In this document: positions 1 to 64,000 of the stretch, one piece after another
How positions within the stretch are numbered: the stretch's first letter is position 1
Layout: each line of letters starts with the position of its first letter
Source: Phycisphaerales bacterium
GTDB lineage: Bacteria > Planctomycetota > Phycisphaerae > Phycisphaerales > UBA1924
Reading direction: 5' to 3'
Length of the DNA: 64,000 bases
NCBI GenBank assembly: GCA_040221175.1
Contig: JAVJVK010000004.1
Span: 604,268 to 668,267 of the forward strand
Made by a program: the position numbers and the translations under genes
The notes under the pieces: generated by a model
What the model was told of the DNA's origin: nothing
The model's input: the letters and a program-made list of their open reading frames with translations, nothing else
Databases searched by the model: none

Positions 1-297
1 GGAGAGTTCCTTGCCGTCGAGCTTGACGACGATGGGCTGCTCGTTGACCCGGCGGACGGTGAGCGTCTTGCCATCGACGACGCGATTGATCTCGATGACC
101 GTCCGAACCTCCTGGCGCACCTCCTGCTTGTCTGCGAGAGCGTCCTGGTCTGTCTCGACGATCACCTCATAGGCGCGCCCGCTGCCACCGCCGGACTGCG
201 CAAAGGCCGCGCCGGCGAGGATGGTCAGGGCGAGGGCCGGCGTGGCGACGCCAGCACGCACGATGCGATCGATCATTGTGTTGCTGCTGTGGATCAT
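1..297 (-). CDS. Secreted protein of unknown function, C-terminus beyond the window
   Basis: The first 99 codons of a minus-strand gene lie here and the rest is beyond position 1. The protein starts with a Sec-type signal peptide: a short polar stretch, an Ala/Leu-rich core around residues 14-32, and an A-F-A-Q cleavage site near residue 34. The mature part has short alternating charged strands (VIVETDQ, VRTVIEI) but no domain I can name. A strong AGGAGG ribosome-binding site lies 8-9 nt before the ATG at 297, so I prefer that start to the second ATG at codon 8. The gene follows the sigma/anti-sigma pair on the same strand and may belong to its regulon. Function is not recognised. Confidence 0.7.
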   Translation of the reverse strand, partial: MIHSSNTMIDRIVRAGVATPALALTILAGAAFAQSGGGSGRAYEVIVETDQDALADKQEVRQEVRTVIEINRVVDGKTLTVRRVNEQPIVVKLDGKELS

Positions 298-459
298 GGT
301 GTGAACCTCCTATCCGCTCCGACGATGTGTCGTGATCGGTCCCCGCCGAGCGACGGTTTCTGGCCGATCCTTCAGATAGAGACGCGGGCCGTTGTCGGGC
401 CCGTCGATCTTGACGTGAGTAAGCGGGCTTTTGACAGCCATCTGACAGAGAGCCTCGAT

Positions 460-1212
460 TCAGATGGGCCCCGACGAGGGGCGCCGCGTGCGATATGGGA
501 CGGTGCGATCGATGCCAGCGTCGTCGGGCTTGACCTGGTAGAGGTCGCCGTCGTCGACGATGGCGCGTTCGATGAGCTTGCGAACGTAGATGAGCTCCAG
601 GCGGCCATCGGGGAGCGGGCGCACCTCCAGCAGCGTGCGCTCGGGCATCTCGGCAACCAGTTGTTCGGTGCTCTCGGGCGTGGCCGCGGAGCTGGTCGAC
701 GCGCGGCGGTAGGGTCCGCCGGCGAGCATGGTGTTGCCCGACGCATGGGACGGATCGACGAGTTCGAAGCGGCTGGGCTGGCTGGACGTGTTGTTGCCCG
801 CCACCGCCAACGGCAACGCCTGGCCACCCGGCTGAGGCGTCCCAAGCGGCGAAGTGGGGCGGGATGGAGTCAACTGCGGCGCCATCCACGCGATGGCCAC
901 GCCCGCCGCGAGCGCCCAACCGGTCCAGCCTGCGACCTTGCGGATGCGGAACCGCAGGCTCGGGCCCGTGAGCGCGTCGGTGGGCGCATCGATGCCATCG
1001 GCGATGGCGATGGCCTGCTCGACCGCCCGGGCCAGGTCGGCCTGGGCGTGCTGGGCCTCGAAGAGTTCGCGCCACACGCTGGGGTCGTACTCGGCCAGGG
1101 CCCGCAGCTGGTCCCAGTCCCGGGCCGTCGCGGCATCGTCGACCACGCGGCTGATCAACAGGTCGCGGTCGACCGGCTGGGGTTCGAGGTTATCGTGATC
1201 GGTCGGACTCAT
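460..1212 (-). CDS. Membrane-anchored anti-sigma-like protein
   Basis: This 250-aa protein starts with a soluble acidic N-terminal region of about 95 residues (PSVWRELFEAQHAQADLARA). One membrane helix follows at about residues 93-112 (GWTGWALAAGVAIAWM). The C-terminal region is periplasmic and low in complexity at first, then has a folded-looking segment rich in R and E. This single-pass layout, together with an ATGA overlap with the sigma factor gene upstream, is typical of membrane anti-sigma factors in planctomycetes. I see no zinc-binding HxxxCxxC motif, so it is not a classical ZAS-domain protein. The role is inferred from gene order and topology. Confidence 0.6.
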   Translation of the reverse strand: MSPTDHDNLEPQPVDRDLLISRVVDDAATARDWDQLRALAEYDPSVWRELFEAQHAQADLARAVEQAIAIADGIDAPTDALTGPSLRFRIRKVAGWTGWALAAGVAIAWMAPQLTPSRPTSPLGTPQPGGQALPLAVAGNNTSSQPSRFELVDPSHASGNTMLAGGPYRRASTSSAATPESTEQLVAEMPERTLLEVRPLPDGRLELIYVRKLIERAIVDDGDLYQVKPDDAGIDRTVPYRTRRPSSGPI

Positions 1213-1877
1213 TGGTTTGGCTCTCCGTGTGCCCCCGAATCACTGGATGCGCCGGCGGCGCCGGTCTTGCGGTCGCGTTCGATGGCGACGCGTTCGCGGA
1301 GCATGCGGCGGCCCCTGGCGATGCGCGTTTCGATGGTGGTCTCGGGCAGGCCGGTCAATTCGCTGATGGCCTTGTAGTTCATGCCGCGAACGCAGCGCAA
1401 GACGAGTGGTTCGCGATAGCTCTCGGGCAGCTGGTCGATCAGGTCGAGCAGCCAGCGGACCTCGTCGGCATCGTCGGGCATCGCCGCCGTGCGGTCGGGG
1501 GTTTCGTCGCGCTGGAAGGTGCCCGGATCGGTGGCGGCCTGGCTGTCCAGCGCGTTTCGGCGGCGTGTCTTCTTGCGGCCCTCGGCACGGGCCGCATTGA
1601 TGGCGACCGTTCGCAGCCACGGACGCAGGGCGCCGGGCGTGCGGAGTTCCTGTACGCTGCGGACGAAGGTGGCGGCGATGTCCTGGAGCAGGTCGTCCAG
1701 GTCGGCCTCGCGCGGCATGTGCGCCAGCACGATGGCGGCGACCCAGCGGCGATGGCTCTGCCACAACTGCTGGACGGCTTCCCCGTGGCCGGCGGTCGCC
1801 CGCTCGACCAGGGCAGGATCGACGCGGTAGCGGTCGACCGAGGCCGTCCGTTTCGGATTGGTCGTGTCTGAGCTCAT
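1209..1877 (-). CDS. RNA polymerase sigma factor, sigma-70 (ECF-like) family
   Basis: This is a 222-aa sigma factor with regions 2 and 4 only. Region 2 includes DLDDLLQDIAATFVRSV and the helix with RPWLRTVAINAARAEGRKK, about residues 55-110. Region 4 includes LPESYREPLVLRC and the helix-turn-helix YKAISELTGLPETTIETRI, about 150-200. I chose the ATG at 1877 because GGGGAG lies about 12 nt before it and upstream codons look non-coding. It should direct RNA polymerase to envelope or stress promoters while its partner, encoded immediately downstream with a 4-nt overlap, restrains it. The family assignment is firm. The target regulon is unknown. Confidence 0.9.
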   Translation of the reverse strand: MSSDTTNPKRTASVDRYRVDPALVERATAGHGEAVQQLWQSHRRWVAAIVLAHMPREADLDDLLQDIAATFVRSVQELRTPGALRPWLRTVAINAARAEGRKKTRRRNALDSQAATDPGTFQRDETPDRTAAMPDDADEVRWLLDLIDQLPESYREPLVLRCVRGMNYKAISELTGLPETTIETRIARGRRMLRERVAIERDRKTGAAGASSDSGAHGEPNQ

Positions 1878-2013
1878 CGGCTGTGGCACTCCCCGTCGGT
1901 CGCCCCGCCGGCGACCGGTCCTGAGCACGCCCGGATGCGCACGGGCCCCCAGCCCGCCACGGGAGGCGCGGCGAACACGGATTGATGGCTGCCCTGTGGT
2001 GTGTCCATGCCGT

Positions 2014-2019
2014 TATACT
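2014..2019 (+). promoter_or_regulatory. -10-like hexamer TATACT upstream of tatC
   Basis: A TATACT hexamer lies 54 nt before the tatC GTG. No convincing -35 box is visible at 16-18 nt, so this is only a candidate -10 element. Confidence 0.35.
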
Positions 2020-2073
2020 TCGGATTCTCGGGCTGGCGGGTTCACGCCGAACACCTCTCAGGAACCGAACGAC

Positions 2074-3135
2074 GTGCCCACCCCGTCCGCTACACGCTCT
2101 CGACGCCCGCACGACGACGTGCTGGCGATGCCGCTGGGCGACCACATCGAGGACCTGCGCCGGCGGCTGATCGTCGCCCTGATCGGGCTGGCGCCCATCC
2201 TGCTGCTGTCGCTCATCTTCGGTCGCGAGATCATCGACGCCATGCTGATCCCGCTGCGGGGCGCCCTGACGGCCCGCGGCCTGCCGCCGGTCGTGCAGGT
2301 GACCGGACCGATGGAGACCTTCGGGGCGTACCTGCGGGTGTCGATCGCCGTGGCGGTGCTGGTGGGCCTGCCGTGGCTGCTGTTCCAGGCGTGGCGGTTC
2401 GCCGCGCCGGGGCTGTACGCGGCCGAGCGGAGATTCGTGTACGTGCTGGCGCCGATGAGCGTGGGCCTGACGCTGCTGTCGGTGCTTTTCCTGTACTTCG
2501 TGATGATGCCCATCGTGCTGGCGTTCTTCATCGGGTTCGGGCAGACGCTCGGCGGGCAGGATCCCGGCCGGGCCGAGCCGCCGGCGGCGATGGTGTTTCC
2601 CGAGATTCCCGCCCTGGCCGGCGATCCACCGGATCCGCAGCCGGGGCAGGTGTGGATCAACACGAGGCTTCAGGAGCTGCGCATCGCCGTGGGCCGGCTG
2701 CCGGCGATCGAGGTTGCCGACCCCGAGGAGGTCTTGCAGGCACGCGAGCGCAGGCCGGCGGTGCGGATCCTGGGCTCACCCTTGGCGCTGACGGCGGGCC
2801 TGAGCCAGCAGTTCCGCGTGTCGGAGTACATCAAGCTGATGTTCCAGCTGACGCTGGCCATGGCGGTGGCGTTCCAGACGCCCGTGGCCGTGCTGCTGCT
2901 ATGCTGGACGGGGCTGATCGATCCGCACGCGATGGGCAGGCACCGCAAGTACGCGATCCTGATCGCGGCGGTGCTCGGGGCGGTGCTGACGCCGGCCGAC
3001 CCGCTCTCGATGATCGCGCTGGCCGTGCCGCTGTATGCGCTGTACGAGCTGGGGCTCTTGATCGCGCGGGTCTTGCCGGCCGAGAAGCTGGCTCGCGCGG
3101 CGGGCGAGGGCGACGTGGACGACGAGAGCCCGTAG
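2074..3135 (+). CDS. tatC: Twin-arginine translocase subunit TatC with a long periplasmic insertion
   Basis: TatC is the multi-spanning receptor that binds twin-arginine signal peptides and assembles with TatA/B to export folded proteins. The start of the fold is clear: MPLGDHIEDLRRRLI at residues 19-33, then six membrane helices, with FGAYLRVSIAVAVL before helix 2, and the C-terminal VLTPADPLSMIALAVPLYALYE. The protein is 353 aa, against about 250 in most bacteria. The extra sequence is about 80 residues between helices 3 and 4 (roughly 160-240), in the periplasmic loop. The GTG at 2074 has AGGAAC 9 nt upstream; the ATG at 2128 is an alternative. tadA follows with no gap, so the two are probably co-transcribed. 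Confidence 0.92.
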   Translation: MPTPSATRSRRPHDDVLAMPLGDHIEDLRRRLIVALIGLAPILLLSLIFGREIIDAMLIPLRGALTARGLPPVVQVTGPMETFGAYLRVSIAVAVLVGLPWLLFQAWRFAAPGLYAAERRFVYVLAPMSVGLTLLSVLFLYFVMMPIVLAFFIGFGQTLGGQDPGRAEPPAAMVFPEIPALAGDPPDPQPGQVWINTRLQELRIAVGRLPAIEVADPEEVLQARERRPAVRILGSPLALTAGLSQQFRVSEYIKLMFQLTLAMAVAFQTPVAVLLLCWTGLIDPHAMGRHRKYAILIAAVLGAVLTPADPLSMIALAVPLYALYELGLLIARVLPAEKLARAAGEGDVDDESP

Positions 3136-3675
3136 ATGCTTGGGCGTTTGTTCAAGAAGCGCCGAGCGCCCCGGGCGCCCCAGCCGCTGCCGGCCGAGCA
3201 TGCGACGGAAGTGGATCGCCGCATGATGACGCGGGCGATCGAGCTCGCCGGGGAGGCCGCACGGGCCGGCGAAGCGCCGATCGGGGCGGTCGTGTACGAG
3301 ACGTCGAGCGAGGCGGTCGTGGCCGAAGCTCGCAACACGCGTGAGGGCGATGCCGACCCGTGCGGGCACGCCGAGCTGCTGGCCATCCGCGCCGCGGCGC
3401 ACGCCACCGGCGACTGGCGGCTGAACCAGTGCACGCTGGTAGTGACGCTGGAGCCCTGCTGCATGTGCGCCGGGACGCTCGTGAACGCGCGCGTGGGTCG
3501 GGTCGTGTTCGGCGCGTTCGATCCCAAGGCCGGCGCGGCGGGCAGCCTGATGAACCTGCTGGCGGACTCGCGCCTGAATCACCGTCCGCAGGTCATCGGC
3601 GGGGTGGAGGCCGACGCCTGCGGCGAGCTGCTGCGGGCGTTCTTCCGGGACCTGCGCAGGCGGAAGCGGCCGTAG
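3136..3675 (+). CDS. tadA: tRNA-specific adenosine deaminase
   Basis: This 179-aa cytidine-deaminase-fold enzyme should convert A34 to inosine in tRNA-Arg(ACG). The zinc site is intact: H78 and the catalytic E80 in CGHAE, with C108 and C111 in EPCCMC. The downstream segment FGAFDPKAGAAGSLMNLL and the H149 region match TadA rather than cytosine or guanine deaminases. An N-terminal extension of about 25 basic and Pro-rich residues (FKKRRAPRAPQ) precedes the domain. The ATG directly follows the tatC stop codon, so translation is probably coupled. Confidence 0.88.
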   Translation: MLGRLFKKRRAPRAPQPLPAEHATEVDRRMMTRAIELAGEAARAGEAPIGAVVYETSSEAVVAEARNTREGDADPCGHAELLAIRAAAHATGDWRLNQCTLVVTLEPCCMCAGTLVNARVGRVVFGAFDPKAGAAGSLMNLLADSRLNHRPQVIGGVEADACGELLRAFFRDLRRRKRP

Positions 3676-3690
3676 CGTGCCCGCCCCGAT

Positions 3691-3718
3691 CCGGTTGAGT
3701 TCTGTTTGGAAGAACCGG
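3691..3718 (+). terminator. Stem-loop after tadA
   Basis: CCGGTT at 3691-3696 pairs with AACCGG at 3713-3718, with TTC/GAA pairing inside. No T-run follows, so this is a 3'-end hairpin or weak terminator candidate only. Confidence 0.35.
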
Positions 3719-3779
3719 CCGCTTGGCCACGCCAGCGGGGCCACCGGTCCGAGAAGAAGGCCGCAGAAATGACTTTTTT

Positions 3780-3968
3780 CATGGTGTGAGCCGCTCGCGC
3801 CATGGAGTAAGCCGCTCGCACCATGAAAAAAGTCGCTCGCGCCATGGAGCAAGACGCTCACACCATGAAGAAAGTCGCTCACACCATGGAGCGAGACGCT
3901 CGCACCATGAAAAAAGTCGCTCGCGCCATGAAGTAAGACGCTCGCGCCATGAGAAAACCGGCTCGCGC
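3780..3968. repeat. 21-nt tandem repeat array 1 (nine units)
   Basis: Nine consecutive 21-nt units, each starting with CATG, fill the space between the convergent tadA and phosphatase genes. The units follow the pattern CATG, a purine-rich hexamer (often AAAAAA or GAGTAA), then G(T/A/C)CGCTCGC(G/A)C. They differ at several positions but never in length. The array accounts for most of the 331-nt gap; the rest holds the stem-loop at 3691-3718. It can be read as an open heptad-repeat ORF on either strand, but I treat it as non-coding because there is no start context and similar arrays of other sequence occur at 16.7 and 27.4 kb. Confidence 0.9.
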
Positions 3969-4006
3969 CGGGACGTGCCGGGGCGCGGGCTCCCCATGGG
4001 AGGGGC

Positions 4007-4495
4007 TCACGCCCGCGTGCCGGTCTGGATCTCGTCGAGCAGGCCCTCGCAGGCGGCCAGCAGCATGTCATAGACCCGGTCGAAGCCGTCGTCGCCGCCG
4101 TAGTAGGGATCGGGCACGTCGGGGGCCGTGCCGTCGCGATGGGTGGGGTCGTACGAACGCATGAGCCGCACGCGTTCGGCCGGTGCGCCCAGGGCCAGAA
4201 GGTTCTCCATGTTGCTGGCGTCCATGGCGACGATGTGGGTGAACGACTGGAAGTCCTGCGGCGCGCGCACCTGCCTGGCGATGCTGGGCAGGTGGACGCC
4301 GCGCGTGCGGGCCACGGCCAGGGCCCGGGCGTCGGGGCCCTCGCCCTCGTGCCAGCCGCCCGTGCCGCACGAATCGACCACCAGCCCGTCGATGCCGCGC
4401 TGCCGGGCGAGGTGCAAGAAGATGCCCTCGGCCAGCGGGCTGCGGCAGATATTGCCCAGGCACACGAAGAGGATCGATGGTGGCGCGTCGGTCAT
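4007..4495 (-). CDS. Low-molecular-weight protein-tyrosine phosphatase
   Basis: This is a 162-aa cytosolic phosphatase of the arsenate-reductase/LMW-PTP fold. The P-loop CLGNICRS at residues 12-19 gives the CX5R signature (nucleophile C12, R18). The general acid is in DVPDPYYGG near residue 125, the DPYY form usual for bacterial members. In other bacteria such enzymes act on tyrosine kinases that control exopolysaccharide export, but no such kinase is present here. A TAGCCT hexamer ends 6 nt before the ATG. The DUF3754 gene lies just upstream on the same strand (9-nt gap). Confidence 0.88.
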   Translation of the reverse strand: MTDAPPSILFVCLGNICRSPLAEGIFLHLARQRGIDGLVVDSCGTGGWHEGEGPDARALAVARTRGVHLPSIARQVRAPQDFQSFTHIVAMDASNMENLLALGAPAERVRLMRSYDPTHRDGTAPDVPDPYYGGDDGFDRVYDMLLAACEGLLDEIQTGTRA

Positions 4496-4501
4496 GCGGC
4501 G

Positions 4502-4507
4502 AGGCTA
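4502..4507 (-). promoter_or_regulatory. -10-like hexamer TAGCCT, 6 nt before the phosphatase start
   Basis: TAGCCT on the minus strand ends 6 nt before the ATG at 4495. This spacing puts the predicted +1 at or next to the start codon, as for a leaderless mRNA. It overlaps the end of the upstream gene, so it would be an internal promoter. Confidence 0.35.
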
Positions 4508-5731
4508 GCCCTCGTGCTGATCGTCGGCGAGGCGCCGCTCGATCGCCTCGAGGTGGAACCCGGTGGTGTCGCGGGTGGTCCAGTGCCCGTCGACGGTTTC
4601 GAGCGCCACGTCGGGGTCGGCCAGGGCGGCGTCTTCCATCAGGCCCAGGCGCTCGAGCGTGGCGCGGGCGATGTTGGCGTCGAAGCGGCTGGTGATCTTG
4701 AAGCGTTCCTTGAGGTAGGCCGAGGCGCGGGAAGCGAGTTCGTCGATGGGCCAGCGGTCCTGCTCGGGCAGGTCGTGCCGCGCGGCGAGCACGGCGTAGG
4801 CGATGATGGCGGCCTTGGCCTCCTCGTGGGCGATCATGCGGCAGAGGGTGTGCAGCACGGCGGCGTTGTTGGCCAGGTTCTTCTCGTAGAGGTGCTCGGT
4901 GCGGTGGCTGGTGCGCTGCTTCTTCTTGCGCTTGTAGCCGAAGAAGCTGCGGACGGCCATGCCGCCAAAGCCGATGGCCGCGGGGATGGCCAGCGCGCTG
5001 GTGCTGGCGGCCCCCACCACCGCGACCTTTGCCAGCGAGCCCAGCGAGCCGGCGCCCATGCCCACGATCATCGCGCGGTCGAGCACGGTCATGGTCGCCT
5101 CGGCGTGGGGCAGCAGGGCCTCGACGTCGGCCACGGGGATGTCGCGGAAGAGCTTGAGGCGCAGGCACTCCTCGCCGGTGAGCCGGGCGACGACGGCCAG
5201 GCGGGTGTAGATCTCGATCTCGCGCTCGATCTTGATCCAGGGCTTCTTCTTGTCCCGGCGGACGAGGGTGATGGTGCCCCGGCCGCGGACGTGCAGCGCG
5301 AGCGAGCGGATGCGGTCCGGGTTGATGCGGACGCGCAGGCCGTACGCGCTGCCGGCGCGGATGGCCGCCTCGATGCCCACGTCGGTGAGCGGCGTGAAGT
5401 TGGCGCGATCGAAGAGGTAGTCCAGCGCGGCGTGCAGGCGCGGGTCGGCGAAGGAAACCAGCGGGTTGGGCTCGGCCAGGGCGTCCAGGTCCGGGTTGGC
5501 CGCGGCGTAGAGGCGGTCCAGGTGGCGGTGCAGCTCCCCCACTTCCTGGGCGATGACGCGCTCGGTGGCCTTGCAGATCTTCTGGGCCCAGCCGGCCAGC
5601 TCGCCGAAGCGGTCGGGGTCGGCGTCGATGGCGTCGACGATCGCCTCAATCCGGATGGGAATGAAGCGGTCGCCCAGCTCCGCCAGCTTGGGCGTCACCA
5701 GTTTCGTCGGGCTGGCGGGCGCGTCGGCCAT
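4505..5731 (-). CDS. DUF3754 (TMEM143-like) membrane protein
   Basis: This 408-aa protein resembles the DUF3754 family, which includes mitochondrial TMEM143 and has no known biochemical role. It starts with DRFIPIRIEAIVDAI, has a beta-rich central part (RGTITLVRRDKKKPWIKIERE, LKLFRDIPVADVEALLP), then a small-residue-rich hydrophobic stretch at about 240-285 that ends in FFGYKRKKKQ. The helical C-terminus contains NNAAVLHTLCRMIAHEEAKA. I chose ATG 5731 because TACGTT lies 7 nt before it and upstream sequence is the divergent cytochrome promoter. Domain recognition is good; no function is claimed. Confidence 0.8.
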   Translation of the reverse strand: MADAPASPTKLVTPKLAELGDRFIPIRIEAIVDAIDADPDRFGELAGWAQKICKATERVIAQEVGELHRHLDRLYAAANPDLDALAEPNPLVSFADPRLHAALDYLFDRANFTPLTDVGIEAAIRAGSAYGLRVRINPDRIRSLALHVRGRGTITLVRRDKKKPWIKIEREIEIYTRLAVVARLTGEECLRLKLFRDIPVADVEALLPHAEATMTVLDRAMIVGMGAGSLGSLAKVAVVGAASTSALAIPAAIGFGGMAVRSFFGYKRKKKQRTSHRTEHLYEKNLANNAAVLHTLCRMIAHEEAKAAIIAYAVLAARHDLPEQDRWPIDELASRASAYLKERFKITSRFDANIARATLERLGLMEDAALADPDVALETVDGHWTTRDTTGFHLEAIERRLADDQHEG

Positions 5732-5738
5732 CGCGGAG

Positions 5739-5744
5739 AACGTA
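5739..5744 (-). promoter_or_regulatory. -10-like hexamer TACGTT, 7 nt before the DUF3754 gene
   Basis: TACGTT on the minus strand ends 7 nt before the ATG at 5731, a leaderless arrangement. The divergent cytochrome gene has the same arrangement 28 nt away. Confidence 0.45.
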
Positions 5745-5771
5745 GACCCCGGCGGCCGGGCCGGGCGGGGG

Positions 5772-5777
5772 TACCAT
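5772..5777 (+). promoter_or_regulatory. -10-like hexamer TACCAT, 5 nt before the cytochrome gene
   Basis: TACCAT ends 5 nt before the ATG at 5783 and no Shine-Dalgarno sequence is present. Both points fit a leaderless transcript. Confidence 0.5.
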
Positions 5778-5782
5778 CGGGC

Positions 5783-6238
5783 ATGGCACGCATGATCTGG
5801 GCGGTTGCTCTGATTCTCCTGACGCTCGGGCTCTCGCTGGGCCTGCCGGCCTGCGGCGAGCAGTCGACGCCGGGCGCCTCGATCGGGTCGGCCGAGTCGG
5901 TGGTGTCGCTTGCCGAGGGCCGATCGCTGTACCAGACGCACTGCATGATGTGCCACCAGCCTCAGGGCGAGGGCGTGCAGGGCATGCAGCCGGCCCTGGC
6001 GGGCAATGCGGCGGTCGAGGGCGACGTGCGCTACCTGGTGGAGGTCACCGTGAAGGGCATGGGCGACGCGGCGGGGATGCTCGAGCCCAGCGGCGATTAC
6101 CGCCAGCAGATGCTGGGGCTGGACTACCTGAGCGACGCCGACATCGCGGCGATCCTGACCTACATCCGCAAGTCGTGGGGCAATAACGCGAGCGCGGTGA
6201 GCGAGGAGCGGGTGTGGGAGATTCGCCAGGACTTGTAA
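5783..6238 (+). CDS. Exported mono-heme c-type cytochrome
   Basis: This 151-aa class I cytochrome c has an N-terminal export segment (residues 4-22) that ends in LGLPAC24, so it could be a lipoprotein, although Pro at -2 is unusual for a lipobox. The heme motif is C54-M-M-C57-H58. The text after it (QPQGEGVQGMQPALAG) is typical of small periplasmic electron carriers, and the C-terminal helix LSDADIAAILTYIRKSWGN matches the family. Met67 and the GMGDAAGM segment are candidate axial-ligand regions. It probably shuttles electrons in the periplasm. The partner oxidase is not in the window. Confidence 0.88.
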   Translation: MARMIWAVALILLTLGLSLGLPACGEQSTPGASIGSAESVVSLAEGRSLYQTHCMMCHQPQGEGVQGMQPALAGNAAVEGDVRYLVEVTVKGMGDAAGMLEPSGDYRQQMLGLDYLSDADIAAILTYIRKSWGNNASAVSEERVWEIRQDL

Positions 6239-6264
6239 GTTTCCTGCGTGGGGAGAAGAAGGTG

Positions 6265-6498
6265 ATGAAGAAGCAAAGAGCTGTGGGTGTCGCGGGTTGC
6301 GGTGTCGCGTGCCTGGTGTTGTCGGGGTGCGCATCGAGCCGCACCGTGGTGATCACCAACACCAGCGACCAGAGCTTCGAGATGCGACGCGAGGGCGCCA
6401 GGACCGCCATCACCATCGACCCGGGCGGCAGCACGACCTTCGAGGTCTTCCCCGGCGAGCCCATGCAACTGAACGGGCTGGCCATCCAGGTCTACTAG
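6265..6498 (+). CDS. Small lipoprotein
   Basis: This 77-aa protein has a KKQR N-terminus, a hydrophobic core and a clear lipobox LVLSGC22. The 55-residue mature part is beta-rich (TVVITNTSDQSFEMR, GGSTTFEVFPGEPMQLNG) and looks like one small sandwich domain. GGAGAAG lies 6-12 nt before the ATG at 6265; the adjacent GTG at 6262 is also possible. The unrelated-looking lipoprotein at 9449-9985 shares the (L)TVINESS/TVVITNTSD type of opening strand, so the two may be distant paralogues. No function is known. Confidence 0.75.
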   Translation: MKKQRAVGVAGCGVACLVLSGCASSRTVVITNTSDQSFEMRREGARTAITIDPGGSTTFEVFPGEPMQLNGLAIQVY

Positions 6499-6500
6499 CC

Positions 6501-7346
6501 CTACGCCAGCGGCCGGTTCGAGCCCAGGCCCGTCAGGTCGTCGTGCAGGGTGATCAGGCGGGCGGTGTCGTCGTCGGGCGGGCGGGTGTTGCCGATCTGG
6601 TCGACAAGCTCGCACACGGCGTACTTCGAGCACGCCTGCTCGTAGTTCCGCAGCCAGGCATTGACCCGCTCGTCCGCGTCGGCAAGCTTCTCAAAGGTGA
6701 GCTTGGGGGCGCCGGCGATGCCGATGCGCCATGGCTTGGGGCTCAAGCGGGCGCGGAAGCTCTGCTGGGCCCGGCAGAGTCGTGCGTAGAGCGGATCGGC
6801 CCCGAGCTGGTCCATCAGGCGCCCCGTGTCGTCGCCGTCGGGTGACATCGCAGGATGCGTGAGCAGGTATCGCAGGCCGGCGGCGGTGCGATAGACGCGG
6901 GCCCCGCTTGACGTGTTCTGGCATGACCAGGCGCGGAGCCGTTCGAGGGCGGCGTCGGTGGAGTTTGCGGGTGGCTGCTTGCGGCCGAAGAGCTTGCCGA
7001 GCAGGCCTCCGCCCGGGTGTTTCTCGGGCAGGTCGACGTCGACGAAGACCAGGCGGGCGGTGTTGAGCACGTTGGCACCGTAGCGATTCATGGTGACGGC
7101 GGCGATGCGGTCGCCGGCGGTGTTGCGGACGTCCTGCACGATGGGCTCGGGCAGGTCGTGCCGCTGGTACTCGTAGTGGTGCAGGCCCGGGTCGTCGGCC
7201 TTGATGACCTCGGCCAGCTTCCTGCGGGCCCGGTCTTCGGCGATCTGCCGCGCCTCGTCGAGGCTGGCGTCGGAGGCGCCCCACGCGCCCCGGCCGTAGC
7301 CGGCTTCTTCTACCTGCGCCCTTGCCCAGAATCGCGCGACTCGCAT
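6501..7346 (-). CDS. Conserved-looking hypothetical protein with DxD and YRTAAGLR motifs
   Basis: This is a 281-aa cytosolic protein without signal or membrane segments. It opens with MRVARFWARAQVE and a helix that includes SLDEARQIAEDRARRKLAEV. A strand with VFVDVDLPE (DxD) follows in the middle, then WSCQNTSSGARVYRTAAGLRYLLTHP and FRARLSPKPWRIG. The DxD strand followed by a Y-R-T-x-x-G-x-R strand is loosely reminiscent of archaeo-eukaryotic-primase-like folds, but I cannot confirm this and give no function. A GGAGAG ribosome-binding site precedes ATG 7346. The gene is convergent with the small lipoprotein, 2 nt apart. Confidence 0.75.
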   Translation of the reverse strand: MRVARFWARAQVEEAGYGRGAWGASDASLDEARQIAEDRARRKLAEVIKADDPGLHHYEYQRHDLPEPIVQDVRNTAGDRIAAVTMNRYGANVLNTARLVFVDVDLPEKHPGGGLLGKLFGRKQPPANSTDAALERLRAWSCQNTSSGARVYRTAAGLRYLLTHPAMSPDGDDTGRLMDQLGADPLYARLCRAQQSFRARLSPKPWRIGIAGAPKLTFEKLADADERVNAWLRNYEQACSKYAVCELVDQIGNTRPPDDDTARLITLHDDLTGLGSNRPLA

Positions 7347-7388
7347 GGCTGGCTCTCCGTGCTGGTGGCCCCGGTGTCTTGTCGGGGG

Positions 7389-7394
7389 TAGGCT
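7389..7394 (+). promoter_or_regulatory. -10-like hexamer TAGGCT, 6 nt before the lamin-tail gene
   Basis: TAGGCT ends 6 nt before ATG 7401. There is no Shine-Dalgarno sequence, so a leaderless start is likely. Confidence 0.45.
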
Positions 7395-7400
7395 AGAACC

Positions 7401-8156
7401 ATGGGTGTGGGGGTTTCTTCCATCGTGGCGATCGCGATCCTGCTCGGCCAGGCTGGCGGGCCCGCGGGCGATCCGCCCGAGCGTGAGGCATCGACCGAGG
7501 TCGACGCCCAGCAGCCGCTGGTGCCCTACCCCCACCCCTTGATCACCGAGGTGCTGTTCGCCGTGCCGGCCAGCGGGGGCGACGCGAACAAGGACGGCAC
7601 GCGCCACGCGACGGGCGACGAGTTCATCGAGATCACCAATCCGCACGACGAGCCGATCAGCCTGGCGGGCTACCGGCTGGTGGACCGCCACCGCGGGCAG
7701 GACGGGCGCTTTGCGTTCACCTTCCCCGACCTGATGCTCGAGCCGGGGCAGACGGCGGTGGTGTTCAACGGGCTGGACGCGACGTGGACCGGGCCGGTGG
7801 GCGATACCCACCGCGCCCCGCCGGGGCCCAACCCGCTGTTCGAGGGCGCATTCATCTTCACTGCCGACGTGCCGAGCCGGTACGTCGCCCTGGCCAACCA
7901 GGCCGACTTCGTGCTGCTGGAGAACGCGATGCGGGTGCCGGTGCACGTGGTGGCGTGGGGCAACCCCGACCAGGCGCCGCCGACGGACGCGCACCACGTG
8001 GACACGATCACGGGCATCCCCCGCGCGAGCGTGCAGCGGACCGACGCCACCGGCGCCATGGCGGCCCACGACCGCATCGACGGCAAGACGTGCAGCCCAG
8101 GCGTGGCCTATCCCAAGCCGCCCTCGTTGCAGGATCGGCCGGCCGAATCGCCCTGA
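7401..8156 (+). CDS. Secreted lamin-tail-domain protein
   Basis: This 251-aa exported protein has a hydrophobic leader (SSIVAIAILLGQAGG) and then one lamin tail (LTD) domain from about residue 45 to 215. The LTD core is visible as ITEVLF, GDEFIEITNPHDEPISLAGYRL and AFTFPDLMLEPGQTAVVF. Bacterial LTDs are Ig-like domains found on secreted or surface proteins, often with nucleases, but no catalytic domain is attached here. The C-terminus (GKTCSPGVAYPKPP) is the usual end of planctomycete LTD proteins. The molecular role is unknown. Confidence 0.82.
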   Translation: MGVGVSSIVAIAILLGQAGGPAGDPPEREASTEVDAQQPLVPYPHPLITEVLFAVPASGGDANKDGTRHATGDEFIEITNPHDEPISLAGYRLVDRHRGQDGRFAFTFPDLMLEPGQTAVVFNGLDATWTGPVGDTHRAPPGPNPLFEGAFIFTADVPSRYVALANQADFVLLENAMRVPVHVVAWGNPDQAPPTDAHHVDTITGIPRASVQRTDATGAMAAHDRIDGKTCSPGVAYPKPPSLQDRPAESP

Positions 8157-8234
8157 GCTTCGGTGCCCGAGCGGCGGCCTTGGGCCCTACCATCGGGCCG
8201 TTTCGGCCCGCGATTTCCCTTCGGAGCAGCGACC

Positions 8235-8828
8235 ATGGCGTGGATCCCAAAGCCCTCGGCCACCACCAAGATCGAGCGGCGCGACGAGCCCTATCTGACC
8301 CAGGCCATGCGCGACGAGCTCAGCGAGCGTTACCTGCCGCGCTTCGAGACGACGCTGGCGGCGTTGTTGCCGGCGCTGCACATGATCCAGCACGAGTACC
8401 ACTGGGTGCCGCCCCAGGCGATGGAAGAGATCGCCGATTTCCTCGAGCTCTCGCCGGCCGACGTGATGGACACGGCCAGCTTCTACGAGGAATACGCCCT
8501 GGCGCCGCGGGGCCGGCACGTCATCGGCGTGTGCCGTTCGATCGCGTGCGAGTTCTGCGGCCAGCCCGAGGTGAGCCAGGCCATCAAGGACGCGCTGGAC
8601 ATCGACGTGGGCGAGACCACCAGGGACGACAAGGTCTGCCTGGTGGAGCTGGAGTGCCTGGGCTCGTGCGGCACGGCGCCGGTGGCGCTGTACGACGAGG
8701 AACTGCACGAGCAGCTCACGCCCGAGCGCGCCGCGCAGCTGGCCAGCGAGATGCGCTCCAGCGATCAAGCGCCCCGGGCCGCCGGCCGCGAGGGCCTGAG
8801 CCCCGAGTCGGCCAGCATCCCGAGCTGA
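8235..8828 (+). CDS. nuoE: NADH-quinone oxidoreductase subunit E (NuoE)
   Basis: This 197-aa protein is the thioredoxin-like 2Fe-2S subunit of complex I, which feeds electrons from NADH through NuoF. The four cluster ligands are present with the right spacing: C100-x4-C105 and C141-x3-C145. The helical start (LSERYLPRFETTLAALLPALHMIQ) is normal. The last 30 residues (SSDQAPRAAGREGL) form a polar tail outside the fold. GGAGCAGC precedes ATG 8235. The gene stands alone here, with no nuoD, nuoF or nuoG beside it, so the rest of complex I must lie elsewhere. Confidence 0.9.
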   Translation: MAWIPKPSATTKIERRDEPYLTQAMRDELSERYLPRFETTLAALLPALHMIQHEYHWVPPQAMEEIADFLELSPADVMDTASFYEEYALAPRGRHVIGVCRSIACEFCGQPEVSQAIKDALDIDVGETTRDDKVCLVELECLGSCGTAPVALYDEELHEQLTPERAAQLASEMRSSDQAPRAAGREGLSPESASIPS

Positions 8829-8843
8829 TTTCGGGCGGGACTG

Positions 8844-8891
8844 GTTCAGGCCGGTTTGAGTTCAGGCCGATTTCGGTTCAGGCCGGCACTG
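8844..8891. repeat. Three 16-nt tandem repeats after nuoE
   Basis: GTTCAGGCCG recurs at 8844, 8860 and 8876, giving three 16-nt units between the convergent nuoE and PH-domain genes. The last unit runs into the hairpin at 8882-8903. Confidence 0.8.
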
Positions 8892-8903
8892 GCTTATGCC
8901 GGC
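8882..8903. terminator. Hairpin between convergent genes
   Basis: GCCGGCA (8882-8888) and TGCCGGC (8897-8903) form a 7-bp stem with an 8-nt loop that contains the minus-strand stop codon. It lacks a T-run on either side, so it may help end transcription from both strands without being a classic intrinsic terminator. Confidence 0.45.
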
Positions 8904-9460
8904 ACCAATGGAGCATCGCCATGCCCGGGCGCATCTGCGGGAAGGTCGGCGGCCAGTGCGATGGCCCGCGCCAGCTCGTCGGCGCGTCGGCTGCCGATGA
9001 GCAGGGACTTCTCGGCGCCCTTCCACGCGTAGCGCACGTGCACGCCCCGGTCGCCGCTGATGTTGAAGACCAGGCCGTACTTCCTGGAGGTCCGCAATCC
9101 CCAGCCGCCGCAGTCGGCCAGCGGGTTGTAGCGCACGGCCAGGACCGCCAGGACGTCGGCGGTTGGCACGCGGCGGCCCCAGCCGACGATACTGCGCACC
9201 CGGAGCTCGCGCTCGGTCACCACCGTGCGCTGGGGCAGCATGCCCAGCAGCACGGGCACGCCCAGGCCGACGGCGATGGCGATGGCCAGGCTCGTTGTCG
9301 GGGCGCCCTGGGCGGCCATGACCACCACGGCGATGCCCACCGAGAAGACCGCCGAGATCGGCACCAGGTAGCGCACGATGGCGTTCTGGTGCAGGTACTG
9401 CGTTTCGGCAAACACCGGCTCATCGGCGGGCTGATCGGGCTCGTACGGGTGGTCGGGCAT
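8894..9460 (-). CDS. Membrane protein with a PH-like domain
   Basis: This 188-aa protein has an N-terminal cytosolic stretch, two adjacent membrane helices (about 32-48 and 53-76), and then a C-terminal region that looks like a bacterial pleckstrin-homology fold: TVVTERELRVRSIVGWGRRVPTADV, then GLVFNISGDRGVHVRYAWKG. This is the arrangement of many bPH/DUF304-type membrane proteins of unknown function. A GGAGG site lies 6-10 nt before ATG 9460. The gene is convergent with nuoE and its start overlaps the possible start of the divergent lipoprotein. Confidence 0.7.
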   Translation of the reverse strand: MPDHPYEPDQPADEPVFAETQYLHQNAIVRYLVPISAVFSVGIAVVVMAAQGAPTTSLAIAIAVGLGVPVLLGMLPQRTVVTERELRVRSIVGWGRRVPTADVLAVLAVRYNPLADCGGWGLRTSRKYGLVFNISGDRGVHVRYAWKGAEKSLLIGSRRADELARAIALAADLPADAPGHGDAPLVPA

Positions 9461-9985
9461 GGCGGCCTCCGTCTGTCGCTGTGCTGCATTATTGTGATGA
9501 TGGCCCCGTTGCTTTCGGGCTGCGCCGGGCCGACGCTGACGGTGATCAACGAGTCGAGCGCGTGGCTGCGCTTCCACGCCGCCAGCGAGGTCGATGCGCG
9601 GCAGGCGTACGTCTCCGGGCCGCTGGCGGGCGATCGGTCGGTGACCTTCGGCGTGCCGCCGGGAGGCCGGCACGAGCAGCCCCTGGCGCGGGGCGGGTCG
9701 GTGTTCATCCAGCGGCGGCTGGGGCTGGTGATGGACCTGAGCGCCGGGCCCAACCCGGCCAGCGGCGACGCCCGCAACCCCTCGTTCAACACGGCCTACG
9801 GCGTGCGGCTGCCCCCGCCGGGGCCCTACGTGCTGAAGATCACCGGCCAGCCGGGCACGCTGGAGATCACGCGCCTTGACGCCCGCGGCCAGCCGCTGCC
9901 CGAGCAACGGGCGGCCATCGTGCCCCGGGCCGCGACGATGTGGTGGGGAACGTCGCCAGCACGACGATCACCGGACACGCCATAG
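9449..9985 (+). CDS. Lipoprotein of unknown function
   Basis: This secreted protein has a good lipobox (APLLSGC) after a hydrophobic stretch LSLCCIIVMMAPLL. The start is uncertain. GTG 9449 gives a normal signal peptide of about 24 residues but overlaps the divergent gene by 12 nt. GTG 9494, ATG 9497 or ATG 9500 would leave almost no n-region. I use 9449. The mature part is about 150 residues and beta-rich (TLTVINESSAWLRFHAASE, FGVPPGGRHEQPLARGGSVFI, PGPYVLKITGQPGTLEI). It overlaps the convergent CHAD gene by 18 nt. No family is recognised. Confidence 0.7.
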   Translation: MVGHGGLRLSLCCIIVMMAPLLSGCAGPTLTVINESSAWLRFHAASEVDARQAYVSGPLAGDRSVTFGVPPGGRHEQPLARGGSVFIQRRLGLVMDLSAGPNPASGDARNPSFNTAYGVRLPPPGPYVLKITGQPGTLEITRLDARGQPLPEQRAAIVPRAATMWWGTSPARRSPDTP

Positions 9986-10846
9986 CCGCGCCGCGTGGCG
10001 GGCGTAGTCGGCCGGCGGCTGGGCGTACAGGCGAGCCCCCAGGGCGAACGCCTCGGCCCGCAGCGCCTTGCGGCGTTGCTTGGCGTGTGCGATCAACTCG
10101 TCCACCAGCTCTGCATCGGCGTCCGATTCGCGCAGAGCGCCCGCCAGCACGGCCAGGTCGTGCTCGTCGCCCAGCAGGTCGCTGAGCTGCTTGGCCTGCT
10201 CGCGCACGGGCTCGATGACCGGCTTGAACAGGCCCCGCAGCAGGCGAAGGTGGGAGCGGTTGTACTTGACGCGCTTGCGCCACTCGTGCAGGTTGTCGGT
10301 GGTGGTTTCGTCCCTGGCCCGGGCCATGGCGTCGCGGCACCCCGCGTATGTCTTCTCCAGGCCCGGGCCGATGGCGTCGAAGTCCCGATCGCCGAGGGTC
10401 CACTTCCGAGCCCGGCCGCCGGCGTCGGTCATGCGCTCGAGGAAGCCGGCCAGGCGCTCGTCCGCATCGGCGGCCTCCTCGGTCCGCTCGGTTGCCAGCG
10501 CCGCCCGCACGGGGGCGAAGCGCTCGGCGTCTGGTTGGTCCACGAGCGCGTCGAATGCCTCCAGCACGGTCGTTGCGTCGCGCAGGTCGGCCAGCATTTG
10601 TGCGGCGGTGCGGAACTCGGCGTTCTCGCGCTGGTAGGCATCGAAGCTGGGGCGCACCAGGCGGACCAGGGCCCGCAGCTCCTTGCAGCGTTTGCGGGCG
10701 TCGTGCACGGCCGCATCGACGTCCTTGCGCGAAGCGTCCGGGCTTCGCGCACCCTCGATGGTGGCGATGGCCTTGTCGATGCGCTCCACGGCGATGCGCC
10801 GCAGCCCGGCGCGAACCTTCTCGCCCTGCTTGAACTCGTACGCCAC
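9968..10846 (-). CDS. CHAD-domain protein
   Basis: This 292-aa all-helical protein matches the CHAD family throughout. The paired conserved patterns are visible: AVHDARKRCKELRALVRLVRP (about 46-66) and LHEWRKRVKYNRSHLRLLR (about 188-206), each with an H/R-rich helix face. CHAD domains bind inorganic polyphosphate and are often linked with polyphosphate metabolism. Here the next gene downstream of the promoter side is inorganic pyrophosphatase, which fits a phosphate theme. GGAGGG precedes ATG 10846. Confidence 0.85.
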   Translation of the reverse strand: MAYEFKQGEKVRAGLRRIAVERIDKAIATIEGARSPDASRKDVDAAVHDARKRCKELRALVRLVRPSFDAYQRENAEFRTAAQMLADLRDATTVLEAFDALVDQPDAERFAPVRAALATERTEEAADADERLAGFLERMTDAGGRARKWTLGDRDFDAIGPGLEKTYAGCRDAMARARDETTTDNLHEWRKRVKYNRSHLRLLRGLFKPVIEPVREQAKQLSDLLGDEHDLAVLAGALRESDADAELVDELIAHAKQRRKALRAEAFALGARLYAQPPADYARHAARLWRVR

Positions 10847-10918
10847 GCCGTCCCCCTCCGCCGCGTCCGGGCTTCTTGCGGGGCAAGGTTATCACGGGTC
10901 GCGCGGGCTCGGCCGCGA

Positions 10919-11485
10919 CTAGCTGTGCAATCCGGGGATCTTCCCGCGTCGCCGCTCGTCGCTGTAGCGGTTCAGGGCGTTCTCAATGATGGGGTGGGCG
11001 GCCTCGGCGGGCATGATCTCGTCGACCTCGACGTCCTTGCCCTCGAGGACTTTATAGTCTTCCAGGAAGCGCTTGAGCATCTTGAAGGTGTGCCGCGGGA
11101 AGTCGCTGGCGCTCTTGTAGTCGTCGTAGATGGGGTCCTGCTCGAGCACGGCGATGATCTTGTGGTCGGCCTGCCCATCGTCGATCATGCTCATCAGCCC
11201 AACGGCCCGCGCCTGCACCAGGCACATGGGCACGACCTCCTCGACGCTGAAGACCAGCACGTCCAGGGGGTCGTCGTCGTCGGCCAGGGTCTGGGGGATG
11301 AAGCCGTAGTTGGCCGGGTAGTAGACGGCGCTGCTGAGCACGCGGTCGAGCTTGAGCATGCCGCTGGTCTTGTCCAGCTCGTACTTGTTGTGGCTGCCCT
11401 TGGGGATCTCGATGACCGCGCGGAAGTGGCCTGGCAGGGGGTGGTTGCCGGAGCCGGGGGTGACGTCGTGCCAGGGGTGGATCAT
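10919..11485 (-). CDS. ppa: Inorganic pyrophosphatase (family I)
   Basis: This soluble enzyme hydrolyses pyrophosphate to two phosphates and pulls biosynthetic reactions forward. Family I motifs are clear: IPKGSHNKYELDKTSG (29-43), YPANYGFIPQT (56-66), the metal-binding ADDDDPLDVLV (D70-D75) and DDGQADHKIIAV (102-113). With the start at 11485 (MIHPWHDVTPG) it is 188 aa. An ATG 6 nt upstream (11491) is possible, but TACCCT at 11494-11499 fits the shorter form better. The C-terminal half (RHTFKMLKRFLEDYKVLEGK) is typical of the family. Confidence 0.92.
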   Translation of the reverse strand: MIHPWHDVTPGSGNHPLPGHFRAVIEIPKGSHNKYELDKTSGMLKLDRVLSSAVYYPANYGFIPQTLADDDDPLDVLVFSVEEVVPMCLVQARAVGLMSMIDDGQADHKIIAVLEQDPIYDDYKSASDFPRHTFKMLKRFLEDYKVLEGKDVEVDEIMPAEAAHPIIENALNRYSDERRRGKIPGLHS

Positions 11486-11493
11486 GGGCATGG

Positions 11494-11499
11494 AGGGTA
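11494..11499 (-). promoter_or_regulatory. Possible -10 hexamer TACCCT before ppa
   Basis: TACCCT on the minus strand lies 8 nt before ATG 11485. No ribosome-binding site is seen. Confidence 0.3.
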
Positions 11500-11597
11500 G
11501 GGGGAAGGGAGGGGCAATGGGCGATGGGCCAAGAACCCACGCACGCGTCGGCGGGCCAGGCCCGCCGCGCATGGCCCCGCCGGCGAAGCGACCAGAC

Positions 11598-12305
11598 TTA
11601 CCCCGCGCTCTTCTGGTCCTTGGCCTCCGTCGGCGCGATGCTGCCGGCGGGGTTGTTGGCCTGGCTGCCGAAGGGGATGATCAGCGTCTGGCTCCAGCTG
11701 CTCTGCGGGCCGGTCGCCAGGCGTGCGGCGACGCGGTAGCCCACGCTCTTGATGCCCTCGGGCACGGCGTTGTCGGTGAAGGTCTTGTCGTCCTTGGCAA
11801 AGCCCATGAACTCGTAGGGGCCCGGTGCGCCATCGAGGGGCGTGAGGATCCGCTGGACCAGGTAGGTGGCCCCGCCGCCGGCGGCGACCTTGAAGGACAG
11901 GTCGACCGAGCCGTCGGTATCGACCACGGCGCGGAGGTCGGTGGGCGCGGGCGGGGCGTCGCGGACGCTGGGGTCCTTGGGCGCCGGGATGCCCGCCAGG
12001 GCGTAGACGCCGGGGTTATTCGTTGCCTTGGCGTAGGCGTCGATGGTGTCGATGTCGCCGCCGAAGATGGCGCGGAGGGCCTCGAGCTTGGCGTTCTTGG
12101 TACCGGTGGCCGTGCGAGCGGAGTTTCTCGCCGCGAGCATCGCGTTGTATGCGGATTCTGCCTCCAGAACGGCATTTTCCGTATCGATGAGTTGCTGTGC
12201 GGACAAACCCGTATCGGGGGGCCCGGCCTGGCCGCCCTTCCACTCGGCGATGCGCTGCTTGGCGTAGGTGATGAAGGCGGCCTCTGCGTTGGGGAATCGC
12301 GGCAT
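11598..12305 (-). CDS. Protein with a C-terminal fibronectin type III-like domain
   Basis: This 235-aa protein has a helical N-terminal half: MPRFPNAEAAFITYAKQRIAEW, then a long helix with ENAVLEAESAYNAMLAARN. The C-terminal domain of about 90 residues (PPAPTDLRAVVDTDGSVDLSFKV onward, ending YRVAARLATGPQSSWSQTLIIPFG) has the strand pattern of a fibronectin type III module. There is no signal peptide, which is unusual for FN3 proteins and suggests a cytosolic location or a non-classical route. GGAG lies 7-10 nt before ATG 12305. The function is unknown. Confidence 0.75.
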   Translation of the reverse strand: MPRFPNAEAAFITYAKQRIAEWKGGQAGPPDTGLSAQQLIDTENAVLEAESAYNAMLAARNSARTATGTKNAKLEALRAIFGGDIDTIDAYAKATNNPGVYALAGIPAPKDPSVRDAPPAPTDLRAVVDTDGSVDLSFKVAAGGGATYLVQRILTPLDGAPGPYEFMGFAKDDKTFTDNAVPEGIKSVGYRVAARLATGPQSSWSQTLIIPFGSQANNPAGSIAPTEAKDQKSAG

Positions 12306-12565
12306 GATGCACGCTCCGGGTTCTGCGGGCTCGGTCGACGCCGGCCCAGGTCTCCGTGGTCCGCTGTCCTTCCGGCGACGCTGCCGGCTGGGTGGGCCAC
12401 AGGACCTGTATCGAGAGGATCGGAGGGGCACTTCAGTCGGCGTGCGATGGAAAGCGCGAAAAAGTGGGCTGGAGGGGTGGAATCGGGGCTGGGAGGGCGT
12501 GCGGGGGGTTTTTATTGGGCCGACGGGGTTAGGGCGGGGCCTTTAGGAAAGCCGCAGCCTGCCAA

Positions 12566-12636
12566 CTTCCGCTCCCGCCCCCGGCGGGGGAGGTGGCCAA
12601 GCAAGCGAAGCGCCGCGAGGTCGGAAGGGGGCTCCC
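12566..12636 (-). repeat. REP-like GC-rich element, left copy
   Basis: This element lies between the last Pycsar-type gene and the FN3-like gene. Read on the minus strand it runs GCCCCCTTCCGACCTCG, a variable middle, then GGCCACCTCCCCC and GGGGGCGGGAG, which can fold into strong hairpins. A related copy in the opposite orientation lies at 16487-16550, on the other side of the island. The left copy may also end transcription of the operon. The remaining 12306-12565 stretch holds a GATACA-type -10 candidate for the FN3 gene and little else. Confidence 0.7.
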
Positions 12637-12639
12637 CAC

Positions 12640-13341
12640 CTACACCGGCGTTCGATATGCCGACTTGTAACACTCGACCGACTGGCCCTTGAAAGACAAC
12701 GACGTCTTGGTCCACTTGTCTTCGCCCTTGCCGTCCTTCAACTTAGCCTTGCTGTTGAGGCGCGTGTAGACGTCGCGGGTGATAAACGTGGAGCAGTCGG
12801 ATCGGATCTCGGAAAGGATCGCAGCGTAGTTTGCCGCCCTGCCGATCCAGATGAGATCGTTGTTGCCCCGGATCCCTGCACGGACGGCAGTAACCTCCGA
12901 TCGATCAATGCCAACACAGTGCTTCGGCTCGTAGGTGACTCCAGGCCGCATGGCCAACAGAACCGGCTGAACGATCTTCTCCACAGCGAAGTTAATCTGA
13001 AGTGCAGCAATAGCTGCGTTAGAGCACTGAGAGTCGCCGTAGAAAATCGCCATGACGCGATCGCCATCGAAGCTGGCAATTTCACCTTGGTTGTTTCGGA
13101 TGATCCGAACTGCGCTCAGCAAGAACGCCTTTGAGATGGCCGCGGCAATCCTTGCTTGGTTGTCCCTTGCGAGCCCGGTCGAATCGGCAAGATCGGCATA
13201 GAGCATCGTTGCATCAATCTTGGAGCCAACGTTGCCGTAGCCGAGATCGTCTTGCTCGGGGACCTTTCTGCCATCACGTATAGACCATTCCCCGAAGAGG
13301 TCGCGGATATCAGCCGTCAGCTTGTCTGCAAACTCACCCAT
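12640..13341 (-). CDS. pycC: Pyrimidine-cyclase-like nucleotidyl cyclase (Pycsar sensor/synthase, PycC)
   Basis: This 233-aa protein is one class III cyclase homology domain with short flanks. Metal-binding Asp residues are present: D50 in YADLADSTGLA and D94 in FDGDRVMAIF. The catalytic Asn is N171 in IGRAANYAAILSEI; the position four residues later, usually Arg, is Ile175. Stand-alone domains of this type beside a cyclic-nucleotide-binding TIR effector are Pycsar cyclases, which make cCMP or cUMP on phage infection. The class and partner are visible; the nucleotide made is inferred. GGGAGG precedes ATG 13341. It is last in a four-gene operon, 32 nt after the effector gene, in DNA of lower G+C than its surroundings. 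Confidence 0.82.
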   Translation of the reverse strand: MGEFADKLTADIRDLFGEWSIRDGRKVPEQDDLGYGNVGSKIDATMLYADLADSTGLARDNQARIAAAISKAFLLSAVRIIRNNQGEIASFDGDRVMAIFYGDSQCSNAAIAALQINFAVEKIVQPVLLAMRPGVTYEPKHCVGIDRSEVTAVRAGIRGNNDLIWIGRAANYAAILSEIRSDCSTFITRDVYTRLNSKAKLKDGKGEDKWTKTSLSFKGQSVECYKSAYRTPV

Positions 13342-13373
13342 GAAAAACCTCCCGCCATGCCAGAATCTACGCG

Positions 13374-14351
13374 TTACGATCCTTTGTTCGACAAGCCGTC
13401 GTCGATCTTCATGCGATTCCTGATGACGCCCTCTCGCTGGATCTCACGCATGAGCCTGTCGGCAGCCGGCCGCAGGTCGTCTATCAGGGCGTTCTTGATG
13501 TTGCGCTCGAACTGAATCGGCTCTAAGCCAAAGAGGTCAGACGGGATCTTCAAATCCATGCCTCGCTGCTTCGTCATGAAGACCCTGTCGCGGCCGAGCC
13601 GTCCGATGAACAACCCCATCTCAAAAACGACGTTATCGCGAACTGCGTCCTGCAGCACAGCTCTAGACTCCGTTTTGTCGTCTGGGCCAAAAACGAACAA
13701 CGCGAAGTCTGATCGGTTGACTTGATCGATGAGCGATTCCATCGCGTAGCGACTCGGCAAAAATACGTCGTCCGCCGTCCACTCGATCACTTCGATCGCT
13801 TTTTTTGGCTTCATGGCCTCTTTAAAGCCTTTGGTGACCGGCAACGACTCTCTTGAGGATCCGATGAACAGCACCGGTTTGTCATTGGGTGGTACATGGA
13901 ATTTCGATCGTTCTCGCAGGCGATCGGATGCGATCCTGGCCAGCTTGATCGGCATGGAGCAGTGCGTGTTGCACAGATCAAGAAAGTCGCTTGAAGCCAG
14001 CCGCCAAGCCGCGACGTCGCCCGCTGCGGTAACCGTGGCCGATCGAACAGCAGCGCAGTCGATGGCCGCCATCTCGCCGACAGCCTCACCCGCTCGACGG
14101 GTTGCAACATGGTGGCCATTCACCAGGATGTCTACGCATCCCGCCAGGATGAAGTAGGCATCGTCATCACACGCGTCCTGCTCGACGAGGAGTTCACCCT
14201 TCTTGTGTCGAGAAAGCTCGCCTCGCTCGAACACGGCCTCGGCTAGTTCACTATTGCCGGCGATCAGGGCCTGCTCCATCAAGGCTCGAACCGCTGTGCT
14301 CTTGCCGTCTGGACCTTCGAACCGTTCTGCGATGTGACCGCATTCGCTCAT
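13374..14351 (-). CDS. pycTIR: Cyclic-nucleotide-binding TIR effector (PycTIR-like)
   Basis: This 325-aa protein has two domains. Residues about 30-150 form a CRP-type cyclic nucleotide-binding domain whose phosphate-binding cassette reads GEAVGEMAAIDCAAVRSATV (E89, E93, R103). Residues about 157-285 form a TIR-like domain of the CAP12/Pycsar-effector type: VLFIGSSRE, NRSDFALFVFGPDD and NVVFEMGLFIGRLGRDRVFM, where E244 is the expected catalytic Glu for NAD+ cleavage. In known Pycsar systems cCMP or cUMP binding makes PycTIR destroy NAD+ and stop cell growth. It overlaps the preceding gene by 4 nt and lies directly before the cyclase gene. Effector identity is well supported; the ligand is inferred. 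Confidence 0.88.
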   Translation of the reverse strand: MSECGHIAERFEGPDGKSTAVRALMEQALIAGNSELAEAVFERGELSRHKKGELLVEQDACDDDAYFILAGCVDILVNGHHVATRRAGEAVGEMAAIDCAAVRSATVTAAGDVAAWRLASSDFLDLCNTHCSMPIKLARIASDRLRERSKFHVPPNDKPVLFIGSSRESLPVTKGFKEAMKPKKAIEVIEWTADDVFLPSRYAMESLIDQVNRSDFALFVFGPDDKTESRAVLQDAVRDNVVFEMGLFIGRLGRDRVFMTKQRGMDLKIPSDLFGLEPIQFERNIKNALIDDLRPAADRLMREIQREGVIRNRMKIDDGLSNKGS

Positions 14352-14851
14352 CTGGCCTCCCCAAGCAGGTCACGCAATCGTTGCTCATGCTTGTACTGCT
14401 CGACGCCCTCCTGCCCATGACCCCAGAACGGCCAATCCGCAGGCCACTCGGTAATGCCCTCTTCCTTGGCGATCCAATGCTTCACGATCAGAGCCCTGCT
14501 GTTGTTGATGGCCAGTTCACATCCCTCTTGGATGATCGCGTCCGCCGGCTTCCCCTTCCAGTCCATGGTGTCGCGCCACTCGTCGGGAAGCACCCAGCAC
14601 ATCGGGGGAAAGTTGTGCCAGTCGGCGCCCGTCTTCATCCACGACTCGTCACACCAAATGATGGGCCCGTGCCGCTTGAGGTCATTGAACAACCATGGCA
14701 CTCTCACAATGACTTTGGCATAGGCTGGCCCGATGTCCAGGTGGCCGATCGCCCCGTAAGCCTCGGAAGGCAGCTCGACGACACGTGGGTGGCGCAGACT
14801 GGCGGCAATGGTGTTCGCAAACTTCAGCGAGCGACTCATGTCGTCGCTCAC
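14348..14851 (-). CDS. Small accessory protein of the Pycsar-like operon, possibly E2-like
   Basis: This 167-aa cytosolic protein overlaps both neighbours by 4 nt, so it is built into the operon. I cannot name its family with certainty. The layout has features of a divergent ubiquitin-conjugating (E2/UBC-like) fold: an N-terminal helix, a strand run with YAKVIVRVPWLFN and GPIIWCDESW, then WHNFPPMCWVLPDEW, where H79-N80 followed by C85 could mirror the HxN...Cys active site. The end has WPFWGHGQEGVEQY. E2-like partners are known for CBASS cyclases, where they attach the cyclase to a target. An E2 role here is a hypothesis; C67, C85 and C111 are the only cysteines. Confidence 0.7.
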   Translation of the reverse strand: MSDDMSRSLKFANTIAASLRHPRVVELPSEAYGAIGHLDIGPAYAKVIVRVPWLFNDLKRHGPIIWCDESWMKTGADWHNFPPMCWVLPDEWRDTMDWKGKPADAIIQEGCELAINNSRALIVKHWIAKEEGITEWPADWPFWGHGQEGVEQYKHEQRLRDLLGEAR

Positions 14852-16323
14852 TTGAAGTAGGGCCGATTGTCAACCGGACGCTGAACGCCCGCCGCCACAG
14901 TGACGACGGTCGGAAAACCATCGACGCGGGAGCGGGCGTACGTGCGTGCCAGTTCCTTGGTACTGCTCAAGCGAAAGAGGGTTGAGGTCTGGCCCCGCTG
15001 GTTCGTCGCGGGCCCGAAGTCGGCCTTGTAGTCGTCCGCCAGCCGATCGTGATCGGGCATGAATACCACCACCTCGCCAGTTTCGGGATTGATGTCACCA
15101 AACGCCTGGGTGCTGCGCCCGAATCCCTCGCCGGCCCCAACCAGGAAACGCCGCTGGCCGATCTGGATGCCGCCGAGATAGACGTTGCCGCCAGCGTTGC
15201 CGTGCACATCGCCGCCAGCGACTCCGTGGGCCCAACCGTTGAAGGTGGACCTGGGCATGGACAGGCCCATCTCCTTGTCGAAGTCGACCGGCAACTCCGC
15301 GAGCTTCGTGGCGCTGGCCTTCTCGTATTCGTCCTTCGAGCGGTACACAGCGGCGACCGTGAAGTTATCGCCCGCCCACGGCAATTGGGCCATCGTCACC
15401 GTCTCATGATCCCGCACGAAATCTGCGGCCGCCTCCATGATCTCGGCGAACTCGTCGGCGAGTTCCTGGAGACGATCGTCATCATCCAGGCAGTCTTGCA
15501 CACGCCTTGTGAATCCATCGAGGTCGGCACGCAGCACCCAGCCAAAGTACACGTACGGCTTGTCGGGAGAGGGGGCCAGCGGTGAACCACCGGGGGCGAT
15601 GGGCGCTGCATCGGCCATGACCCGCCGCATCCCCGCGCGGAAGTCGATCTGAGGCTCGGACTTGCGGATGGCCTCGCCGGTGCTGCGAGCGTCTTCCAGG
15701 CGGACGGGCAAGGTGTCAAGCGAGCTGTATGACCAAGCGCCGGTGACCGGGTGCCGCACGCCAACATGGAATCGCTGGAGCCGCCGGTCCGCCTCGGGCT
15801 TGGAGAGTTGCCTGTACAGTTCTTTCGCCGGCCTGTTGGCCGCCTTGCCCAGCGACACCCATGAATCGTCGTCATGCACGCCCCGACCAGAAACGACGAG
15901 AGTCTTGCCCGAGTCCACGGTCATCCGCCAGCCGTCCACCCGCGTGTGGCCCTCGGGGAACAGCGACTTGAACGCCTGATGCAACGCGGCGACAAACGTC
16001 AGCGCGTTGTCGTTAACGCTCGAATCGTTGAGGCCATTACCCCGCTGCAGGGCCACATGCAGGGTTGAACCTTGCACCTCGAACAGCGCGCCACCGCATT
16101 GCTGCGCCAATAGCTGGGCCGCCTCGGCGGCCCGAGCGATAGATCGAAGAAATCTCTTTGCATCCTCCGCCGTACGAGCATTCTCGTACTCAAGGGCAAA
16201 ATCGAGCTTTATGTAGATATGGTCAAGCGGCGTTGGCGTGTACGTCGATGTTAATCCTGCCTGGTGAGCCTCGACGAACGACTTAAGATCCGAAGCCCGC
16301 TGGTACCCGTAACGATCTTGCAT
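14848..16323 (-). CDS. Double nucleotidyl-cyclase-domain protein, first gene of the Pycsar-like operon
   Basis: This 491-aa soluble protein has two cyclase homology domains. Domain 1 (about 33-200) has an Asp at the first metal position (D41 in IKLDFALEYENA) and the base/transition-state motif SLGKAANRPAKEL (N163, with K167 where Arg is usual), but the second metal Asp is replaced (QGSTLHVAL, S86). Domain 2 (about 256-460) has both metal Asps (D267 in RADLDGFTRR, D319 in WAGDNFTVA) but no catalytic Asn (GAGEGFGRSTQ). The domains are thus complementary halves, like C2 and C1 of mammalian adenylyl cyclase, and could form one active site in one chain. ATG 16323 has GGAGG at the right distance; a sigma-54 promoter lies upstream. 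Confidence 0.78.
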   Translation of the reverse strand: MQDRYGYQRASDLKSFVEAHQAGLTSTYTPTPLDHIYIKLDFALEYENARTAEDAKRFLRSIARAAEAAQLLAQQCGGALFEVQGSTLHVALQRGNGLNDSSVNDNALTFVAALHQAFKSLFPEGHTRVDGWRMTVDSGKTLVVSGRGVHDDDSWVSLGKAANRPAKELYRQLSKPEADRRLQRFHVGVRHPVTGAWSYSSLDTLPVRLEDARSTGEAIRKSEPQIDFRAGMRRVMADAAPIAPGGSPLAPSPDKPYVYFGWVLRADLDGFTRRVQDCLDDDDRLQELADEFAEIMEAAADFVRDHETVTMAQLPWAGDNFTVAAVYRSKDEYEKASATKLAELPVDFDKEMGLSMPRSTFNGWAHGVAGGDVHGNAGGNVYLGGIQIGQRRFLVGAGEGFGRSTQAFGDINPETGEVVVFMPDHDRLADDYKADFGPATNQRGQTSTLFRLSSTKELARTYARSRVDGFPTVVTVAAGVQRPVDNRPYFK

Positions 16324-16360
16324 TGCGAATCCTCCGTGGCGATATTGCCCGCGGGGAGGT

Positions 16361-16376
16361 TGCAATGGGTGTGCCA
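16361..16376 (-). promoter_or_regulatory. Sigma-54 (-24/-12) promoter of the Pycsar-like operon
   Basis: On the minus strand the sequence reads TTGGCAC-ACCCA-TTGCAA. This matches the RpoN consensus TGGCAC-N5-TTGC in both boxes and in spacing. The expected transcript start is near 16350, which leaves a leader of about 27 nt that contains the GGAGG ribosome-binding site. Sigma-54 promoters need an activator ATPase bound upstream; none is encoded in the window. Confidence 0.75.
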
Positions 16377-16486
16377 AGTACCCTGACGTCTTTTGCACCT
16401 ACGGGAAGGCCCCAAAAACCCTCACGCCTGCCGTACGGGTGCGATGGCTGCCAATTTGGCGGTCGAGGGGTATCAGCGAGCGACCG

Positions 16487-16550
16487 ACGCCCCCCTCCAA
16501 CCTCGGAAGATCTCGGCCACCTCCCCGGCCGGGGGCGGGGGAGGGAACGG
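16487..16550 (+). repeat. REP-like GC-rich element, right copy (inverted relative to the left copy)
   Basis: Reading on the plus strand: GCCCCCCTCCAACCTCGG, a short middle, then GGCCACCTCCCC and GGCCGGGGGCGGGG. It is clearly related to the element at 12566-12636 but points the other way, so the two copies bracket the four-gene island. It lies about 110-200 nt upstream of the predicted sigma-54 transcript start. Confidence 0.7.
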
Positions 16551-16670
16551 ATCGCCGCCGCAACACCGCCCGAGAACCGCGGCCCTTCCGCCCCGTCTTC
16601 TTCACCGCCGCCCATAACCCCCCGCAGCGCCCGGTCCGATAGAGAAACCGCCCTTGCGCCCCCTAGCAGA

Positions 16671-16880
16671 GTTTCGGGCGTGCAATCCGTCGCTCATGGC
16701 GTGCCGTCAGCCGCTCATGGCACGCCGTCAGCCGCTCGTGGCGTGCCGTCAGCGGCTCACGGCGTGCCGTCCATCGCTCATGGCGTGCCGTCGGCGGCTC
16801 ATGGCCTGCCGTCCGTGGCTCATGGCGCGCCGTCGGCGGCGGGTGGCGTGCCGTCCATGGCTCCGTGGACGCCGTCGGCC
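16671..16880. repeat. 21-nt tandem repeat array 2 (about ten units)
   Basis: Eight clear 21-nt units run from 16692 to 16859, with one divergent unit on each side. The pattern is GCTCATGGCGTGCCGTC followed by a variable four bases (AGCC, GGCG, CATC, CGTG). Unit length never varies although bases do. It lies in the 935-nt gene-free stretch between the defence operon and nrdR. Its reverse-complement relationship to array 1 is partial: both share CATGG(T/C)G(C/T)G. Long ORFs across it are artefacts of the 7-codon period. Confidence 0.88.
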
Positions 16881-17258
16881 GCGCCCGGCGTGACCCGCGT
16901 CGCTGTTGTCGGGGTGGCCGGGGCGGGGTTCTCGGGCGTTGTGCTCTGGCGGAGCAAGGTGGTTCGGGTGCGTCGTGCTCTGGCGGTGCGCCGAGGTTCG
17001 ACGCCCCGGCGGAGCGCCCCTGAGGACAGGGCCGCTGCGCCGGGGCTCGCTCAAGCGTGGTGTTCTTAGGGCGCTCGCGGACTCGCGTGCGGGCTGCGCC
17101 CGGGCGGCGGGGCCGCCTCGACGGGGACATGCGCGGAGGACCGCGGATGCCCCGTCGCCCTTACAAGATCTAGTGGCCCTTCGGCCGCCGCCCTACCATG
17201 GAGGGAGCCCCCCCCGGCCCCAGGGCTCACCACGCCCCACCACGCCCCCTCACAACAG
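16881..17258. other. Gene-free GC-rich stretch before nrdR
   Basis: No convincing gene is visible. GTGCTCTGGCGG occurs twice, 34 nt apart (16941 and 16975). A CTACCAT motif near 17196 could be a -10 element for nrdR, which would give a leader of about 50 nt; within it GAGCCC and GGGCTC can pair around a C-rich loop. No Shine-Dalgarno sequence is seen before nrdR. Confidence 0.5.
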
Positions 17259-17780
17259 ATGATCTGCCCATACTGCAGCCATAACGACGACAAGGTCATC
17301 GACTCGCGGCCGGCCGAGAGCGGGCGGGCGATCCGGCGGCGGCGGGCGTGCCTGAACTGCGACCGCAGGTTCACCACCTATGAACGCGTCGAGCAGCAGG
17401 CGCGGCTCGTTGTCGTCAAGCGCGATGGCAGCCGGGTGCCGTTCGACCCCGACACGGTCTTGCGGGGCATCCAGGCGGCGTGCGGCAAGCGGCCCATTCC
17501 CGAGGACGCCAAGGCGGGCGTGGTCGAGGCGGTGGAGGACGAGCTGCACCAGGCGTACGAGCGCGAGGTGGAGAGCAGCGTCATCGGCGAGCTGGTGATG
17601 GCCAAGCTGCGCGAGGTCGACGAGGTCGCCTACATCCGCTTCGCCAGCGAGTACCACCAGTTCATGAGCGTGACCGAGCTGCAGCGCGAACTGGACCAGC
17701 TCAAGACCCGGCCGAGAGAAGTCAAGGACCAGCGGGTGCTGTTCGACCCCGAGGAAGACGGCCGGGCGCCGGGTCGCTGA
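17259..17780 (+). CDS. nrdR: Transcriptional repressor NrdR
   Basis: This 173-aa protein senses ATP/dATP and represses ribonucleotide reductase genes. The N-terminal zinc ribbon is intact (C3, C6, C31, C34 in MICPYC and CLNC) with the usual VIDSRPAESGRAIRRRR between. The ATP-cone follows (VKRDGSRVPFDPDTVLRGI, IGELVMAKLREVDEVAYIRFASEY). A C-terminal extension of about 20 residues goes beyond the family norm of about 150. Position and start are unambiguous. Ribonucleotide reductase genes are not in the window. Confidence 0.95.
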   Translation: MICPYCSHNDDKVIDSRPAESGRAIRRRRACLNCDRRFTTYERVEQQARLVVVKRDGSRVPFDPDTVLRGIQAACGKRPIPEDAKAGVVEAVEDELHQAYEREVESSVIGELVMAKLREVDEVAYIRFASEYHQFMSVTELQRELDQLKTRPREVKDQRVLFDPEEDGRAPGR

Positions 17781-17807
17781 CCCGGATGACCGACCCGGAT
17801 GACCGAA

Positions 17808-17813
17808 TAGGAT
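17808..17813 (+). promoter_or_regulatory. -10-like hexamer TAGGAT, 6 nt before a lipoprotein gene
   Basis: TAGGAT ends 6 nt before ATG 17820, consistent with a leaderless mRNA for the lipoprotein downstream of nrdR. Confidence 0.45.
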
Positions 17814-17819
17814 GAGGGC

Positions 17820-18308
17820 ATGAGCCAGCAACGCAGGGACGGCGTGGTATTCAAGAGGATCTCGATGGCCGCGTTGGTGGCCGGCGTGCTGTCGCTCGTC
17901 GCGTGCTCGAGCACGCCGCCGCCCAGGCCGTTGCCCGAGCCCCGAAGCCAATCAAGTACCCAGACGAGCAGCCAGCGCGCGGCGATCGACGAGCGGGCGC
18001 GCGAAGAAACGCCCACGCGCACGGCGGAGGCCGACGCCTCCACCCCCACCACGCCCACCACGCCCGAAACCACGCCTTCGACTCCCACCCCCACCACGCC
18101 CGACTGGTACCGCGAGGGCGCCTTCGAGATCGACGGCCGCGAGCACCGGGCCTTCGCCGTCACCGCCGGCGACGTGCGCGAGGCCCGCGGCCAGGCGATG
18201 GCCATGGCCTACCAGCGCTACCCCGGGGGCGAGGTGGCCGCCCACGAGGCCGTGCGCCTGGGCGATGGACGCTGGCGGTTCTTCGTGCTGATGGCCGCGG
18301 GGGGATAA
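17820..18308 (+). CDS. Lipoprotein with Thr/Pro-rich linker
   Basis: This 162-aa protein has a signal peptide that ends in the lipobox LSLVAC29. A low-complexity Thr/Pro/Ser linker of about 65 residues, including repeated TTP units, spans the gap from the membrane to a C-terminal domain of about 60 residues. That domain (FEIDGREHRAFAVTAGDVREARGQAM... GDGRWRFFVLMAA) looks compact but is not a family I know. An internal ATG at codon 16 is a less likely start. It lies 39 nt after nrdR. Confidence 0.75.
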   Translation: MSQQRRDGVVFKRISMAALVAGVLSLVACSSTPPPRPLPEPRSQSSTQTSSQRAAIDERAREETPTRTAEADASTPTTPTTPETTPSTPTPTTPDWYREGAFEIDGREHRAFAVTAGDVREARGQAMAMAYQRYPGGEVAAHEAVRLGDGRWRFFVLMAAGG

Positions 18309-18431
18309 AGGGCCCCAGAGCGACACGCGAGCCCCGGGGAAGCCCGGGGGACGCATGCCCGGACCGCGGCTCGACCCCGGCGGGGGCGGCGCTATCTTGC
18401 TTCTGGCCCTTCTCCTCGTGCCGGAGGCAGC

Positions 18432-20021
18432 ATGTCGAACACGACGCCCGATCCGACGAACGACCCCACGACCGACACAACGACCGACACAACGTCCGGC
18501 CCGACGACCCTGCTCGAGCCCGAAGTCGCGGCCGACGCCGAGAGCCAGGCGCCCGAGGAGGCCGTGCTCGACGAGGCGGTCGACCGCGGCGACGGCGGCG
18601 TGTGCGCCCAGTGGCTCGAGAGCGCCAGCACCGAGCAGACCGTCCACGCCGTCAGCGCGATGGATAAGCACGAGCAGGCCCGGCTGCTGGCGCTGCTGCC
18701 CGCCGACACCGCCGCCGAGGTGTGCGAGGCCCTGCCCCGCGTGCAGGCCGCCGGCGCGCTGGGGGCCCTGGGCGCGGTCGACCACGAGAAGGCCGCCGAG
18801 ATCCTCGAAGAAATGACCAGCGACGACCGGGCCGACCTGGTCGCCGCCATCGACGAGGACGAGGCGCACACCATCCTGGCGGCCATGCCCGCCGACGTGG
18901 CCGACGAGACGCGGCGGCTGGCCAGCTACGACGAGGACGCCGCCGGCGGGCTGATGCTCACCGAGTTTCTGGCCTTCGACGACTCGATGACCGTGCGCGA
19001 CGTGCTGGGCGACATGGAGCAGAACGCCGAGCGCTACCGCGACTACAACATCCAGTACTCGTACGTGGTCGACTCGGGCGGCGCGCTCCGGGGCGTCATC
19101 CCCATCCGGCGGCTGCTGATGGCGCGTCGCACGACGCCGGTGGCCGAGATCATGGTCAAGGACCCGGTGCGCGTCGCCGACACGACCGAGTTCGACGCGC
19201 TGCGGGGGGTCTTTGACGACCACGGCTTTCTGGCCCTGCCGGTGGTCGATGGGCAGCAGCGGCTGCTGGGCGTGGTGGAGCGCGCGGCGGTGAGCGAGGC
19301 GGCTCGCGAGGACGCCGACGACATGTACCGCGCCAGCCAGGGCATCGTGGGCGGCGAGGAGCTGCGCTCGATGCCCCTGAGCCTGCGCAGCCGGCGGCGA
19401 TTGGCGTGGCTGAGCATCAATATTGTTCTCAACATCATCGCCGCCAGCGTCATCGCCTTCCACCAGGACACGCTCGAGGCGGTGATCGCGTTGGCGGTGT
19501 TCCTCCCGATCATCTCGGACATGAGTGGCTGCTCGGGCAACCAGGCGGTCGCCGTGAGCATGCGCGAGCTGACCCTGGGCGTGGCCCGGCCGCGCGACAT
19601 CTTCCGCGTGCTGATGAAGGAATGCAGCGTGGGGATCATCAACGGCTTCGTGCTGGGCATCCTGATCGGCGCGGTGGCCTTCCTGTGGAAGGGCAACCTG
19701 GCGCTGAGCCTGGTCGTCGGCAGCGCGCTGGCGGCCAACACGCTGATCGCCGTGTGCATCGGCGGCGGCGTGCCGTTGCTCTTGAAGGGGTTCAAGACCG
19801 ACCCCGCGCTGGCGTCGGGGCCGATCCTGACGACCATCACCGACATGTGCGGCTTCCTGATCGTGCTGACCCTGGCCAGCGCGTCGATGGCGTACCTGGC
19901 CCCAGCCCAGGCCGAGGACGGGGCCGGAGTCGGAGCCGGGGCCGGGGCCGGGAAAGCGGACGCGCCGTATTCCCAACAAGATGGCGACGCACCTTCGACC
20001 CCGGAAGGAACCCCGCCATGA
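18432..20021 (+). CDS. mgtE: Magnesium transporter MgtE
   Basis: This 529-aa MgtE-type Mg2+ channel has all three parts. The helical N domain runs from about residue 40 to 170 (QARLLALLPADTAAEVCEAL, DDRADLVAAIDEDEAHTIL). Two CBS domains follow (about 170-300; MVKDPVRVADTTEFDALRGVF), then the five-helix membrane part (330-495). The channel has a family-like PIISDMSGCSGNQAVAVSMRE. The first 30 residues are an unusual Thr/Asp-rich run made by short DNA repeats, and the C-terminus has a Gly/Ala tail. GGAGG lies 5-9 nt before the ATG. I looked for an M-box Mg2+ riboswitch in 18309-18431 and saw none. Confidence 0.93.
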   Translation: MSNTTPDPTNDPTTDTTTDTTSGPTTLLEPEVAADAESQAPEEAVLDEAVDRGDGGVCAQWLESASTEQTVHAVSAMDKHEQARLLALLPADTAAEVCEALPRVQAAGALGALGAVDHEKAAEILEEMTSDDRADLVAAIDEDEAHTILAAMPADVADETRRLASYDEDAAGGLMLTEFLAFDDSMTVRDVLGDMEQNAERYRDYNIQYSYVVDSGGALRGVIPIRRLLMARRTTPVAEIMVKDPVRVADTTEFDALRGVFDDHGFLALPVVDGQQRLLGVVERAAVSEAAREDADDMYRASQGIVGGEELRSMPLSLRSRRRLAWLSINIVLNIIAASVIAFHQDTLEAVIALAVFLPIISDMSGCSGNQAVAVSMRELTLGVARPRDIFRVLMKECSVGIINGFVLGILIGAVAFLWKGNLALSLVVGSALAANTLIAVCIGGGVPLLLKGFKTDPALASGPILTTITDMCGFLIVLTLASASMAYLAPAQAEDGAGVGAGAGAGKADAPYSQQDGDAPSTPEGTPP

Positions 20022-20473
20022 CAGCCATGACCGCCACGCCCTGCCGCCACGCCGCCCCACCCCCACCCCCACCCCCACCCCAGCTGCCCGCCGACACCGA
20101 TGCGCCGGCCCAGGCGGCGCCGCGTGCCAAACGCCGCTGCGGCGGCTGCCAGGCCGTCGCCGCCTCGCCCGCTCGTGCGATGATGGTGGTCATGGCCATC
20201 GCCACCGCGCTGGCGACGGTGGTGGCCATCGGCCAGCTGGCCGAGGGCGGCTCGGGCGAGACCGCCGGCGAGACGCTGTTCGTGGTGGCGGCGTTCAACC
20301 TGGTGTTCACCGCGCTGTTCGCGCCGCTGGTGGCGCTGTTCACGCTGCGGCGCGGGTTCTTCAAGGCCATCGGCTCGTTCTTCGGCACGATCTTCACCGG
20401 CATCGGCATGACGCTGTGCCTGCTGTTCTCCAGCGTGGTGATCCTGTTCGCGCTGGCGGCCGTGTTCGGGTAG
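20018..20473 (+). CDS. Small membrane protein with polyproline tract
   Basis: This 151-aa protein overlaps the mgtE stop by 4 nt (ATGA), so it is probably translated with it. The N-terminal 50 residues include eight prolines in a row and a CGGC pair. Three membrane helices follow: 54-73 (MMVVMAIATALATVVAIG), 85-107 and 121-150. No family is recognised. Coupling to mgtE suggests a role near the Mg2+ transporter, but that is only context. Confidence 0.72.
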   Translation: MTAMTATPCRHAAPPPPPPPPQLPADTDAPAQAAPRAKRRCGGCQAVAASPARAMMVVMAIATALATVVAIGQLAEGGSGETAGETLFVVAAFNLVFTALFAPLVALFTLRRGFFKAIGSFFGTIFTGIGMTLCLLFSSVVILFALAAVFG

Positions 20474-20520
20474 GGGGCAGATCTTCAGAACATCCCGCAC
20501 GCTCGGGCGTCCAATGGGTG

Positions 20521-22458
20521 ATGGCCGAGCGTGCTGTACCTGGTGGATGGCGGATCGTGGCCCTCGCGGCCTCGCTGGGCGTGCTGGGGCTGTCGACCTC
20601 GGTGGGCGTGGCCTGGGTGGCGGCCGTCCTCGACAGCCCCGAACCCGGGCAGAACGTGCTGCTGGGCGCGGGCACGGTGCAGTCCGGCCGACTGCCCGGA
20701 CGCCTGGGCGGCTGGGAGGCCGCCCAGTGGCGTCAGCGCGGCCTGACCACGCGCCTGATCGCCACCCGCGAGCCCATCGGCATCTGGCAAGATGGCGTCG
20801 TCGACCCGCCCCGGCACAGCCTGGCCCACGACCTGCCGCCGGCGCACGAAACCCACGGCCACCAGCGCCTGGTCGAGAAGGATGCCGGATGGCCCGTGCG
20901 CTGCCTGCGCGTTGCATGGCCCGTGCACGACCCGGGCATCGACCGACGGAGCGCCGTGGTGCGCGGCGGCATCGCCTGCGACGACCTGGCGTGGGGATTC
21001 GACGAGGACCAGTACTTTCCCGGCTGCTTCGGCGGCGACATGGCTTACTCGATGGCCAACGGCCACACCGCGCTGCCGCTCACGCCCCTGGTCGGGCCCC
21101 TGGCGCTCAACACCGTGCTGTTCGCGTCGGGTTGGGGTGGACTGGTATTCGCGGCGTGGCCCTTGCTTGCCGTCCCCGCGGCGGTGCGACGCCGCTGGCG
21201 GCGCACCCGCGGTCGGTGCGTGGCGTGCGGCTATAGCCTCGAGGGATTGCGGCTGGCGGACAAGGCCGACCCGCCGCCGTGCCCCGAGTGCGGTTCGACG
21301 GGCCATCGGCCTGCGTTTCGTGTGCCCGTTGTCGTTCCCGCAACGCTGGCGGTGCTCGTCGTGGCAGCGGTCTTGGCCCTGGGCGTCGAGCAATGGCGCA
21401 CGGCGCCCAGGACCGACGCCGTGTTCGTCGCCGCCGAGCGTGGCGACGTGACGGGCCTGCGGCAGGCGGCGTTGCAGGGCGTGGACTTCGCGGCGGCTTG
21501 CCAGAGCGAAGACTGGGGCTGGGTGGGCGTCGACCTGGACGGCGAGGCGCCGCTGGCCTGGGCGGCGGCGCATGGCATGACAGACGCCGTGGCGTGGCTG
21601 CTTCACAATGGTTCGCCCGCATGGACCACGCAGACCAGGCCGGCCCGCTCGTACGGCCCGGTCATGCTCGGAGATGCCGCGCTGACCCTGGCCGCCCGGC
21701 ACGGCCAGGCCGACGCGTGCCGCATGCTCATCGACGACCTTCGGGCAGCCGCGATGCACGATCCGGCCTTGGAGGCGCGGATCCCCAACCTGTTGCGGTC
21801 GGCCGCGGCGCGTGCGGCGTTGCGGGGCTCGCCCGAGGTGGTGGCGCTCACGATCGAAGCGGGGCTGACGCGGGATCCGGATTGGACGCTGCTGCCCTCG
21901 GCGGTGACCGGCGGCAATGCGCGCGTGGTGGCCATGCTCGTGGACGCCGGGCACGACCCCGACGAGGGCGGCGGAACCTGGGGCGGGTCGGCCGTCATGC
22001 GCGCCTACCAGACCGGCCAGCCCGAGATTTTCGAGATGCTGCTGGCCGCCGGTGGCGACCCCAACACGCGCGACGTTGACGGACGGGGGCTGCTGCATCG
22101 CGCGCCATGGGGGCCGGAGAACATCGAACCGGACGAGGCCGACCGCATCCGCCGAACGCTCATGCGCCGCGTCGCGTCGCCCGAGATCGGGGTCGACCTG
22201 AACGGCGCCAGCGCAACGGGCAAGACGCCGTTGATGGAGGCGGTCTCCCGGGGCGATGCCACGCTGGTGCGCGTGCTCCTGGAGGCTGGCGCCGACGTCC
22301 ACGCGACCGACCGTGCGGGCCGAACAGCCCTGCAATACGCCCGGGGCGGACTGTCGTACCAATACCAGTCGGGCGGCTCGCAGATCCATACGCGAACGAT
22401 CTCGCCCAGCCCGGAAGTCGTCGTCCTCCTCGAAGCCGCCGCGGGAGGCGGCAATTAG
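20521..22458 (+). CDS. Membrane protein with zinc ribbon and ankyrin repeats
   Basis: This 645-aa protein has a first membrane helix near the N-terminus (WRIVALAASLGVLGLSTSVGVAWVA), an exported region of about 160 residues, then a second helix. A four-Cys zinc ribbon follows (C233-x2-C236, C254-x2-C257; CVACGYSLEGL, CPECG), a form common in planctomycete membrane proteins. A third helix (about 265-285) leads into ankyrin-like repeats that fill the rest (EAPLAWAAAHGMTDAVAWLLHNG, KTPLMEAVSRGDATLVRVLLEAGADVHATD). Ankyrin arrays bind proteins; the partner is unknown. The start at 20521 is the first plausible ATG. Confidence 0.78.
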   Translation: MAERAVPGGWRIVALAASLGVLGLSTSVGVAWVAAVLDSPEPGQNVLLGAGTVQSGRLPGRLGGWEAAQWRQRGLTTRLIATREPIGIWQDGVVDPPRHSLAHDLPPAHETHGHQRLVEKDAGWPVRCLRVAWPVHDPGIDRRSAVVRGGIACDDLAWGFDEDQYFPGCFGGDMAYSMANGHTALPLTPLVGPLALNTVLFASGWGGLVFAAWPLLAVPAAVRRRWRRTRGRCVACGYSLEGLRLADKADPPPCPECGSTGHRPAFRVPVVVPATLAVLVVAAVLALGVEQWRTAPRTDAVFVAAERGDVTGLRQAALQGVDFAAACQSEDWGWVGVDLDGEAPLAWAAAHGMTDAVAWLLHNGSPAWTTQTRPARSYGPVMLGDAALTLAARHGQADACRMLIDDLRAAAMHDPALEARIPNLLRSAAARAALRGSPEVVALTIEAGLTRDPDWTLLPSAVTGGNARVVAMLVDAGHDPDEGGGTWGGSAVMRAYQTGQPEIFEMLLAAGGDPNTRDVDGRGLLHRAPWGPENIEPDEADRIRRTLMRRVASPEIGVDLNGASATGKTPLMEAVSRGDATLVRVLLEAGADVHATDRAGRTALQYARGGLSYQYQSGGSQIHTRTISPSPEVVVLLEAAAGGGN

Positions 22459-22489
22459 TGTTCCGGTCGAGAAGAGCGCCGACCCCCGA

Positions 22490-22495
22490 TACACT
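22490..22495 (+). promoter_or_regulatory. -10-like hexamer TACACT, 6 nt before metF
   Basis: TACACT ends 6 nt before GTG 22502, and there is no ribosome-binding site. This supports both the GTG start and a leaderless mRNA. Confidence 0.5.
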
Positions 22496-22501
22496 GCTTT
22501 T

Positions 22502-23527
22502 GTGCCTAGTACAAAGCCGAACAAGCCAGAAACATCCGGAGCGGGCTCAAACGGCGCGCCTCCGGCCTCGCCCAACGCCAGCCCCGTCACGCCCAGCGAG
22601 CACATCGCCGACATCTTCAAGCGTGACGGCACCACGGCGAGCTTCGAGTTCTTCCCGCCCAAGAACGCCGACGCGGCCGAGAAGCTGTACGAGGCCATCA
22701 GCGAACTGGTGCCGCTGCGCCCGAGCTTCGTCTCGGTGACCTACGGCGCGGGCGGCTCGACCCGTGAGCTCACGAGGGAACTCGTCCTGCGCATCCGGCG
22801 CGAGACGCCCCTGCACCCCATCCCCCACATGACCGGCGTGTGCCACACGCCCGATGAGGTGGAGGGCATGCTCGAGGGCTACGCCCGCGCTGGGGTGCGC
22901 AACATCATGGCGCTGGGCGGCGATCCACCGCTGGACGGCGGTTCGCCAAGCGGCCGCAGGGAAGGCGAGGATCCCTTCGCGCATTTCCGTTTTGGCGCCG
23001 ACGTGGTGCGCGCCATCCGCACCTACAGCGACACGCACCTGGGCAAGGACCGCGCCTTTGGCATCGGCGTGGGCGGCTACCCCGAGGGCCACGCCGCCAC
23101 GCCCAACCGCCTGAAGGAGATGGACCACCTGAAGGCCAAGGTCGACGCGGGGGCGGACTTCATCATCACCCAGTTGTTCTTCGATAACCACGACTTCTAC
23201 GACTTCCGCGAGCGGTGCGAACTGGCGGGCATCCGCATCCCGATCATCGCGGGCATCATGCCCATCACCAGCACCAAGGGCATGGGCAAGATGGCCGAGC
23301 TGGCCGCGGGCAGCCGCTTCCCCGCCCCGCTTCTGCGCGCCCTGCGCCGCGCGGGCGACGAGCCCGATCTGGTCCGGCGCGTGGGCCTGCACTGGGCGAC
23401 CGAGCAGTGCCGCGACCTGCTGGACCACAAGGTGGCCGGGTTGCACCTGTACACGCTCAACAAGAGCACGGCCACGCGCGAGATCTATCGCACGCTGGGC
23501 GTGAAGGACTCGCGGGCGCTGTCGTGA
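22502..23527 (+). CDS. metF: Methylenetetrahydrofolate reductase
   Basis: MetF uses FAD and NADH to reduce 5,10-methylene-THF to 5-methyl-THF for methionine synthesis. The 341-aa protein has a Pro/Ser-rich N-terminal tail of about 35 residues, then the TIM barrel: ASFEFFPPKNADAAEKLY, FVSVTYGAGGSTRE, PIPHMTGVCHT, NIMALGGDPPLDGG, FGIGVGGYPEGH and DFIITQLFFDN, followed by PIIAGIMPITS. All core motifs are intact. GTG 22502 is the start suggested by the -10 hexamer just before it. The DNA glycosylase gene starts inside its stop codon (GTGA). Confidence 0.93.
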   Translation: MPSTKPNKPETSGAGSNGAPPASPNASPVTPSEHIADIFKRDGTTASFEFFPPKNADAAEKLYEAISELVPLRPSFVSVTYGAGGSTRELTRELVLRIRRETPLHPIPHMTGVCHTPDEVEGMLEGYARAGVRNIMALGGDPPLDGGSPSGRREGEDPFAHFRFGADVVRAIRTYSDTHLGKDRAFGIGVGGYPEGHAATPNRLKEMDHLKAKVDAGADFIITQLFFDNHDFYDFRERCELAGIRIPIIAGIMPITSTKGMGKMAELAAGSRFPAPLLRALRRAGDEPDLVRRVGLHWATEQCRDLLDHKVAGLHLYTLNKSTATREIYRTLGVKDSRALS

Positions 23528-24147
23528 CGCGCGAGCAATTGAGCGTGGCCGCCGATGCCGCGGCACGCACGCTGCTCGGCTGGTTGCTTTGCCGACGCCT
23601 GGAAGACGGGGCCGTGCTCACCGGCCGCATCGTCGAGACCGAGGCCTACCTGGGCGCGGCCGACGAGGCGGCCCATACCTACCAGGGCCGGCGGACCGAG
23701 CGCAACGAATCGATGTATGGCCCGCCCGGCACGTGCTACGTCTACTTCACCTATGGCATGCACTGGTGCATGAACGTGGCGTGCGCGAGCGAGGGCGACC
23801 CGCAGGCGGTGTTGCTGCGTGCGATCGAGCCGGTCGCGGGCGCCGAGCACATGGACGCGTTGCGGCGCTCGAATCCCAAGGCGGCGCGGGCGCTGCCGGC
23901 GGCCAAGCTCGGGGCCGGGCCGGCGCGCCTGTGCGCGGCGATGGGCATCGATCGGCGGCACAACGGCCTGGACCTGTTCGAGCCGGCGGCCGAGGGGCCG
24001 GCGCTCTGGCTGGCCCCCGGCGAGGCGCCTCAGGGCGTGGCGTGCGGGCCGCGGATCGGCATCGACCGAGTGGGCGAACCGTGGCGGTCGGCGCCGCTGC
24101 GCTTCGGGGTGGCGAGCAGCGCATCGCTGAGCCGGCGGTTTCCGTAG
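23524..24147 (+). CDS. Alkyladenine (3-methyladenine) DNA glycosylase, AAG/MPG family
   Basis: This 207-aa base-excision enzyme flips out and removes alkylated purines and hypoxanthine. The catalytic Glu lies in GRIVETEAYLG (around residue 38-40), followed by DEAAHTYQGRRTERNESMYGPPGTCYVYFTYGMHWCMNV split over the active-site wall. The family's C-terminal GPRIGI also matches. It starts with GTG at 23524 and overlaps metF by 4 nt, so the two are translationally linked although their functions are not obviously related. Confidence 0.92.
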   Translation: MTREQLSVAADAAARTLLGWLLCRRLEDGAVLTGRIVETEAYLGAADEAAHTYQGRRTERNESMYGPPGTCYVYFTYGMHWCMNVACASEGDPQAVLLRAIEPVAGAEHMDALRRSNPKAARALPAAKLGAGPARLCAAMGIDRRHNGLDLFEPAAEGPALWLAPGEAPQGVACGPRIGIDRVGEPWRSAPLRFGVASSASLSRRFP

Positions 24148-24298
24148 GCCGGCGGTCCGCGGCATTTGTTTGGAGGTTGTCGGGAGTTGGGGGGAAACAC
24201 CGCGGCTGGCCGATACAGTGCCCGGCACCGTGTACCATGCAGCGGGCAGGCCCGGCTTATCGGGAATGACCGGACCCCCCAGGCAGGTTAAGAACGGC

Positions 24299-24814
24299 AT
24301 GGAAGAGCTCATCGACTGGCAGCGGCTTCGGACCCTGGCGCCCTTCTCGCCCGAGGCGTTCCGCTTCGTGCAGGAGGGGCTCCAGCACACCCTGGAGAAG
24401 GGCCGCGGCGAGTCCCCCGATGCGTCGCACGGGCAGGAACAGGACGACGACGATCTGGACCTGGCGCTGCTGGGCGAGATCGCCGGCTTCGAGCCGGCCG
24501 AACTGGACGAGATCGCCAGCGCCCAGAGCCGCCACGTAACCGGCCAGGAGCTGTGCCTGGGCCTGCGCTCGCTTGCGGTCGAGAAGTACGGCCTGCTGGC
24601 GCGCACGGTGCTGCGCGGCTGGGGCGTGCGCACGACCGAGGACTTCGGCAAGATCGTCTACGCCATGGTCGACACGGGGCTGCTGCGCACCAGCGAGCAG
24701 GATTCGCTGGACGACTTCCGCGGCGTGTACGAGTTCGATGAGGCCTTCGACGGCCCCCTGGACCGCTGCGCCAATGGTCCGGGCGCCACCGACGAGGCCG
24801 GCGGGCTTGGCTGA
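24299..24814 (+). CDS. Minf_1886-family protein
   Basis: This 171-aa protein matches a conserved uncharacterised family (Minf_1886). It has FSPEAFRFVQEGLQHTLEKG early, HVTGQELCLGLRSLAVEKYGLLARTVLRGWGV in the middle and TTEDFGKIVYAMVDTGLLR, SLDDFRGVYEFDEAF late. An acidic insertion (EQEDDDDLD-like, about residue 40-60) separates the first two blocks. The start at 24299 (MEELIDW) fits the family's usual N-terminus better than the ATG at 24266. It overlaps the next gene. No function is known. Confidence 0.82.
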   Translation: MEELIDWQRLRTLAPFSPEAFRFVQEGLQHTLEKGRGESPDASHGQEQDDDDLDLALLGEIAGFEPAELDEIASAQSRHVTGQELCLGLRSLAVEKYGLLARTVLRGWGVRTTEDFGKIVYAMVDTGLLRTSEQDSLDDFRGVYEFDEAFDGPLDRCANGPGATDEAGGLG

Positions 24815-26267
24815 CGCGAAGCAAGACCCCGACGCGAAGGGCCCCGCGCCCGCCCGCCAGCCGTGGTTCACGCGGCACCTGTGGCAGATCCAGCCCATCC
24901 GAGACATCCTCGTGTTCGCCGCCATCTTCGGCGTGCTGTACCTGGGCTACGTGCTGCGCCCGGTGACGGTGCCGCTGCTGCTTGCCCTCCTGCTGGCGTA
25001 CCTGCTCGAACCGGTGGTGTGCAAGTTGGAGAGGTCCAGGCACTTCACGCGGCAGGGAGCGGTGTCGGGCATCCTGGTGGCGGTCGTGGTGTTCGTGGCG
25101 GTGCCGGCGGCGCTGGCGACGGCGTTCGCGGTGGTGCAGGGCGTGAGCTTCGCCCAGACGGTCGTGGACAGCACCGACCGCATCACGACCGTGACGACCT
25201 ACGTGAAGAACCACGAGGACGACGTCCTGCCGCGGTACGACAAGGAGAGCCAGACGATCTCGTTCTACGCGGTCGAGCCAGCCAGCCAGTTGGGCGAGCC
25301 CGTGCCGGCCGGCGAAGGCCCGGAGGACCCAGCCGAGGGCGCCGTTGAGACGCGCCTGAACACCGCCGACAGCCGCAAGGCCGAGCGCGCCTTCGCCGGG
25401 CTGCCCGACGTGCTCAAGCCCGTTGTCTACGGCTATGCGCGGCGGACGGTCGACACGGCCGACGGCAGCGGAGACATCGACGGCACCGCGGACACGATCG
25501 CCCAGCTGTTCGACTGGGGCCTTGGCATCATCCGCGGCAACGCCGCCCGCATGACCGACGCGGCCGTGCAGGGCGGGCGCATCACGCTGGCGACCGGGCT
25601 TGCGACGGTGACGTCCATCGGCATGCTGCTGTTCGGGCTCTTTCTGACGGGGTTCTTCTTCTACTTTCTGTCCACCGGCTACGCCAAGGTGCGCGGCTTC
25701 GGGTACGAGGTGCTGCCCCACCAGCACCGAGACCAGATCGTTGACCTGCTGCGGCAGATGGACCGCGTGGTCGCCGGCTTCGTGCGTGGGCGCATCACCA
25801 TCGCGATCATCCAGAGCGTGATCTTCACGATCGCCTACTGGCTCATCGGCGTGCCGGCGCCGCTCATCTTCGGGCCGCTCGTTGGCATCCTGAGCATCGT
25901 GCCATACGTCGCGCTGCTGGGCATCCCGCTGACCATCACCGCCCTGGCGCTGGATAACAGCGGCTGGTTCGCCTTCCAGGGGACGTGGTGGTGGACGCTG
26001 GGCGCGCCCGTCGCGGTCTACTTTGCCGGCCAGGCGGTGGACGACTACCTGCTGACGCCGGCCATCCAGGGCAAGGCAACGAACATGGACACGCCCACGA
26101 TCCTGTTCGCCTCGCTGGCGGGGGGCATCCTGGCGGGCGTGTACGGGCTGCTGCTGGCGATCCCCGTGGCCGCGTGCGTCAAGATCCTGCTGCGCGAGCT
26201 GTTTTGGCCGCGCTTCCACGCGTGGCTGAAGGGCGAGGAGAAGGACTTCCTGCCGCTGAGGCGGTAG
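24774..26267 (+). CDS. AI-2E family transporter
   Basis: This PF01594-type membrane protein (497 aa from ATG 24774; 486 aa from TTG 24807) starts with ILVFAAIFGVLYLGYVLRPVTVPLLLALLLAYLLEP, a typical first helix pair. A cytosolic insertion of about 150 residues (DSTDRITTVTTYVKNHEDD... ETRLNTADSRKAERAF) is longer than usual. The second half has the family's VVAGFVRGRITIAIIQSVIF and KATNMDTPTILFASLAGGILAGVYGLLLAIPVAA. Family members export autoinducer-2 or act as Na+/H+ antiporters; the substrate here cannot be told. Start choice is uncertain, because the ATG gives a 41-nt overlap with the preceding gene. Confidence 0.85.
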   Translation: MVRAPPTRPAGLADAKQDPDAKGPAPARQPWFTRHLWQIQPIRDILVFAAIFGVLYLGYVLRPVTVPLLLALLLAYLLEPVVCKLERSRHFTRQGAVSGILVAVVVFVAVPAALATAFAVVQGVSFAQTVVDSTDRITTVTTYVKNHEDDVLPRYDKESQTISFYAVEPASQLGEPVPAGEGPEDPAEGAVETRLNTADSRKAERAFAGLPDVLKPVVYGYARRTVDTADGSGDIDGTADTIAQLFDWGLGIIRGNAARMTDAAVQGGRITLATGLATVTSIGMLLFGLFLTGFFFYFLSTGYAKVRGFGYEVLPHQHRDQIVDLLRQMDRVVAGFVRGRITIAIIQSVIFTIAYWLIGVPAPLIFGPLVGILSIVPYVALLGIPLTITALALDNSGWFAFQGTWWWTLGAPVAVYFAGQAVDDYLLTPAIQGKATNMDTPTILFASLAGGILAGVYGLLLAIPVAACVKILLRELFWPRFHAWLKGEEKDFLPLRR

Positions 26268-26309
26268 GGTTGGGCCGAGTGCACGCACCACACGACCGGG
26301 GGACGCATC

Positions 26310-26642
26310 ATGAGCCAGGTACCACCGACCCAGCCGGGGCCGATCGCCCCGGACCCCACCACCGTCCGCGTCGCGATCCTCGTCTCGGCGATCTTCAACA
26401 TCCTGACGGCCGTGAGCTGGGCGTTCACGTGCATCGGCATCGTGCTCAGCGTGCCGCTGGTGGTGCTGGCGGTGTTCGAAATCATGCACTTCAACGCCCT
26501 GGCGCAGCCGCCCTACGGCCCCAAGCGGGCGCGCACGCAATTGCTGGGCATCCTGGAGGTCTGCACGATCCTGGCGGGCAACCTGCCGTCGCTGATCTGC
26601 GGCGTGATCGTGCTGGCGATGCTCGACAAGGTGCGTGATTAG
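26310..26642 (+). CDS. Small two- to three-helix membrane protein
   Basis: This 110-aa protein has a Pro-rich N-terminus (QVPPTQPGPIAPDP) and hydrophobic helices at about 20-42 (AILVSAIFNILTAVSWAFTC), 44-62 and 80-104. This layout recalls small DUF4190-like proteins, but there is no clear match. GGGGGA precedes ATG 26310. Its stop codon overlaps the stop of the convergent PEP-CTERM-like gene by 4 nt. Confidence 0.7.
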   Translation: MSQVPPTQPGPIAPDPTTVRVAILVSAIFNILTAVSWAFTCIGIVLSVPLVVLAVFEIMHFNALAQPPYGPKRARTQLLGILEVCTILAGNLPSLICGVIVLAMLDKVRD

Positions 26643-27238
26643 TCGCGCGATGAGCCGCGGGATGAATGGCGACGCCGGGCGCACACCAGAAGCCCGCCGA
26701 GCACGGCAACCGACGCTGGCGTGGGGATGACGCGAATAGTTGCGTTGCCCTCGGCAAGCAGGTCGAGGCGGCTCTCGCCGAAGACCGCTTCGCGGGTGGG
26801 ATACACCTCGAAGCGGCTGGTGTCGGTTGACAGCAGCACGTCGAAGGGCGCGGCGACGTCCATCGGGGCGGTGTAGGTGACGGTCCAGAAGTCGATGGGG
26901 TTGGTGGGTGGTGGCAAGCCGGGAACGGGAAAGTTGAGCTGGCCCGCGAGGATGCCATCGATGCCGGTGCCGCTGGGCGCGCCGGGGGTTGTGCCCGGGC
27001 CGGTGAGGGGGGCAACGAGCTCCCAATCGCTGAGGCCGCGTTCCCCCTCGGAACTCACCAGATCGGTCAAGACGAGCGCGAAAGCCCAGTCGTGCGGGGC
27101 GTAGGCGGCAGAAAGCGTCACCGATGTGCTCTGGCCGGGCAGCAGCGTGTCGTCCTCGATGTCGAAGAGGATGGCGTATTGGGCCAGGGTTTGGGTGGCG
27201 GCGGCCAACAGCAGGACGCAGGCGGTCACGGGGCGCAT
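26639..27238 (-). CDS. Secreted PEP-CTERM-like surface protein
   Basis: This 199-aa exported protein has a signal peptide (ACVLLLAAATQTLAQ) and a beta-sandwich-like body (YAILFDIEDDTLLPGQSTSVTLSA). The end is a variant PEP-CTERM sorting tag: IPTPASVAVLGGLLVCARRR, i.e. a PTPAS motif, a hydrophobic helix and a basic cluster. In other bacteria exosortase recognises such tags and the protein goes to the cell surface or matrix; no exosortase is in the window. GAGGAGG lies just before ATG 27238 and TATATT about 20 nt upstream. Confidence 0.78.
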   Translation of the reverse strand: MRPVTACVLLLAAATQTLAQYAILFDIEDDTLLPGQSTSVTLSAAYAPHDWAFALVLTDLVSSEGERGLSDWELVAPLTGPGTTPGAPSGTGIDGILAGQLNFPVPGLPPPTNPIDFWTVTYTAPMDVAAPFDVLLSTDTSRFEVYPTREAVFGESRLDLLAEGNATIRVIPTPASVAVLGGLLVCARRRHSSRGSSRD

Positions 27239-27396
27239 GGGGTCCTCCTCGCGCGTTCAATATACCGGAAGCGGCGGGGCCACGCAAGGGCACTTGTGCG
27301 CGTCGCGTCGCGGACCACGGCGAGAGAGGGTGTTGTTCGGGAGACGCGGCCTGGCGGGCCGTGAGAGCCGATGGGCACCGCGGAGGAATGATTTCT

Positions 27397-27522
27397 CCGC
27401 CCGGCCAGATGATCTGACCGCCCGGTCAGGTCTTCTCGCCGCCCGGTCGGATGAACTGGCCGCCCGGTCAGGTCTTCTCACTGCCCGGTCAGGTGATCTG
27501 GCCGCCCGACGAGACCATGCAA
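27397..27522. repeat. 21-nt tandem repeat array 3 (five full units plus a partial)
   Basis: Five 21-nt units run from 27397 to 27501 and a sixth decays by 27522; a further decayed unit may precede (27376-27396). The pattern is CCGCCCGG(C/T)C(A/G)G followed by (A/G)T and a variable NNNCT tail. The array fills the 303-nt gap between ffh and the PEP-CTERM-like gene, both on the minus strand. Its sequence differs from arrays 1 and 2, but the unit length is the same. Confidence 0.88.
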
Positions 27523-27541
27523 CCGCCCCGGCGGCGTCGCG

Positions 27542-29050
27542 TTACTTCCGCTTCTTGCGCTGCTTGAAGCCCTTGGGCTTGCCGCCCTTGGTGCTCTTGC
27601 GGCGGGCGATCGAGGGCATCATGGAGGCGGCCGCGGCGGCGCTGTCTCCCCCGGCCGCCCCCTGGGCCATGTGGGTCATGGTGCTCATCTTGCTGCGGGC
27701 GCTCATGTCGCCCATGCCGCGGGTGAGCTGGTTGATGGTGTTGAACTGCTTGACCAGCCGGCCGACGGTCTGCTGGTCGACGCCCGCGCCCCTGGCGATG
27801 CGGCGCTTGCGCGAGTTGTCGATGAGCTTGGGCTTCTTGCGCTCGGCCGCGGTCATCGACTGGATCTGGGCCTCGACGCGATCGAGTTCCTTGTCGTCGA
27901 TGCTGACGTCCTTGAGCGCCGAGCCCACGCCGGGCAGCATGCCCAGGACCTGCTTCATGGGCCCGAGCTTGCGGATGGTCTTGAGCTGCTTCAAGAAGTC
28001 GTCCATGCCCAGCTCGCCGCGCATCATCTTGTTCTGCAGCTTCTCGGCCTCTTCCTCGGTGACCTCCTGCTGGGCTTTTTCAACCAGGCTCACCACGTCG
28101 CCCATGCCCAGGATGCGCCCGGCGAAGCGCTCGGGGTGGAAGGGCTCCAGCGCGTCGAGCTTCTCGCCCGTGCCCACGAAGCGGACGGGGGCGCCGGTGA
28201 CCTCTCGAACGCTCAGCGCCGCGCCGCCGCGCGTGTCGCTGTCGAACTTGGTGAGGATGACCCCGTCGATGCCGAGCTGCTCGTGGAAGGCCTTCGCTGA
28301 CCTCACCGCGTCCTGGCCGGTCATGCTGTCGACCACCAGGAAGATGTAGTGCGGGTTGCACGCGGCCTTGACCTTCTTGAGCTCGCCCATCAGGTCGTCG
28401 TTGACGTGCAGGCGGCCGGCGGTGTCGAGGATGGCCACGTCGCTGCCGTTGGCGCGGGCCTGCTTGAGCCCGCGCTTGCAGACGTCGACGGCCACGCCCA
28501 CGCGCTCGCCGTACGCGCCGATCTGGTCCAGCTCGCCGTGGAACTTGACCGGCGCGCTGCCGGGAAAGCCGCCGGCCTGCTGGGCGACGGTCTCGAGCTG
28601 CTCGACGGCGGCGGGGCGCTGCAGGTCGGCGGCGACGAGGGTGCTGGAGAGGTCCTTCTTACGGAGCCAGGCGGCGATCTTGCCGCAGGTGGTCGTCTTG
28701 CCGCTGCCCTGCAGGCCGCACATCATGATGACGGTGGGGCCGGGAGAGACGGTGTGGATGCCCGGGTCGCTGGCCGTGCCCGGCTCGCCGCCCAGGAGCA
28801 CGACCAGCCGGTCGTGGACGATCTTGATCATCTCTTCGCCCGGCTTGACGCTCTCGGTGACCTTCTTGCCCAGGGCTTCCTGGACGACCTGGTCGCAGAA
28901 CTTTTCGACGACCTCGAGGGCGACGTCGGCCTCGAGGAGGCTCTCGCGGACCTGGGCCATGGCCTCGCGCACGTTCTTCTCGGAGATGGCGCCCTGGCCT
29001 GAGAGGTTTCGCAGGGCGGACTGGAAGCCTTCGGTGAGTCGTTCGAGCAT
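27542..29050 (-). CDS. ffh: Signal recognition particle protein Ffh (SRP54)
   Basis: Ffh binds signal peptides and 4.5S RNA and delivers ribosomes to FtsY. The 502-aa protein has the N domain (1-95), then the G domain with P-loop GLQGSGKTTT (112-121), DLQRPAAVEQL (142-152; DTYRPAA in most bacteria), DTAGR and TKFDSDTRGG. The M domain follows with GDVVSLVEKAQQEV and RRIARGAGVDQQTVGRLVKQF. The C-terminal tail is Ala-rich then strongly basic (KGFKQRKKRK). A TACAAT -10 candidate lies at 29104-29109 on the minus strand, about 54 nt upstream of the start. Confidence 0.95.
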   Translation of the reverse strand: MLERLTEGFQSALRNLSGQGAISEKNVREAMAQVRESLLEADVALEVVEKFCDQVVQEALGKKVTESVKPGEEMIKIVHDRLVVLLGGEPGTASDPGIHTVSPGPTVIMMCGLQGSGKTTTCGKIAAWLRKKDLSSTLVAADLQRPAAVEQLETVAQQAGGFPGSAPVKFHGELDQIGAYGERVGVAVDVCKRGLKQARANGSDVAILDTAGRLHVNDDLMGELKKVKAACNPHYIFLVVDSMTGQDAVRSAKAFHEQLGIDGVILTKFDSDTRGGAALSVREVTGAPVRFVGTGEKLDALEPFHPERFAGRILGMGDVVSLVEKAQQEVTEEEAEKLQNKMMRGELGMDDFLKQLKTIRKLGPMKQVLGMLPGVGSALKDVSIDDKELDRVEAQIQSMTAAERKKPKLIDNSRKRRIARGAGVDQQTVGRLVKQFNTINQLTRGMGDMSARSKMSTMTHMAQGAAGGDSAAAAASMMPSIARRKSTKGGKPKGFKQRKKRK

Positions 29051-29103
29051 GGGTGTCCTTGGAAGAAAGGCCTGGGTCGCCGGTGGATGTTCGGGCGAAG
29101 GGG

Positions 29104-29109
29104 ATTGTA
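29104..29109 (-). promoter_or_regulatory. -10 candidate TACAAT of ffh
   Basis: TACAAT on the minus strand lies about 54 nt before the ffh start. Only a weak -35 match (CTGAAG) is seen 17-18 nt upstream. Confidence 0.4.
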
Positions 29110-29128
29110 GAGGGCCCGGCCTGGTGCT

Positions 29129-29539
29129 TCAGCCGGTGAGGTGGGTGAGCCTTCGTTCGCGGAGGAGGGACCAGTCGGCCTTGAGGTCGGCGAGCGTCGC
29201 ATCATGATGAGCGTCGGGGCGAACACCTTCTTCGCCGTCCCAGCAGGGATACACATCGACGGCCGCCTCGGCGGTCAACTCGCCGAGCAGGTCGAGCATG
29301 GCACACCGGTACCGTTCGTCATCCTTATCGATCTCCCATGTGGAGTCCTCGGGCATGCCACGCACCATGATCCCCAGCGGGCACGCGCAGCCCTCCGCGG
29401 TGCTGATTTCATAGACGTAGGCATATCTGAGAGAACTGAGAGCGTTTGGCCGATCCGCGTCCTCTCTGCGCCGGAGGGTGAGACCACCGCGAGGATGCCG
29501 CGGGGTCAACGGAGACGCCGTCGCGATGTACAGGCACAT
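29129..29539 (-). CDS. Hypothetical protein with MCLYIAT N-terminus
   Basis: This 136-aa protein starts MCLYIATASPLTP, a distinctive opening I associate with a small uncharacterised bacterial family. Other members have a cysteine-rich GCGCGF-like segment where this one has GCACPLGI. The rest is mixed alpha/beta, with YVYEISTAEGCAC, then a helix ERYRCAMLDLLGELTAEAAVDVYPCW. I chose the start at 29539 instead of the ATG 33 nt upstream because of that conserved opening. Four cysteines hint at metal binding. The function is unknown. Confidence 0.65.
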   Translation of the reverse strand: MCLYIATASPLTPRHPRGGLTLRRREDADRPNALSSLRYAYVYEISTAEGCACPLGIMVRGMPEDSTWEIDKDDERYRCAMLDLLGELTAEAAVDVYPCWDGEEGVRPDAHHDATLADLKADWSLLRERRLTHLTG

Positions 29540-29594
29540 GCACACGGAGGATCGTAGAGCAGGCATTGGCACCCCGAGGCACTACGCCGCTACC

Positions 29595-29600
29595 TACCGT
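29595..29600 (+). promoter_or_regulatory. -10-like hexamer TACCGT, 7 nt before the ppx/gppA-type gene
   Basis: TACCGT ends 7 nt before ATG 29608 with no ribosome-binding site, a likely leaderless start. Confidence 0.45.
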
Positions 29601-29607
29601 CTGGTAA

Positions 29608-31308
29608 ATGGATAGCTTTCCTACTGCCGCTGCGAGTCCTACTTCCGTCGACCGTCCGCTGCGTCTGGCGGCCATCGACGTGGGCAGCAACTCCATCCGC
29701 CTGCTCATCGCCGAGCGTGACGACGAGGGCGGGTACCACGTGCTGGACGAGGAGAAGGTCAGCCCGCGCCTTGGCCACGCCCTGGCCGAGACGGGGATGA
29801 TCGCCCCGGACCGGCTGGAAGACGCCATCGGCGCCGTCGAGCGAATGAAGCAGATCGCCCTGGGCTACGGGGTGGCCGAGATCCGCGTCATCGCCACCAG
29901 CGCCGTGCGCGAGGCGGGCAACGGACACGAATTCGTCGCCGGCGTCGAGCGGCTGAGCAACCTCAAGACCGAGGTCATCGGCCACGAGGACGAGGGCCGC
30001 CTGGCCCACAAGAGCGTGGCGGCGGCCTTCGACGTGCGCAAGCTGCCGTTTGCCGTCGCGGACATTGGTGGCGGCTCGACCGAGGTCGTCTTCAGCCGCA
30101 GCGGGGCCGTGGAGAAGGTCGTGGGCCTGAAGCTGGGCGCGGTGCGCGTGGCCGACATGTTCGGCGGGGCCAGGGCGTCCGAGCCGCACACCTTCGACGA
30201 GATGCGTCAGTATCTCAAGGGCGCCATCGAGGTGGCCGTTGGGAAGATGCCCCTCAAGCCCAAGGTGCTCTTCGGCACCGGCGGCACGTACAGCGCGCTG
30301 GCGTCGATCCAGATGGCCCGCGAGGGCACGAGCGCCGAGAGCGTGCAGGGCCACCGGCTGACCCGCGAGCAGGTCACCAAGACGCTCACCAAGCTGCGCT
30401 CGGCGCTCGAGAAGGGCGAGTCGGTGGCCGGGCTCAACAAGGACCGCTACGACATCATCCTGCCGGGCGCGGCCATCGTCGAGGCGCTCATGAAGACACT
30501 GAAGGTCGACGAGCTGGTCGTGCACGACCGTGGTATCCGCGATGGGCTCATGCTGTCGATGCTCGAGGGCCACACCGCGCAGAGCAAGGGCCGAGGCGCC
30601 CCGCCCGCCGCTACGCCCACGCGCGCCACGCTGGGTAGCCGCTCGGAATCCATCCGCCGCTTCGCGCGCAAGTGCCGCTACCACGAGGCCCACAGCGAGC
30701 ACGTGACGATGCTGTCGCTGGAGATCTTCGACCAGTTGGCCCAGCAGTTGCCCGAGATCGCCCGCGAGCTGGCCCGCTCGCACCCCAGCCACCCGCTGGC
30801 GGTCGACCACGAGACGGCGATGGACGCCCAGGGTCGCGGCGTGCTCGAGGCCTCGGGCGTGCTGCACGACATCGGCTACCTGGTCAACCACTCCAAGCAC
30901 CACAAGCACAGCTACTACATCATCGCCAACGGCGAGCTTGACGGCTTTAGCCCCAGGGAGCGCGAGCTGATCGCCAACGTCGCGCGGTACCACCGCCGCA
31001 GCCCGCCCAAGAACAGCCACGAACCTTACGCGGCCATGGACAACCACGACCGCAAGATCGTTCGCCGGCTGGCGGGCATCCTGCGCGTCGCCGATGGGCT
31101 CGACCGCACGCACACGCAGGTGGTCGATCGCGTGGCGGTCACGATCGAAGCCCGCGCCTCGGATGGACACCCCGCCGACCACCCCAACACGGCGGTCTTC
31201 ACCGTCGAGTCACCCAGCGACGTGAGCACCGACGTCTGGGGTGCGCAGCGCAAGAGCGAGCTCTTTTGCTCGGCGTTCGGGCTGCGCACGGCGTTCGAGA
31301 CCGCCTAG
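29608..31308 (+). CDS. Ppx/GppA phosphatase with C-terminal HD domain
   Basis: This 566-aa protein belongs to the exopolyphosphatase/guanosine pentaphosphatase family. The actin-like N-terminal part has AAIDVGSNSIRLLIAE (20-36), ATSAVREAGNG, VADIGGGSTEVVF (about 150-163) and LFGTGGTYSALASI. A Pro/Ala linker (about 330-345) leads to an HD-type domain: HSEHVTMLSLEIFDQL, SGVLHDIGYLVNHSKHHKHSYY and RVADGLDRTH. It should remove phosphate from polyphosphate or pppGpp; which one cannot be read from sequence. The CHAD and pyrophosphatase genes elsewhere in the window share the polyphosphate theme. Confidence 0.9.
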   Translation: MDSFPTAAASPTSVDRPLRLAAIDVGSNSIRLLIAERDDEGGYHVLDEEKVSPRLGHALAETGMIAPDRLEDAIGAVERMKQIALGYGVAEIRVIATSAVREAGNGHEFVAGVERLSNLKTEVIGHEDEGRLAHKSVAAAFDVRKLPFAVADIGGGSTEVVFSRSGAVEKVVGLKLGAVRVADMFGGARASEPHTFDEMRQYLKGAIEVAVGKMPLKPKVLFGTGGTYSALASIQMAREGTSAESVQGHRLTREQVTKTLTKLRSALEKGESVAGLNKDRYDIILPGAAIVEALMKTLKVDELVVHDRGIRDGLMLSMLEGHTAQSKGRGAPPAATPTRATLGSRSESIRRFARKCRYHEAHSEHVTMLSLEIFDQLAQQLPEIARELARSHPSHPLAVDHETAMDAQGRGVLEASGVLHDIGYLVNHSKHHKHSYYIIANGELDGFSPRERELIANVARYHRRSPPKNSHEPYAAMDNHDRKIVRRLAGILRVADGLDRTHTQVVDRVAVTIEARASDGHPADHPNTAVFTVESPSDVSTDVWGAQRKSELFCSAFGLRTAFETA

Positions 31309-31383
31309 GTCGGCCAGCACGCAGAAAGTCGTCTTGATTCGGCCCCGCTTCGGGTAGACTGGGCGAACGCGCCCTCCGGAGGA

Positions 31384-33414
31384 ATGGCCATGACCATCGC
31401 CGCATCGAGGTTTGTTGCCGTCGTGTGGTGCCTGTGCGCTGCCACGCTGCTGGCCCAGTCGCCCTGCCCGCCGGCCGAGCAGTCGGCAATCGGCGGAGCG
31501 ATGTTCGACGTGGCGATCCACGAAGACGTCGCCTACATCGCCAACGGCGGGGGTGGCTTGCTCGTGCTCGATCTTCATGACCCTGCCCGGCCGACCGAGT
31601 TGGCCGAGCTAGCGCTGCCCGGGCAGGCGCAGGCCATTGCACTCGAGCCCGCGGCGCAGCTGGCGTACATCGCCGGCGCGGACGGGGGGCTGCACGTCAT
31701 CGACGTCGTGCAGCCTCGGCGACCACGCCTGGTGTACTCGCTTGCGACCAACGGGCTGGCCCGCGACGTAGCGATCGCAGATGGGCTGCTGCTGGTGGCC
31801 CAGAGCGAAGCGGGGCTGGGCGTCTACGACCTTACCAACCCGCGCGTACCGGCCTTTCGATCGCACTTGGTGACGCCGGAACTGGCCGTCGGCGTGGCAG
31901 CGCAAGACTCACTCGCGGTGGTCGCCCTGGCGCGCGTCAGCCCCATCCTCGTATCGCTTGAGGACCCGGCGGCCCCGTCCATCACCGCAACGCTCACCGA
32001 GTTGACGTCCTGCTGGGACGTGGACATGGGCGACGGCTACGTGTATGCCCAGGGGCGGCTTTCGCCGGTCGACCTGTGTGTCGCCACGTACGACGTTGGC
32101 GACCCAGCCGTACCGGTGCAGACCGACTCGGACTGCATCGCGGGCGGCCGGCTGCGTGTGGCCCAGGATCGGTTGCTGGTCACCCGCCATCGCGAACTGC
32201 TGATCTACGACCTGGCCGACCCGTCGCAGCCCGAACTGGCCGAACGGATCTCCACCGGCGTATACCTCACCGCCGTGGCATGGACCGGCGGCCCGTGGGT
32301 GGTCGCCGGATCGGAGGCCCTCCTGGCCATCGCGAGTGATCCGCCGCACGGCGTGCTCGGGCGATTCGATCAGGTCGACCTCAGCCAGTTGGATCGCGCG
32401 GTCGTTGGCGGCGACCTGATGGTGACGGGGGGCGCGTTCCAGGTAGTCGACGTGGCCGACCCGACCACGCCGACGTTCCGGGGGCGGGCCGAGATCTATG
32501 GCTACGACGCGGCGATCGATGGTGATCTGGCGTACGTCACGCGTTTTCTTGATCTGACCGTCATCGACTTGGGCGACCCTGCCCGCCCCACCGCCGTCGG
32601 CTCGGTGCGCGTGCCGGGCAGCGATGCGGAGACATACCGCGTGGAGGTGCGTGGCAACATCGCGTACACGTACTCGCTGGACATGTACTTCCGCATCATT
32701 ACCACGCTGGCCAGCATCGACGTGCACGATCCGAACAACCCCGCCGTGCTGGACACGCTGGTGGGCGTGGGCAACGCGTTCGACATGGCGGTTGGAGACG
32801 GCCTGATCATCACCGCCGATGGGCCGCTGCGCTTCGTCGACGCCACCGACCCGGCCAACCTGCGGCCGTTGGGCCAGCTCGAGGGTTCGTACAACGCCGT
32901 GACGTTGAACGAGGATTTGGCGTTCACCATCCACGGCGGGCCGGTGCAGTCGCTGCGCATCGTCGACGCCTCCGATGCCGCAACGCCGCGGATCATTGCC
33001 GATCTTCCGTTGACCCGGGCCCCAGCGTACCTGGAAGACCTCGTCGTCGTCGACGGCGTGGCGTACCTGGTCGGCCGCGAAGCCGGACTGCTCCGCGTCG
33101 ATGTTGCCGATCCGAGTGATCCCGTCGAGCTCGAACCGGTTGCGATTGCGGGCGAGCCGTATTCGATCACGGCCCGCGGCACGTTGCTGGTGGTGACCAC
33201 CACGCGGGGCGTCCGTCTGCTGGAGACGGGCCAGTGCGGGCCGTGCCGCGCGGATCTCGACGGCGACGGATCGCTCACGTTGTTCGACTTTCTCACGTTC
33301 CAGAATGCCTTCGCCACCGGCAACCTCGACACCGCCGACTTCGACGGCGACGGCGTGCTGACGCTCATGGACTTCCTGGCGTACCAGCGGGCGTTCGCGA
33401 TGGGCTGCGGCTGA
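31384..33414 (+). CDS. Secreted LVIVD-repeat beta-propeller with FDFLxFQNAF tail
   Basis: This 676-aa secreted protein has a signal peptide that ends near LLAQSPC. Its body is repeated units of about 42 residues with the LVIVD pattern (GLLVLDLHDPARP, LHVIDVVQPRRP, VLDTLVGVGNAF, LRIVDASDAATP), which should form one or two beta-propellers. The last 58 residues are a tandem EF-hand-like tail: CRADLDGDGSLTLFDFLTFQ and, 29 residues on, ADFDGDGVLTLMDFLAYQ, ending in GCG. The D-x-D-G-D-G loops should bind Ca2+. GGAGGA precedes ATG 31384, and TAGACT is about 25 nt upstream. It is probably a cell-surface protein. Confidence 0.85.
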   Translation: MAMTIAASRFVAVVWCLCAATLLAQSPCPPAEQSAIGGAMFDVAIHEDVAYIANGGGGLLVLDLHDPARPTELAELALPGQAQAIALEPAAQLAYIAGADGGLHVIDVVQPRRPRLVYSLATNGLARDVAIADGLLLVAQSEAGLGVYDLTNPRVPAFRSHLVTPELAVGVAAQDSLAVVALARVSPILVSLEDPAAPSITATLTELTSCWDVDMGDGYVYAQGRLSPVDLCVATYDVGDPAVPVQTDSDCIAGGRLRVAQDRLLVTRHRELLIYDLADPSQPELAERISTGVYLTAVAWTGGPWVVAGSEALLAIASDPPHGVLGRFDQVDLSQLDRAVVGGDLMVTGGAFQVVDVADPTTPTFRGRAEIYGYDAAIDGDLAYVTRFLDLTVIDLGDPARPTAVGSVRVPGSDAETYRVEVRGNIAYTYSLDMYFRIITTLASIDVHDPNNPAVLDTLVGVGNAFDMAVGDGLIITADGPLRFVDATDPANLRPLGQLEGSYNAVTLNEDLAFTIHGGPVQSLRIVDASDAATPRIIADLPLTRAPAYLEDLVVVDGVAYLVGREAGLLRVDVADPSDPVELEPVAIAGEPYSITARGTLLVVTTTRGVRLLETGQCGPCRADLDGDGSLTLFDFLTFQNAFATGNLDTADFDGDGVLTLMDFLAYQRAFAMGCG

Positions 33415-33420
33415 GGCGGC

Positions 33421-34836
33421 TTACGCGGCGGCGGCGGCCGTGCGCAGATCATGCACGAATTGCTCGAAGGCCTGGTCGCGCGTGGACTGGTCGGGCATGC
33501 GCAGTATGGCCGAGGGGTGGATGGTGCCCAGCACGGCGGCGCCCCACTGCTCGCTGTCGATGAGCTCGCCGCGCTGCTGGGTGACGCGGTAGGTGCGGCC
33601 GAGCAGGGCCTGGCCGGCGGTGGCGCCCAGTGCGACGATGATTGCGGGGCGGACCTGCTCGATCTCGCTGCGCAGCCAGGGCAGGCAGGCGCGCACTTGC
33701 GACACCGTGGGCTTCATGTGGATTCGACGCTTGCCTCTCGGCTCGTGGCGGAAGTGCTTGACGGCGTTCGTCACGTACACCGCTGCGCGGTCGATGCCCG
33801 CGGCCGCGAGCGCCTCGTCGAACAACCGGCCGGCCGGGCCGACGAAGGGGCGGCCGGCCAGGTCCTCCTCGTCGCCGGGCTGCTCGCCCACGAACATCAG
33901 CCGTGCGTCTTTCGGCCCCTCGCCGAAAACGGTCTGCGTGCCGACGTCGCAGAGCTCGCAGCCCTCGCACTGCCTGGCGGCGCTCCTGAGCTGCGGCAGC
34001 GAACGGTGCCCCTTCGGTGGGAGGAACGCCTCGGCCCCGGGGTTCTCGTCCTGCTGGCGGGCCATCATGGTTTTCACCCTCTCGGGGGCTTCGCGGAGCA
34101 ACTCGTCGATGATTCCCGTCTCGGGCATGGTCGACCAGTACCGCCTCGGCATCTCCTTGAGCATGGCGCCAGTCTTGATGCGGGCGGGGTTGAAGATGTT
34201 GCGGTAGTAGGTCTTCCAGAGTTCTTCCATATTGTCGTTGGGGCCGTCGCGCTCCGACATCGGATCTCGATCGACGCCCGGGCCGTACGTCAGGCTCCGG
34301 CCGTCCCAGTCGGCGCTCTGGTGGGGCGTGAAGATGGTCCATCGCATCACGCCGAAGCGGCGGGCGAAGAAGGGGCCCACCAGCGGCAGCACGCGGTGCT
34401 CGGGGCGGTGCCAGGCGAGGTAGCGCTCGCCATCGGCGTCGTCGTCGACCTTCCGGAACCGCACGAACGCCTTGGCCTTGTGGGCGTCGAAGCGGACCTG
34501 CTTGTGCATCACCTCGAAGGGCCGCACGTCGGGGTCGGCCGCGTCGAGGAGCAATCCGCGGTCGCCCTCGACGCCGATGCGCCACACGAGGCGGTACAAC
34601 ACGGCCCAGCGGGATTCGTCGCGGTGGCAGGCGACGGTGCGGGCCCGCTCGAGGAAGGTTGCCGGCAGCCTCACCGCGGGGGCGGTCCCGCTGTCTTCCA
34701 CGCCCGGGTCGAACAGCGAGCCGCCCGCGTCGGCGTCGCGCCAGGCCACGGCGTCCGGCGGCACGCGGCGGCGCAGCAGGCGGCGCGCGTGGTCGCACCA
34801 CTGGTCGAAGTCGTGGCTTACGCCCACAACGATCAC
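33421..34836 (-). CDS. udgX: DUF4130 - UdgX fusion: uracil-DNA cross-linking glycosylase
   Basis: This 471-aa protein combines an N-terminal DUF4130 domain (about 1-250; RLVWRIGVEGDRGLLLDAAD, HRPEHRVLPLVGPFFARRF, WTIFTPHQSADWD) with a family-4-like uracil-DNA glycosylase. The glycosylase has Fe-S cysteines C290, C293 and C296 (plus C384), motif GEQPGDEEDLAGRPFVGPAG and HPSAILR (H440). The loop KRRIH at 369-373 marks it as UdgX, whose His (H373 here) forms a covalent bond with the sugar after uracil removal. GTG 34836 overlaps the stop of the radical SAM gene by 4 nt, so the two form a repair operon. Confidence 0.92.
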   Translation of the reverse strand: MIVVGVSHDFDQWCDHARRLLRRRVPPDAVAWRDADAGGSLFDPGVEDSGTAPAVRLPATFLERARTVACHRDESRWAVLYRLVWRIGVEGDRGLLLDAADPDVRPFEVMHKQVRFDAHKAKAFVRFRKVDDDADGERYLAWHRPEHRVLPLVGPFFARRFGVMRWTIFTPHQSADWDGRSLTYGPGVDRDPMSERDGPNDNMEELWKTYYRNIFNPARIKTGAMLKEMPRRYWSTMPETGIIDELLREAPERVKTMMARQQDENPGAEAFLPPKGHRSLPQLRSAARQCEGCELCDVGTQTVFGEGPKDARLMFVGEQPGDEEDLAGRPFVGPAGRLFDEALAAAGIDRAAVYVTNAVKHFRHEPRGKRRIHMKPTVSQVRACLPWLRSEIEQVRPAIIVALGATAGQALLGRTYRVTQQRGELIDSEQWGAAVLGTIHPSAILRMPDQSTRDQAFEQFVHDLRTAAAAA

Positions 34837-36098
34837 GCCGGCCGCTCCAACTGGTCGACCGCCAGGCGGCGGGTGAACAGCCGCATCTGCCGGTCGCTGG
34901 GCTTGAAGCGTTCGATCAGCAGCTCGGGCGTTTTCTTGATGACCTCGCCGCCGGGCACGCGGATGAAGGGGCCCGCCCGGTTCATCGGCGTCCGCATCGC
35001 CCGCAGGTCGGCCTCGCGCACGCGGCGACGCGTGCGGAGCTTCATGATCCGCCCCACCGTCCGCGTGCCGAAGCCCGGGACGCGGAGCAGGTCGGCCCGC
35101 GGCGCGGTGTTGACGTCGACGGGGAAGAAGGCCGGGTGGCGCAGGGCCCACGACAGCTTGGGGTCGTGCTCCAGGCTCAGGTCGGGCGCGTCGGGCATGG
35201 TCAGCTCGCTGGCGTCGAAGCCGTAGAAGCGCACGAGCCAGTCGGCCTGGTACAGCCGGTGCTCGCGGATGAGCGGCGGGGTCATGGCCGGCAGGTCGCC
35301 ATCGGCGCCCAGGAACGGGCTGTAGGCCGAGTAGTAGACGCGCTTGAGGTTCTGCCCGGTGTACAGCCTCGTCGCGGTGGTCAGGATGTCGCGGTCGTTG
35401 GCCGGCGAGGCCCCCACCACCATCTGCGTGCTCTGGCCGGCGGGCATGAAGCGGGGCGCGCTGCGGGTCTTCTTCCGCTCGGCCTTCGACTCGATCAGCC
35501 GGTCGCGCAGGGCGCTCATCGTCAGGTCGACGGTCTTCATGCTCTTCTCGGGGGCGAGCTTCTTGAGGTCGGCGTCGGTGGGCAGCTCGACGTTCGCGCT
35601 CATGCGGTCGGCGTAGCGGCCGGCCTTCTCGAGCAGCTCCCCGCTCGCCCCCGGCACGGCCTTGAGGTGCACGTAGCCGAAGAACCGCTCGTCCTGCCGC
35701 AGCCGCCGGGCGACCTCGGCGAGCTGCTCCATGGTGTAGTCGGGGCTCTGGATGATGCCCGAGCTGAGGAACAGCCCCTCGATGTAGTTCCGCTTGTAGA
35801 ACTCGACGGTCAGGAACACGACCTCGTCGACGGTGAACCGCGCCCTCGGCGTGTCGCTCGTCACCCGGTTTACGCAGAAGCGGCAGTCGTAGACGCACCA
35901 GTTGGTCAGGAGCAGCTTGAGCAGGCTCACGCACCGGCCATCGGGCGTGTAGCTGTGGCAGATCCCCACCCCGTCGGTGTCGCCCAGGCCCCTGGCCTTG
36001 CCGAGTCTGCCGTTGGAGCGCTTGGCCCCGCTGCTGGCGCACGAGGCGTCGTACTTGGCCGCGTCGGCGAGGATGGCCAGCTTCCGTGCGAGATCCAT
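34833..36098 (-). CDS. Putative DNA modification/repair radical SAM protein
   Basis: This 421-aa radical SAM enzyme has the 4Fe-4S motif C68-x3-C72-x2-C75 in TNWCVYDCRFC. The barrel follows (FLTVEFYKRNYIEGLFLSSGI, YVHLKAVPGA, MVVGASPANDRDI). The C-terminal part has a helix-hairpin-helix DNA-binding unit (DVNTAPRADLLRVPGFGTRTVGRI) and ends at the udgX start. Its regular pairing with DUF4130/UdgX genes in bacteria suggests that it repairs or modifies DNA bases, but the reaction is unknown. TAGAAT lies 6 nt before ATG 36098. Confidence 0.9.
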   Translation of the reverse strand: MDLARKLAILADAAKYDASCASSGAKRSNGRLGKARGLGDTDGVGICHSYTPDGRCVSLLKLLLTNWCVYDCRFCVNRVTSDTPRARFTVDEVVFLTVEFYKRNYIEGLFLSSGIIQSPDYTMEQLAEVARRLRQDERFFGYVHLKAVPGASGELLEKAGRYADRMSANVELPTDADLKKLAPEKSMKTVDLTMSALRDRLIESKAERKKTRSAPRFMPAGQSTQMVVGASPANDRDILTTATRLYTGQNLKRVYYSAYSPFLGADGDLPAMTPPLIREHRLYQADWLVRFYGFDASELTMPDAPDLSLEHDPKLSWALRHPAFFPVDVNTAPRADLLRVPGFGTRTVGRIMKLRTRRRVREADLRAMRTPMNRAGPFIRVPGGEVIKKTPELLIERFKPSDRQMRLFTRRLAVDQLERPA

Positions 36099-36104
36099 GA
36101 AACG

Positions 36105-36110
36105 ATTCTA
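36105..36110 (-). promoter_or_regulatory. -10-like hexamer TAGAAT, 6 nt before the radical SAM/udgX operon
   Basis: TAGAAT on the minus strand is one of the best -10 matches in the window and ends 6 nt before the ATG. This indicates a leaderless transcript for the two-gene repair operon. Confidence 0.55.
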
Positions 36111-36336
36111 GATCCGCCAGGGCTATTGTTTGGGTTGTGGGCGGGTAAGTGTCAATGCGGGTCGGCCCTGCTCCGCCGGCCGCCGAATGGCCAATTCTGA
36201 ACAGCCCCCGCACGCCAGCAAAGCCGCCGCTGAAGCCCGCGTGAGCATCGCCTCAGAGTGCACGAACTCCCTGTCGAACCCTTGTTTTACCGAAGAAAAC
36301 GGGCAAGCTGTCCTTCGGGCCGTCGACGCACGGGTG

Positions 36337-36354
36337 GGGCGGCACGTGCCGCCC
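36337..36354. promoter_or_regulatory. 18-bp perfect palindrome with CACGTG core
   Basis: GGGCGGCACGTGCCGCCC lies 30 nt before ATG 36384. With no loop it is better seen as a protein-binding site than as an RNA hairpin. The rest of the 36099-36383 gap shows A/T-rich CTTGTTTT...AAAACGGGCAAG pairing near 36280-36308 and no gene. Confidence 0.45.
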
Positions 36355-36383
36355 GCGACGCTTTCAACCCCTGGAGATCACCC

Positions 36384-37727
36384 ATGCATCCCGTCACCCG
36401 TATCACCTCGCTTGCTTCCATAGCCATTCTGATGGCCCCGCCCGCCCTGGCCCAGTGCGACTGGCAGCGCGTCGATTCGCCAAACCCAGGCGACTACGCC
36501 AACAGCTTCGCCGACGCCCACGCCGCCGACGCCGACGGCAGCCCGCTCTACGCGCTGCTGCTGGCCGACAACACCGCCGCCTTCGGCAACCCGCTGGACT
36601 ACCTGGTCTACCGCCGCGACGCGGGCGACTGGGTCGCCCTCCCGCCGCCGGGCCGCGGCTCGCTGGACACCATCCCCCAGTACTTCGGCATCCACGTGGA
36701 TGAGCAGGACCGCGTGTTCATCTTCGGCACCGAAGACTTCGACGAGCCCTCGCTCCAAGCCGACCCGACCATCACCATGTACGACGGGTTCTGGCGCGAG
36801 CCGGTGACGATCAACCTGGGCATCATCTTCGGCCTCCCCACGTTCCAGCGGGGCGGGGAGATCCACGCGATGGACACCGCCCCCGACGGCACGATGTTCG
36901 CCGTGGGCAAGGCGACCGGCCACGCCCGCACCGATGACGGCAACATCCCGCTGTTCATGATCAACCGCGGGGGCGAATGGGTCGAGCTGGTCCCCGAGAC
37001 GATGGACTTCCCCGGCGCCCTGGACCCCAGCACCATCCTGACCGACGTGCGTGCCTTCGCGGCCGACGACGTGTGGGCGGTGGGGGCGCACGGACGCAAC
37101 GACGACACGGGGCTCGACGCCGGCGGCCTCATCCTGCACTGGAATGGCTCGGAGATCACCATCGTCGAGGACCCGCGCACCGGCGGCGAATTCGAGGGCT
37201 TCCCGCTCGAGAAGATGGACGCGATGGGCCCCAACAACATCATCGCCGTGGGCGGGTACGTGTTCGACGGCACGAGCGCCATCGCCCACTACGACGGCAC
37301 CGAATGGACGCGGGTCGATAGCCCGGTCGACGACACCTTCCTGGACGTCGCCTTCGACGAGGACGGCACGGCCTGGGCCACGCCCTTCGCCGCACACCCC
37401 GAGATCGCGTTCTTCGATGGCTCGAGTTGGTCCGCCCGGCCCGCCCCGCGGCCCGAGGACTTCCTCAACACGCTGGCCACCGACGGCGATGGGGCGGTCT
37501 GGCTGCTGGGCCAGGATACGGATTTCGACTCGGCCAGCCTCGTGCTCGACTGCGACGCGTGCCCGGCGGACTTCAACGGCGACGGCGACCTGGACGTCTT
37601 CGACTTCCTGGCCTTCCAGAACGCCTTCGACGCGGGCGACCCCAGCGCCGACCTGACCGGCGACGGCGTGCTGGATATCTTCGACTTCCTGGCGTTCCAG
37701 AACGCCTTCGACGCGGGCTGCGAGTAA
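36384..37727 (+). CDS. Secreted protein with FDFLxFQNAF tail
   Basis: This 447-aa exported protein has a signal peptide that ends in PPALAQ (about residue 23). The body of about 360 residues has repeated strands of the WxxxP type (YDGFWREPVTINL, HWNGSEITIVEDPR, HYDGTEWTRVDSP), suggesting a beta-propeller. The final 55 residues are the tandem EF-hand-like tail: ACPADFNGDGDLDVFDFLAF and DLTGDGVLDIFDFLAFQNAF, ending GCE. GGAG lies 8-11 nt before ATG 36384, with an 18-bp palindrome upstream. It is probably surface-attached or released; the ligand is unknown. Confidence 0.83.
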   Translation: MHPVTRITSLASIAILMAPPALAQCDWQRVDSPNPGDYANSFADAHAADADGSPLYALLLADNTAAFGNPLDYLVYRRDAGDWVALPPPGRGSLDTIPQYFGIHVDEQDRVFIFGTEDFDEPSLQADPTITMYDGFWREPVTINLGIIFGLPTFQRGGEIHAMDTAPDGTMFAVGKATGHARTDDGNIPLFMINRGGEWVELVPETMDFPGALDPSTILTDVRAFAADDVWAVGAHGRNDDTGLDAGGLILHWNGSEITIVEDPRTGGEFEGFPLEKMDAMGPNNIIAVGGYVFDGTSAIAHYDGTEWTRVDSPVDDTFLDVAFDEDGTAWATPFAAHPEIAFFDGSSWSARPAPRPEDFLNTLATDGDGAVWLLGQDTDFDSASLVLDCDACPADFNGDGDLDVFDFLAFQNAFDAGDPSADLTGDGVLDIFDFLAFQNAFDAGCE

Positions 37728-37742
37728 GGAGGACGCCACCCG

Positions 37743-39047
37743 GTGCCAGCGCCCGAGCATGACCAATCCAAGCCGGAGGGTTCAGGCCCCAAGCCCGGCA
37801 CGCTGCACCGCGAGCTCAAGTTCCGCGATGCGCTCATGTTCGGCGTGGGCGGCATGCTCGGGGCGGGCATCTACGCCATCATCGGCGAGGCGACCGCCGA
37901 CGCGGGCAACCTGCTTTGGCTCTCGCTCTCCCTGGCCGCGCTGGTTGCGTTGTGCACCGCGTTCACCTATGCCGAGTTGGTATCGATGTTCCCAGACGCG
38001 GGCGGGGGCTACGAGTACGTCTCGCAGGCCTTCGGCCGCACGTTCGCCGCGTGGGCGGCGACCCTCTTGTTGGGCACGGGCATCATCGCCGCGGCGGCGA
38101 TCTCGATCGCGTTTGCCGACTACCTCGGCCGGTTGGTCGATCTCAACGCGCGTGTGATCATCGCGGGCATCCTGGTGCTGGTCACCGCCTTCAACGCGTG
38201 GGGTGCGGGCGAGTCCTCGTGGTTCAACACCGTCGCGACCATCGCGACCGTGCTGGGGCTGCTGGTGGTCATCGGCTTCGGCGTGCCGGCGGTGTTCGGC
38301 CTTGGCGATGGATCAGAGGGCGGCACGGACCTGCTCGGCCCCGCGCCCGGCGGCTGGATCGGCGTCTCGGCGGCCGCGGCGCTGGCGTTCTTCAGCTTCG
38401 TAGGCTTCGAGGACCTGGTCAAGATGGCCGAGGAGGTCGAAGAGCCGCGGAAGAACCTGCCGCGCGCCCTCATCGCCTCGACGCTCATCGTCACGGTCAT
38501 CTACGCGCTGGTTGCGATCTCGGCGGTGAGCATCCTCGATCACGAGAGCCTGGCCGAGTCCAAGGGCCCGCTGTCTGCGGTCATGCGCGAGGCCTGGGGC
38601 CCCATCGGCGGCGTGGGCATCACCATCATCGCCCTGTTCGCCACCAGCAAGACGGTTCTGACCAACGTCATGGGCAACTCGCGGCTGCTGATGGACGTGG
38701 CGCGCGATCACGACAAGCTGAGCTTCCTGGCCTACGTGGCCCCCAAGGTGCACACGCCCGTGGCGGCCCTGGGGCTGACCTTCGTCGTGACCCTGGCCTT
38801 CGCCCTCATCGGCGACCTTGGGCTGGTCGCGTCCATCAGCAACTTCTGCGTCTTTTCGGCCTTCATCGTCGTCAATGCCGCCCTCATCAAGCTGCACGTG
38901 AGCCGGCCCGAGCTGCGCAAGCAGCAGGGCTTCCGCGTGCCCCTGCACGTGCCCCTGGGCGCCGGCCGCGTGTCGGTGCTGCCCTGCGTCTCGATCGTGC
39001 TGCTCATGGCGCTCATCGCGGCGAATGTCAAGAACCTGCTGGGATAG
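37743..39047 (+). CDS. APC-family amino acid permease
   Basis: This 434-aa transporter has 12 predicted helices. The first carries the substrate/ion motif GVGGMLGAGIYAIIGEAT (34-51), and helix 2-3 has FTYAELVSMFPDAGGGYEYVSQAFGR. The conserved cytosolic FVGFEDLVKMAEEVEEPRKNLPRA is also present. This pattern fits cationic or broad-range amino acid permeases of the APC superfamily. It starts with GTG 37743 after AAGGAGGA, 15 nt downstream of the secreted-protein gene, so it may be co-transcribed with it. Substrate cannot be assigned. Confidence 0.9.
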   Translation: MPAPEHDQSKPEGSGPKPGTLHRELKFRDALMFGVGGMLGAGIYAIIGEATADAGNLLWLSLSLAALVALCTAFTYAELVSMFPDAGGGYEYVSQAFGRTFAAWAATLLLGTGIIAAAAISIAFADYLGRLVDLNARVIIAGILVLVTAFNAWGAGESSWFNTVATIATVLGLLVVIGFGVPAVFGLGDGSEGGTDLLGPAPGGWIGVSAAAALAFFSFVGFEDLVKMAEEVEEPRKNLPRALIASTLIVTVIYALVAISAVSILDHESLAESKGPLSAVMREAWGPIGGVGITIIALFATSKTVLTNVMGNSRLLMDVARDHDKLSFLAYVAPKVHTPVAALGLTFVVTLAFALIGDLGLVASISNFCVFSAFIVVNAALIKLHVSRPELRKQQGFRVPLHVPLGAGRVSVLPCVSIVLLMALIAANVKNLLG

Positions 39048-39063
39048 CGGCAGCCCCGCGTTC

Positions 39064-39079
39064 TGGCACTGATATTGCA
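39064..39079 (+). promoter_or_regulatory. Sigma-54 (-24/-12) promoter
   Basis: CTGGCAC-TGATA-TTGCAC matches the RpoN consensus in both boxes and spacing. It lies 17 nt after the permease stop and would give a leader of about 120 nt for the 855-aa secreted protein, which has GGAG before its ATG. GTGGCC recurs several times in that leader. Confidence 0.7.
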
Positions 39080-39211
39080 CCCTTGCCTGCCGTGGCCGCG
39101 AAGAGCGAGTGGCCGCGCCCCCGCGGGCCCACCGTGGCCCGCACGAGCCCCGACATGGCCACCAGTGGCCCACCCGCTCGGGCACAGCACCCCGGATTGG
39201 AGAATTCAACG

Positions 39212-41779
39212 ATGCCCACGGCCCCCTCCCCCCGTCGTGCGTGCGGCCTGCTCGCCGTCGCCGCCCTGACCGCCGCCAGCCCCGCGCTGGCGATCGATGA
39301 TGTCGAGCCCGGCCCGACCCGGGCCCTGGAGCGCGACACGGTGTTCCAGCCGTCGTATGGCGACCAGTTCTACGGCGAGGTCGCCGCCGGCGTGGACGAG
39401 TACTTCGCGGTGTGGGCCGACACCCGCGTGGGCGGGCGAGCACCCATCGGCTTCGACCTGTACGGCCAGCGCATCAACCCCGATGGAACGCTGGAGGCCC
39501 CCGGCAGCATCGCGCTGCTGGCCTCGCTCGATCGCGACGTCGACGGCGTGCCGGTGGTGGCGTTCAACGGCTCGATCTACCTGGCCGCGTGGTGCGAGGG
39601 CGACGAGCTATGGGCCATGCGCATCGAGCAGGACGGCACGCCCATCGACCCCGACGGCTTCCTGGTCGGCGTGCGGCGCACGCTCCAGTGGCCGTCGATC
39701 GCCAGCGACGGCGACGGCTTCCTGATCGCCCAGGGCGGACGCGATGGCAACCTGTACGCGACGCGCGTGGGGGCCGACGGCGCGGTGCTCGATCCCGATG
39801 GGCTCGTCATCGACTCGGGCGTCACCAGCAGCGGCTTCCCGAAGGTCGCCTTCGGCGACGGCGCGTACGTGGTGACGTGGAGCCGCCTGCCGGGCGGGAA
39901 CGTGCGGGCCCTTCGCATCACGCCCGATGGCACGCTGGTCGACGGCGTGGGCGGGTTCGACGTGTCGGGTGGCGACTTCGACGTCTCGCCGCAGATCGCC
40001 TATGACGGCGAGAAGTTCCTCATCGGCTGGTCGCGTGAGGACGTGACGCACTTCGACCTGTACTCGTCGACGGTGGACTTCGGCGCGGGCATCGCGGTCT
40101 CGACGCCCCAGGAGTTCCTCGACGGCGCCACCCTCGGCTTCATCCGCAACACGCAGATCAATTTCAACGGCCGGGACCACCTGTTCCTGATCACCGTCGA
40201 TGAGCCGGCCAGCGTCTTCCGCGACGTGTACGCGATGCGCCTGGATACCGGCGGCTTCGCGCTCGATCTTCCCTTCCCCGTCGACAACACGCCGCAGCTC
40301 GGCCAGACCTCGTTCGGGCTGGCGAGCCTGGACGGGCAGTGGCTGGCGGGCTACGAGGCCAACGACATCCTGGGCGTCGACCTGGTGTACGACGTGCAGG
40401 CGGCGCGCATCGACGCAGGCGGCACCGTGCTCGATCGGCCCGAGCCGCTGGAGATCTCGCCTGGCGCGACGTGGCAGGTGCAGCCGGCGATCGCCGCGGC
40501 GCCCGGCACTTCGCCCGGTTCGCCCGCGTTTCTCACGGTCTTCGAGGACTGGCGCGAGGGGCCCAGCGACTACCAGCCCGACCTGTACGGCGTGCGCGTG
40601 GATTCCAACGGTGTTCCCATCGACACCACCGCGTTCCCCGTCGCGACGATCGCCGGCTCGGCCCAGACCGATGCCCACGCGACGTACGCCGACAGCTCCA
40701 TCGGCGAGCAGTTCGCCGTGGCGTTCCAGAGCCAGAACGGCGCGGTCGACCAGATCCGCCTGGCGCGGCTGACCTTGGATGGCGCGCTGCTGACGCCCGC
40801 GGGCGGCACGCTGCTGTTCGCCAACCAGCCCAACGGCGACGCGCTGGACCCGCGCATCGCCTTCAACGGCGACCGCTTCGCCGTTGCCTTCAGCGACGGC
40901 CTGCTCGCGCCCGGCGAGTCGGCCCTGCGCGTGCGGCTGGCCGACGCCTCGGGCGCGCCCATCGGCGACACGCTCAACGTGCCCGCCGCCGACCGCGTGA
41001 ACATCAACGCCTTCGACGTCGCGGCCGGGCCCGACGGCGAGTTCCTGATCAGCTGGACGCGTCCCTCGCCCGGCGGCGCGTACGCGACGCGGCTGTCGAG
41101 CGACGGCGTGTTCCTGGGCACGGCCACCCTGCAGACCACCGGCACCACCACCATCCGCTTCTCGCGCGTGGCGTACAACCCCAGGGCCAACGGCGGCGCG
41201 GGCTCGTACCTGGTGGCGTGGACGCAGTTCGACGGCGGCGGCCTGCGCGTCTTAACGCGCCCCCTCGGCAACGACGGCCGGCCCCTGGGCCCCACCGTCG
41301 CGCTGACCGACCCCACCTCCAACATCGCGGTCGTCAGCGTCATGGCCTCGGGCGAGGGCTTCGTGCTGGGCGGCTCGACGCTGGTCGGCTCGGGCCCCTC
41401 GGCGACGTTCCAGCGCTGGGTGCTGCCCGTGGACGACACCGGCGCGACGACGGCCGAGCGCACCGTGCTGGCCACGAGCGAGCGCGACCTGACCTACGGC
41501 GACGCGGCCTTCGCGCTCTCGGACGGCTCGCTGCTGGCCGGCTACAGCCAGTTCGAGGGCAACCCCAAGAACGCGGCGCGCCTGTTCGTGCAGCCGGCGG
41601 CCATCGGCGGCTGCCCGGCCGACTTCGACGGCGACGGCGTGCTGACGATCTTCGACTTCCTGGCCTTCCAGAACGCCTTCGACGCGGGCGAGCCGATCGC
41701 CGACTTCGACGGCGACGGGCTGCTGACGCTGTTCGACTTCCTGGCGTTCCAGAACGCGTTCGACCAGGGCTGCGTATGA
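39212..41779 (+). CDS. Large secreted repeat protein with FDFLxFQNAF tail
   Basis: This 855-aa exported protein has a signal peptide (LLAVAALTAASPALA). The body is about 14 repeats of 50-55 residues with the pattern (A/G)xD-G-x-x-(L/V)-D-P-x-G and FLIAW/FAVAF strands (GFDLYGQRINPDGTLEAPG, YATRVGADGAVLDPDG, FLISWTRPSPGG), consistent with a large beta-propeller or solenoid. The end is the tandem EF-hand-like tail CPADFDGDGVLTIFDFLAFQ plus ADFDGDGLLTLFDFLAFQ, ending GCV. A sigma-54 promoter precedes it, unlike the other tailed proteins here. GGAG lies 8-11 nt before ATG 39212. Confidence 0.85.
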   Translation: MPTAPSPRRACGLLAVAALTAASPALAIDDVEPGPTRALERDTVFQPSYGDQFYGEVAAGVDEYFAVWADTRVGGRAPIGFDLYGQRINPDGTLEAPGSIALLASLDRDVDGVPVVAFNGSIYLAAWCEGDELWAMRIEQDGTPIDPDGFLVGVRRTLQWPSIASDGDGFLIAQGGRDGNLYATRVGADGAVLDPDGLVIDSGVTSSGFPKVAFGDGAYVVTWSRLPGGNVRALRITPDGTLVDGVGGFDVSGGDFDVSPQIAYDGEKFLIGWSREDVTHFDLYSSTVDFGAGIAVSTPQEFLDGATLGFIRNTQINFNGRDHLFLITVDEPASVFRDVYAMRLDTGGFALDLPFPVDNTPQLGQTSFGLASLDGQWLAGYEANDILGVDLVYDVQAARIDAGGTVLDRPEPLEISPGATWQVQPAIAAAPGTSPGSPAFLTVFEDWREGPSDYQPDLYGVRVDSNGVPIDTTAFPVATIAGSAQTDAHATYADSSIGEQFAVAFQSQNGAVDQIRLARLTLDGALLTPAGGTLLFANQPNGDALDPRIAFNGDRFAVAFSDGLLAPGESALRVRLADASGAPIGDTLNVPAADRVNINAFDVAAGPDGEFLISWTRPSPGGAYATRLSSDGVFLGTATLQTTGTTTIRFSRVAYNPRANGGAGSYLVAWTQFDGGGLRVLTRPLGNDGRPLGPTVALTDPTSNIAVVSVMASGEGFVLGGSTLVGSGPSATFQRWVLPVDDTGATTAERTVLATSERDLTYGDAAFALSDGSLLAGYSQFEGNPKNAARLFVQPAAIGGCPADFDGDGVLTIFDFLAFQNAFDAGEPIADFDGDGLLTLFDFLAFQNAFDQGCV

Positions 41780-41926
41780 CTTCTTCGGCGGCGTGGAGCG
41801 GTAGTACTCGCGCCGCGCCTCGGTGTGTGCCTTCTTGAGAGCTTTGGCCTTTGCGATGGCCCGGCCCCGTGCCTTCATTCGGGTACGGATGGGCAGGGTT
41901 GTCCGGTTCAGGTTCTCGTCGAGCAT
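41252..41926 (-). CDS. Doubtful ORF with a promoter-proximal basic N-terminus
   Basis: The first 50 codons look protein-like and very basic (RMKARGRAIAKAKALKKAHTEARREYYR) and lie in the 291-nt gap 41780-42070. However, the frame stays open for another 170 codons antisense to the 3' end of the large secreted-protein gene, which is a shadow. A TTGACG -35, 16-nt spacer and TAAGGT -10 sit immediately upstream inside an inverted repeat. So something is transcribed leftward from here, whether a short protein, an antisense RNA or both. I could not find a stop codon for a short version. Treat the C-terminal boundary as unknown. Confidence 0.3.
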   Translation of the reverse strand: MLDENLNRTTLPIRTRMKARGRAIAKAKALKKAHTEARREYYRSTPPKKSYAALVERVLERQEVEQRQQPVAVEVGDRLARVEGVLEGQEVEDRQHAVAVEVGRAAADGRRLHEQARRVLGVALELAVAGQQRAVREREGRVAVGQVALARGQHGALGRRRAGVVHGQHPALERRRGARADQRRAAQHEALARGHDADDRDVGGGVGQRDGGAQGPAVVAEGAR

Positions 41927-41932
41927 GACAAC

Positions 41933-41961
41933 ACCTTAATGCAACGGCGTGCGGCGTCAAG
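41933..41961 (-). promoter_or_regulatory. Sigma-70-type promoter TTGACG-N16-TAAGGT
   Basis: On the minus strand TTGACG (revcomp of 41955-41960) and TAAGGT (revcomp of 41933-41938) are 16 nt apart. The -10 ends 6 nt before the ATG at 41926. This is the best two-box sigma-70-like promoter I saw in the window. Confidence 0.6.
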
Positions 41962-41976
41962 CCGTTTCCGTTGCAT
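41939..41976. promoter_or_regulatory. Inverted repeat ATGCAACGG / CCGTTGCAT over the promoter (operator candidate)
   Basis: Perfect 9-bp arms at 41939-41947 and 41968-41976 bracket the -35 region of the leftward promoter. A third half-site, GTTGCAT, lies at 42021-42027. Confidence 0.55.
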
Positions 41977-42070
41977 CACCACCACACTGCGCACTTCGGC
42001 AGTGATGGGGTGCAGATTGTGTTGCATGTGTAGGTGGGATCGGGGGATACTGGGAGGATGCGCGATGCGG

Positions 42071-43045
42071 CTACCCGGGCGTGCGCAGCGTCCGCGTGGC
42101 GATGTCGAACTCCAGCAGGTGCCGGCCCTTGGTGATGAACAGCACGCCGTCGTCTGGGTCGTGGCGGAGGCGCACCATGCCGTAGCCGCCGGCCATGTCC
42201 TCGGGCAGGGCGTACTCGGTCCACTGCCCGTCGGCCAGGTCGAGCACGACAAGCGTGTCGCTGCCGTTGGCCCAGTAGACCAGCACGCCATCGGCCACGA
42301 TCTTCTCGGCCGAGCGGTCCAGCCGGCGTGGCAGCGGCCAGCGGGACTGGCCCACGGACACACGCGTCGCCTCGTCGGTGGTGTCGGCGTAGACACGCTC
42401 GCCCGCCGCGGTGAAACCGATGGTGAACGAGCCGAACGGCACAGCGGGTTGCGCCTCCAAGAGCGGCGCCGGACCACGCGTGCGCACTATCAGTGCCGCG
42501 TCACCCTCGGGAAGGCGCTCGAACAAGGCCACCGAGGCGGCGTCGATCACGAGCAGGTCGCGGGCCTGCATCGCGGGAGCACCCGGGAAGAGTTCGAGCC
42601 TATCGAGGTTGGCGACGATCGGCCGGCGCGGGAACCCGCCCGAGAGCATCACGATCGTGGAACCGAACCGCGCGCCCGCACCCGCCCCGAGGCCATCGGT
42701 GCCCGGCAGCGTCGCGGTGCGTCCATCGAAGCGGACCTCGATGGGTCCACCCTCACGCGGCATCCACGCGAAGGAGCCGTCGCCGAAGAGCGCGATGCCG
42801 TCGGCCGATTCGAACCCCGGGGCCCGGGCCAGCACCTTGCCCGACTCGTCAACGAGGCGGCGCGGCTGGCGCATCTGTCGCACAACCGCCAGCAGTCCAT
42901 CGGCCGTGCGCGCGACCGCGTGCACCTGCTCGCCCTCGGCCGCAATGCCCATCGGCGCGAGGCTCCTGGCCGGTGGTGCGGGCGTGGGCGGGTCGCCGCA
43001 GCCGGCAACAAACGCGAGCAGGATCAAGAGCGCGGGCCATCGCAT
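42071..43045 (-). CDS. Lipoprotein, probable beta-propeller
   Basis: This 324-aa protein has a short signal peptide and lipobox LAFVAGC16, then a Pro/Ala linker. The body has regular strand repeats of about 40-45 residues (VHAVARTADGLLAVVRQM, GIALFGDGSFAWMPREGG, VLVYWANGSDTLVVLDLADG, GVLFITKGRHLLEFDIATRT), consistent with a beta-propeller in the periplasm or on the outer surface. I chose ATG 43045 because TACTAT lies 5 nt before it; the ORF upstream runs through an inverted repeat. It is downstream of recR on the same strand. Function is unknown. Confidence 0.72.
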   Translation of the reverse strand: MRWPALLILLAFVAGCGDPPTPAPPARSLAPMGIAAEGEQVHAVARTADGLLAVVRQMRQPRRLVDESGKVLARAPGFESADGIALFGDGSFAWMPREGGPIEVRFDGRTATLPGTDGLGAGAGARFGSTIVMLSGGFPRRPIVANLDRLELFPGAPAMQARDLLVIDAASVALFERLPEGDAALIVRTRGPAPLLEAQPAVPFGSFTIGFTAAGERVYADTTDEATRVSVGQSRWPLPRRLDRSAEKIVADGVLVYWANGSDTLVVLDLADGQWTEYALPEDMAGGYGMVRLRHDPDDGVLFITKGRHLLEFDIATRTLRTPG

Positions 43046-43050
43046 CGGCG

Positions 43051-43056
43051 ATAGTA
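43051..43056 (-). promoter_or_regulatory. -10-like hexamer TACTAT, 5 nt before the lipoprotein gene
   Basis: TACTAT on the minus strand ends 5 nt before ATG 43045 (leaderless arrangement). It lies next to the inner end of the 11-bp inverted repeat. Confidence 0.5.
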
Positions 43057-43058
43057 AG

Positions 43059-43120
43059 CCGCAACGCGTCCGTCGCGCTCGCCCGTTTGCCACCGCAAAC
43101 CCCTAAAACACGCGTTGCGG
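43059..43120. repeat. Nested inverted repeats between recR and the lipoprotein gene
   Basis: Outer perfect 11-bp arms CCGCAACGCGT (43059-43069) and ACGCGTTGCGG (43110-43120) enclose an inner perfect hairpin, GTTTGC-CACC-GCAAAC (43085-43100). They could end recR transcription, act as an operator for the lipoprotein gene, or both. Confidence 0.7.
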
Positions 43121-43145
43121 AATCTTCCCGGCGCAGCCGAGTTCT

Positions 43146-43856
43146 TTAGAACCCCCGCCGTCCCTCGATCGCGTCCTCGAGCACCGCCTTGCTCGCCCAA
43201 TCGATCTGGCCGCCCGAGGGCAGGCCGCGCGCCAGGCGGCTGACGCCCACGCCGCGCCTTTCGAGTTCTTCGGCCAGGTACAGGCCCGTGGCGTCGCCCT
43301 CGAGAGTTGGGTTTAAGCCCAGCACGACCTCCTTCACGCGCACGCCGCCGGCGTTGCGCGCGGGGTCGTCGACGCGAGCAAGCAGGTCGGCGATGTTCAG
43401 GTCGCCCGGGCCGACGCCCTCCAAGGGGCTCAGCCGCCCCATCAAGACGTGGTAGACGCCCGCGAAGGCGCCGCTGGCCTCGATGGCGAACAGATCGCGC
43501 GGCTGCTCGACGACCAGGACGAGTGAGGCGTCGCGCGCAGCGTTTCCGTCCGGCCCGGGCACCGCCGCCCGGCACACGCGGCACGGCGGCTCATCAGCGA
43601 GGTTCCCGCAGATGGGGCAGGGCGTCGACCGCGTTCGCATTTCGGCGATGGCCTGCGCGAGGCTCTTGGCCGCGTCGGGCGGGCCCTTGAGCAGGTAGAA
43701 CGCCAGCCGCTCGGCGGTGCGGCGGCCGATGCCCGGCAGGGCGGCCAGCTCGTCGATGGCCCGCTGCACGCTCGCCGGGTAGGGCGTGGGGGCCGGACGC
43801 TTCGATCCGGCGGGCTTACGGGTTGGTCCCCTGTCCTTGGGCGTGTCCTTGGGCAT
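43146..43856 (-). CDS. recR: Recombination protein RecR
   Basis: RecR loads RecA onto gapped DNA with RecF/RecO. The 236-aa protein has a basic N-terminal extension of about 25 residues, then the HhH region (LAALPGIGRRTAERLAFYLLK), a zinc finger with C80, C83, C92 and C95 (CPICGN, PCRVC), and a Toprim domain (LVLVVEQPRDLFAIEASGAF, YHVLMGRLSPLEGVGPGDLNI). The C-terminal GLPSGGQIDWASKAVLEDAI closes the family match. TACGAT lies 6 nt before ATG 43856. The usual partner gene for YbaB/EbfC is not adjacent. Confidence 0.95.
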   Translation of the reverse strand: MPKDTPKDRGPTRKPAGSKRPAPTPYPASVQRAIDELAALPGIGRRTAERLAFYLLKGPPDAAKSLAQAIAEMRTRSTPCPICGNLADEPPCRVCRAAVPGPDGNAARDASLVLVVEQPRDLFAIEASGAFAGVYHVLMGRLSPLEGVGPGDLNIADLLARVDDPARNAGGVRVKEVVLGLNPTLEGDATGLYLAEELERRGVGVSRLARGLPSGGQIDWASKAVLEDAIEGRRGF

Positions 43857-43862
43857 CGCCCA

Positions 43863-43868
43863 ATCGTA
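43863..43868 (-). promoter_or_regulatory. -10-like hexamer TACGAT, 6 nt before recR
   Basis: TACGAT on the minus strand ends 6 nt before ATG 43856. The divergent phosphatase promoter begins 5 nt away (43873), so the two leaderless starts are back to back in a 27-nt gap. Confidence 0.5.
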
Positions 43869-43872
43869 TTCC

Positions 43873-43878
43873 TACCCT
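43873..43878 (+). promoter_or_regulatory. -10-like hexamer TACCCT, 5 nt before the phosphatase gene
   Basis: TACCCT ends 5 nt before ATG 43884; no ribosome-binding site is present. Confidence 0.45.
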
Positions 43879-43883
43879 TGGCC

Positions 43884-44621
43884 ATGACCGAGACGCCCGA
43901 CGCACCGGCCGAAACCCCCACCACCCAGAAGAAGTCCCGCCGGAGGCTGATCGCTCCCGTGCTGGTGCTGCTCGTGCTCCTGGCTGGCATCATCTGGTAC
44001 GCCGATGATGGCCACGAGCTGTTCTGGCCCAAGCGATGGGGCGTGGTGCAACAGGACGCCATCTACCGCAGCGGCGAGCCGCTGCCCGTGGCGACGGGCC
44101 GGGCGGTCAAGGCCCACGGCATCCGCACGATCATCGACCTGGGCGCCCACACGCCCGGCACCGAGGAGGAGATCGCCGCCCAGCAAACCGCCGAGGAACT
44201 GGGCGTGACGCGCTACCGCTTCGGGCTGATCGGCGACGCAACGGGTGACCCCAACGACTACGTGGCGGCACTCCACCTGATGAACGACCCGGCCAATCAG
44301 CCCGTCTGGGTGCATTGCGCCGCCGGCAGCGAGCGCACGGGCATGCTCATCGCGCTCCATCGCATCATCAACGAGGGCTGGGACGTCGACCGCGCCTACG
44401 ACGAGACGCACCAGTACGACCACGACGACAACGAGTACCTCCGCAAGATGCTCGACCGCTGGCTGCCCGAGATCGAGCGGGCGTACCGCACGGGCGAGAC
44501 CATCGACTACGACCCGGCCACCGATGGCCTGGGCGCAGCCGGGCGGGGTGAAACGAATGGTGGGCGGACGGGGCCGTTCAAGCAGCTCGAGCGTGCGCCG
44601 GAAGTGCTGGAGGGCGGCTGA
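43884..44621 (+). CDS. Membrane-anchored dual-specificity-type phosphatase
   Basis: This 245-aa protein has a basic cytosolic stretch, one membrane helix (22-38, LIAPVLVLLVLLAGIIW) and an exported cysteine phosphatase domain. The CX5R loop is intact (H144, C145, R151 in VHCAAGSERTG). An upstream DLGAHTPGTEEE carries the region where the general acid normally sits. The layout resembles bacterial DSP-like phosphatases that act on phosphoproteins or inositol phosphates in the periplasm. The substrate is unknown. The downstream mqnA begins 1 nt after the stop, so this gene and mqnA are probably co-transcribed. Confidence 0.82.
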   Translation: MTETPDAPAETPTTQKKSRRRLIAPVLVLLVLLAGIIWYADDGHELFWPKRWGVVQQDAIYRSGEPLPVATGRAVKAHGIRTIIDLGAHTPGTEEEIAAQQTAEELGVTRYRFGLIGDATGDPNDYVAALHLMNDPANQPVWVHCAAGSERTGMLIALHRIINEGWDVDRAYDETHQYDHDDNEYLRKMLDRWLPEIERAYRTGETIDYDPATDGLGAAGRGETNGGRTGPFKQLERAPEVLEGG

Positions 44622-44622
44622 C

Positions 44623-45501
44623 ATGGACCCTATCCGCGTCGCCTGCGTCCAGTACCTGAACACCGCGCCCCTGGTCGAAGGGCTGGAAAAGCTCGAGGGG
44701 CTCACCCTCATCCCCGCCGTGCCGGCGGATATTGCGCCGATGGTCCGTAGTGGCGAGGCGGATGTGGGGCTGGCGTCGGTCGTCGATGCGGTGGGCGAGC
44801 CCGAGCTTGTCATCCTGCCGGCGGGCATGATCGGCTGCGACGGGCCCACGCTGACGGTCCGGCTGTTCTCGACCATGCCGCTCGATCAGGTATCGACCGT
44901 GGCCGCCGACGCCGACAGTCATACGTCAGTTGCGCTCGCGCGCGTACTGCTGGCCGAGACGTTCGGCGTGACGCCCCGGTTCGTGCCGTTCAACGCGATC
45001 GAGCGCATCGCGCTGGAGGGGGACACCGTCGAGCAAGACGGAGACGGCTGGCCCGCCTGCCTGCTGCTCATCGGCGACAAGGTCGTCACCCACAGCCCCC
45101 CGGCCGTGCGTTATCCCCACCAGCTCGACTTGGGCGAGGCATGGAAAGAGCTCACGGGCCTGCCCTTCGTCTATGCGGCGTGGCAGTGCCGGGCCGACGC
45201 GCTCGATGGCGATGAAGGCCGTCGGCGCATGGCGCTGGCCAGCGCGATGCTCGACCGCCAGCGGCGGCACAATCAGACGCGGCTGGACTGGCTCGTCCAG
45301 CAATGGGCTCCCCGCGCGCGCTGGCCGGTCGACCTCGCCCAACGCTACATCGGTCAGTTGCTGCGATACGACCTGGGCGCGCACGAGCGCGAGGCGGTGG
45401 AGCGTTTCTTTTCGCTGTGCAACGTGCACGGCGTGTTGTCCGCCGGGGTGCCCCAGTTTGCAGACGTTGCCCGCCCCAACCCGGTGCCCGGGAACGCCTG
45501 A
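44623..45501 (+). CDS. mqnA: Chorismate dehydratase MqnA (futalosine menaquinone pathway)
   Basis: MqnA converts chorismate to 3-enolpyruvylbenzoate, the first step of futalosine-dependent menaquinone synthesis. The 292-aa periplasmic-binding-protein fold is clear: RVACVQYLNTAPLVEGL, ADIAPMVRSGEADVGLASVVDAV, then ACLLLIGDKVV and LGEAWKELTGLPFVYAAW. The C-terminus has the family's FFSLCNVHGVL-like segment. It lacks a signal peptide, so it is cytosolic as expected. mqnB-mqnD are not in the window. Confidence 0.9.
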   Translation: MDPIRVACVQYLNTAPLVEGLEKLEGLTLIPAVPADIAPMVRSGEADVGLASVVDAVGEPELVILPAGMIGCDGPTLTVRLFSTMPLDQVSTVAADADSHTSVALARVLLAETFGVTPRFVPFNAIERIALEGDTVEQDGDGWPACLLLIGDKVVTHSPPAVRYPHQLDLGEAWKELTGLPFVYAAWQCRADALDGDEGRRRMALASAMLDRQRRHNQTRLDWLVQQWAPRARWPVDLAQRYIGQLLRYDLGAHEREAVERFFSLCNVHGVLSAGVPQFADVARPNPVPGNA

Positions 45502-45504
45502 GCC

Positions 45505-47097
45505 ATGCGTGCGCGCAGCCCGGCCAGCCAGCCGGCACGCGACGCCTTGGCCGAGCTCCGCCGAGCGCCGCGCCGCGTAGTGCTCCGCGCCATCGACCGG
45601 CTGGAAGACGCCGCCAACCAGCTCGACACGGGCGCAGCGGTGCAGGCCGGCTGGTTCCTGAGCACCGCCTCGGGCTACGACATCCACGTGGCCGGGCGCG
45701 TACCGGGCGACGTGGCCCTGACCGATGCGTGCGCTCTCATCGAGTCGTTGTGCATCGCCGCCGACCTGCGCGCCGACGAGCTTCCCCCCGGCTGCCTGGA
45801 CGCCAGCGAACTGGCGAGCAGGTGGAGCGTCGCCGAACGAACCCTGCACCGCTATCGCAAGAGCGGCCTGCCATCGCGCAGCGTCCGGAGCGGTCGCACG
45901 CGTCGGCTCGCCTTCACCCCCGCCGCCGTCGCAGCGTTCGAAGCGCGCCGCGGGCCCGCTTTGAAAGGCGCCCGATCGTTCACGCGTATCAGCGACGAGG
46001 ACCGTCAGCGGGCGATCGAGCGGGCCGAAGCCTTGCAGGCCACCGGCCTGAGCCCCAACGCAGCCGCACGCACGGTCGCCAATGAGTTGGGCCGCAGCCA
46101 CGAGGCCATCCGCCAGATCCTGCGGAGGCACGCCGGGACATCGACCGCGTGGACCGAATCACACAAACGATTCGCCCTGCGCGCCCACGACCGTTTCATC
46201 GAGCCGGCCAGGATCGCGTCTCGCCTTGATTGCAATACCGCCGCGACCCGGCGCATCATCGACGCCGCGCGCCTGGCACGCCTGCAAGCGCTGGACCTTG
46301 ACGTAGCCGCGGCGCCCGAACCGCAGGCAATCCGACTGCCACTGGGCGCTCCGGGTCCGACGCTGCTGGCCGATCTCGTGGCCGAGATGCGCGAGGCGAC
46401 CGTGCCCGACCGCAAGAGCGAGCATGCCCTCACCGCATACGCCCGCTTCCTTGTGTCGCGAGCGGCTCGCACGATCGAAGAAGAGCGCGCCGCCGCGCTG
46501 CGGGCCGAGCCCATCGACGCCGCCGAGACCGATCTGCTCTGGGCGGCCCGGCTGCGCGTGGAGGCCCTGCGCCCCTTGCTCGGCATCGTGCTGCGAAGCG
46601 TCGAGGCGCGGCTGGGCGACTCCATCGAGTCGCTGCCCGCGCGGGCGGCCATCGCCAGGCTCGAACTTGCCCTTGCCGCCGCAGCCGAAGCCGCCCATCG
46701 CTATGACCCGGCACGTGGCGGGCGTCTGAGCGCGGCGGTGACCATCGCCGTGGACCGCGCGGCGGGCGAAGCGCTGGTGCCGGCCTCGCGGATCAGCAGC
46801 GCCCGTCGAAGCTTTGCCCTCTCCCACGTCAACGACTGGACGCGCCGTGTCAGCCCCTGGCAAGGCTTCCTCGAGGCGCCCATCGTCCTCCGCCTGGGCC
46901 TGTCCCGCGTACCGGCCGAGCAGCGATCGCTGCTGGAGGCCCGCTTCGGCCTGGGTGAGCGACCCCACACGCTTGCGGAACTGGCCGACCGCTTCGGCAT
47001 CCACCGCCCCTGGATCGCCCGCCGCGTGCGCGAGGCGGCCGTCGCGGCGATCGCGGCGGGCAGGCAGGCGGCTCCAACCGATACGATGGCTCCATGA
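45505..47097 (+). CDS. Sigma-70-like protein with N-terminal helix-turn-helix domains
   Basis: This 530-aa DNA-binding protein is unusual. The C-terminal part resembles a sigma factor: YDPARGGRLSAAVTIAVDRA (400-419) recalls region 2, and VPAEQRSLLEARFGLGERPHTLAELADRFGIHRPWIARRV split over 469-508 is a good region 4. Before that come a MerR/excisionase-type HTH (98-150; LDASELASRWSVAERTLHRYRKSGLP) and two further HTH-like stretches (180-208 and 225-262; GLSPNAAARTVANELGRSHEAIRQ). A sigma factor fused to extra DNA-binding modules could choose its own promoters. Region 2 is weak, so it may be a regulator rather than a working sigma factor. Overlap with gatB is 4 nt. Confidence 0.7.
   Translation: MRARSPASQPARDALAELRRAPRRVVLRAIDRLEDAANQLDTGAAVQAGWFLSTASGYDIHVAGRVPGDVALTDACALIESLCIAADLRADELPPGCLDASELASRWSVAERTLHRYRKSGLPSRSVRSGRTRRLAFTPAAVAAFEARRGPALKGARSFTRISDEDRQRAIERAEALQATGLSPNAAARTVANELGRSHEAIRQILRRHAGTSTAWTESHKRFALRAHDRFIEPARIASRLDCNTAATRRIIDAARLARLQALDLDVAAAPEPQAIRLPLGAPGPTLLADLVAEMREATVPDRKSEHALTAYARFLVSRAARTIEEERAAALRAEPIDAAETDLLWAARLRVEALRPLLGIVLRSVEARLGDSIESLPARAAIARLELALAAAAEAAHRYDPARGGRLSAAVTIAVDRAAGEALVPASRISSARRSFALSHVNDWTRRVSPWQGFLEAPIVLRLGLSRVPAEQRSLLEARFGLGERPHTLAELADRFGIHRPWIARRVREAAVAAIAAGRQAAPTDTMAP
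47082..47087 (+). promoter_or_regulatory. -10-like hexamer TACGAT, 6 nt before gatB
   Basis: TACGAT ends 6 nt before the gatB ATG, inside the 3' end of the sigma-like gene. gatB may thus have its own leaderless transcript. Confidence 0.4.
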
Positions 47098-48680
47098 CGA
47101 CCGCCACGCCCGACATGTCCGCCGCCCAGCGCCAGGCCGCCGAGATCACCAACGTCCGTCTGGTCGTCGGGCTGGAGGTGCACGTCGAATTGGCCACGGC
47201 CAGCAAGATGTTCACCCGGGCGCGTAACCCTACCTCGCAGGCCGCAGCCGATGCCCAGCCCAACACGCTGATCGACCCCGTGGTACTCGCGCTGCCCGGC
47301 GCCTTGCCGGTGCCCAATGCACGCGCCATCGAGCTTTCGATCGCCGTCGGGCTCGCGATGGGCTGCTCGATCGCCCGGGTCACGCGCTTCGATCGCAAGA
47401 GTTACTTCTACCCCGACCTGCCCAAGGCCTATCAGATCAGCCAGTACGACCAGCCGCTGTGCTTCGATGGCCTCGTCGAGGTGCCGACGTTCAACGATCG
47501 GGGCGAGGTCGATCCGGTCGGCCCGCGCACGCCCATCCGCATCACCAGGGCCCACCTCGAAGAAGACGCCGGAAAGCTGCTGCACGAGGCTCCCGGCGGA
47601 CGCGCCATCGATCACTCCATCGTCGATCTCAACCGCGCGGGCACGCCCTTGCTCGAGATCGTCACCGAGCCCGACTTCACCCATGCCGGGCAGGCAGAGG
47701 CCTTCTGCCGGTGGCTACGCCACACGGTGCGGCTGATGGGCGTCAGCCAGGGCGTGCTGCAAGAGGGCCACATGCGCTTCGAGCCCAACATCAACTGCGT
47801 GCTCACACTGGCCGGCGGGCAGACCATCACCACGCCGATCGTCGAAGTCAAGAACCTCAACAGCTTCCGCGCCGTCGTCGGCGCCATCGAGTACGAGCAC
47901 CGCGCGCAGCCCGAGCGTTGGCGCCAGGACGGCCGCACGATGGGCCCGGGCGCCAAGGCAACTTCCGGCTGGGACGACGCCAACCAGCGCACCATCGTGC
48001 AGCGTGAGAAGGAAGACGCCCACGACTACCGCTACTTCCCCGATCCCGATCTCCCCCCCGTCCGAATCGAGCAGGCCATGCTGAACGGCGCGCAAGCCAT
48101 CGCCGCCGAATCCTGGAGCGATCGTCTGGCGAGACTCACGGACGACCTGAAACTGCCAGTCGCCGATGCTTCGATCATCCTGAACGACCTGGCAACCGCA
48201 ACATTGTTCGAAGCCGCGCACGCGTTACTGCTCGAGCGCGGCCACGACCGGGCCAAAGCCGCCAAGGCCGTCGCAAACGCCGTGACGCAAAAGCTCGCCA
48301 GCCTGGCCAACGAGCGCAGCTGCACGCCCGGCGAACTGCCGATCTCCTCCGATCAACTGGCGGGCTTGATCGACCTGCGGCTGGCGGGCGAGATCAGCAG
48401 CAACGGCCTGGACGAGTTGCTCTTGTCGATGGCAAGCGATCCCAGCGACGCCGATGCGCGTGCGCTGGCCCAGTCGCGCGGACTGCTCATCGTGCAGGAC
48501 GTCGACGCGATCGACACGTGGTGCCAGGCCGCCATCGATGCCCATCCACAAGCCGCCGAGGAAGTGCGCGGCGGCAAGCCCCAGGCCATCGGCCGCCTCA
48601 TCGGCCACGCCATGCAACAGGCTCAAGGCGCGGGCGATCCCAAGACCATCCGGGCGCGCCTGCTCGACATGCTGGGCTGA
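47094..48680 (+). CDS. gatB: Aspartyl/glutamyl-tRNA amidotransferase subunit B
   Basis: GatB binds mischarged Glu-tRNA(Gln)/Asp-tRNA(Asn) and phosphorylates the side chain before amidation by GatA. This 528-aa protein has all expected blocks: VVGLEVHVELATASKMF, RKSYFYPDLPKAYQISQYDQPL, the signature DLNRAGTPLLEIVTEPD, VSQGVLQEGHMRFEPNINC, EVKNLNSFRAV and DAHDYRYFPDPDLPP. The C-terminal YqeY-like tail (AIGRLIGHAMQQAQGAGDPKTIRARL) is present. gatA and gatC are elsewhere. Confidence 0.95.
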   Translation: MTTATPDMSAAQRQAAEITNVRLVVGLEVHVELATASKMFTRARNPTSQAAADAQPNTLIDPVVLALPGALPVPNARAIELSIAVGLAMGCSIARVTRFDRKSYFYPDLPKAYQISQYDQPLCFDGLVEVPTFNDRGEVDPVGPRTPIRITRAHLEEDAGKLLHEAPGGRAIDHSIVDLNRAGTPLLEIVTEPDFTHAGQAEAFCRWLRHTVRLMGVSQGVLQEGHMRFEPNINCVLTLAGGQTITTPIVEVKNLNSFRAVVGAIEYEHRAQPERWRQDGRTMGPGAKATSGWDDANQRTIVQREKEDAHDYRYFPDPDLPPVRIEQAMLNGAQAIAAESWSDRLARLTDDLKLPVADASIILNDLATATLFEAAHALLLERGHDRAKAAKAVANAVTQKLASLANERSCTPGELPISSDQLAGLIDLRLAGEISSNGLDELLLSMASDPSDADARALAQSRGLLIVQDVDAIDTWCQAAIDAHPQAAEEVRGGKPQAIGRLIGHAMQQAQGAGDPKTIRARLLDMLG

Positions 48681-48696
48681 GTAGCTCTCGGCTGAA

Positions 48697-49494
48697 CTAA
48701 TCGAAGATCGAGGGAATCGGAGGCGTGCCGATGTGCGGGCGTGGGCCGGGCACGGGGTGCGGCAGGTACTCGTACTCGTCGCCCAGGTCGTCGGCGAAAT
48801 TCGTAAGCCGAACCGACCCGTCCAGGAACAGGACGTTGCCCGTGTCGGGCTCGGGGTGCCACGACGCGTCCACGCGCCATTCCCGGTCGACCACGATCTG
48901 CCATTGCGGAACCGCGATGAGCAGCAGCCGGCTGGGCATGGTCTGGATCTCGTGCTCGGCCAATGGGCCCGGCCCCGCCTCGGGGTCGGTCAGCCGCTGG
49001 TCGAGCAGCAGCGGATTCGCGCGGTAGCTGGTGCCGAATCGCTCGAACACCGTGGGCTGGGGAAACACGTCCTGGGTCACCGGCTTGCCCGACGCCTCGG
49101 TCCAGCTGTAGCCGCGATCCAGCGGCGAGCGGAAGAGGTACGCCAGACTGTCGGCCTCCTGCTCGCTCTCGGTCACGATGTAGCCGTTCATCGGCCGATC
49201 GCTGGCCAGCACGGCCCTTCGATCGGCGCCGAAGAACGAGGCCCCGCCGTACTTCCAATCGGCATCTTCGCGGAAGGGCATGGCCTGGTGATCATCGACG
49301 TACTGGCGCCAACCGATGCCGATCTGCCGAAGGTTCGTCGCGCACACGGCGCCGTTGGCGGCGTATCGGACGTATCGGAGCGACGGCAGCGACAGGCCCA
49401 GCAGCACCGCCACGATGCCCATCGTGATGAGCAACTCGAGCATCGAGAACCCGCGACGCGATGGGTTGGTTGGCGTGCCCAGGGGCGTGCTCAT
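48697..49494 (-). CDS. Type IV prepilin-like / pseudopilin protein
   Basis: This 265-aa protein begins with a short basic leader and a prepilin peptidase site, RRGFSMLELLITMG, with Glu at +5 after the cleaved Gly. The hydrophobic helix continues to residue 42. The rest is the large globular head seen in planctomycete DUF1559-type pseudopilins, with VCATNLRQIGIGWRQYVDDH and a late NVLFLDGSVRL that is diagnostic of that group. It would be assembled by a type II secretion or pilus machine; none is encoded here. TAGGAT lies 9 nt before the ATG. Confidence 0.85.
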   Translation of the reverse strand: MSTPLGTPTNPSRRGFSMLELLITMGIVAVLLGLSLPSLRYVRYAANGAVCATNLRQIGIGWRQYVDDHQAMPFREDADWKYGGASFFGADRRAVLASDRPMNGYIVTESEQEADSLAYLFRSPLDRGYSWTEASGKPVTQDVFPQPTVFERFGTSYRANPLLLDQRLTDPEAGPGPLAEHEIQTMPSRLLLIAVPQWQIVVDREWRVDASWHPEPDTGNVLFLDGSVRLTNFADDLGDEYEYLPHPVPGPRPHIGTPPIPSIFD

Positions 49495-49666
49495 GGCTCG
49501 GAAATCCTAGACCGGCTCCAGTCGGCGTTGCGGCGCGTCCTGCGGCCGCTCAGGGCCGACGCGTGTTGTATGCCGCTGGCCCTAAGGGCGTTTCGGCGCA
49601 GGCGCAATCGAGCAGGTATCTGGCCAAATCGCTGCGATCGCCCACCGGGGCACGAAGGACGCATCG

Positions 49667-50773
49667 CTACGTTTGGACGCTGGTCGCCGCTGCGGCCGCC
49701 GCCGGCGCCAGCAGCATCGCGGGCAGGAACACGCTGAGCCATCCGGGCATGCCCGCAATCGGGGCCGAAACACCAAGAACCGACAGCACCAGGGCCGCCA
49801 GCACGATCGGGGCGCACTTGGCCGCCTGGATGCCCATGTTCCGCGGCTCACGCGTGACGAAGAACGGCAGGGCAATGACCAGCGACAGCGCCGTGGCGAC
49901 CCAGGCCCCAACACGGCCCCACCGGTCGCGTTGCAGGCGGCGGCGCAACTCGGGCGTCAGGCTCTTGTCCTGATCAAGCATGCGTCCGAGCGTCGCGAAG
50001 CTCAGGTGCTGGCCCAAGCCGGCAAAGCGGCGCACGGCCAAGGCGCTCGGGTCCATCTCCGTCTGGATCCGATCGACCGCTTCGGGCTCTCCCGCACGCC
50101 CCACCGGCTGGGCCACGCCGCCGACCAACACCCAGGCCGAGCCGTCCCACGTCGCCCGTTCGGCCGAGATCAGCCGCGTCGGCACGCCTACCTCGTTGCG
50201 CTCCCAGATCTTGACGCCCTGCATCTCGCCCGCGTCGGGGTCGAACACGCTGGCGAAGAACAGCCGGCCGCTCGCATCGGGCGTCGTGGGAAGGTTCGTC
50301 ACCCCGATCCGTGCGTCTTCCCGCGTGACGCGCGGATCATCGGCCAACAACACGCCCACGATCCGCGGCAGGACCAGCTCCTGATTGGCCACGCCCACCA
50401 GCATGAACCCCAGCGCGACCACCATGACCGGCGCCATGGCCCGCCACAGGCTGATGCCGCTGGCCAGGATGGCCACCAACTCTCGCCGGGCCACGAGCTG
50501 GGCGGCCGTAAAGCCGAGCGCCGCCACGAGCACGAACCCCAGCGTGAAGTTGAACAGTTGCAGCAGCCTGGGCCACCACAGGCTCCAGATGACCGAGATC
50601 GTGGCCAGCACCTTGGAAACAAACGCATCGTGCTCGCCGGCGTAGCGAACGTACCGATGCAGGTTGAGCGAAGCATCGACCACGACGATGAAGCTGCCGA
50701 GGATCAGCAGCAGCAGCAGCACGTTGATGAGGTACTGCCTTCCGATGGTCCGATCGAGCAGTCGCACGCCCAC
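49667..50773 (-). CDS. lptG: LptF/LptG family permease (LptG-like)
   Basis: This 368-aa membrane protein has the LptF/G fold: LLDRTIGRQYLINVLLLLLILG, then helices up to about 125 (FTLGFVLVAALGFTAAQLVARRELVAILASGISLWR is family-typical). A periplasmic beta-jellyroll (about 130-280) is next, followed by three C-terminal helices (VGAWVATALSLVIALPFFV onward). With LptF and LptB it pulls lipopolysaccharide from the inner membrane toward LptC. It lies 6 nt after lptF. Order and length favour LptG, but F and G are hard to separate by eye. Confidence 0.85.
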   Translation of the reverse strand: MGVRLLDRTIGRQYLINVLLLLLILGSFIVVVDASLNLHRYVRYAGEHDAFVSKVLATISVIWSLWWPRLLQLFNFTLGFVLVAALGFTAAQLVARRELVAILASGISLWRAMAPVMVVALGFMLVGVANQELVLPRIVGVLLADDPRVTREDARIGVTNLPTTPDASGRLFFASVFDPDAGEMQGVKIWERNEVGVPTRLISAERATWDGSAWVLVGGVAQPVGRAGEPEAVDRIQTEMDPSALAVRRFAGLGQHLSFATLGRMLDQDKSLTPELRRRLQRDRWGRVGAWVATALSLVIALPFFVTREPRNMGIQAAKCAPIVLAALVLSVLGVSAPIAGMPGWLSVFLPAMLLAPAAAAAATSVQT

Positions 50774-50779
50774 GCCCCC

Positions 50780-52510
50780 TCAGCCTTTCCGCCCGCTGAT
50801 GCGCAGCGACGTCCACGCCACCAGCCCCGCCAGGACCAGCGGGCCGCCCCACAGCAGAGGCAACCCCACGACGCCGTAGTCCTCCACCATTTCCTGCCCG
50901 GTCGAGATAACCAGGACCATTGCCAGCGCCGGCAGGAACGCCGCCAGGTAGGCCGTCAGCGGCGGCGCTTCCTGGAATCGGATGGCCGCAACCGCCCCGG
51001 CGATCGCCAGGATCAGGGCCGAAGCGCTCAGCGCCAGTCGCTCCTGGTGCGTGCCCAGGATCTCCCGGCGCGTCTTGGCGATGCGCTTGCGCAGGTCTTC
51101 GGTGGGCGGGGTCAAGAAGGGATCTTCGCCACCCCACCGTTCGTTGTGGGCCGCAACGGCCGCCAGCAGTTCATTGCTCGACATCGCGAGCATCTGAGAA
51201 ACCGGATCGCTCTCGACCTTGAGCGGCCCGAGCGTCATCTCCTCGCGCACGCCGCCCACGCGCGAGCCAGTATCGGGCCCCTGGGCTACCGCCGTGCGTA
51301 CGTTCTCGCCCAGGAGCATGAGCTCCATGCCGCGATTCGAAGGATCGCCCGTCAGGTTGGCTTCGATGGTGGCACGCTCGATCTCGAATCGGTCGAAGGA
51401 GCGAGAGCCACCACGCTCGGGCCGATATCGCTCCACCACGATCGGCTGCGATCCCCGTTGGGCCAGCCGCCAGGCCTGCGAATCGTCGTCCCACTCGATG
51501 CCGCCAGCCCGCAGCACGAGCGTCGATCCATCGGCGCCGAGCATCTGCACGGCCCCACCCCCACGCAACTCACCCACCGTGCGTTCGATGACCATGCGCA
51601 GCGCCAGGTGGAATGCCAGGTCGCGCCGGGCCGCATCGATGGGGCCCAGCGGATCGGGATTCTCGTACGCCCGGCGCATCTCGCCCCAGGTCAGGAACTT
51701 CGGCCTGTCTCCGGCGCCCCCGGGCATGAACAGCGTGTCCTGGAACTCGCCGACCTTGCCGTCGGCCAGGCGACCCGCGTCACCCACCGCCTCGCGCACG
51801 CGATAGATCACCTCGCTGACGCGCTCGCCCGGGGCGCCGGGCGCCTCGTCAGCCGAGACCAGGTCGGCCTCGGTAATCTCACGGGGCTTCATGACGTACA
51901 GGTCGGCTCGCTCGGCCGCGCCCCAACTGACCATCTCGCCTTCGGGATCGAGCTTCACCAGGTGGGCGCCCAGGAGCACCAGGTGGGCCTGCACGCCGGG
52001 CTGGTCGACCTCGGGCGTAAACACCTGATCGGCATAGAGCAGGAAACCCTCGACCTGCACGGCCTCGCCTCGCTCGATGGCGCGGCTGATGAGCCCGGCG
52101 GCCTGGCCCGACGCCACCTCGCCCATGCGTTGCAAGAACCTGGGGATCACCTGCTCGCTCAGCACGCCAAGCGACGCCGTCAGCACCACCCCCGTCACGA
52201 TGGCCGGCATCAGAAGGGCCACCAGGCTCATGCCCCCGGCCTGGGCGGCCATGATCTCCCGGTCCTGAGCCATGCGGTGGTACGCCAGCGTGCCCGCCAG
52301 CGCACCGGAGAACGGGATGGCATATGCCAGCATCGGAACGGCCGCCAGGCCCATGAACTTCAACGTGTCGACCGCCGTGAGTTGGCCCTTGGCATAGTGC
52401 TGCACCGTGGCGCCGAAGGCCGTCACCAGCACCAGCACGGCCGTGATCAGCAGCACGTGCCGCCACAGCTCGATCGTGATGTGCCCGATCAGGGTCCAGG
52501 AGACACGCAC
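50780..52510 (-). CDS. lptF: LptF/LptG family permease with enlarged periplasmic domain (LptF-like)
   Basis: This is the second permease of the pair, 576 aa from GTG 52510. N-terminal helices (WRHVLLITAVLVLVTAFG, MLAYAIPFSGALAGTLAYHRMAQDREIMAAQAGGMS) and C-terminal helices (LALSASALILAIAGAVAAI, PALAMVLVISTGQEMVEDYG) match LptF. The periplasmic middle is about 350 residues, roughly twice the usual size. I prefer GTG 52510 to ATG 52561 or 52603 because it removes an overlap with the divergent glycosyltransferase and gives a normal N-terminus (MRVSWTLIGH). Both genes imply that this organism has an LPS-type outer membrane. Confidence 0.83.
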   Translation of the reverse strand: MRVSWTLIGHITIELWRHVLLITAVLVLVTAFGATVQHYAKGQLTAVDTLKFMGLAAVPMLAYAIPFSGALAGTLAYHRMAQDREIMAAQAGGMSLVALLMPAIVTGVVLTASLGVLSEQVIPRFLQRMGEVASGQAAGLISRAIERGEAVQVEGFLLYADQVFTPEVDQPGVQAHLVLLGAHLVKLDPEGEMVSWGAAERADLYVMKPREITEADLVSADEAPGAPGERVSEVIYRVREAVGDAGRLADGKVGEFQDTLFMPGGAGDRPKFLTWGEMRRAYENPDPLGPIDAARRDLAFHLALRMVIERTVGELRGGGAVQMLGADGSTLVLRAGGIEWDDDSQAWRLAQRGSQPIVVERYRPERGGSRSFDRFEIERATIEANLTGDPSNRGMELMLLGENVRTAVAQGPDTGSRVGGVREEMTLGPLKVESDPVSQMLAMSSNELLAAVAAHNERWGGEDPFLTPPTEDLRKRIAKTRREILGTHQERLALSASALILAIAGAVAAIRFQEAPPLTAYLAAFLPALAMVLVISTGQEMVEDYGVVGLPLLWGGPLVLAGLVAWTSLRISGRKG

Positions 52511-52546
52511 GGGTGAGGGTAGGGCCTGGCGCTCCCCCTGGCGGCC

Positions 52547-52552
52547 TACAAC
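52547..52552 (+). promoter_or_regulatory. Weak -10-like hexamer TACAAC, 7 nt before a glycosyltransferase gene
   Basis: TACAAC ends 7 nt before ATG 52560. It lacks the final T, so it is a weaker case of the leaderless pattern. Confidence 0.3.
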
Positions 52553-52559
52553 CACGTCC

Positions 52560-53555
52560 ATGGGTCCCGACATCGACCAACTGCCGCTGACTAGCTTCAT
52601 CATTCCCTGCTACAACCACGGCCGGTTCGTGGATGACGCCGTCCGGTCCTGCATGCTCCAGATCGATGCCGAGGTCGAAGTCATCGTGGTCGACGACGGC
52701 TCGGACGATGGCGCCACCCCCCAGGCCTGCGACGCACTGGCGGACGATGACGTCCGGGTCATCCGCCAGCCCAACGCCGGCCTGCCCGCCGCCCGCAATG
52801 CCGGGGCCAAGTTGGCCCGGGGTGAGCACCTGGTGTTCCTCGACGCCGACGATTGGGTGGAGATTGACTTCGTCACCCGCCTGCGCGGGCACATGGAGCT
52901 TCTTCGGGAACTCAAGCAAGCGGATGAGGTGAGCCATGTTTACTGCCAGGAGCGCCTGACCGATCTGGGCAACAACGTCGTCTGGCGGGTGCCCGAGTGG
53001 GACCCGATCCTGCTCATGGTCACCAACCTGCACCCGGTCACCTGCCTCATCCGCCGGGACCGCTTCGAGGCCGTTGGCGGCTTCGACGAGACCATGACCG
53101 AGGGCTACGAAGACTGGGACCTCTGGCTCCGCTTTGCCGAGCGAGGCTGGCGGGGCGAGCGCTGGCCCGAGCCGCTCTTCAACTGGCGCCGCCACAGCCA
53201 CCAGACGATGATCGACGATGCGGTCGCCCGGCACGAGGCGCTCTACCGCCGCCTGCTGGAGAACCACCGCGATTTCTTCGACGCCCACGCCCTCGACGTA
53301 GCCGTCCGCGCCAACGCCCTGCTCCGCCGCGCCGATGCCCACTGGATCGACGAATCGGGCGTGCCCATCGAACTCCAGTACCTCCACGCCGTCCGCGACG
53401 CGTACCACGCCTCGGGCGCCATCGCGATGGCCCGCAGGCTCGATCGCCTGACGCCGGGGATGCTGAAGCGGTTCGTGCGCCAGGTGATCGGCCGCGGCGC
53501 GAACACCCTCGACCACCCTTTGTCGCAACCGCCCGACGAAAAACCGGAAGCCTGA
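52560..53555 (+). CDS. Family 2 glycosyltransferase
   Basis: This 331-aa GT-A enzyme starts LTSFIIPCYNHGRFVDDAVRS. It has VIVVDDGSDDG, QPNAGLPAARNAGAKLARGEHLVFLDADDW (DxD = DAD at about 96-98) and GGFDETMTEGYEDWDLWLRFAERGW, which carries the conserved ED pair. It should transfer a sugar to a cell-envelope polymer or lipid. It lies beside the divergent lptF/lptG genes, so an LPS or glycan role fits. The stop codon TGA forms the loop of a 10-bp hairpin. Confidence 0.88.
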   Translation: MGPDIDQLPLTSFIIPCYNHGRFVDDAVRSCMLQIDAEVEVIVVDDGSDDGATPQACDALADDDVRVIRQPNAGLPAARNAGAKLARGEHLVFLDADDWVEIDFVTRLRGHMELLRELKQADEVSHVYCQERLTDLGNNVVWRVPEWDPILLMVTNLHPVTCLIRRDRFEAVGGFDETMTEGYEDWDLWLRFAERGWRGERWPEPLFNWRRHSHQTMIDDAVARHEALYRRLLENHRDFFDAHALDVAVRANALLRRADAHWIDESGVPIELQYLHAVRDAYHASGAIAMARRLDRLTPGMLKRFVRQVIGRGANTLDHPLSQPPDEKPEA

Positions 53556-53565
53556 GGCTTCCGGT
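53538..53565 (-). terminator. Intrinsic terminator for the minus strand
   Basis: ACCGGAAGCC (53543-53552) and GGCTTCCGGT (53556-53565) pair perfectly around TGA, the plus-strand stop codon. On the minus strand the stem is followed by TTTTTC. It therefore suits the LEPR-XLL gene, which ends 28 nt upstream, and overlaps the last codons of the convergent glycosyltransferase gene. Confidence 0.75.
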
Positions 53566-53593
53566 CGCGTGATACGCAGGTTGTCGGGCTCGA

Positions 53594-56032
53594 TCAGCCG
53601 CCGATGCCGCCGTCGAACACGTCGTCGGAGAGATCGACCAGCGTGCCCTGCCCGAAGGTGCCGGTGCTCATGGTCACGGCCCTTCCGCTGACGCCATCAT
53701 CACCGATGCGAGAGAGCGACACGCCGAACTGGCCGGCATTGGGCGTCACGCCGCCGCCACCGGGCCCGATGGCGATGCCGGCGATGAAGATGGTGTAGCG
53801 ACCCCAATCCTCGCCAAGCGTGATGGTCGCCAGGATGTCGTTGAAATCGCGCGCCGAAATGTCGGCCCGCTCGCCCGGCTGCAGCATGGGCAGGAAGCCG
53901 AACTGCACGAACTGGCTGCGATCAAAGAAGTGGAACTGGATCGAGAAGTTCAGCTCGATGCCGGCCGTATCGCTGTAGGGGTTGTACAGCGAAATGACCT
54001 CTCCACCCGAGCCGGCATCGAAGCCGCCCGAGAGCACGACAAGGTCGGCCAGTTGCGTCTGGAACGCGGTGGACTGGGTCTCGTCGCCGATCGTGGCCGT
54101 GTAGTGCGCGGCCACCGGCTGGACCGAGCTGTAGCGGATGGTCATCACCTCGCCGGGCGTGAAGACGCCGCCGAAGTCGACAAGCAGTCGCTTCAGGTCG
54201 TACGTCCCGCGATCGCGCGGCGCCAGCACCACGCTCGTCATGGCTTCGTTGTCGTCGTTGTCGCTGATGGTCAGCGTCACGACCGTGCCGGCCGAGTTAG
54301 TGTTCAGGAAGGTCAGGTACGCTTCCTCGTCCGCGTCGCCGGAGTATCGCACGCCCGCCAGCACGCCCTCGGTCGCGCCGCCGTCGATCACGCCCAGCGT
54401 GCCGTAGGCGACGTTGGCGAACGCCGCCGAGCCATCGGCGGTCAGCAGCGTGTCGTAGGTGCTCATGGCCGCGATGATCGGCACGTCGGAATCCACGTAC
54501 ACGGCCTGCACGCCCTGGGTCGCAAAGCCGAAGAGGTTGTGCAGTTCGGCTCCGCCACGACGATGGCCTTCCAGCGTGTAGGTCATGCGCTCGAACGTGC
54601 TGGCATCGGTGTACACCGTGAGGGTGACCGTGCCGGCCATCCCGGTCAGGTTCTGCCAGACCACGTACGACTCGCGTGCGTCCAGGTTGTCGATCGACCC
54701 GTCCATGTCGGCATCGCCAATGGTGGACTCAATGCCGCCGAAGCCCCATGTGTTGAAGGCCCCGGCGCCGCGTGCATCCAGGTCGGCGAAGTTGACGAAC
54801 GACTCGGTCAGCGTGGCGCCGAAGTCCGTGTGCGTCAGCGACGCGCTCATCGCCTCGGTGCTGTGCACCTCGATGGCGAACGGCGTGAACTTGCGCGCCT
54901 GCTCCGCATCGGCAATGCCCGGATCGCTGAGCGCCAGACGCGTCCGCGTGCCGGGGTCCAGCGTACCGGTGTACAGCACCTCGTCTCGAACGCCCGTCTC
55001 GTAGCGCAGCACCACCTGGTAATACGAGGCCGAACCGCCCGAGGTGTTGGTCGTCAGCTCGAGGTACGTCACGCTCGTGTCGTTGGCGTAGCCTTCCGGA
55101 TACCCCGCCAGGAACGTGTAGAACTTCTCGGCATCGGCCGGCTTGATGATCAGCGTGCTGGTGACCTGCACCAGGAACCGCTCTTCCAGCGAGGTGCTGC
55201 GGATTTCGCCCGGCGCGATCGGATCGGGCGTCGAACGCACTGGCACGTCGGTCAGCGCGAAGCTCACGACGTCGGCGTCGGGGTCGTCAAGGAAGAACGG
55301 CGAGACCGACGGGTTGCCCTCGTTGTCGGTCAGGTTGCCGTCTTCGTCGACGTAGACGTCGGCAAAGACGAAGGTGTCGAGGTTCTGGATCGCCTGAACC
55401 ACCGACCACGAGCGGTCGTTGGCGACACGGCCGAACACCGTGAAGTCCTGGGCGTCCAGGTCGATGTCGCCCGCGCCGGCGCTGCCGTTGTTGTCCCGCA
55501 GGTTGATGAAGAACTGGCTCGTCGCCGTGTCGGTGCCCACGCTGGTGATCAACGCCATGGCGATCGAACGCTCGACGTTGGAGCGGGCCGGGTCGGCCTC
55601 GTTCTCGATCGCCTCGTCGGTGTCCACGCGGCTCAGGCCGTCTTCGTCGGTGAAGATGAAGCCGCCGCCCTGGATCACGAACGGGTCGCCGTCGATGTCC
55701 GGGTTGCTCGAGTCGATGGTCACCGAGCGATGGAAGAAGCTCTCGAAGTAACGACCGCTGTTCACGTAGTTCAGGAAGTTCTCGACCGTGATGGGCGCCG
55801 CGCTCGACCCGCCGGGTCCGCTGCGGTCGTAGAGCTCGAAGTCGATCTCGCCCAGCGTGGTCTTGAACCGCACCACCGTGTTCTCGGGATCCACCAGGTC
55901 GGAGATATCCGGGAAGCTGGCGTCGAGCAGCACCCGCGGCTCCAGCGCCTCGACCAGGGCCGTCTCTCGGGGTCCCTGCCCCCTGCCCGCCATGCGATCG
56001 ATCCAACCAAGCGCGCGTCCATACAAAGACAT
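53594..56032 (-). CDS. LEPR-XLL surface protein with cyclophilin-type domain
   Basis: This 812-aa protein carries the planctomycete LEPR-XLL export/sorting motif near its start (EALEPRVLLDASF, residues 28-40). A cyclophilin-type peptidyl-prolyl isomerase domain follows (about 50-235): VVRFKTTLGEIDFELYD, APITVENFLNYVNSGRYFESFFHR, GGGFIFTDEDG, TATSQFFINLRDN and FTVFGRVAND. The remaining 570 residues are beta-rich modules with TVTLTVYTDAS and VVTLTISDNDDNE-like strands. The isomerase may help fold surface proteins, or the fold may be used structurally; FHR and QFFINL are kept. GGAGAG precedes ATG 56032. Confidence 0.85.
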   Translation of the reverse strand: MSLYGRALGWIDRMAGRGQGPRETALVEALEPRVLLDASFPDISDLVDPENTVVRFKTTLGEIDFELYDRSGPGGSSAAPITVENFLNYVNSGRYFESFFHRSVTIDSSNPDIDGDPFVIQGGGFIFTDEDGLSRVDTDEAIENEADPARSNVERSIAMALITSVGTDTATSQFFINLRDNNGSAGAGDIDLDAQDFTVFGRVANDRSWSVVQAIQNLDTFVFADVYVDEDGNLTDNEGNPSVSPFFLDDPDADVVSFALTDVPVRSTPDPIAPGEIRSTSLEERFLVQVTSTLIIKPADAEKFYTFLAGYPEGYANDTSVTYLELTTNTSGGSASYYQVVLRYETGVRDEVLYTGTLDPGTRTRLALSDPGIADAEQARKFTPFAIEVHSTEAMSASLTHTDFGATLTESFVNFADLDARGAGAFNTWGFGGIESTIGDADMDGSIDNLDARESYVVWQNLTGMAGTVTLTVYTDASTFERMTYTLEGHRRGGAELHNLFGFATQGVQAVYVDSDVPIIAAMSTYDTLLTADGSAAFANVAYGTLGVIDGGATEGVLAGVRYSGDADEEAYLTFLNTNSAGTVVTLTISDNDDNEAMTSVVLAPRDRGTYDLKRLLVDFGGVFTPGEVMTIRYSSVQPVAAHYTATIGDETQSTAFQTQLADLVVLSGGFDAGSGGEVISLYNPYSDTAGIELNFSIQFHFFDRSQFVQFGFLPMLQPGERADISARDFNDILATITLGEDWGRYTIFIAGIAIGPGGGGVTPNAGQFGVSLSRIGDDGVSGRAVTMSTGTFGQGTLVDLSDDVFDGGIGG

Positions 56033-56105
56033 GGTTCAACTCTCCGTTTGAGGTCCGCCCGCCAGGCGTGGGGCCGAGGTCCATCGGCCGATGGCGGGTC
56101 GTCGG

Positions 56106-56124
56106 GCCGCCCCGTCAGGGCGGC
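56106..56124. other. Hairpin between divergent genes
   Basis: GCCGCCC-CGTCA-GGGCGGC, a 7-bp stem with 5-nt loop, lies in the 182-nt gap between the LEPR-XLL gene and the tandem glycosyltransferase. It could lie in the 5' leader of the former. Confidence 0.4.
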
Positions 56125-56214
56125 TGCGGGGGTAAGCATGTTAGCGGCCAGCCGAAGCTGTCGCGTACGCTTCCGCGCCCCGCGATGTTCTCCAAGTGCC
56201 GTACGCTCCTGCCC

Positions 56215-58410
56215 ATGGAACGGTTGACCGAATCCGGCCATCAACCTGATTATGCAGCGCACGGGGGCTCTTCCGCGTCGCCAAACCTGTGGGTTATCAG
56301 TCCATGCTTCAATCGGTCCGCCGACGCCCAAAACCTTTGCCAAGCTCTCTCGGCCCTCGCCTTACCCCCGAAATGCACCCCCACGCTGCTCCTGGTCGAC
56401 AACGCAAGCAATCCGCCCATCCGCGAATCGCTCGGGCCTGATGCCCTCCCTTCGCCGTGGACGCTCATGCACCTGCCCCAGGAACGCAACTCCGGCGGCA
56501 GCGGCGGATTCAACGCCGGGCTGGCCTGGTGCCTGGGGCATTCCCGAACGAGGGACCTGGTGTGGCTCCTCGATAGCGACGCCGCTCCAGAGCCCGATGC
56601 ACTGAGCTACCTCGTCGATGCCCTTTCGCGAACCGATGCCGCCATGGTGGGCTCGAGCCTGATCGACCCGCTCACCGGTGGCCCTTTCGAGTGCGGCGGG
56701 TTCATCCATCCTCGCACGGGCGAGTACCAGCAGCGGCCGCCCGAAGGCGACCACCCCATCCCGTGCGACTATCTGGCCGCCTGCAGCATCCTGACCACCA
56801 CGGACACGATCCGCCGAGCGGGGCTCTTCCCCGATACCTTCCTCAATGGCGACGACGTGGGCTGGGGGTGCCGCGTTCGCCGGGCGACCGGCCGGCCCCT
56901 GCTGGGCATTCCCGCCAGCCGCGTGGCCCACCCCAGGCCCGATCGCATGCGGACGGCGGCCCGCTACTTCGCCGCCCGCGGCGCGATGGTGGCGTTGCAG
57001 GAAGCGGGCGTCCCCGTCTTCGGCCGGGCAATGCGCGAGGCGGCCCGCGGCGCTTCATTGCACGCCACGGGCCTGCACGCGCTGGCAGAATTGCACCTGG
57101 CCGGGCTCCGCGATGCCGCTGCTGGACGGGTGATGGGTTCGTTGCCGCAGGGCCTCGACCCGGGCAACCCCGATCGGCCGGGGCTTTCCATCGAACAGGC
57201 GCGGGAAGACGTAAGGGGCCGCCGCCGCGTCGTGAGCGCGCGAGCCCGTCGCGCCGACCTGCTCAACCCGCCCGGCTCGATTGCGGTCGAAGCACAGGGC
57301 GGCTGGACGATCTCGACCTCGCGGGCCACCCAGGCGTGGCGCGCGGCGATGGCGTTGCTGCGTGGCCTGAGGCTTGCATGGCGGCTGAATCGGTCTGGCG
57401 GCGCGTTCGGCCATGCCCCACCAGCACCAATGGACCAGGACGTTCGCGGCGCCGAGCACGGCTTGAGCATCGTCATCGTTGCCTACAACCGCAAGGACGC
57501 CCTGTTGCTCACCCTGGCGCGCCTGAGAGAAGCCGAGCCCGCCGCAAGCGCCGAAGTCATCGTCGTGGATAATGCCTCCAGCGATGGCGCCGCCGAGGCG
57601 ATACGCGAGCAGTTTCCGGCCGTCCGTTGTCTCGAGCAGTCGAGCAATTTGGGTGTCGAAGCCTTCAATCGCGGCGTCGACGCAGCCTCGGGCGACCTGG
57701 TCCTCATCCTCGATGACGACTCTTGGCCCGATCCGACGGCCCTCGCACTTGCCCTCGAATTGATGGCCGAGCGCCGCGACGTCGCCGGCGTCGCGTTGCA
57801 CCCCCGCCACCCCGATGGTGGCCGCAGCGAGTGGCCTTTCGCACGGCGCGTACACGAGGCCTGCGACGCCTGGCCGCTCATGGGCTGCGGCAATCTGGTT
57901 CGCACAGAGGCCTGGCGCCGCGTAGGCGGGTACTGCGAGCCGTACTTCCTCTACCGCAATGACACCGACCTGGCGCTCTCACTCTCGACCGTCGGCAAGG
58001 TGTGGTTTGATCCCAGTTGGGTCGTGTGGCACGACAGCCCCGCCGCCACGCGCAAGAGCGTGCGGTGGTGCCGCCTGGCCACCCGCAACTGGCTGTGGAT
58101 GGCCAAGCGGCACAGCACCCACCCCCGCCGCTTCTGGGCCTGGCTGGGCGTGCTCCAGGCCTTCCGCCTGGCCGGCGCACGCCCAGCGGCGCAGACGGCG
58201 GTGCTCCGCGGGGTGGCCCAGGGCCTGCTCGGACGCGCGCCGGCGACCTCGGCGAGCGCGCCCGATGCCTGGAAAGCCCTCATCGACCTGAGGCTGGGCA
58301 AGCCGATCAGCCGGGCGGCCCGCTATGTTGGCCCATGCCACGCACGACCAGCCCAGCACACCTCTCCCCAGAGCAGTTCCGAGCCCTCGCCCACCAGACG
58401 CTCGACCTGA
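56215..58410 (+). CDS. Tandem family 2 glycosyltransferase
   Basis: This 731-aa protein has two GT-A domains. Domain 1 (about 25-300) has VISPCFNRSADAQNL, LLVDNASN, ERNSGGSGGFNAGLAW and WLLDSDAAPEPDAL; the GGxGGF loop is typical of galactofuranosyl- and rhamnosyl-type GT2 enzymes. Domain 2 (about 470-700) has LSIVIVAYNRKDALLL, VIVVDNASSDG, SNLGVEAFNRGVDAASGDLVLILDDDSWPD. A basic linker joins them. The start at 56215 (MERLTE) is one of three close ATGs. The 3' end overlaps the decarboxylase gene by 76 nt. A UDP-galactopyranose-mutase-like gene 2.4 kb downstream hints at galactofuranose chemistry. Confidence 0.82.
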   Translation: MERLTESGHQPDYAAHGGSSASPNLWVISPCFNRSADAQNLCQALSALALPPKCTPTLLLVDNASNPPIRESLGPDALPSPWTLMHLPQERNSGGSGGFNAGLAWCLGHSRTRDLVWLLDSDAAPEPDALSYLVDALSRTDAAMVGSSLIDPLTGGPFECGGFIHPRTGEYQQRPPEGDHPIPCDYLAACSILTTTDTIRRAGLFPDTFLNGDDVGWGCRVRRATGRPLLGIPASRVAHPRPDRMRTAARYFAARGAMVALQEAGVPVFGRAMREAARGASLHATGLHALAELHLAGLRDAAAGRVMGSLPQGLDPGNPDRPGLSIEQAREDVRGRRRVVSARARRADLLNPPGSIAVEAQGGWTISTSRATQAWRAAMALLRGLRLAWRLNRSGGAFGHAPPAPMDQDVRGAEHGLSIVIVAYNRKDALLLTLARLREAEPAASAEVIVVDNASSDGAAEAIREQFPAVRCLEQSSNLGVEAFNRGVDAASGDLVLILDDDSWPDPTALALALELMAERRDVAGVALHPRHPDGGRSEWPFARRVHEACDAWPLMGCGNLVRTEAWRRVGGYCEPYFLYRNDTDLALSLSTVGKVWFDPSWVVWHDSPAATRKSVRWCRLATRNWLWMAKRHSTHPRRFWAWLGVLQAFRLAGARPAAQTAVLRGVAQGLLGRAPATSASAPDAWKALIDLRLGKPISRAARYVGPCHARPAQHTSPQSSSEPSPTRRST
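58324..58329 (+). promoter_or_regulatory. -10-like hexamer TATGTT, 5 nt before the decarboxylase gene
   Basis: TATGTT ends 5 nt before ATG 58335, inside the preceding gene. It supports the overlapping start and an internal leaderless promoter. Confidence 0.4.
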
Positions 58411-59804
58411 TCCTGGACTACCACGCCACCATCGACCAGCGGCCGGTACGCTCGCGCGTCGATCCGGGCGATGTCCTGGCAGCCTTGCCCGAGCGCCCGC
58501 CCGAGCAGCCCGGCGATCAGGACGAGTGGCCCGCCATCCTGGACGACGTTCGCCGCATCATCCTGCCCGCGCTCACCCACTGGCAGTCTCCGGGCTTTTT
58601 TGGCTACTTTCCGGCCAATGGGTCGTGGCCGGCCGTCCTGGGCGATCTGCTGAGCACCGGGCTGGGCGTGCAGGGCATGCTGTGGCAGACCAGCCCCGCC
58701 ATCACCGAACTCGAAACCCGCATGCTCGACTGGATGGCGCGGCTCTGCGGCCTGCCCGAGATCTTCTTGAGCACGGGCGAGGGCGGCGGGGTCATCCAGG
58801 GCACCGCCAGCGAGGCGACGCTGGTGGCCATGGTTGCCGCTCGCCATCGATTGCGCACCGCACGCCCACAGATCGATCCGCGCACGCTCGTGGCGTACAC
58901 CAGCAATCAGGCGCACAGTTCGGTGCTCAAGGCCACCCGCATCGCCGGCATCGAACATCTCCGGTTGATTGCCACCGACGCCAACCACGCGATGGACCCC
59001 GTCGACCTCGCCCGGCAATTCCGCGATGACCTGTCGCAGGGATTGACGCCCTTTTACGTCTGCGCAACCGCCGGCACGACCAGCAGCGGCGCGTTCGACC
59101 CCATCGACGCCATTGCCAGCACGCGCACCGAACTCGCGCCCGATGCCTGGCTTCACGTCGATGCCGCCTGGGCCGGCTCGGCCGCCGTGTGCCCCGAACA
59201 CCGGGGATTCCTCGAAGGCCTCTCGGGCGCCGACAGCTACTGCACCAACCCCCACAAGTGGCTGTTGACCAACTTCGATTGCGATCTGTTCTACGTCGCC
59301 GACCGCCAGACCCTGATCGACTCGCTGAGTGTCACGCCCGAATACCTGCGCAACTCGGCCACCGATTCGGGCGCCGTGATCGACTATCGCGACTGGCAGG
59401 TGCCCCTGGGCCGCCGCTTCCGGGCGCTCAAGCTGTGGTTCGTCATGCGTCACTACGGCGCAGAAGGCCTGCAAGCCCACATCCGCCAGCACGTCGCGTG
59501 GGCCGAGTGGCTCGAGCAGCAGGTGTTGCATGACGACCGATTCGAGTTGGCCGCCCCACGCTCGCTGTCGCTGGTCTGCCTGCGGCTGGCCGGGGATCGC
59601 GACGCCCAGACTCAGGCCCTGCTGGAAGCGGCCAACGCCACCGGCAAGGTGCTCTTGACCCATACCACGCTTCCGACCCAGGATGCACGCCAGCGCTACG
59701 CCATCCGCGTGGCGATTGGTGGCTCGAACGCCACGTTCGAGAGCGTCCGGGCTCTGTGGAACCTCCTTGCCACCCATGCTCCCGACGCTCGCCGCTCCCT
59801 CTGA
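58335..59804 (+). CDS. PLP-dependent aromatic-L-amino-acid-type decarboxylase
   Basis: This 489-aa group II decarboxylase has the N-terminal LSPEQFRALAHQTLDLILDY and WQSPGFFGYFPANGSWPAVLGDLLS. PLP-binding residues are visible: H194 in YTSNQAHSSVLKA, D276 in HVDAAWAG and the Schiff-base K308 in NPHKWLLTNFDCD. This matches bacterial tyrosine/tryptophan/DOPA decarboxylases and makes an amine and CO2. The substrate cannot be fixed. The start at 58335 overlaps the upstream gene by 76 nt in another frame, yet its N-terminus is family-like, so the overlap appears genuine. Confidence 0.9.
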   Translation: MPRTTSPAHLSPEQFRALAHQTLDLILDYHATIDQRPVRSRVDPGDVLAALPERPPEQPGDQDEWPAILDDVRRIILPALTHWQSPGFFGYFPANGSWPAVLGDLLSTGLGVQGMLWQTSPAITELETRMLDWMARLCGLPEIFLSTGEGGGVIQGTASEATLVAMVAARHRLRTARPQIDPRTLVAYTSNQAHSSVLKATRIAGIEHLRLIATDANHAMDPVDLARQFRDDLSQGLTPFYVCATAGTTSSGAFDPIDAIASTRTELAPDAWLHVDAAWAGSAAVCPEHRGFLEGLSGADSYCTNPHKWLLTNFDCDLFYVADRQTLIDSLSVTPEYLRNSATDSGAVIDYRDWQVPLGRRFRALKLWFVMRHYGAEGLQAHIRQHVAWAEWLEQQVLHDDRFELAAPRSLSLVCLRLAGDRDAQTQALLEAANATGKVLLTHTTLPTQDARQRYAIRVAIGGSNATFESVRALWNLLATHAPDARRSL

Positions 59805-59823
59805 ACGGGGCGTATGCTCGCCC

Positions 59824-60459
59824 GTGGTCCTGCGCCTTCTTGCTTCCGTGCTGCTTGCCTGCGTCCTTGCCGGGTGTACGTCGGCCCGATCACCCGCTCC
59901 GCCGGCCGCCGCGACGTTCACCGTCGCGGCCGATGGCTACGCGGAGGCCTTCGAGGCCGCCAAGCGCGAGCTGCTCGACCAGCGTTTCGAGCTCGAACGC
60001 GTGGATGCCCGGGCAGGCATCATCCTGACGCGACCCCGTTCAGGCGCGGGCCTGCTGACGCCATGGACCATGGGCCCGGGGACCCGTCCCGTCGAAGACA
60101 CGCTCAACGCCCAGAGCCGGCGCGTCGAGGTGAGGTTCGAGCCCGCCGAAGAGATCGATCGGCTTCCCGGCGGCGTTCCCGATGCACTGGCGGATCCGCG
60201 GCCCCCGGTATCGCCGGGCGAGGCCCAAGGGGCCATCGTCGTGAGCGTGCGCGCGTTGATCAGTCGTCGGGTGACGCCCACGCGGCGGCTCGACCCGACC
60301 ACCATCCGCGGCAACGCCACACCAGCGGATCCGACGCTCTTTCAGCGCGGGCTCTCGGCGGTATACACCGCGCCGCACGACTTGGACGCCAAGGTGTCGA
60401 GATCCCTCTCTCGGGCGATCCAGCGGCGTCTCGACCTCACGATCGCCGGAGCGTCCTGA
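59824..60459 (+). CDS. Lipoprotein of unknown function
   Basis: This 211-aa protein (from GTG 59824) has a compact signal peptide and lipobox CVLAGC18. An ATG at 59776 is possible but would overlap the decarboxylase and add a polar tail. The mature domain begins FTVAADGYAEAFEAAKRELLDQRFELERVDARAGIILTRP, split over a helix and strands, and continues with RVEVRFEPAEEID and GAIVVSVRALISRRVTPTRR. This looks like small periplasmic domains with a helix-strand start (DUF4136-like), but no family is assigned. Confidence 0.75.
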   Translation: MVLRLLASVLLACVLAGCTSARSPAPPAAATFTVAADGYAEAFEAAKRELLDQRFELERVDARAGIILTRPRSGAGLLTPWTMGPGTRPVEDTLNAQSRRVEVRFEPAEEIDRLPGGVPDALADPRPPVSPGEAQGAIVVSVRALISRRVTPTRRLDPTTIRGNATPADPTLFQRGLSAVYTAPHDLDAKVSRSLSRAIQRRLDLTIAGAS

Positions 60460-60793
60460 CGATCATTCGCAACCAAACGACGGCGGTGGTACGCCGATGG
60501 TCGCACAAAGGCCGCCGTCGCCACGGCTTCCGAATCACCGGCGGAGGCCGACGCTCGCCCCCGTTCCATGCCGCACGTTTATACTGTTCCCCGACGAGCA
60601 TGCGATTCCCCTTCTACTCCGGGGGCAGTATCGGACACCGAACGCATGCGTGACAGGCCCAGGCGGGGCATCCGGCCCGCCAAACCACGCCGGTGTGTCG
60701 AAACGACGCGATTCACCTGCAAGGCACACGGATTCGTGTGCACTGCCCCGCCGGACTCGACCGCAGCCACGAAAGAATGAGGTTGGTTTCCTG
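60460..60793 (+). other. Long structured leader region of the flavoprotein gene
   Basis: No gene is visible in these 334 nt. A TATACT -10 candidate lies at 60580-60585. It overlaps the first arm of an inverted repeat (ATACTG-TT-CCCCG at 60581-60593 with CGGGG-G-CAGTAT at 60620-60631). A perfect 7-bp hairpin, GCACACG-GATT-CGTGTGC, lies at 60724-60741. A GAGG site precedes ATG 60794. Together these suggest a structured leader of about 200 nt. Confidence 0.45.
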
Positions 60794-62410
60794 ATGCATG
60801 CACGCGGCCCCGACGGGGGTATTGGCCCTGGCACACTGGCTCGCGACGCGCGGGTGCTGATCATCGGCGCCGGCCCCACCGGCCTTGGGGCGGCCTGGCG
60901 GCTCCGCGAGTTAGGACACGCCGACTTCACCGTACTCGAGGCCAACCCATACGCGGGCGGGCTGGCCCATTCGTTCGTCGATGACGCCGGGTTCACATGG
61001 GACATCGGCGGCCACGTCATGTTCAGCCACTACGACTACTACGACAAGGTCTTCGACGCCGTCATGGGCCAGGACTTTCAGCTTAACGACCGCGAGAGCT
61101 GGGTGCGCATGCGTGGCACGTGGGTGCCGTACCCATTCCAGAACAACATCCGCTACCTGCCGCCCACCGACGCCGCCGACTGCCTGATCGGCCTCATCAA
61201 GGCCCAAGCCGCCGACGCGCCAAGCTACAAGGACGCGGCCAACTTCGGCGAATTCATCGACCGCGTCTTCGGCGAAGGCATCGCACGCCTGTTCATGCGG
61301 CCGTACAACTTCAAGGTCTGGGCCCATCCGCCCGAGATGATGAACAAGCACTGGATCGGCGAACGCGTGGCCGTCATCGACGTCGAGCGGGCCGTCCGCA
61401 ACGTCGTCGAGGGCAAGGACGACTTCGGTTGGGGTCCCAACAACCAGTTCAAGTTTCCCCTGCGCGGCGGCACGGGCGAGTTCTATCACCGCATGGCAGA
61501 GCGCCTGCGGGAGCACATCCGCTTGTCCACCAGCGTCGTGCGCATCGACGCGGCCCGCAAGGTCGTCATCGTGCGCAACAGCCAGGGCGAGACCGAGGAG
61601 TTGTCATACGACGCGCTGATCTCGGCCATGCCACTCGACGTGCTCTGCACCGACATCATCGCCGACGCGCCCGAAACGGTTCGCCAGGCCGCCGGCGGGC
61701 TCCTGCACTCGGCCGGGCACATGGTGGGCGTGGGCCTGAAGCGACCGTGCCCGAGCACCAAGAGCTGGATGTACTTCCCCGAGGACAACTGCCCCTTCTA
61801 CCGGGTGACGTACCTGAGCAACTACTCACCCTACATGACTCCCAACCAGACGGGCGCCAACGACACGCACTACTCGCTGCTCTGCGAGACCAGCGCAAGC
61901 GGTCACAAGCCCGTGGACCCCGGCACTATCGTCGAAGACACAATCGCCGGCCTGGAGAACGCCGGCCTCCTCGAGCCAGGCGAGCGAGCCGACATCGTCA
62001 GCACCTGGCACCATGCGGTGGAGTACAGCTACCCCACGCCGTCGGTAGACCGGGACGATCGGCTTTCGGTCGCCATCCCCTGGCTCGAGGCCCAGGGCAT
62101 CTACAGCCGCGGGCGGTTTGGCATGTGGAAGTACGAGGTGGCCAATACCGACCACACGCTCATGCAGGGCGTCGAGGTCGTCGATCGCCTGGTGCTGGGC
62201 GAACCCGAGCACACGATCGGCATCGTCTACAAGGTGACCGAGGACGGCCGAGAGGCCGCCGGCCACGACCGTCCGACGGTCGCGGGCTCGGGCGAAAAGC
62301 GCCTGATCGGGTCGGCAACTGGGGGAGGCCCCGGACGCGGCTCGCAAGACGTGGCCGACGCGGAACTTGGGGCCAATGTGGGCAGCGAAAGCCGACCGAA
62401 CGAATCATGA
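60794..62410 (+). CDS. FAD-dependent oxidoreductase, UDP-galactopyranose-mutase/protoporphyrinogen-oxidase-like
   Basis: This 538-aa flavoprotein has a dinucleotide-binding start VLIIGAGPTGLGAAWRLRELG (22-42, GxGxxG), then ANPYAGGLAHSF and DIGGHVMFSHYDYYDKVF. The substrate region has WVPYPFQNNIRYLPP, RPYNFKVWAHPPEMM and LRGGTGEFYHRMAERL. The pattern resembles UDP-galactopyranose mutase-like and protoporphyrinogen-oxidase-like enzymes in polysaccharide loci. The last 70 residues are a polar low-complexity tail. A sugar-nucleotide role fits the upstream GGxGGF glycosyltransferase, but the exact reaction is open. Confidence 0.8.
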   Translation: MHARGPDGGIGPGTLARDARVLIIGAGPTGLGAAWRLRELGHADFTVLEANPYAGGLAHSFVDDAGFTWDIGGHVMFSHYDYYDKVFDAVMGQDFQLNDRESWVRMRGTWVPYPFQNNIRYLPPTDAADCLIGLIKAQAADAPSYKDAANFGEFIDRVFGEGIARLFMRPYNFKVWAHPPEMMNKHWIGERVAVIDVERAVRNVVEGKDDFGWGPNNQFKFPLRGGTGEFYHRMAERLREHIRLSTSVVRIDAARKVVIVRNSQGETEELSYDALISAMPLDVLCTDIIADAPETVRQAAGGLLHSAGHMVGVGLKRPCPSTKSWMYFPEDNCPFYRVTYLSNYSPYMTPNQTGANDTHYSLLCETSASGHKPVDPGTIVEDTIAGLENAGLLEPGERADIVSTWHHAVEYSYPTPSVDRDDRLSVAIPWLEAQGIYSRGRFGMWKYEVANTDHTLMQGVEVVDRLVLGEPEHTIGIVYKVTEDGREAAGHDRPTVAGSGEKRLIGSATGGGPGRGSQDVADAELGANVGSESRPNES

Positions 62411-62640
62411 CCTCGGATTAACCCGAACTATAACCAGTTGCGGACGTAAATCTGGCCCGCAAAACGCTGCGGATTGTGTCGGTTGCATCGGCTATTCGGG
62501 CGAATGCTGGCCGAGTTCCATTCCCGGCGCACACTTACAGCAGTGAGGCACCCGGCCCCCTCGTGGTGGTCGGAACAGGGGTATGGCACACCACCCTGGG
62601 TGTTGTGTCGTGGTGAGACACGGACGGAAGGCTCCGGGGT

Positions 62641-63291
62641 ATGGGCGTTCTTACGAGCCAATCGAATAACCCCCTGTTGGGGGGACGGTGGCAAGCCGAC
62701 GTGCTGGCCATGGCCGACGAGTCGCATCTCGTCGCCTGGACGCCCTCGCCGCGCCGCCAGCTCGACTTCCTGGCATCGCTCGGCCAGTTCCTCCAATCCC
62801 AGCGATACACCGAGGTGTTTCGCTTCCAAGGCCGACACATCCACGATCTGGAATCGTTCTGCGCGCAACTGGAACGCCACGTGCCCGGCCCGTCGCTGGC
62901 GCGCCGCGTCCACGGCCCGCGCGGCGTGGTGTCACTCTTGCGAGGCCGTGACCCCGCACACTGCGGACCGGCCAGCCGGTTTCGCTTCCTCTTGTGGGAC
63001 GACGCCCACGTGCTGCTGCAACACGACCGCCGGCTCTTCGGCGAGTTGGTCGACGCCCTCATCGGCGTGTCGGCCGAGTCGGAGTACGTCGGCGACGATC
63101 TGCTTCTCATCCAGCGGGCGATCTTCGCGGGCAATGCCTCGCTGAAGACCTACGCCGACGATCCCACCGGCCAGTTCAACATCTGGCTGCCCGACGGGTT
63201 CGATGAGCCCTTCTGGGAAGTGGTCACGGGCATCGAGGCGCCATCAATCACGACGCTCTCGATCGATCGCCTGATCGAACCCGGCCGCTGA
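62641..63291 (+). CDS. Hypothetical cytosolic protein
   Basis: This 216-aa protein has no signal peptide or membrane helix. It starts MGVLTSQSNNPLLGGRWQADVLAMADESHLV. It has an alpha/beta body with HIHDLESFCAQLERHV, a Trp/Asp-rich FRFLLWDDAHVLLQHDRRLFGELVDAL and a YADDPTGQFNIWLPDGFDEPFWEVV segment. The pattern recalls ATPase-free signalling folds but I recognise no family. The 230-nt gap before it contains CACC-rich inverted sequence around 62588-62612 and no other gene. The ATG has no clear ribosome-binding site. Confidence 0.65.
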   Translation: MGVLTSQSNNPLLGGRWQADVLAMADESHLVAWTPSPRRQLDFLASLGQFLQSQRYTEVFRFQGRHIHDLESFCAQLERHVPGPSLARRVHGPRGVVSLLRGRDPAHCGPASRFRFLLWDDAHVLLQHDRRLFGELVDALIGVSAESEYVGDDLLLIQRAIFAGNASLKTYADDPTGQFNIWLPDGFDEPFWEVVTGIEAPSITTLSIDRLIEPGR

Positions 63292-63300
63292 TTTCCGTGC

Positions 63301-64000
63301 TTAACCACACCCGGCCATGAACGACGCCTGGAAGCAGGCAAAGTCGTCCATGGTGACGCTGCCGTCGCCGTCGCAGTCAGCCGACGCCTCGCCCTGCGCG
63401 AACGCGTTCTGGAAGCACAGGAAATCGAAGATGGTCAGGTCGCCATCGCCGTCGCAATCGGCAGCGCACGCATACGAGCCGTACACCTCGTAGGGCAGCG
63501 ACACTTGCACGCCGCCCTCGGTACGGTTGCGTGCCGGACGCCATGCGCCAAGCACACGCTGGCGAGCCTCGCCCGTAACCGGCCGCGTGTCGTCGCCCAG
63601 GTACGGGCTGTAGGGTCCGCCATCGAGGCTGCCGCCCATCGTCCAGACGAGCCAGTAGTCTCCCGCGGGCACCGACCAGCCGAGATCACCCGCCGTGAGC
63701 GCAAACACGCGGCGGTCGATCGTAAAGGTCACGCCCGTCATCGCGACGAACGCGTCGGTCGGGGAGACCGACGAGAGCATGTTGGCATCGATATCTCCGG
63801 CGATGCGTGAACTACCCGCGTCGCCCGGGCGACCGTTCCACAGTTCAAGACCGAGTTGATCGATCGTGGACCCCTCGATGGCGCCCTGCTGGTAGCCAAA
63901 AACCACCACCGACTCGATCGTGGCCTGGCCGGTCAGCGTGATGGGCTCGGCCAGGCGATACGCAAGCGGCGCGTGCCCGCTCACGCCGGCCGACGCGCCG
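63301..64000 (-). CDS. Secreted protein with FDFLxFQNAF tail, N-terminus beyond the window
   Basis: The frame is open to the window edge, and the GTG at 63984 looks internal, so the gene continues past 64000. The visible part has a beta-sandwich (LAYRLAEPITLTGQATIESVVVFGYQ, FTIDRRVFALTAGDLGWSVPAGDYWLVW) like planctomycete secreted domains that describe vertical or frame-like data. It ends in the tandem EF-hand-like tail: CAADCDGDGDLTIFDFLCFQ and ADCDGDGSVTMDDFACFQ, then GCG. The second half of the tail is more divergent than in the other three proteins and has extra cysteines. Confidence 0.78.
   Translation of the reverse strand, partial: GASAGVSGHAPLAYRLAEPITLTGQATIESVVVFGYQQGAIEGSTIDQLGLELWNGRPGDAGSSRIAGDIDANMLSSVSPTDAFVAMTGVTFTIDRRVFALTAGDLGWSVPAGDYWLVWTMGGSLDGGPYSPYLGDDTRPVTGEARQRVLGAWRPARNRTEGGVQVSLPYEVYGSYACAADCDGDGDLTIFDFLCFQNAFAQGEASADCDGDGSVTMDDFACFQASFMAGCG

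Follow-up and report, generated by a model that had tools for sequence, protein, structure and literature searches.

The four-gene Pycsar operon on the minus strand of the window (the whole stretch of DNA that was analysed, 64,000 nucleotides) is very probably (about 0.9) preceded by a working sigma-54 promoter, an inherited design of this Pycsar branch, which would make it a stress-gated operon with an activator acting in trans. Based on sequence comparisons, the promoter switch is very probably real, since relatives in other phyla keep the promoter type despite changes in the surrounding DNA. The features of the operon and of its upstream region are presented in Table 1.

Table 1 Features of the Pycsar operon and its upstream region, in window positions.
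Feature	Position	Strand	Details and basis
Imperfect 21-nt repeat array	16677..16892		At least 8.5 copies, GGCGTGCCGTCAGCCGCTCAT; between operon and nrdR
Sigma-54 promoter element	16361..16376	-	GG at -25/-24, GC at -13/-12; consensus, matrix, homologues
Predicted transcription start	16350	-	12 nt after C of -12 box; leader ~27 nt; from sigma-54 geometry
Ribosome-binding site GGAGG	16331..16335	-	Sequence; between element and ATG 16323
Gene 1, two-domain nucleotide cyclase, clade-A-like PycC	14848..16323	-	491 aa; PADLOC, profile, predicted structure
Gene 2, probable E2 (ubiquitin-conjugating-like) protein	14348..14851	-	167 aa, candidate active Cys85; conservation, model
Gene 3, PycTIR effector	13374..14351	-	Cyclic-nucleotide-binding domain and CAP12/Pycsar TIR domain; Pfam, PADLOC
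Gene 4, single-domain PycC, clade B	12640..13341	-	PADLOC, PDB match

The element reads TGGCAC-ACCCA-TTGCA from 16376 to 16361, with a T before it (16377) and an A after it (16360), and 37 nt separate its 3′ end from the ATG of gene 1, the first gene of the operon. An earlier note, made from the letters of the window alone, had described a perfect sigma-54 promoter at this place, and the description holds: there are no mismatches to the sigma-54 (RpoN) consensus TGGCAC-N5-TTGCW, and the GGAGG site fits in the leader. With a position-specific matrix built from 29 intergenic Salmonella sigma-54 sites (sequences from PMC3844500), the element scored 15.1 bits, the highest value among the 127,966 positions of the two window strands; the runner-up scored 12.0. 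When the 150 nt upstream of the window's operon were dinucleotide-shuffled 2,000 times, no perfect match arose, which together with the matrix rank places the element above chance. A longer, GTG-initiated frame for gene 1, reaching to 16398, would have put the promoter inside the gene; it was rejected because the alignment with the homologues begins at the ATG at 16323, and the element is therefore intergenic.

A lone match nevertheless needs further support, since at two mismatches the window contains no excess of the pattern (25 found versus 25.5 expected) and since genome-wide pattern searches gave 12 occurrences of TGGCA-N6-TTGCW versus 7 of the reversed control. Some of the 12 lie inside genes, and by the comparison with the reversed control about half of the exact-consensus matches in the genome may be chance. 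Such counts favour the reading that the -24/-12 match is fortuitous and that expression of the operon comes from a promoter, housekeeping or otherwise, missed in a consensus scan; a scan of 12300-17300 found no sigma-70-type promoter, which speaks against that reading, albeit weakly, as the scan says little for this phylum. On sequence grounds, one site is insufficient, and it is conservation in homologues that settles the question.

The gene 1 family was drawn from eleven genomes, including this one, of the Planctomycetota, the Verrucomicrobiota and one alphaproteobacterium. Full-length members share 52 to 23% identity with gene 1; a contig end truncates the member from G427. Each locus was searched on its coding strand over the 150 nt that precede the start codon, and up to one mismatch was tolerated. 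The earlier note had proposed a look for the same -24/-12 boxes in homologous operons, and they were found in seven of the eleven family members, where dinucleotide shuffles of each region gave an expectation of 0.07 (Poisson-binomial P ~2e-14). Outside the window, the sites are perfect in G344 (TGGCACCGTGCTTGCA, 35 nt before the ATG) and G427 (TGGCATATAAATTGCT), and carry one mismatch in JB023 (TGGCAGTACACTTGCT), Robiginitomaculum (TGGCATACTATTAGCT), G739 (TGGCACGGCTTATGCA) and G137 (TGGCATTCTGTTTGCC). G137 is Planctomycetes bacterium syqfu (CP087563.1), a culturable carrier. G102 has a degenerate version, TGGTCCGAGAATTGCC, at the corresponding place, and no site was found upstream of the homologues in L040, G631 and G589. 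Between site and start codon lie 14 to 86 nt, depending on the family member, and the predicted leader in Robiginitomaculum would be only ~3 nt.

The family sites vary mostly at the sixth base and at the A/T after TTGC, while GG and GC are fixed. A pyrimidine precedes TGG in six of the seven, at a position outside the search pattern, and is reportedly expected there in the Barrios consensus. When the Salmonella matrix was applied, the site was the best in its own locus in the window, Robiginitomaculum, G739 and G427, and the second in JB023; the low score in G344 is attributable to a GC-rich spacer unlike Salmonella's. Control searches of the gene 1 family loci all came back empty, whether they took the other strand, the pattern in reverse, the stretch from -150 to -1150 or the initial 1400 nt of the gene. 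Given these empty controls, and the recurrence of the element, identically placed and oriented, in seven homologues with otherwise unrelated upstream DNA, a chance match is very improbable.

The identification of the downstream operon as Pycsar, also made in the earlier note, was borne out by its genes. The effector, gene 3, matches PADLOC PycTIR at 5e-89, with Pfam domains PF10137 (3.6e-27) and PF00027 (5e-13), and gene 4 matches PADLOC PycC at 1.6e-79 and BcPycC (7r65) at 2.2e-42. For gene 1, the PADLOC PycC match is weak (2.3e-9) and there is no Pfam match; PDLC02366 is, however, matched by seven of ten gene 1 family members, the family profile finds PaPycC (6YII) at 1.6e-8, and the best PDB match of the predicted structure is again 6YII (3.2e-17), with the match extending along its length. 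Clade A PycC proteins are defined by two consecutive cyclase domains (PMC11224242), and gene 1 has cyclase motifs in both halves in addition to the model matching 6YII. The metal-binding aspartates are kept in the C-terminal half (RADLDGF, WAGD) and the ANRPAK motif is in the N-terminal half; because these half-sites are complementary, gene 1 likely has a single composite active site. In a tree of the gene 1 family and the plasmid clade-A proteins, a scope that leaves out the other PycC clades, the family forms its own 11-member branch with 100/100 support and a long branch to the plasmid proteins.

Gene 2 adjoins gene 1 directly downstream in all ten loci with a complete region. It has no known family in Pfam and no direct match to the annotated plasmid E2 proteins, and W71, W78-H79, C85, W92 and H125 are invariant in its 10 homologues. 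Its model (pLDDT 91) has bacterial E2s as top structural matches, all with E values of 0.08 or worse, led by the CBASS CdnG-E2 8hsb_B at a weak 0.08. PADLOC E2/E1-E2 models match as many as four of ten family members, the best at 2.4e-6, and the protein is probably E2-like.

Third-position GC is 0.69-0.77 in the operon versus 0.90-0.94 in the neighbouring genes, and gene 1 is absent from five genomes of the same genus, which suggests that the operon was probably acquired by transfer. No copies of the gene 1 family were found in viral contigs or plasmids, nor in phages, which were searched by gene 2 alone. The adjacency of a clade-A-like cyclase and a clade-B PycC, as in the window (12640-16323, minus strand), was also seen at six loci, L053, L095, L100, L103, L104 and L106.

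The sigma-54 element does not belong to Pycsar operons at large. Sigma-54 sites are missing from all sixteen plasmid-borne clade-A PycC operons of Proteobacteria that were searched (0/16; Fisher P 3.7e-4) and from four stand-alone PycC operons from the class of the window, and a general association between Pycsar and sigma-54 is thereby rejected. In several of the plasmid clade-A operons, too, the cyclase has E2, E1 or JAB genes as partners, and several of these operons adjoin genes for ImmA/IrrE, WYL or other regulators. Regulators of the ImmA/IrrE and WYL types are known to keep immune operons repressed until DNA is damaged (PMC13373217). The picture is one in which Pycsar operons are usually locked and the gene 1 branch mostly uses sigma-54 as the lock. 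In G631 (L053; gene 1 start at 6834, minus strand), reading by eye revealed a sigma-70-like promoter overlapping the palindrome TATACGATTCGTATA and a divergent HTH/ImmA-type gene, an arrangement that suggests control of the CapH/CapP type for this copy.

The restriction of the element to this branch could also be expected if TGGCA-N6-TTGC were the site of another DNA-binding protein, an operon-specific repressor or activator, and only resembled a sigma-54 site: a module-specific operator would likewise be kept with its module and be missing in other clade-A Pycsar operons. Such an operator is still less probable than a chance match, as the element is non-palindromic, always faces the gene and varies where sigma-54 sites vary with GG and GC fixed, no regulator gene common to the loci of the gene 1 family was seen, and RpoN is present in all the genomes checked.

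A sigma-54 promoter requires RpoN in the host, and whether the genome has an rpoN gene was a further check named in the earlier note; a single one is present (Sigma54_DBD, E 2.1e-59). An rpoN gene was likewise found in all six of the genomes reached through named homologue loci. Activators need a GA[FY]TGA loop for contact with sigma-54. The genome encodes five strong matches to enhancer-binding AAA+ proteins, four of which have this loop (GAFTGA in L001-L003, GAYTGA in L005), the fifth, L004, reading GAFTDA. Across 41 genomes of the family to which the window belongs, YTGGCAY-N5-TTGCA occurs 81 times versus 19 for the reversed control, so this promoter class is in use in the family.

Binding of RpoN would not by itself make the site a promoter, and the site could serve mainly as a roadblock or be bound silently while the operon is expressed from another promoter; many Salmonella sigma-54 sites are intragenic and uncertain in promoter function (PMC3844500). 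The site in the window is instead intergenic, correctly oriented, at a normal distance from the ribosome-binding site and kept in homologues, and a roadblock or silent site is the least probable of the alternatives considered. The element is thus read here as a working promoter.

For this promoter, the activator would have to be encoded elsewhere. A search for the GxFTGA motif within the homologue loci found no adjacent activator gene beside any copy. The earlier note had suggested that the GC-rich element and the 21-nt array upstream could hold activator sites, which the comparison with relatives did not support: the 250 nt upstream of eight relatives share no motif beyond those in shuffled controls, and no comparable 21-nt array was seen in the upstream regions of relatives that were read. 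The palindrome TGNCAGNCTGNCA, considered as a common enhancer, was rejected, being exact only in G102, loose in three others and absent from the window.

Strong upstream palindromes are present in two relatives, Robiginitomaculum and G427, differ from each other and may be enhancers. In Robiginitomaculum (~L039:188-219) a perfect 14-bp inverted repeat, TCATAATGTCACAC-TTAG-GTGTGACATTATGA, is located ~120 nt ahead of the promoter element; it has no match of equal quality in the rest of that genome and is a candidate enhancer. As a guide to the activator gene, the palindromes of Robiginitomaculum and G427 were set aside, having no useful recurrence elsewhere in those genomes.

In the proposed mechanism, RNA polymerase with RpoN would be held on the element as a closed complex until a bacterial enhancer-binding protein, encoded in trans and responding to its own signal, remodels the complex by ATP hydrolysis. 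A single message starting at ~16350 would then supply all four products: both cyclases, the E2-like protein and PycTIR. When a phage infects, the cyclase would make a cyclic pyrimidine nucleotide that activates PycTIR, and activated PycTIR would destroy NAD+, so that the cell stops. The tight promoter would keep this lethal system scarce until needed. We infer promoter activity and the operon transcript; silence of the operon without activator or stress would be expected from how sigma-54 works, and the biochemical steps of the cyclase and PycTIR would follow those in the Pycsar literature. Extended to the cyclase-E2-effector Pycsar branch in three phyla, a tentative proposal is that sigma-54 replaces the adjacent repressor, and that an activator ATPase sensing phage-linked stress forms a first gate before the cyclic-nucleotide alarm.

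Both cyclases of the operon have known counterparts. Clade A Pycsar (PaPycC, 6YII, and plasmid relatives) likewise has two consecutive cyclase domains in one protein, a PycTIR or PycTM effector and sometimes E2, E1 or JAB neighbours; it differs in that its plasmid operons are without the sigma-54 element, several having adjacent regulators, and the family in the window is a separate branch. Clade B Pycsar (BcPycC, 7R65) includes a close relative of gene 4, whereas the stand-alone PycC operons of the window's class are without the element. Short type II CBASS (CdnG-E2, 8HSB/8YJY) similarly combines a nucleotide cyclase, an E2-like protein and an effector, but its cyclase is a CD-NTase while that of the window is an adenylyl-cyclase-type PycC, and the E2 resemblance is remote.

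In its control, the operon resembles those of CapW/BrxR, CapH+CapP and CapK+CapS, where a dangerous immune operon is kept from being transcribed until a stress signal comes; these are adjacent dedicated repressors relieved by DNA damage (PMC13373217), whereas the lock in the window would be the need of a sigma factor for its activator, with no adjacent regulator. Sigma-54-dependent control of a defence operon has also been proposed for the RtcR-linked CoCoNuT superoperons, which have an RtcR-like activator at the operon head (PMC11090510); in the window operon, by contrast, the activator must act from elsewhere. No paper joining Pycsar and sigma-54 was found in the open-access literature, to which the search was confined. 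Neither the promoter type nor the defence family is new; what appears to be new is their conserved combination.

Abortive-infection operons endanger their owner, and their known silencing is by adjacent repressors that DNA damage relieves. A conserved sigma-54 promoter would be a different lock, with a very low basal leak and opened solely by a signal-sensing ATPase. The prediction is that there would be no Pycsar without RpoN or without the activator, and the module should function in a host only if RpoN and a compatible activator are both present.

Two further groups of sites were observed. A second perfect sigma-54 consensus in the window, TGGCACTGATATTGCA, is at 39064-39079 on the plus strand, ~17 nt past the end of a permease-like gene, with no convincing gene start behind it. 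Elsewhere in the genome, TGGCATCGGCCTTGCA lies ~45 nt before dnaK, and near-identical sites precede two proteins sharing the tail LTIFDFLxFQxAFDAGC. These three sites (L010, genome C1:133292; L016, C4:962711; L020, C19:234170) possibly represent a sigma-54 regulon in this genome that has a spacer consensus of its own.

Follow-up and report, generated by a model that had tools for sequence, protein, structure and literature searches.

CRISPR arrays have a conserved leader at one end, a partly palindromic repeat, homogeneous repeats near the leader and a frayed far end. Human minisatellites such as MS32 mutate in a polar fashion: the end beside a flanking cis element is homogeneous, and the array decays with distance from that end. 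Little satellite DNA is expected between the genes of bacteria. Prokaryotic satellites are tandem repeats scattered over a genome, and intergenic ones are reported for Leptospira in the portion of PMC6749651 that we draw on. The REP/BIME elements with RAYT (GTAG families) and the CGTC REP families are described, in the sections of PMC3733652 used here, as self-complementary intergenic repeats of about 20–40 bp, present in many copies and heterogeneous within families. According to the same sections, the CGTC families lack a transposase of their own, the PVC group includes GTAG families, and the GTAG family of Thauera was noticed through a tandem repeat database (PMC3733652). In the open-access papers covered on such tandem repeats and on Planctomycetes/Phycisphaerales, we found no description of the arrays reported here.

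The window is the whole stretch of 64,000 nt that was analysed (G000:C4:604268-668267, in the 3.44 Mb genome G000; G001–G006 are of the same genus). The first-pass annotation had seen in it three arrays of one unit length, and TRF confirms a period of 21 nt for arrays 1 and 2 as well as for array 3, which lies 16 nt downstream of the ffh stop codon (Table 1). The period-21 match of array 3 runs over 27388-27508 (5.8 copies, 72% matches) and a 42-nt period over 27397-27508 (87% matches); reading the units by eye takes the array on to about 27525. The statement that the array fills the gap after ffh is half right. It lies inside the gap of 303 nt (27239-27541), takes up only about 138 nt of it, and leaves the remainder as the upstream region of the next gene. 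This small gene matched no Pfam or NCBIfam model, and we take its C-terminus to resemble PEP-CTERM sorting signals. Rfam covariance models gave no match at gathering score anywhere in the window.

Table 1. Arrays, neighbouring features and locus pairs with arrays in both members
Feature	Position	Strand	Description	Evidence
Array 3	27388..27525	none	~6.5 units of 21 nt, 42-nt higher-order repeat, self-complementary unit CCGGTCAGATGATCTcaCCGC	TRF, dyad, fold
ffh, signal recognition particle protein	27542..29050	-	3' end borders array 3	TIGR00959 E 5.7e-158
Small secreted-protein-like gene	26639..27238	-	same strand as ffh; array 3 lies 149 nt upstream of the gene	
Array 1	3784..3969	none	21-nt units CGCTCGCGCCATGGAGAAAGA, between convergent genes	TRF; dyad p 0.026
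Inverted unit at array 1 edge	3771..3791	-	reverse complement of GCTCACACCATGAAAAAAGTC	read in sequence
Array 2	16679..16872	none	21-nt units GGCGTGCCGTCAGCCGCTCAT	TRF; dyad p 0.03
Leader motif GCAAGGGCGGTTTCTCTATCGGAC at array 2 end	16634..16657	-	in 21-nt register with array 2; = G000:C4:620901-620924	
Array-bearing locus pairs			L192 (G000)/L241 (G005); L190 (G000)/L234 (G004); L234 (G004)/L236 (G001)	
Array-bearing locus pairs			L238 (G003)/L244 (G005); L107 (G000)/L159 (G005); L106/L189 (G000)/L158 (G005)	

The period was followed in a sample of 664,000 readable bases of G000, window included (about one fifth of the genome; 667,627 bases with six short contigs that read as N). Our own codon-usage caller gave 530 genes (85% coding) and 223 intergenic segments of at least 130 nt, and gene contexts are therefore approximate. 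A segment was scored at a given lag when it held an 84-nt stretch with at least 60% match. Lag 21 was found in 17 of the 223 segments, lag 42 in 15 and lag 63 in 14; each other lag from 12 to 62 was found in none or one. Five rounds of mononucleotide shuffles of the same segments produced no lag-21 match, which, with the two TRF periods, establishes array 3 as real. Coding sequence showed no peak at lag 21 (4 of 528, compared with 7 at lag 12 and 2–4 at other multiples of 3). TRF returned 35 rows at 21 nt, 17 at 42 nt, 8 at 63 nt and 17 at 81 nt, with at most 7 at any other period. The rows at 81 nt (for example L007 3812, L009 14666, L010 13282 and L015 446) belong to another repeat; those inspected look like DFDGDGELTLFDFLTF by eye, which we take to be dockerin-like. 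After removal of the six N-reading contigs and of 12 regions dropped by eye (coding-like, GC-rich simple or unclear), 18 of the 36 regions listed in G000 were kept as curated arrays, which extrapolates to an estimated 90 or so genome-wide. The first-pass annotation had made its reading depend on a genome-wide preference of intergenic tandem repeats for 21 nt, and in the fifth of the genome that was sampled this preference is present.

The samples of other genomes were small (5–180 kb per genome). Within the genus, lag 21 was found in 2 of 12 segments of G001, 2 of 51 of G004 and 2 of 57 of G005, and in none of 29, 15 and 16 segments of G002, G003 and G006, respectively; G003 and G006 carry leader arrays (see below) outside the sampled segments. 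In other genera of the family there was one segment of 26 in G024 and one of 6 in G015, the latter a 7-nt microsatellite, and thirteen others sampled had none at lag 21. A search for ffh relatives gave 80 named loci, in which lag 21 occurred in 3 of 376 segments: one on a Planctomycetota contig (L045) and two in Ruminococcus, both longer than 10 kb, where our gene model fails, having been trained on G000. By ffh, the closest named relatives (at most 68% identity) are Phycisphaerae, mostly labelled Phycisphaerales. Single arrays of other periods were also seen, of 20 nt in L032 9629-9749 (Phycisphaerales) and of 19 nt in L047 11-112 (Planctomycetota). Two further dispersed intergenic repeats lie beside array 2, at 16484-16560 and 16979-17159 of the window; they match many places in G001 and G004, and some matches are also present in G003, G005 and G006.

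The same end sequence was found on three arrays, which prompted a 16-nt search of the genome. With up to two mismatches, the pattern occurred at 22 places, compared with 14 for the reversed control. All seven matches with no or one mismatch adjoin a 21-nt array. Among the fifteen with two mismatches this is true of L196, and L209 has a GC-rich lag-21 stretch about 50 nt away. A 24-nt pattern, GCCAGGGCGGTTTCTCTATCGGAC, was then searched with up to three mismatches in 301 genomes of the order. It gave 17 matches in six genomes, all in the genus of G000 (six of its seven genomes searched), and none in the 294 others; the control gave no matches. All 17 leader copies adjoin a 21-nt array that is in register with the motif. 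Its lag-21 match is 0.49–0.81, and none of the other lags compared exceeds 0.41. The final unit before the leader motif often has the form GGAACTCTTCTCGGGGGCGCC, and inverted units precede it in several arrays. The leader does not always point to a gene start: it does so in 8 of 8 cases in G000 and in 5 of 8 callable cases (of 11) in other species. The genes after the leader in G000 (L188, L189, L191, L192, L193) often encode secreted repeat proteins, FG-GAP or propeller-like by eye, and on the opposite side housekeeping genes are common (SmpB and PheS by eye, NrdR by Pfam).

Array 3 has the 21-nt register and the dyad symmetry of the leader-bearing family. No convincing leader was found at array 3: its best local score, 12.5, equals the 95% level of the null and has the wrong orientation. 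Similarity of its unit to that of the leader family is not significant (p 0.25), and after alignment the best dyad centre of array 3 is 10 instead of 12. It follows that neither common descent of arrays 2 and 3 nor membership of array 3 in the leader-bearing family can be claimed. The suggestion that one mechanism makes the arrays is supported by the leader copies, which are in one common register in 17 of 17 cases, array 2 among them. A profile of the leader end finds only three of the 18 G000 sample arrays, so that 15 are leaderless. At 20 leaderless arrays the mean score for a diverged leader was 10.85, compared with 9.7 in random intergenic DNA (p 0.003), and the match was clear only at one array of G004.

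Array 3 is a member of the class by period, placement and self-complementarity. In the dyad test, the 21 columns of an array were compared with column permutations that keep period and composition. The arrays had been picked from the period scan and curated by eye beforehand; in the other genomes, nine of 18 regions were kept. All array borders were set by eye. Array 3 scored 0.604, compared with 0.457 for permuted columns (p 0.0025). Eighteen of the 27 curated arrays reached p<0.05, 13 of the 18 from G000 among them, and nine missed it. The leader arrays number 19, with 17 from the 24-nt search plus L194 and L196 from the 16-nt search. Of these, 17 reached p<0.05 (exceptions L189 and L240), and the best dyad lies at one same centre out of 21 in 17 (exceptions L194 and L240). 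The mean dyad score at the common centre is 0.504, against 0.22–0.33 elsewhere.

Paired positions change together across the leader arrays. We used 17 unit consensus rows (18 arrays) and paired columns 1-4 with 8-11 and 12-15 with 18-21; since the arrays are partly related by descent, which inflates such counts, and also served for the choice of the pairs, the evidence is strong but not independent. The tested pairs are 82.4% standard, compared with 68.2% in shuffles (0 of 500). Changes on both sides occur in 7 of 8 pairs against a shuffled mean of 4.3 (4 of 500 reach 7), and double-change cells number 25 against 8.2 (0 of 500; at most 8 in slid controls). The covariation score is 0.490 versus 0.228 in shuffles (0 of 500). 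A last measure, the count of additional pair types, is not raised (13 versus 12.0 in shuffles, 183 of 500). In G001, whose ffh is 93.2% identical, the ffh gap is occupied at the same position by a longer array, with the unit CTCGTGAGTTCAACTCACCGC where array 3 has CCGGTCAGATGATCTcaCCGC, both written from the dyad centre. Bases of the dyad arms have changed together between the two, for example A-T to T-A, and are still complementary (by eye, from the consensus). Different sequence follows ffh in G005, G006 and G003, and G002 has a short gap.

We tentatively read array 3 as a member of a class of intergenic satellites, mostly limited to one genus of the Phycisphaerales and kept as a strand-indifferent spacer that forms hairpins. 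We give this reading somewhat less than an even chance, and its functional part is proposed from sequence comparison. What is conserved would be a rigid 21-nt register, equal to two helical turns, rather than sequence. Most arrays would also keep self-complementarity, each unit having two dyads centred 10.5 bp from one another. With such a geometry any unit could pair with any other, and the whole array could fold as one long interrupted hairpin. The arrays may act at the level of DNA, as a cruciform or a lagging-strand hairpin, or as RNA read from either side. Their role would be structural: a spacer or boundary that separates adjacent transcription units irrespective of strand. Tandem duplication and gene conversion may lengthen and homogenise the arrays, with most activity at the leader end in those that have a leader, and the far end would fray. 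We infer that pairing ability is under selection, that the arrays mark boundaries and that a copying mechanism of this kind exists. The turnover of sequence, the kept register and the compensatory arms suggest that something reads, or is driven by, structure and not sequence. Covariation without strand preference is most economically accounted for by pairing of DNA, or of RNA from either strand, that is maintained by selection or by symmetrising copying. Template switching at hairpins, a mutational symmetriser, could give the same covariation without function.

A neutral or selfish satellite is a serious rival, although on balance an unlikely one. Here a leader-bearing palindromic cassette would spread to further gaps, slippage, gene conversion and hairpin-templated correction would multiply, homogenise and symmetrise the units, and the 21-nt period would be inherited, not selected. 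Such spreading fits leader copies that occur at several places per genome and are confined to the genus. It also fits array 1, which is present in G000 and absent from G001, G004 and G005 with the gap intact (the flanks align there 34, 106 and 8 nt apart; in the remaining three members of the genus they do not adjoin each other). In G004, L155 18246-18306 has a leader-like match (E 0.0015) next to one or two decayed units, lacks a periodic array (lag-21 match 0.31) and looks like a dead copy, as a satellite might leave behind. Loci share unit types in one register, with an expected identity of 0.42 for loci of different genomes, compared with 0.28 once the register is destroyed. Homogeneity is polar: neighbouring units are 0.73 identical in the half nearer the leader and 0.58 in the other half (16 of 19 arrays, p 0.0008), a contrast due in part to fraying of the far end itself. 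Gene orientation shows no preference. Of 24 leaderless arrays, five are similar to the leader-family unit at p<0.05, and the combined p is 0.0014. One recognisable unit behind all arrays is not borne out by these five, and the other 19 are not significantly like that of the leader family, yet have a period of exactly 21. The 15 G000 arrays without the leader likewise keep this exact period. Arrays at the same locus in different species also speak against a satellite of this kind: six locus pairs (five loci) with at least one common flank have arrays in both members (Table 1). At the leader loci, orthology brings no clear gain in unit similarity (0.51, versus 0.42 for unrelated loci, p 0.08).

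The strictness of the register weighs further against a neutral satellite. In the leader arrays, 220 of 223 units score best in the strict register, a result favoured by the collection of units in 21-nt steps, and 1,501 base differences separate 204 adjacent unit pairs. This supports the earlier proposal that the period itself matters, and in substance the first-pass reading is correct. Matches off the register beyond the array ends (above 99.5% of background) occur in 7 of 19 leader arrays and are mostly weak, with only L241 and L243 near unit scores. A neighbouring intergenic stretch of 110 nt differs between G000 and G001 by 16 substitutions and three gaps, one of them at a cut end, so that indels would be expected in the arrays if spacing were free.

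A bolder extension of our preferred reading, which we consider less probable again, is a bacterial element of spacerless arrays, partly leader-anchored, that conserves a two-turn register and pairing but not sequence. It would be grown from the leader end by a putative machinery and would form structural domain boundaries, in effect satellite chromatin.

A one-strand RNA element is a quite unlikely explanation. The arrays would be hairpin clusters in 3' UTRs, acting as terminators or mRNA stabilisers, and array 3 would lie on the ffh transcript. The short distance from the ffh stop is what one would expect of such an element, and a terminator role is reported for hairpin clusters near stop codons in the part of PMC8355165 that we draw on. 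The arrays fold better than column-permuted arrays, on both strands (mean z -3.2 and -3.6 over 19 arrays). In addition, G004 (ffh 92.2% identical) has the same neighbour gene and, with no array, a plain palindrome in the ffh gap. However, the fold of array 3 is strong on the plus strand (z -4.5) and hardly better than shuffles on the minus strand, which is the ffh strand (z -1.2). The folded part of the G001 ffh array does well on both strands. MFE showed no strand difference over 19 arrays (p 0.86); among 1,680 cells of 18 arrays, 170 are G-T and 142 A-C. The placement of the arrays also disagrees with a 3' UTR element. Leaving aside one array at the edge of a stretch, we placed 17 arrays, which occupy 16 of the 154 gaps with 180 nt or more; 8 of them lie between divergent, 7 between co-directional and 2 between convergent genes. 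These numbers are proportional to intergenic bases (divergent excess p 0.46), so the arrays follow the make-up of intergenic DNA and serve no particular gene arrangement. A convergent-gene or intrinsic terminator was rejected, as two convergent cases of 17 are what is expected and show no preference for gene 3' ends. As a separate observation, the G004 gaps that correspond to those of array 3 (3' of ffh, L151) and array 1 (L223 2560-2700) hold one kind of plain palindrome, CGAGCCCCTCGCGCGAGCGAGGGG; a functional replacement of the arrays is possible.

Also very unlikely is a phased operator array, in which the dyads bind a putative dimeric, oligomerising protein, the 21-bp spacing keeps the sites on one face of the helix and the leader is a nucleation site. 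The strict register, the sequence-conserved leader, the match of 21 bp to two helical turns and the recurrence of dyad centres every 10.5 bp would suit it. The arms, however, differ greatly between arrays of one genome and covary, a pattern that a protein of fixed specificity does not explain.

Coding heptapeptide repeats (21 nt = 7 codons) are hardly credible: an open frame of 89 residues exists in L196, but period-3 variability is found in 0 of 19 leader arrays, and the gene caller, applied to 23 arrays, places no more than two weak ORFs there (scores 12 and 14), plus a single gene edge. The absence of a period-3 pattern and of a strand difference argues against a peptide and against a one-strand RNA alike. 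The L196 frame (array at 1534-1803) has a heptad-like repeat, TRQEEFL, and is probably a by-product of the palindromic unit.

Of the sampled intergenic gaps of 180 nt or more, roughly a tenth contain an array, with the same exact period throughout. The leader provides a 24-nt handle on the making, maintenance and use of the arrays. Many naturally diverged arrays are at hand for work on covariation.

Compared with the REP families, which in the sections of PMC3733652 used here are defined by a consensus with an end tag and are predominantly head-to-head dimers, the present arrays are head-to-tail, in a fixed 21-nt register, with locus-specific units and a leader in a subset. Some unit types contain CGTC, for example GACGCGTCA. 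The Y1 transposase (PF01797) is absent from G000, G001, G002, G005 and G006 and above cut-off in G003 (one) and G004 (two). REPs driven by RAYT were rejected, as G000 has no such transposase of the IS200/IS605 type. With CRISPR arrays they share a leader at one end, a partly palindromic repeat of similar length, leader-proximal homogeneity and fraying at the far end. They differ in that the units vary and abut at 21 nt with no spacers, and in the lack of Cas1 (PF01867), which is absent from G000-G005, with one copy in G006; CRISPR adaptation was rejected on these grounds for G000. Minisatellites of the MS32 type likewise have one sharp homogeneous end and decay away from it, but the arrays described here are bacterial, are built of palindromic 21-nt units and form a dispersed class. 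Prokaryotic satellites are grouped by similar repeat sequence in the portion of PMC6749651 that we draw on; in the present class the sequence is mostly not common to the arrays, and what they have in common is the period and the self-complementarity.
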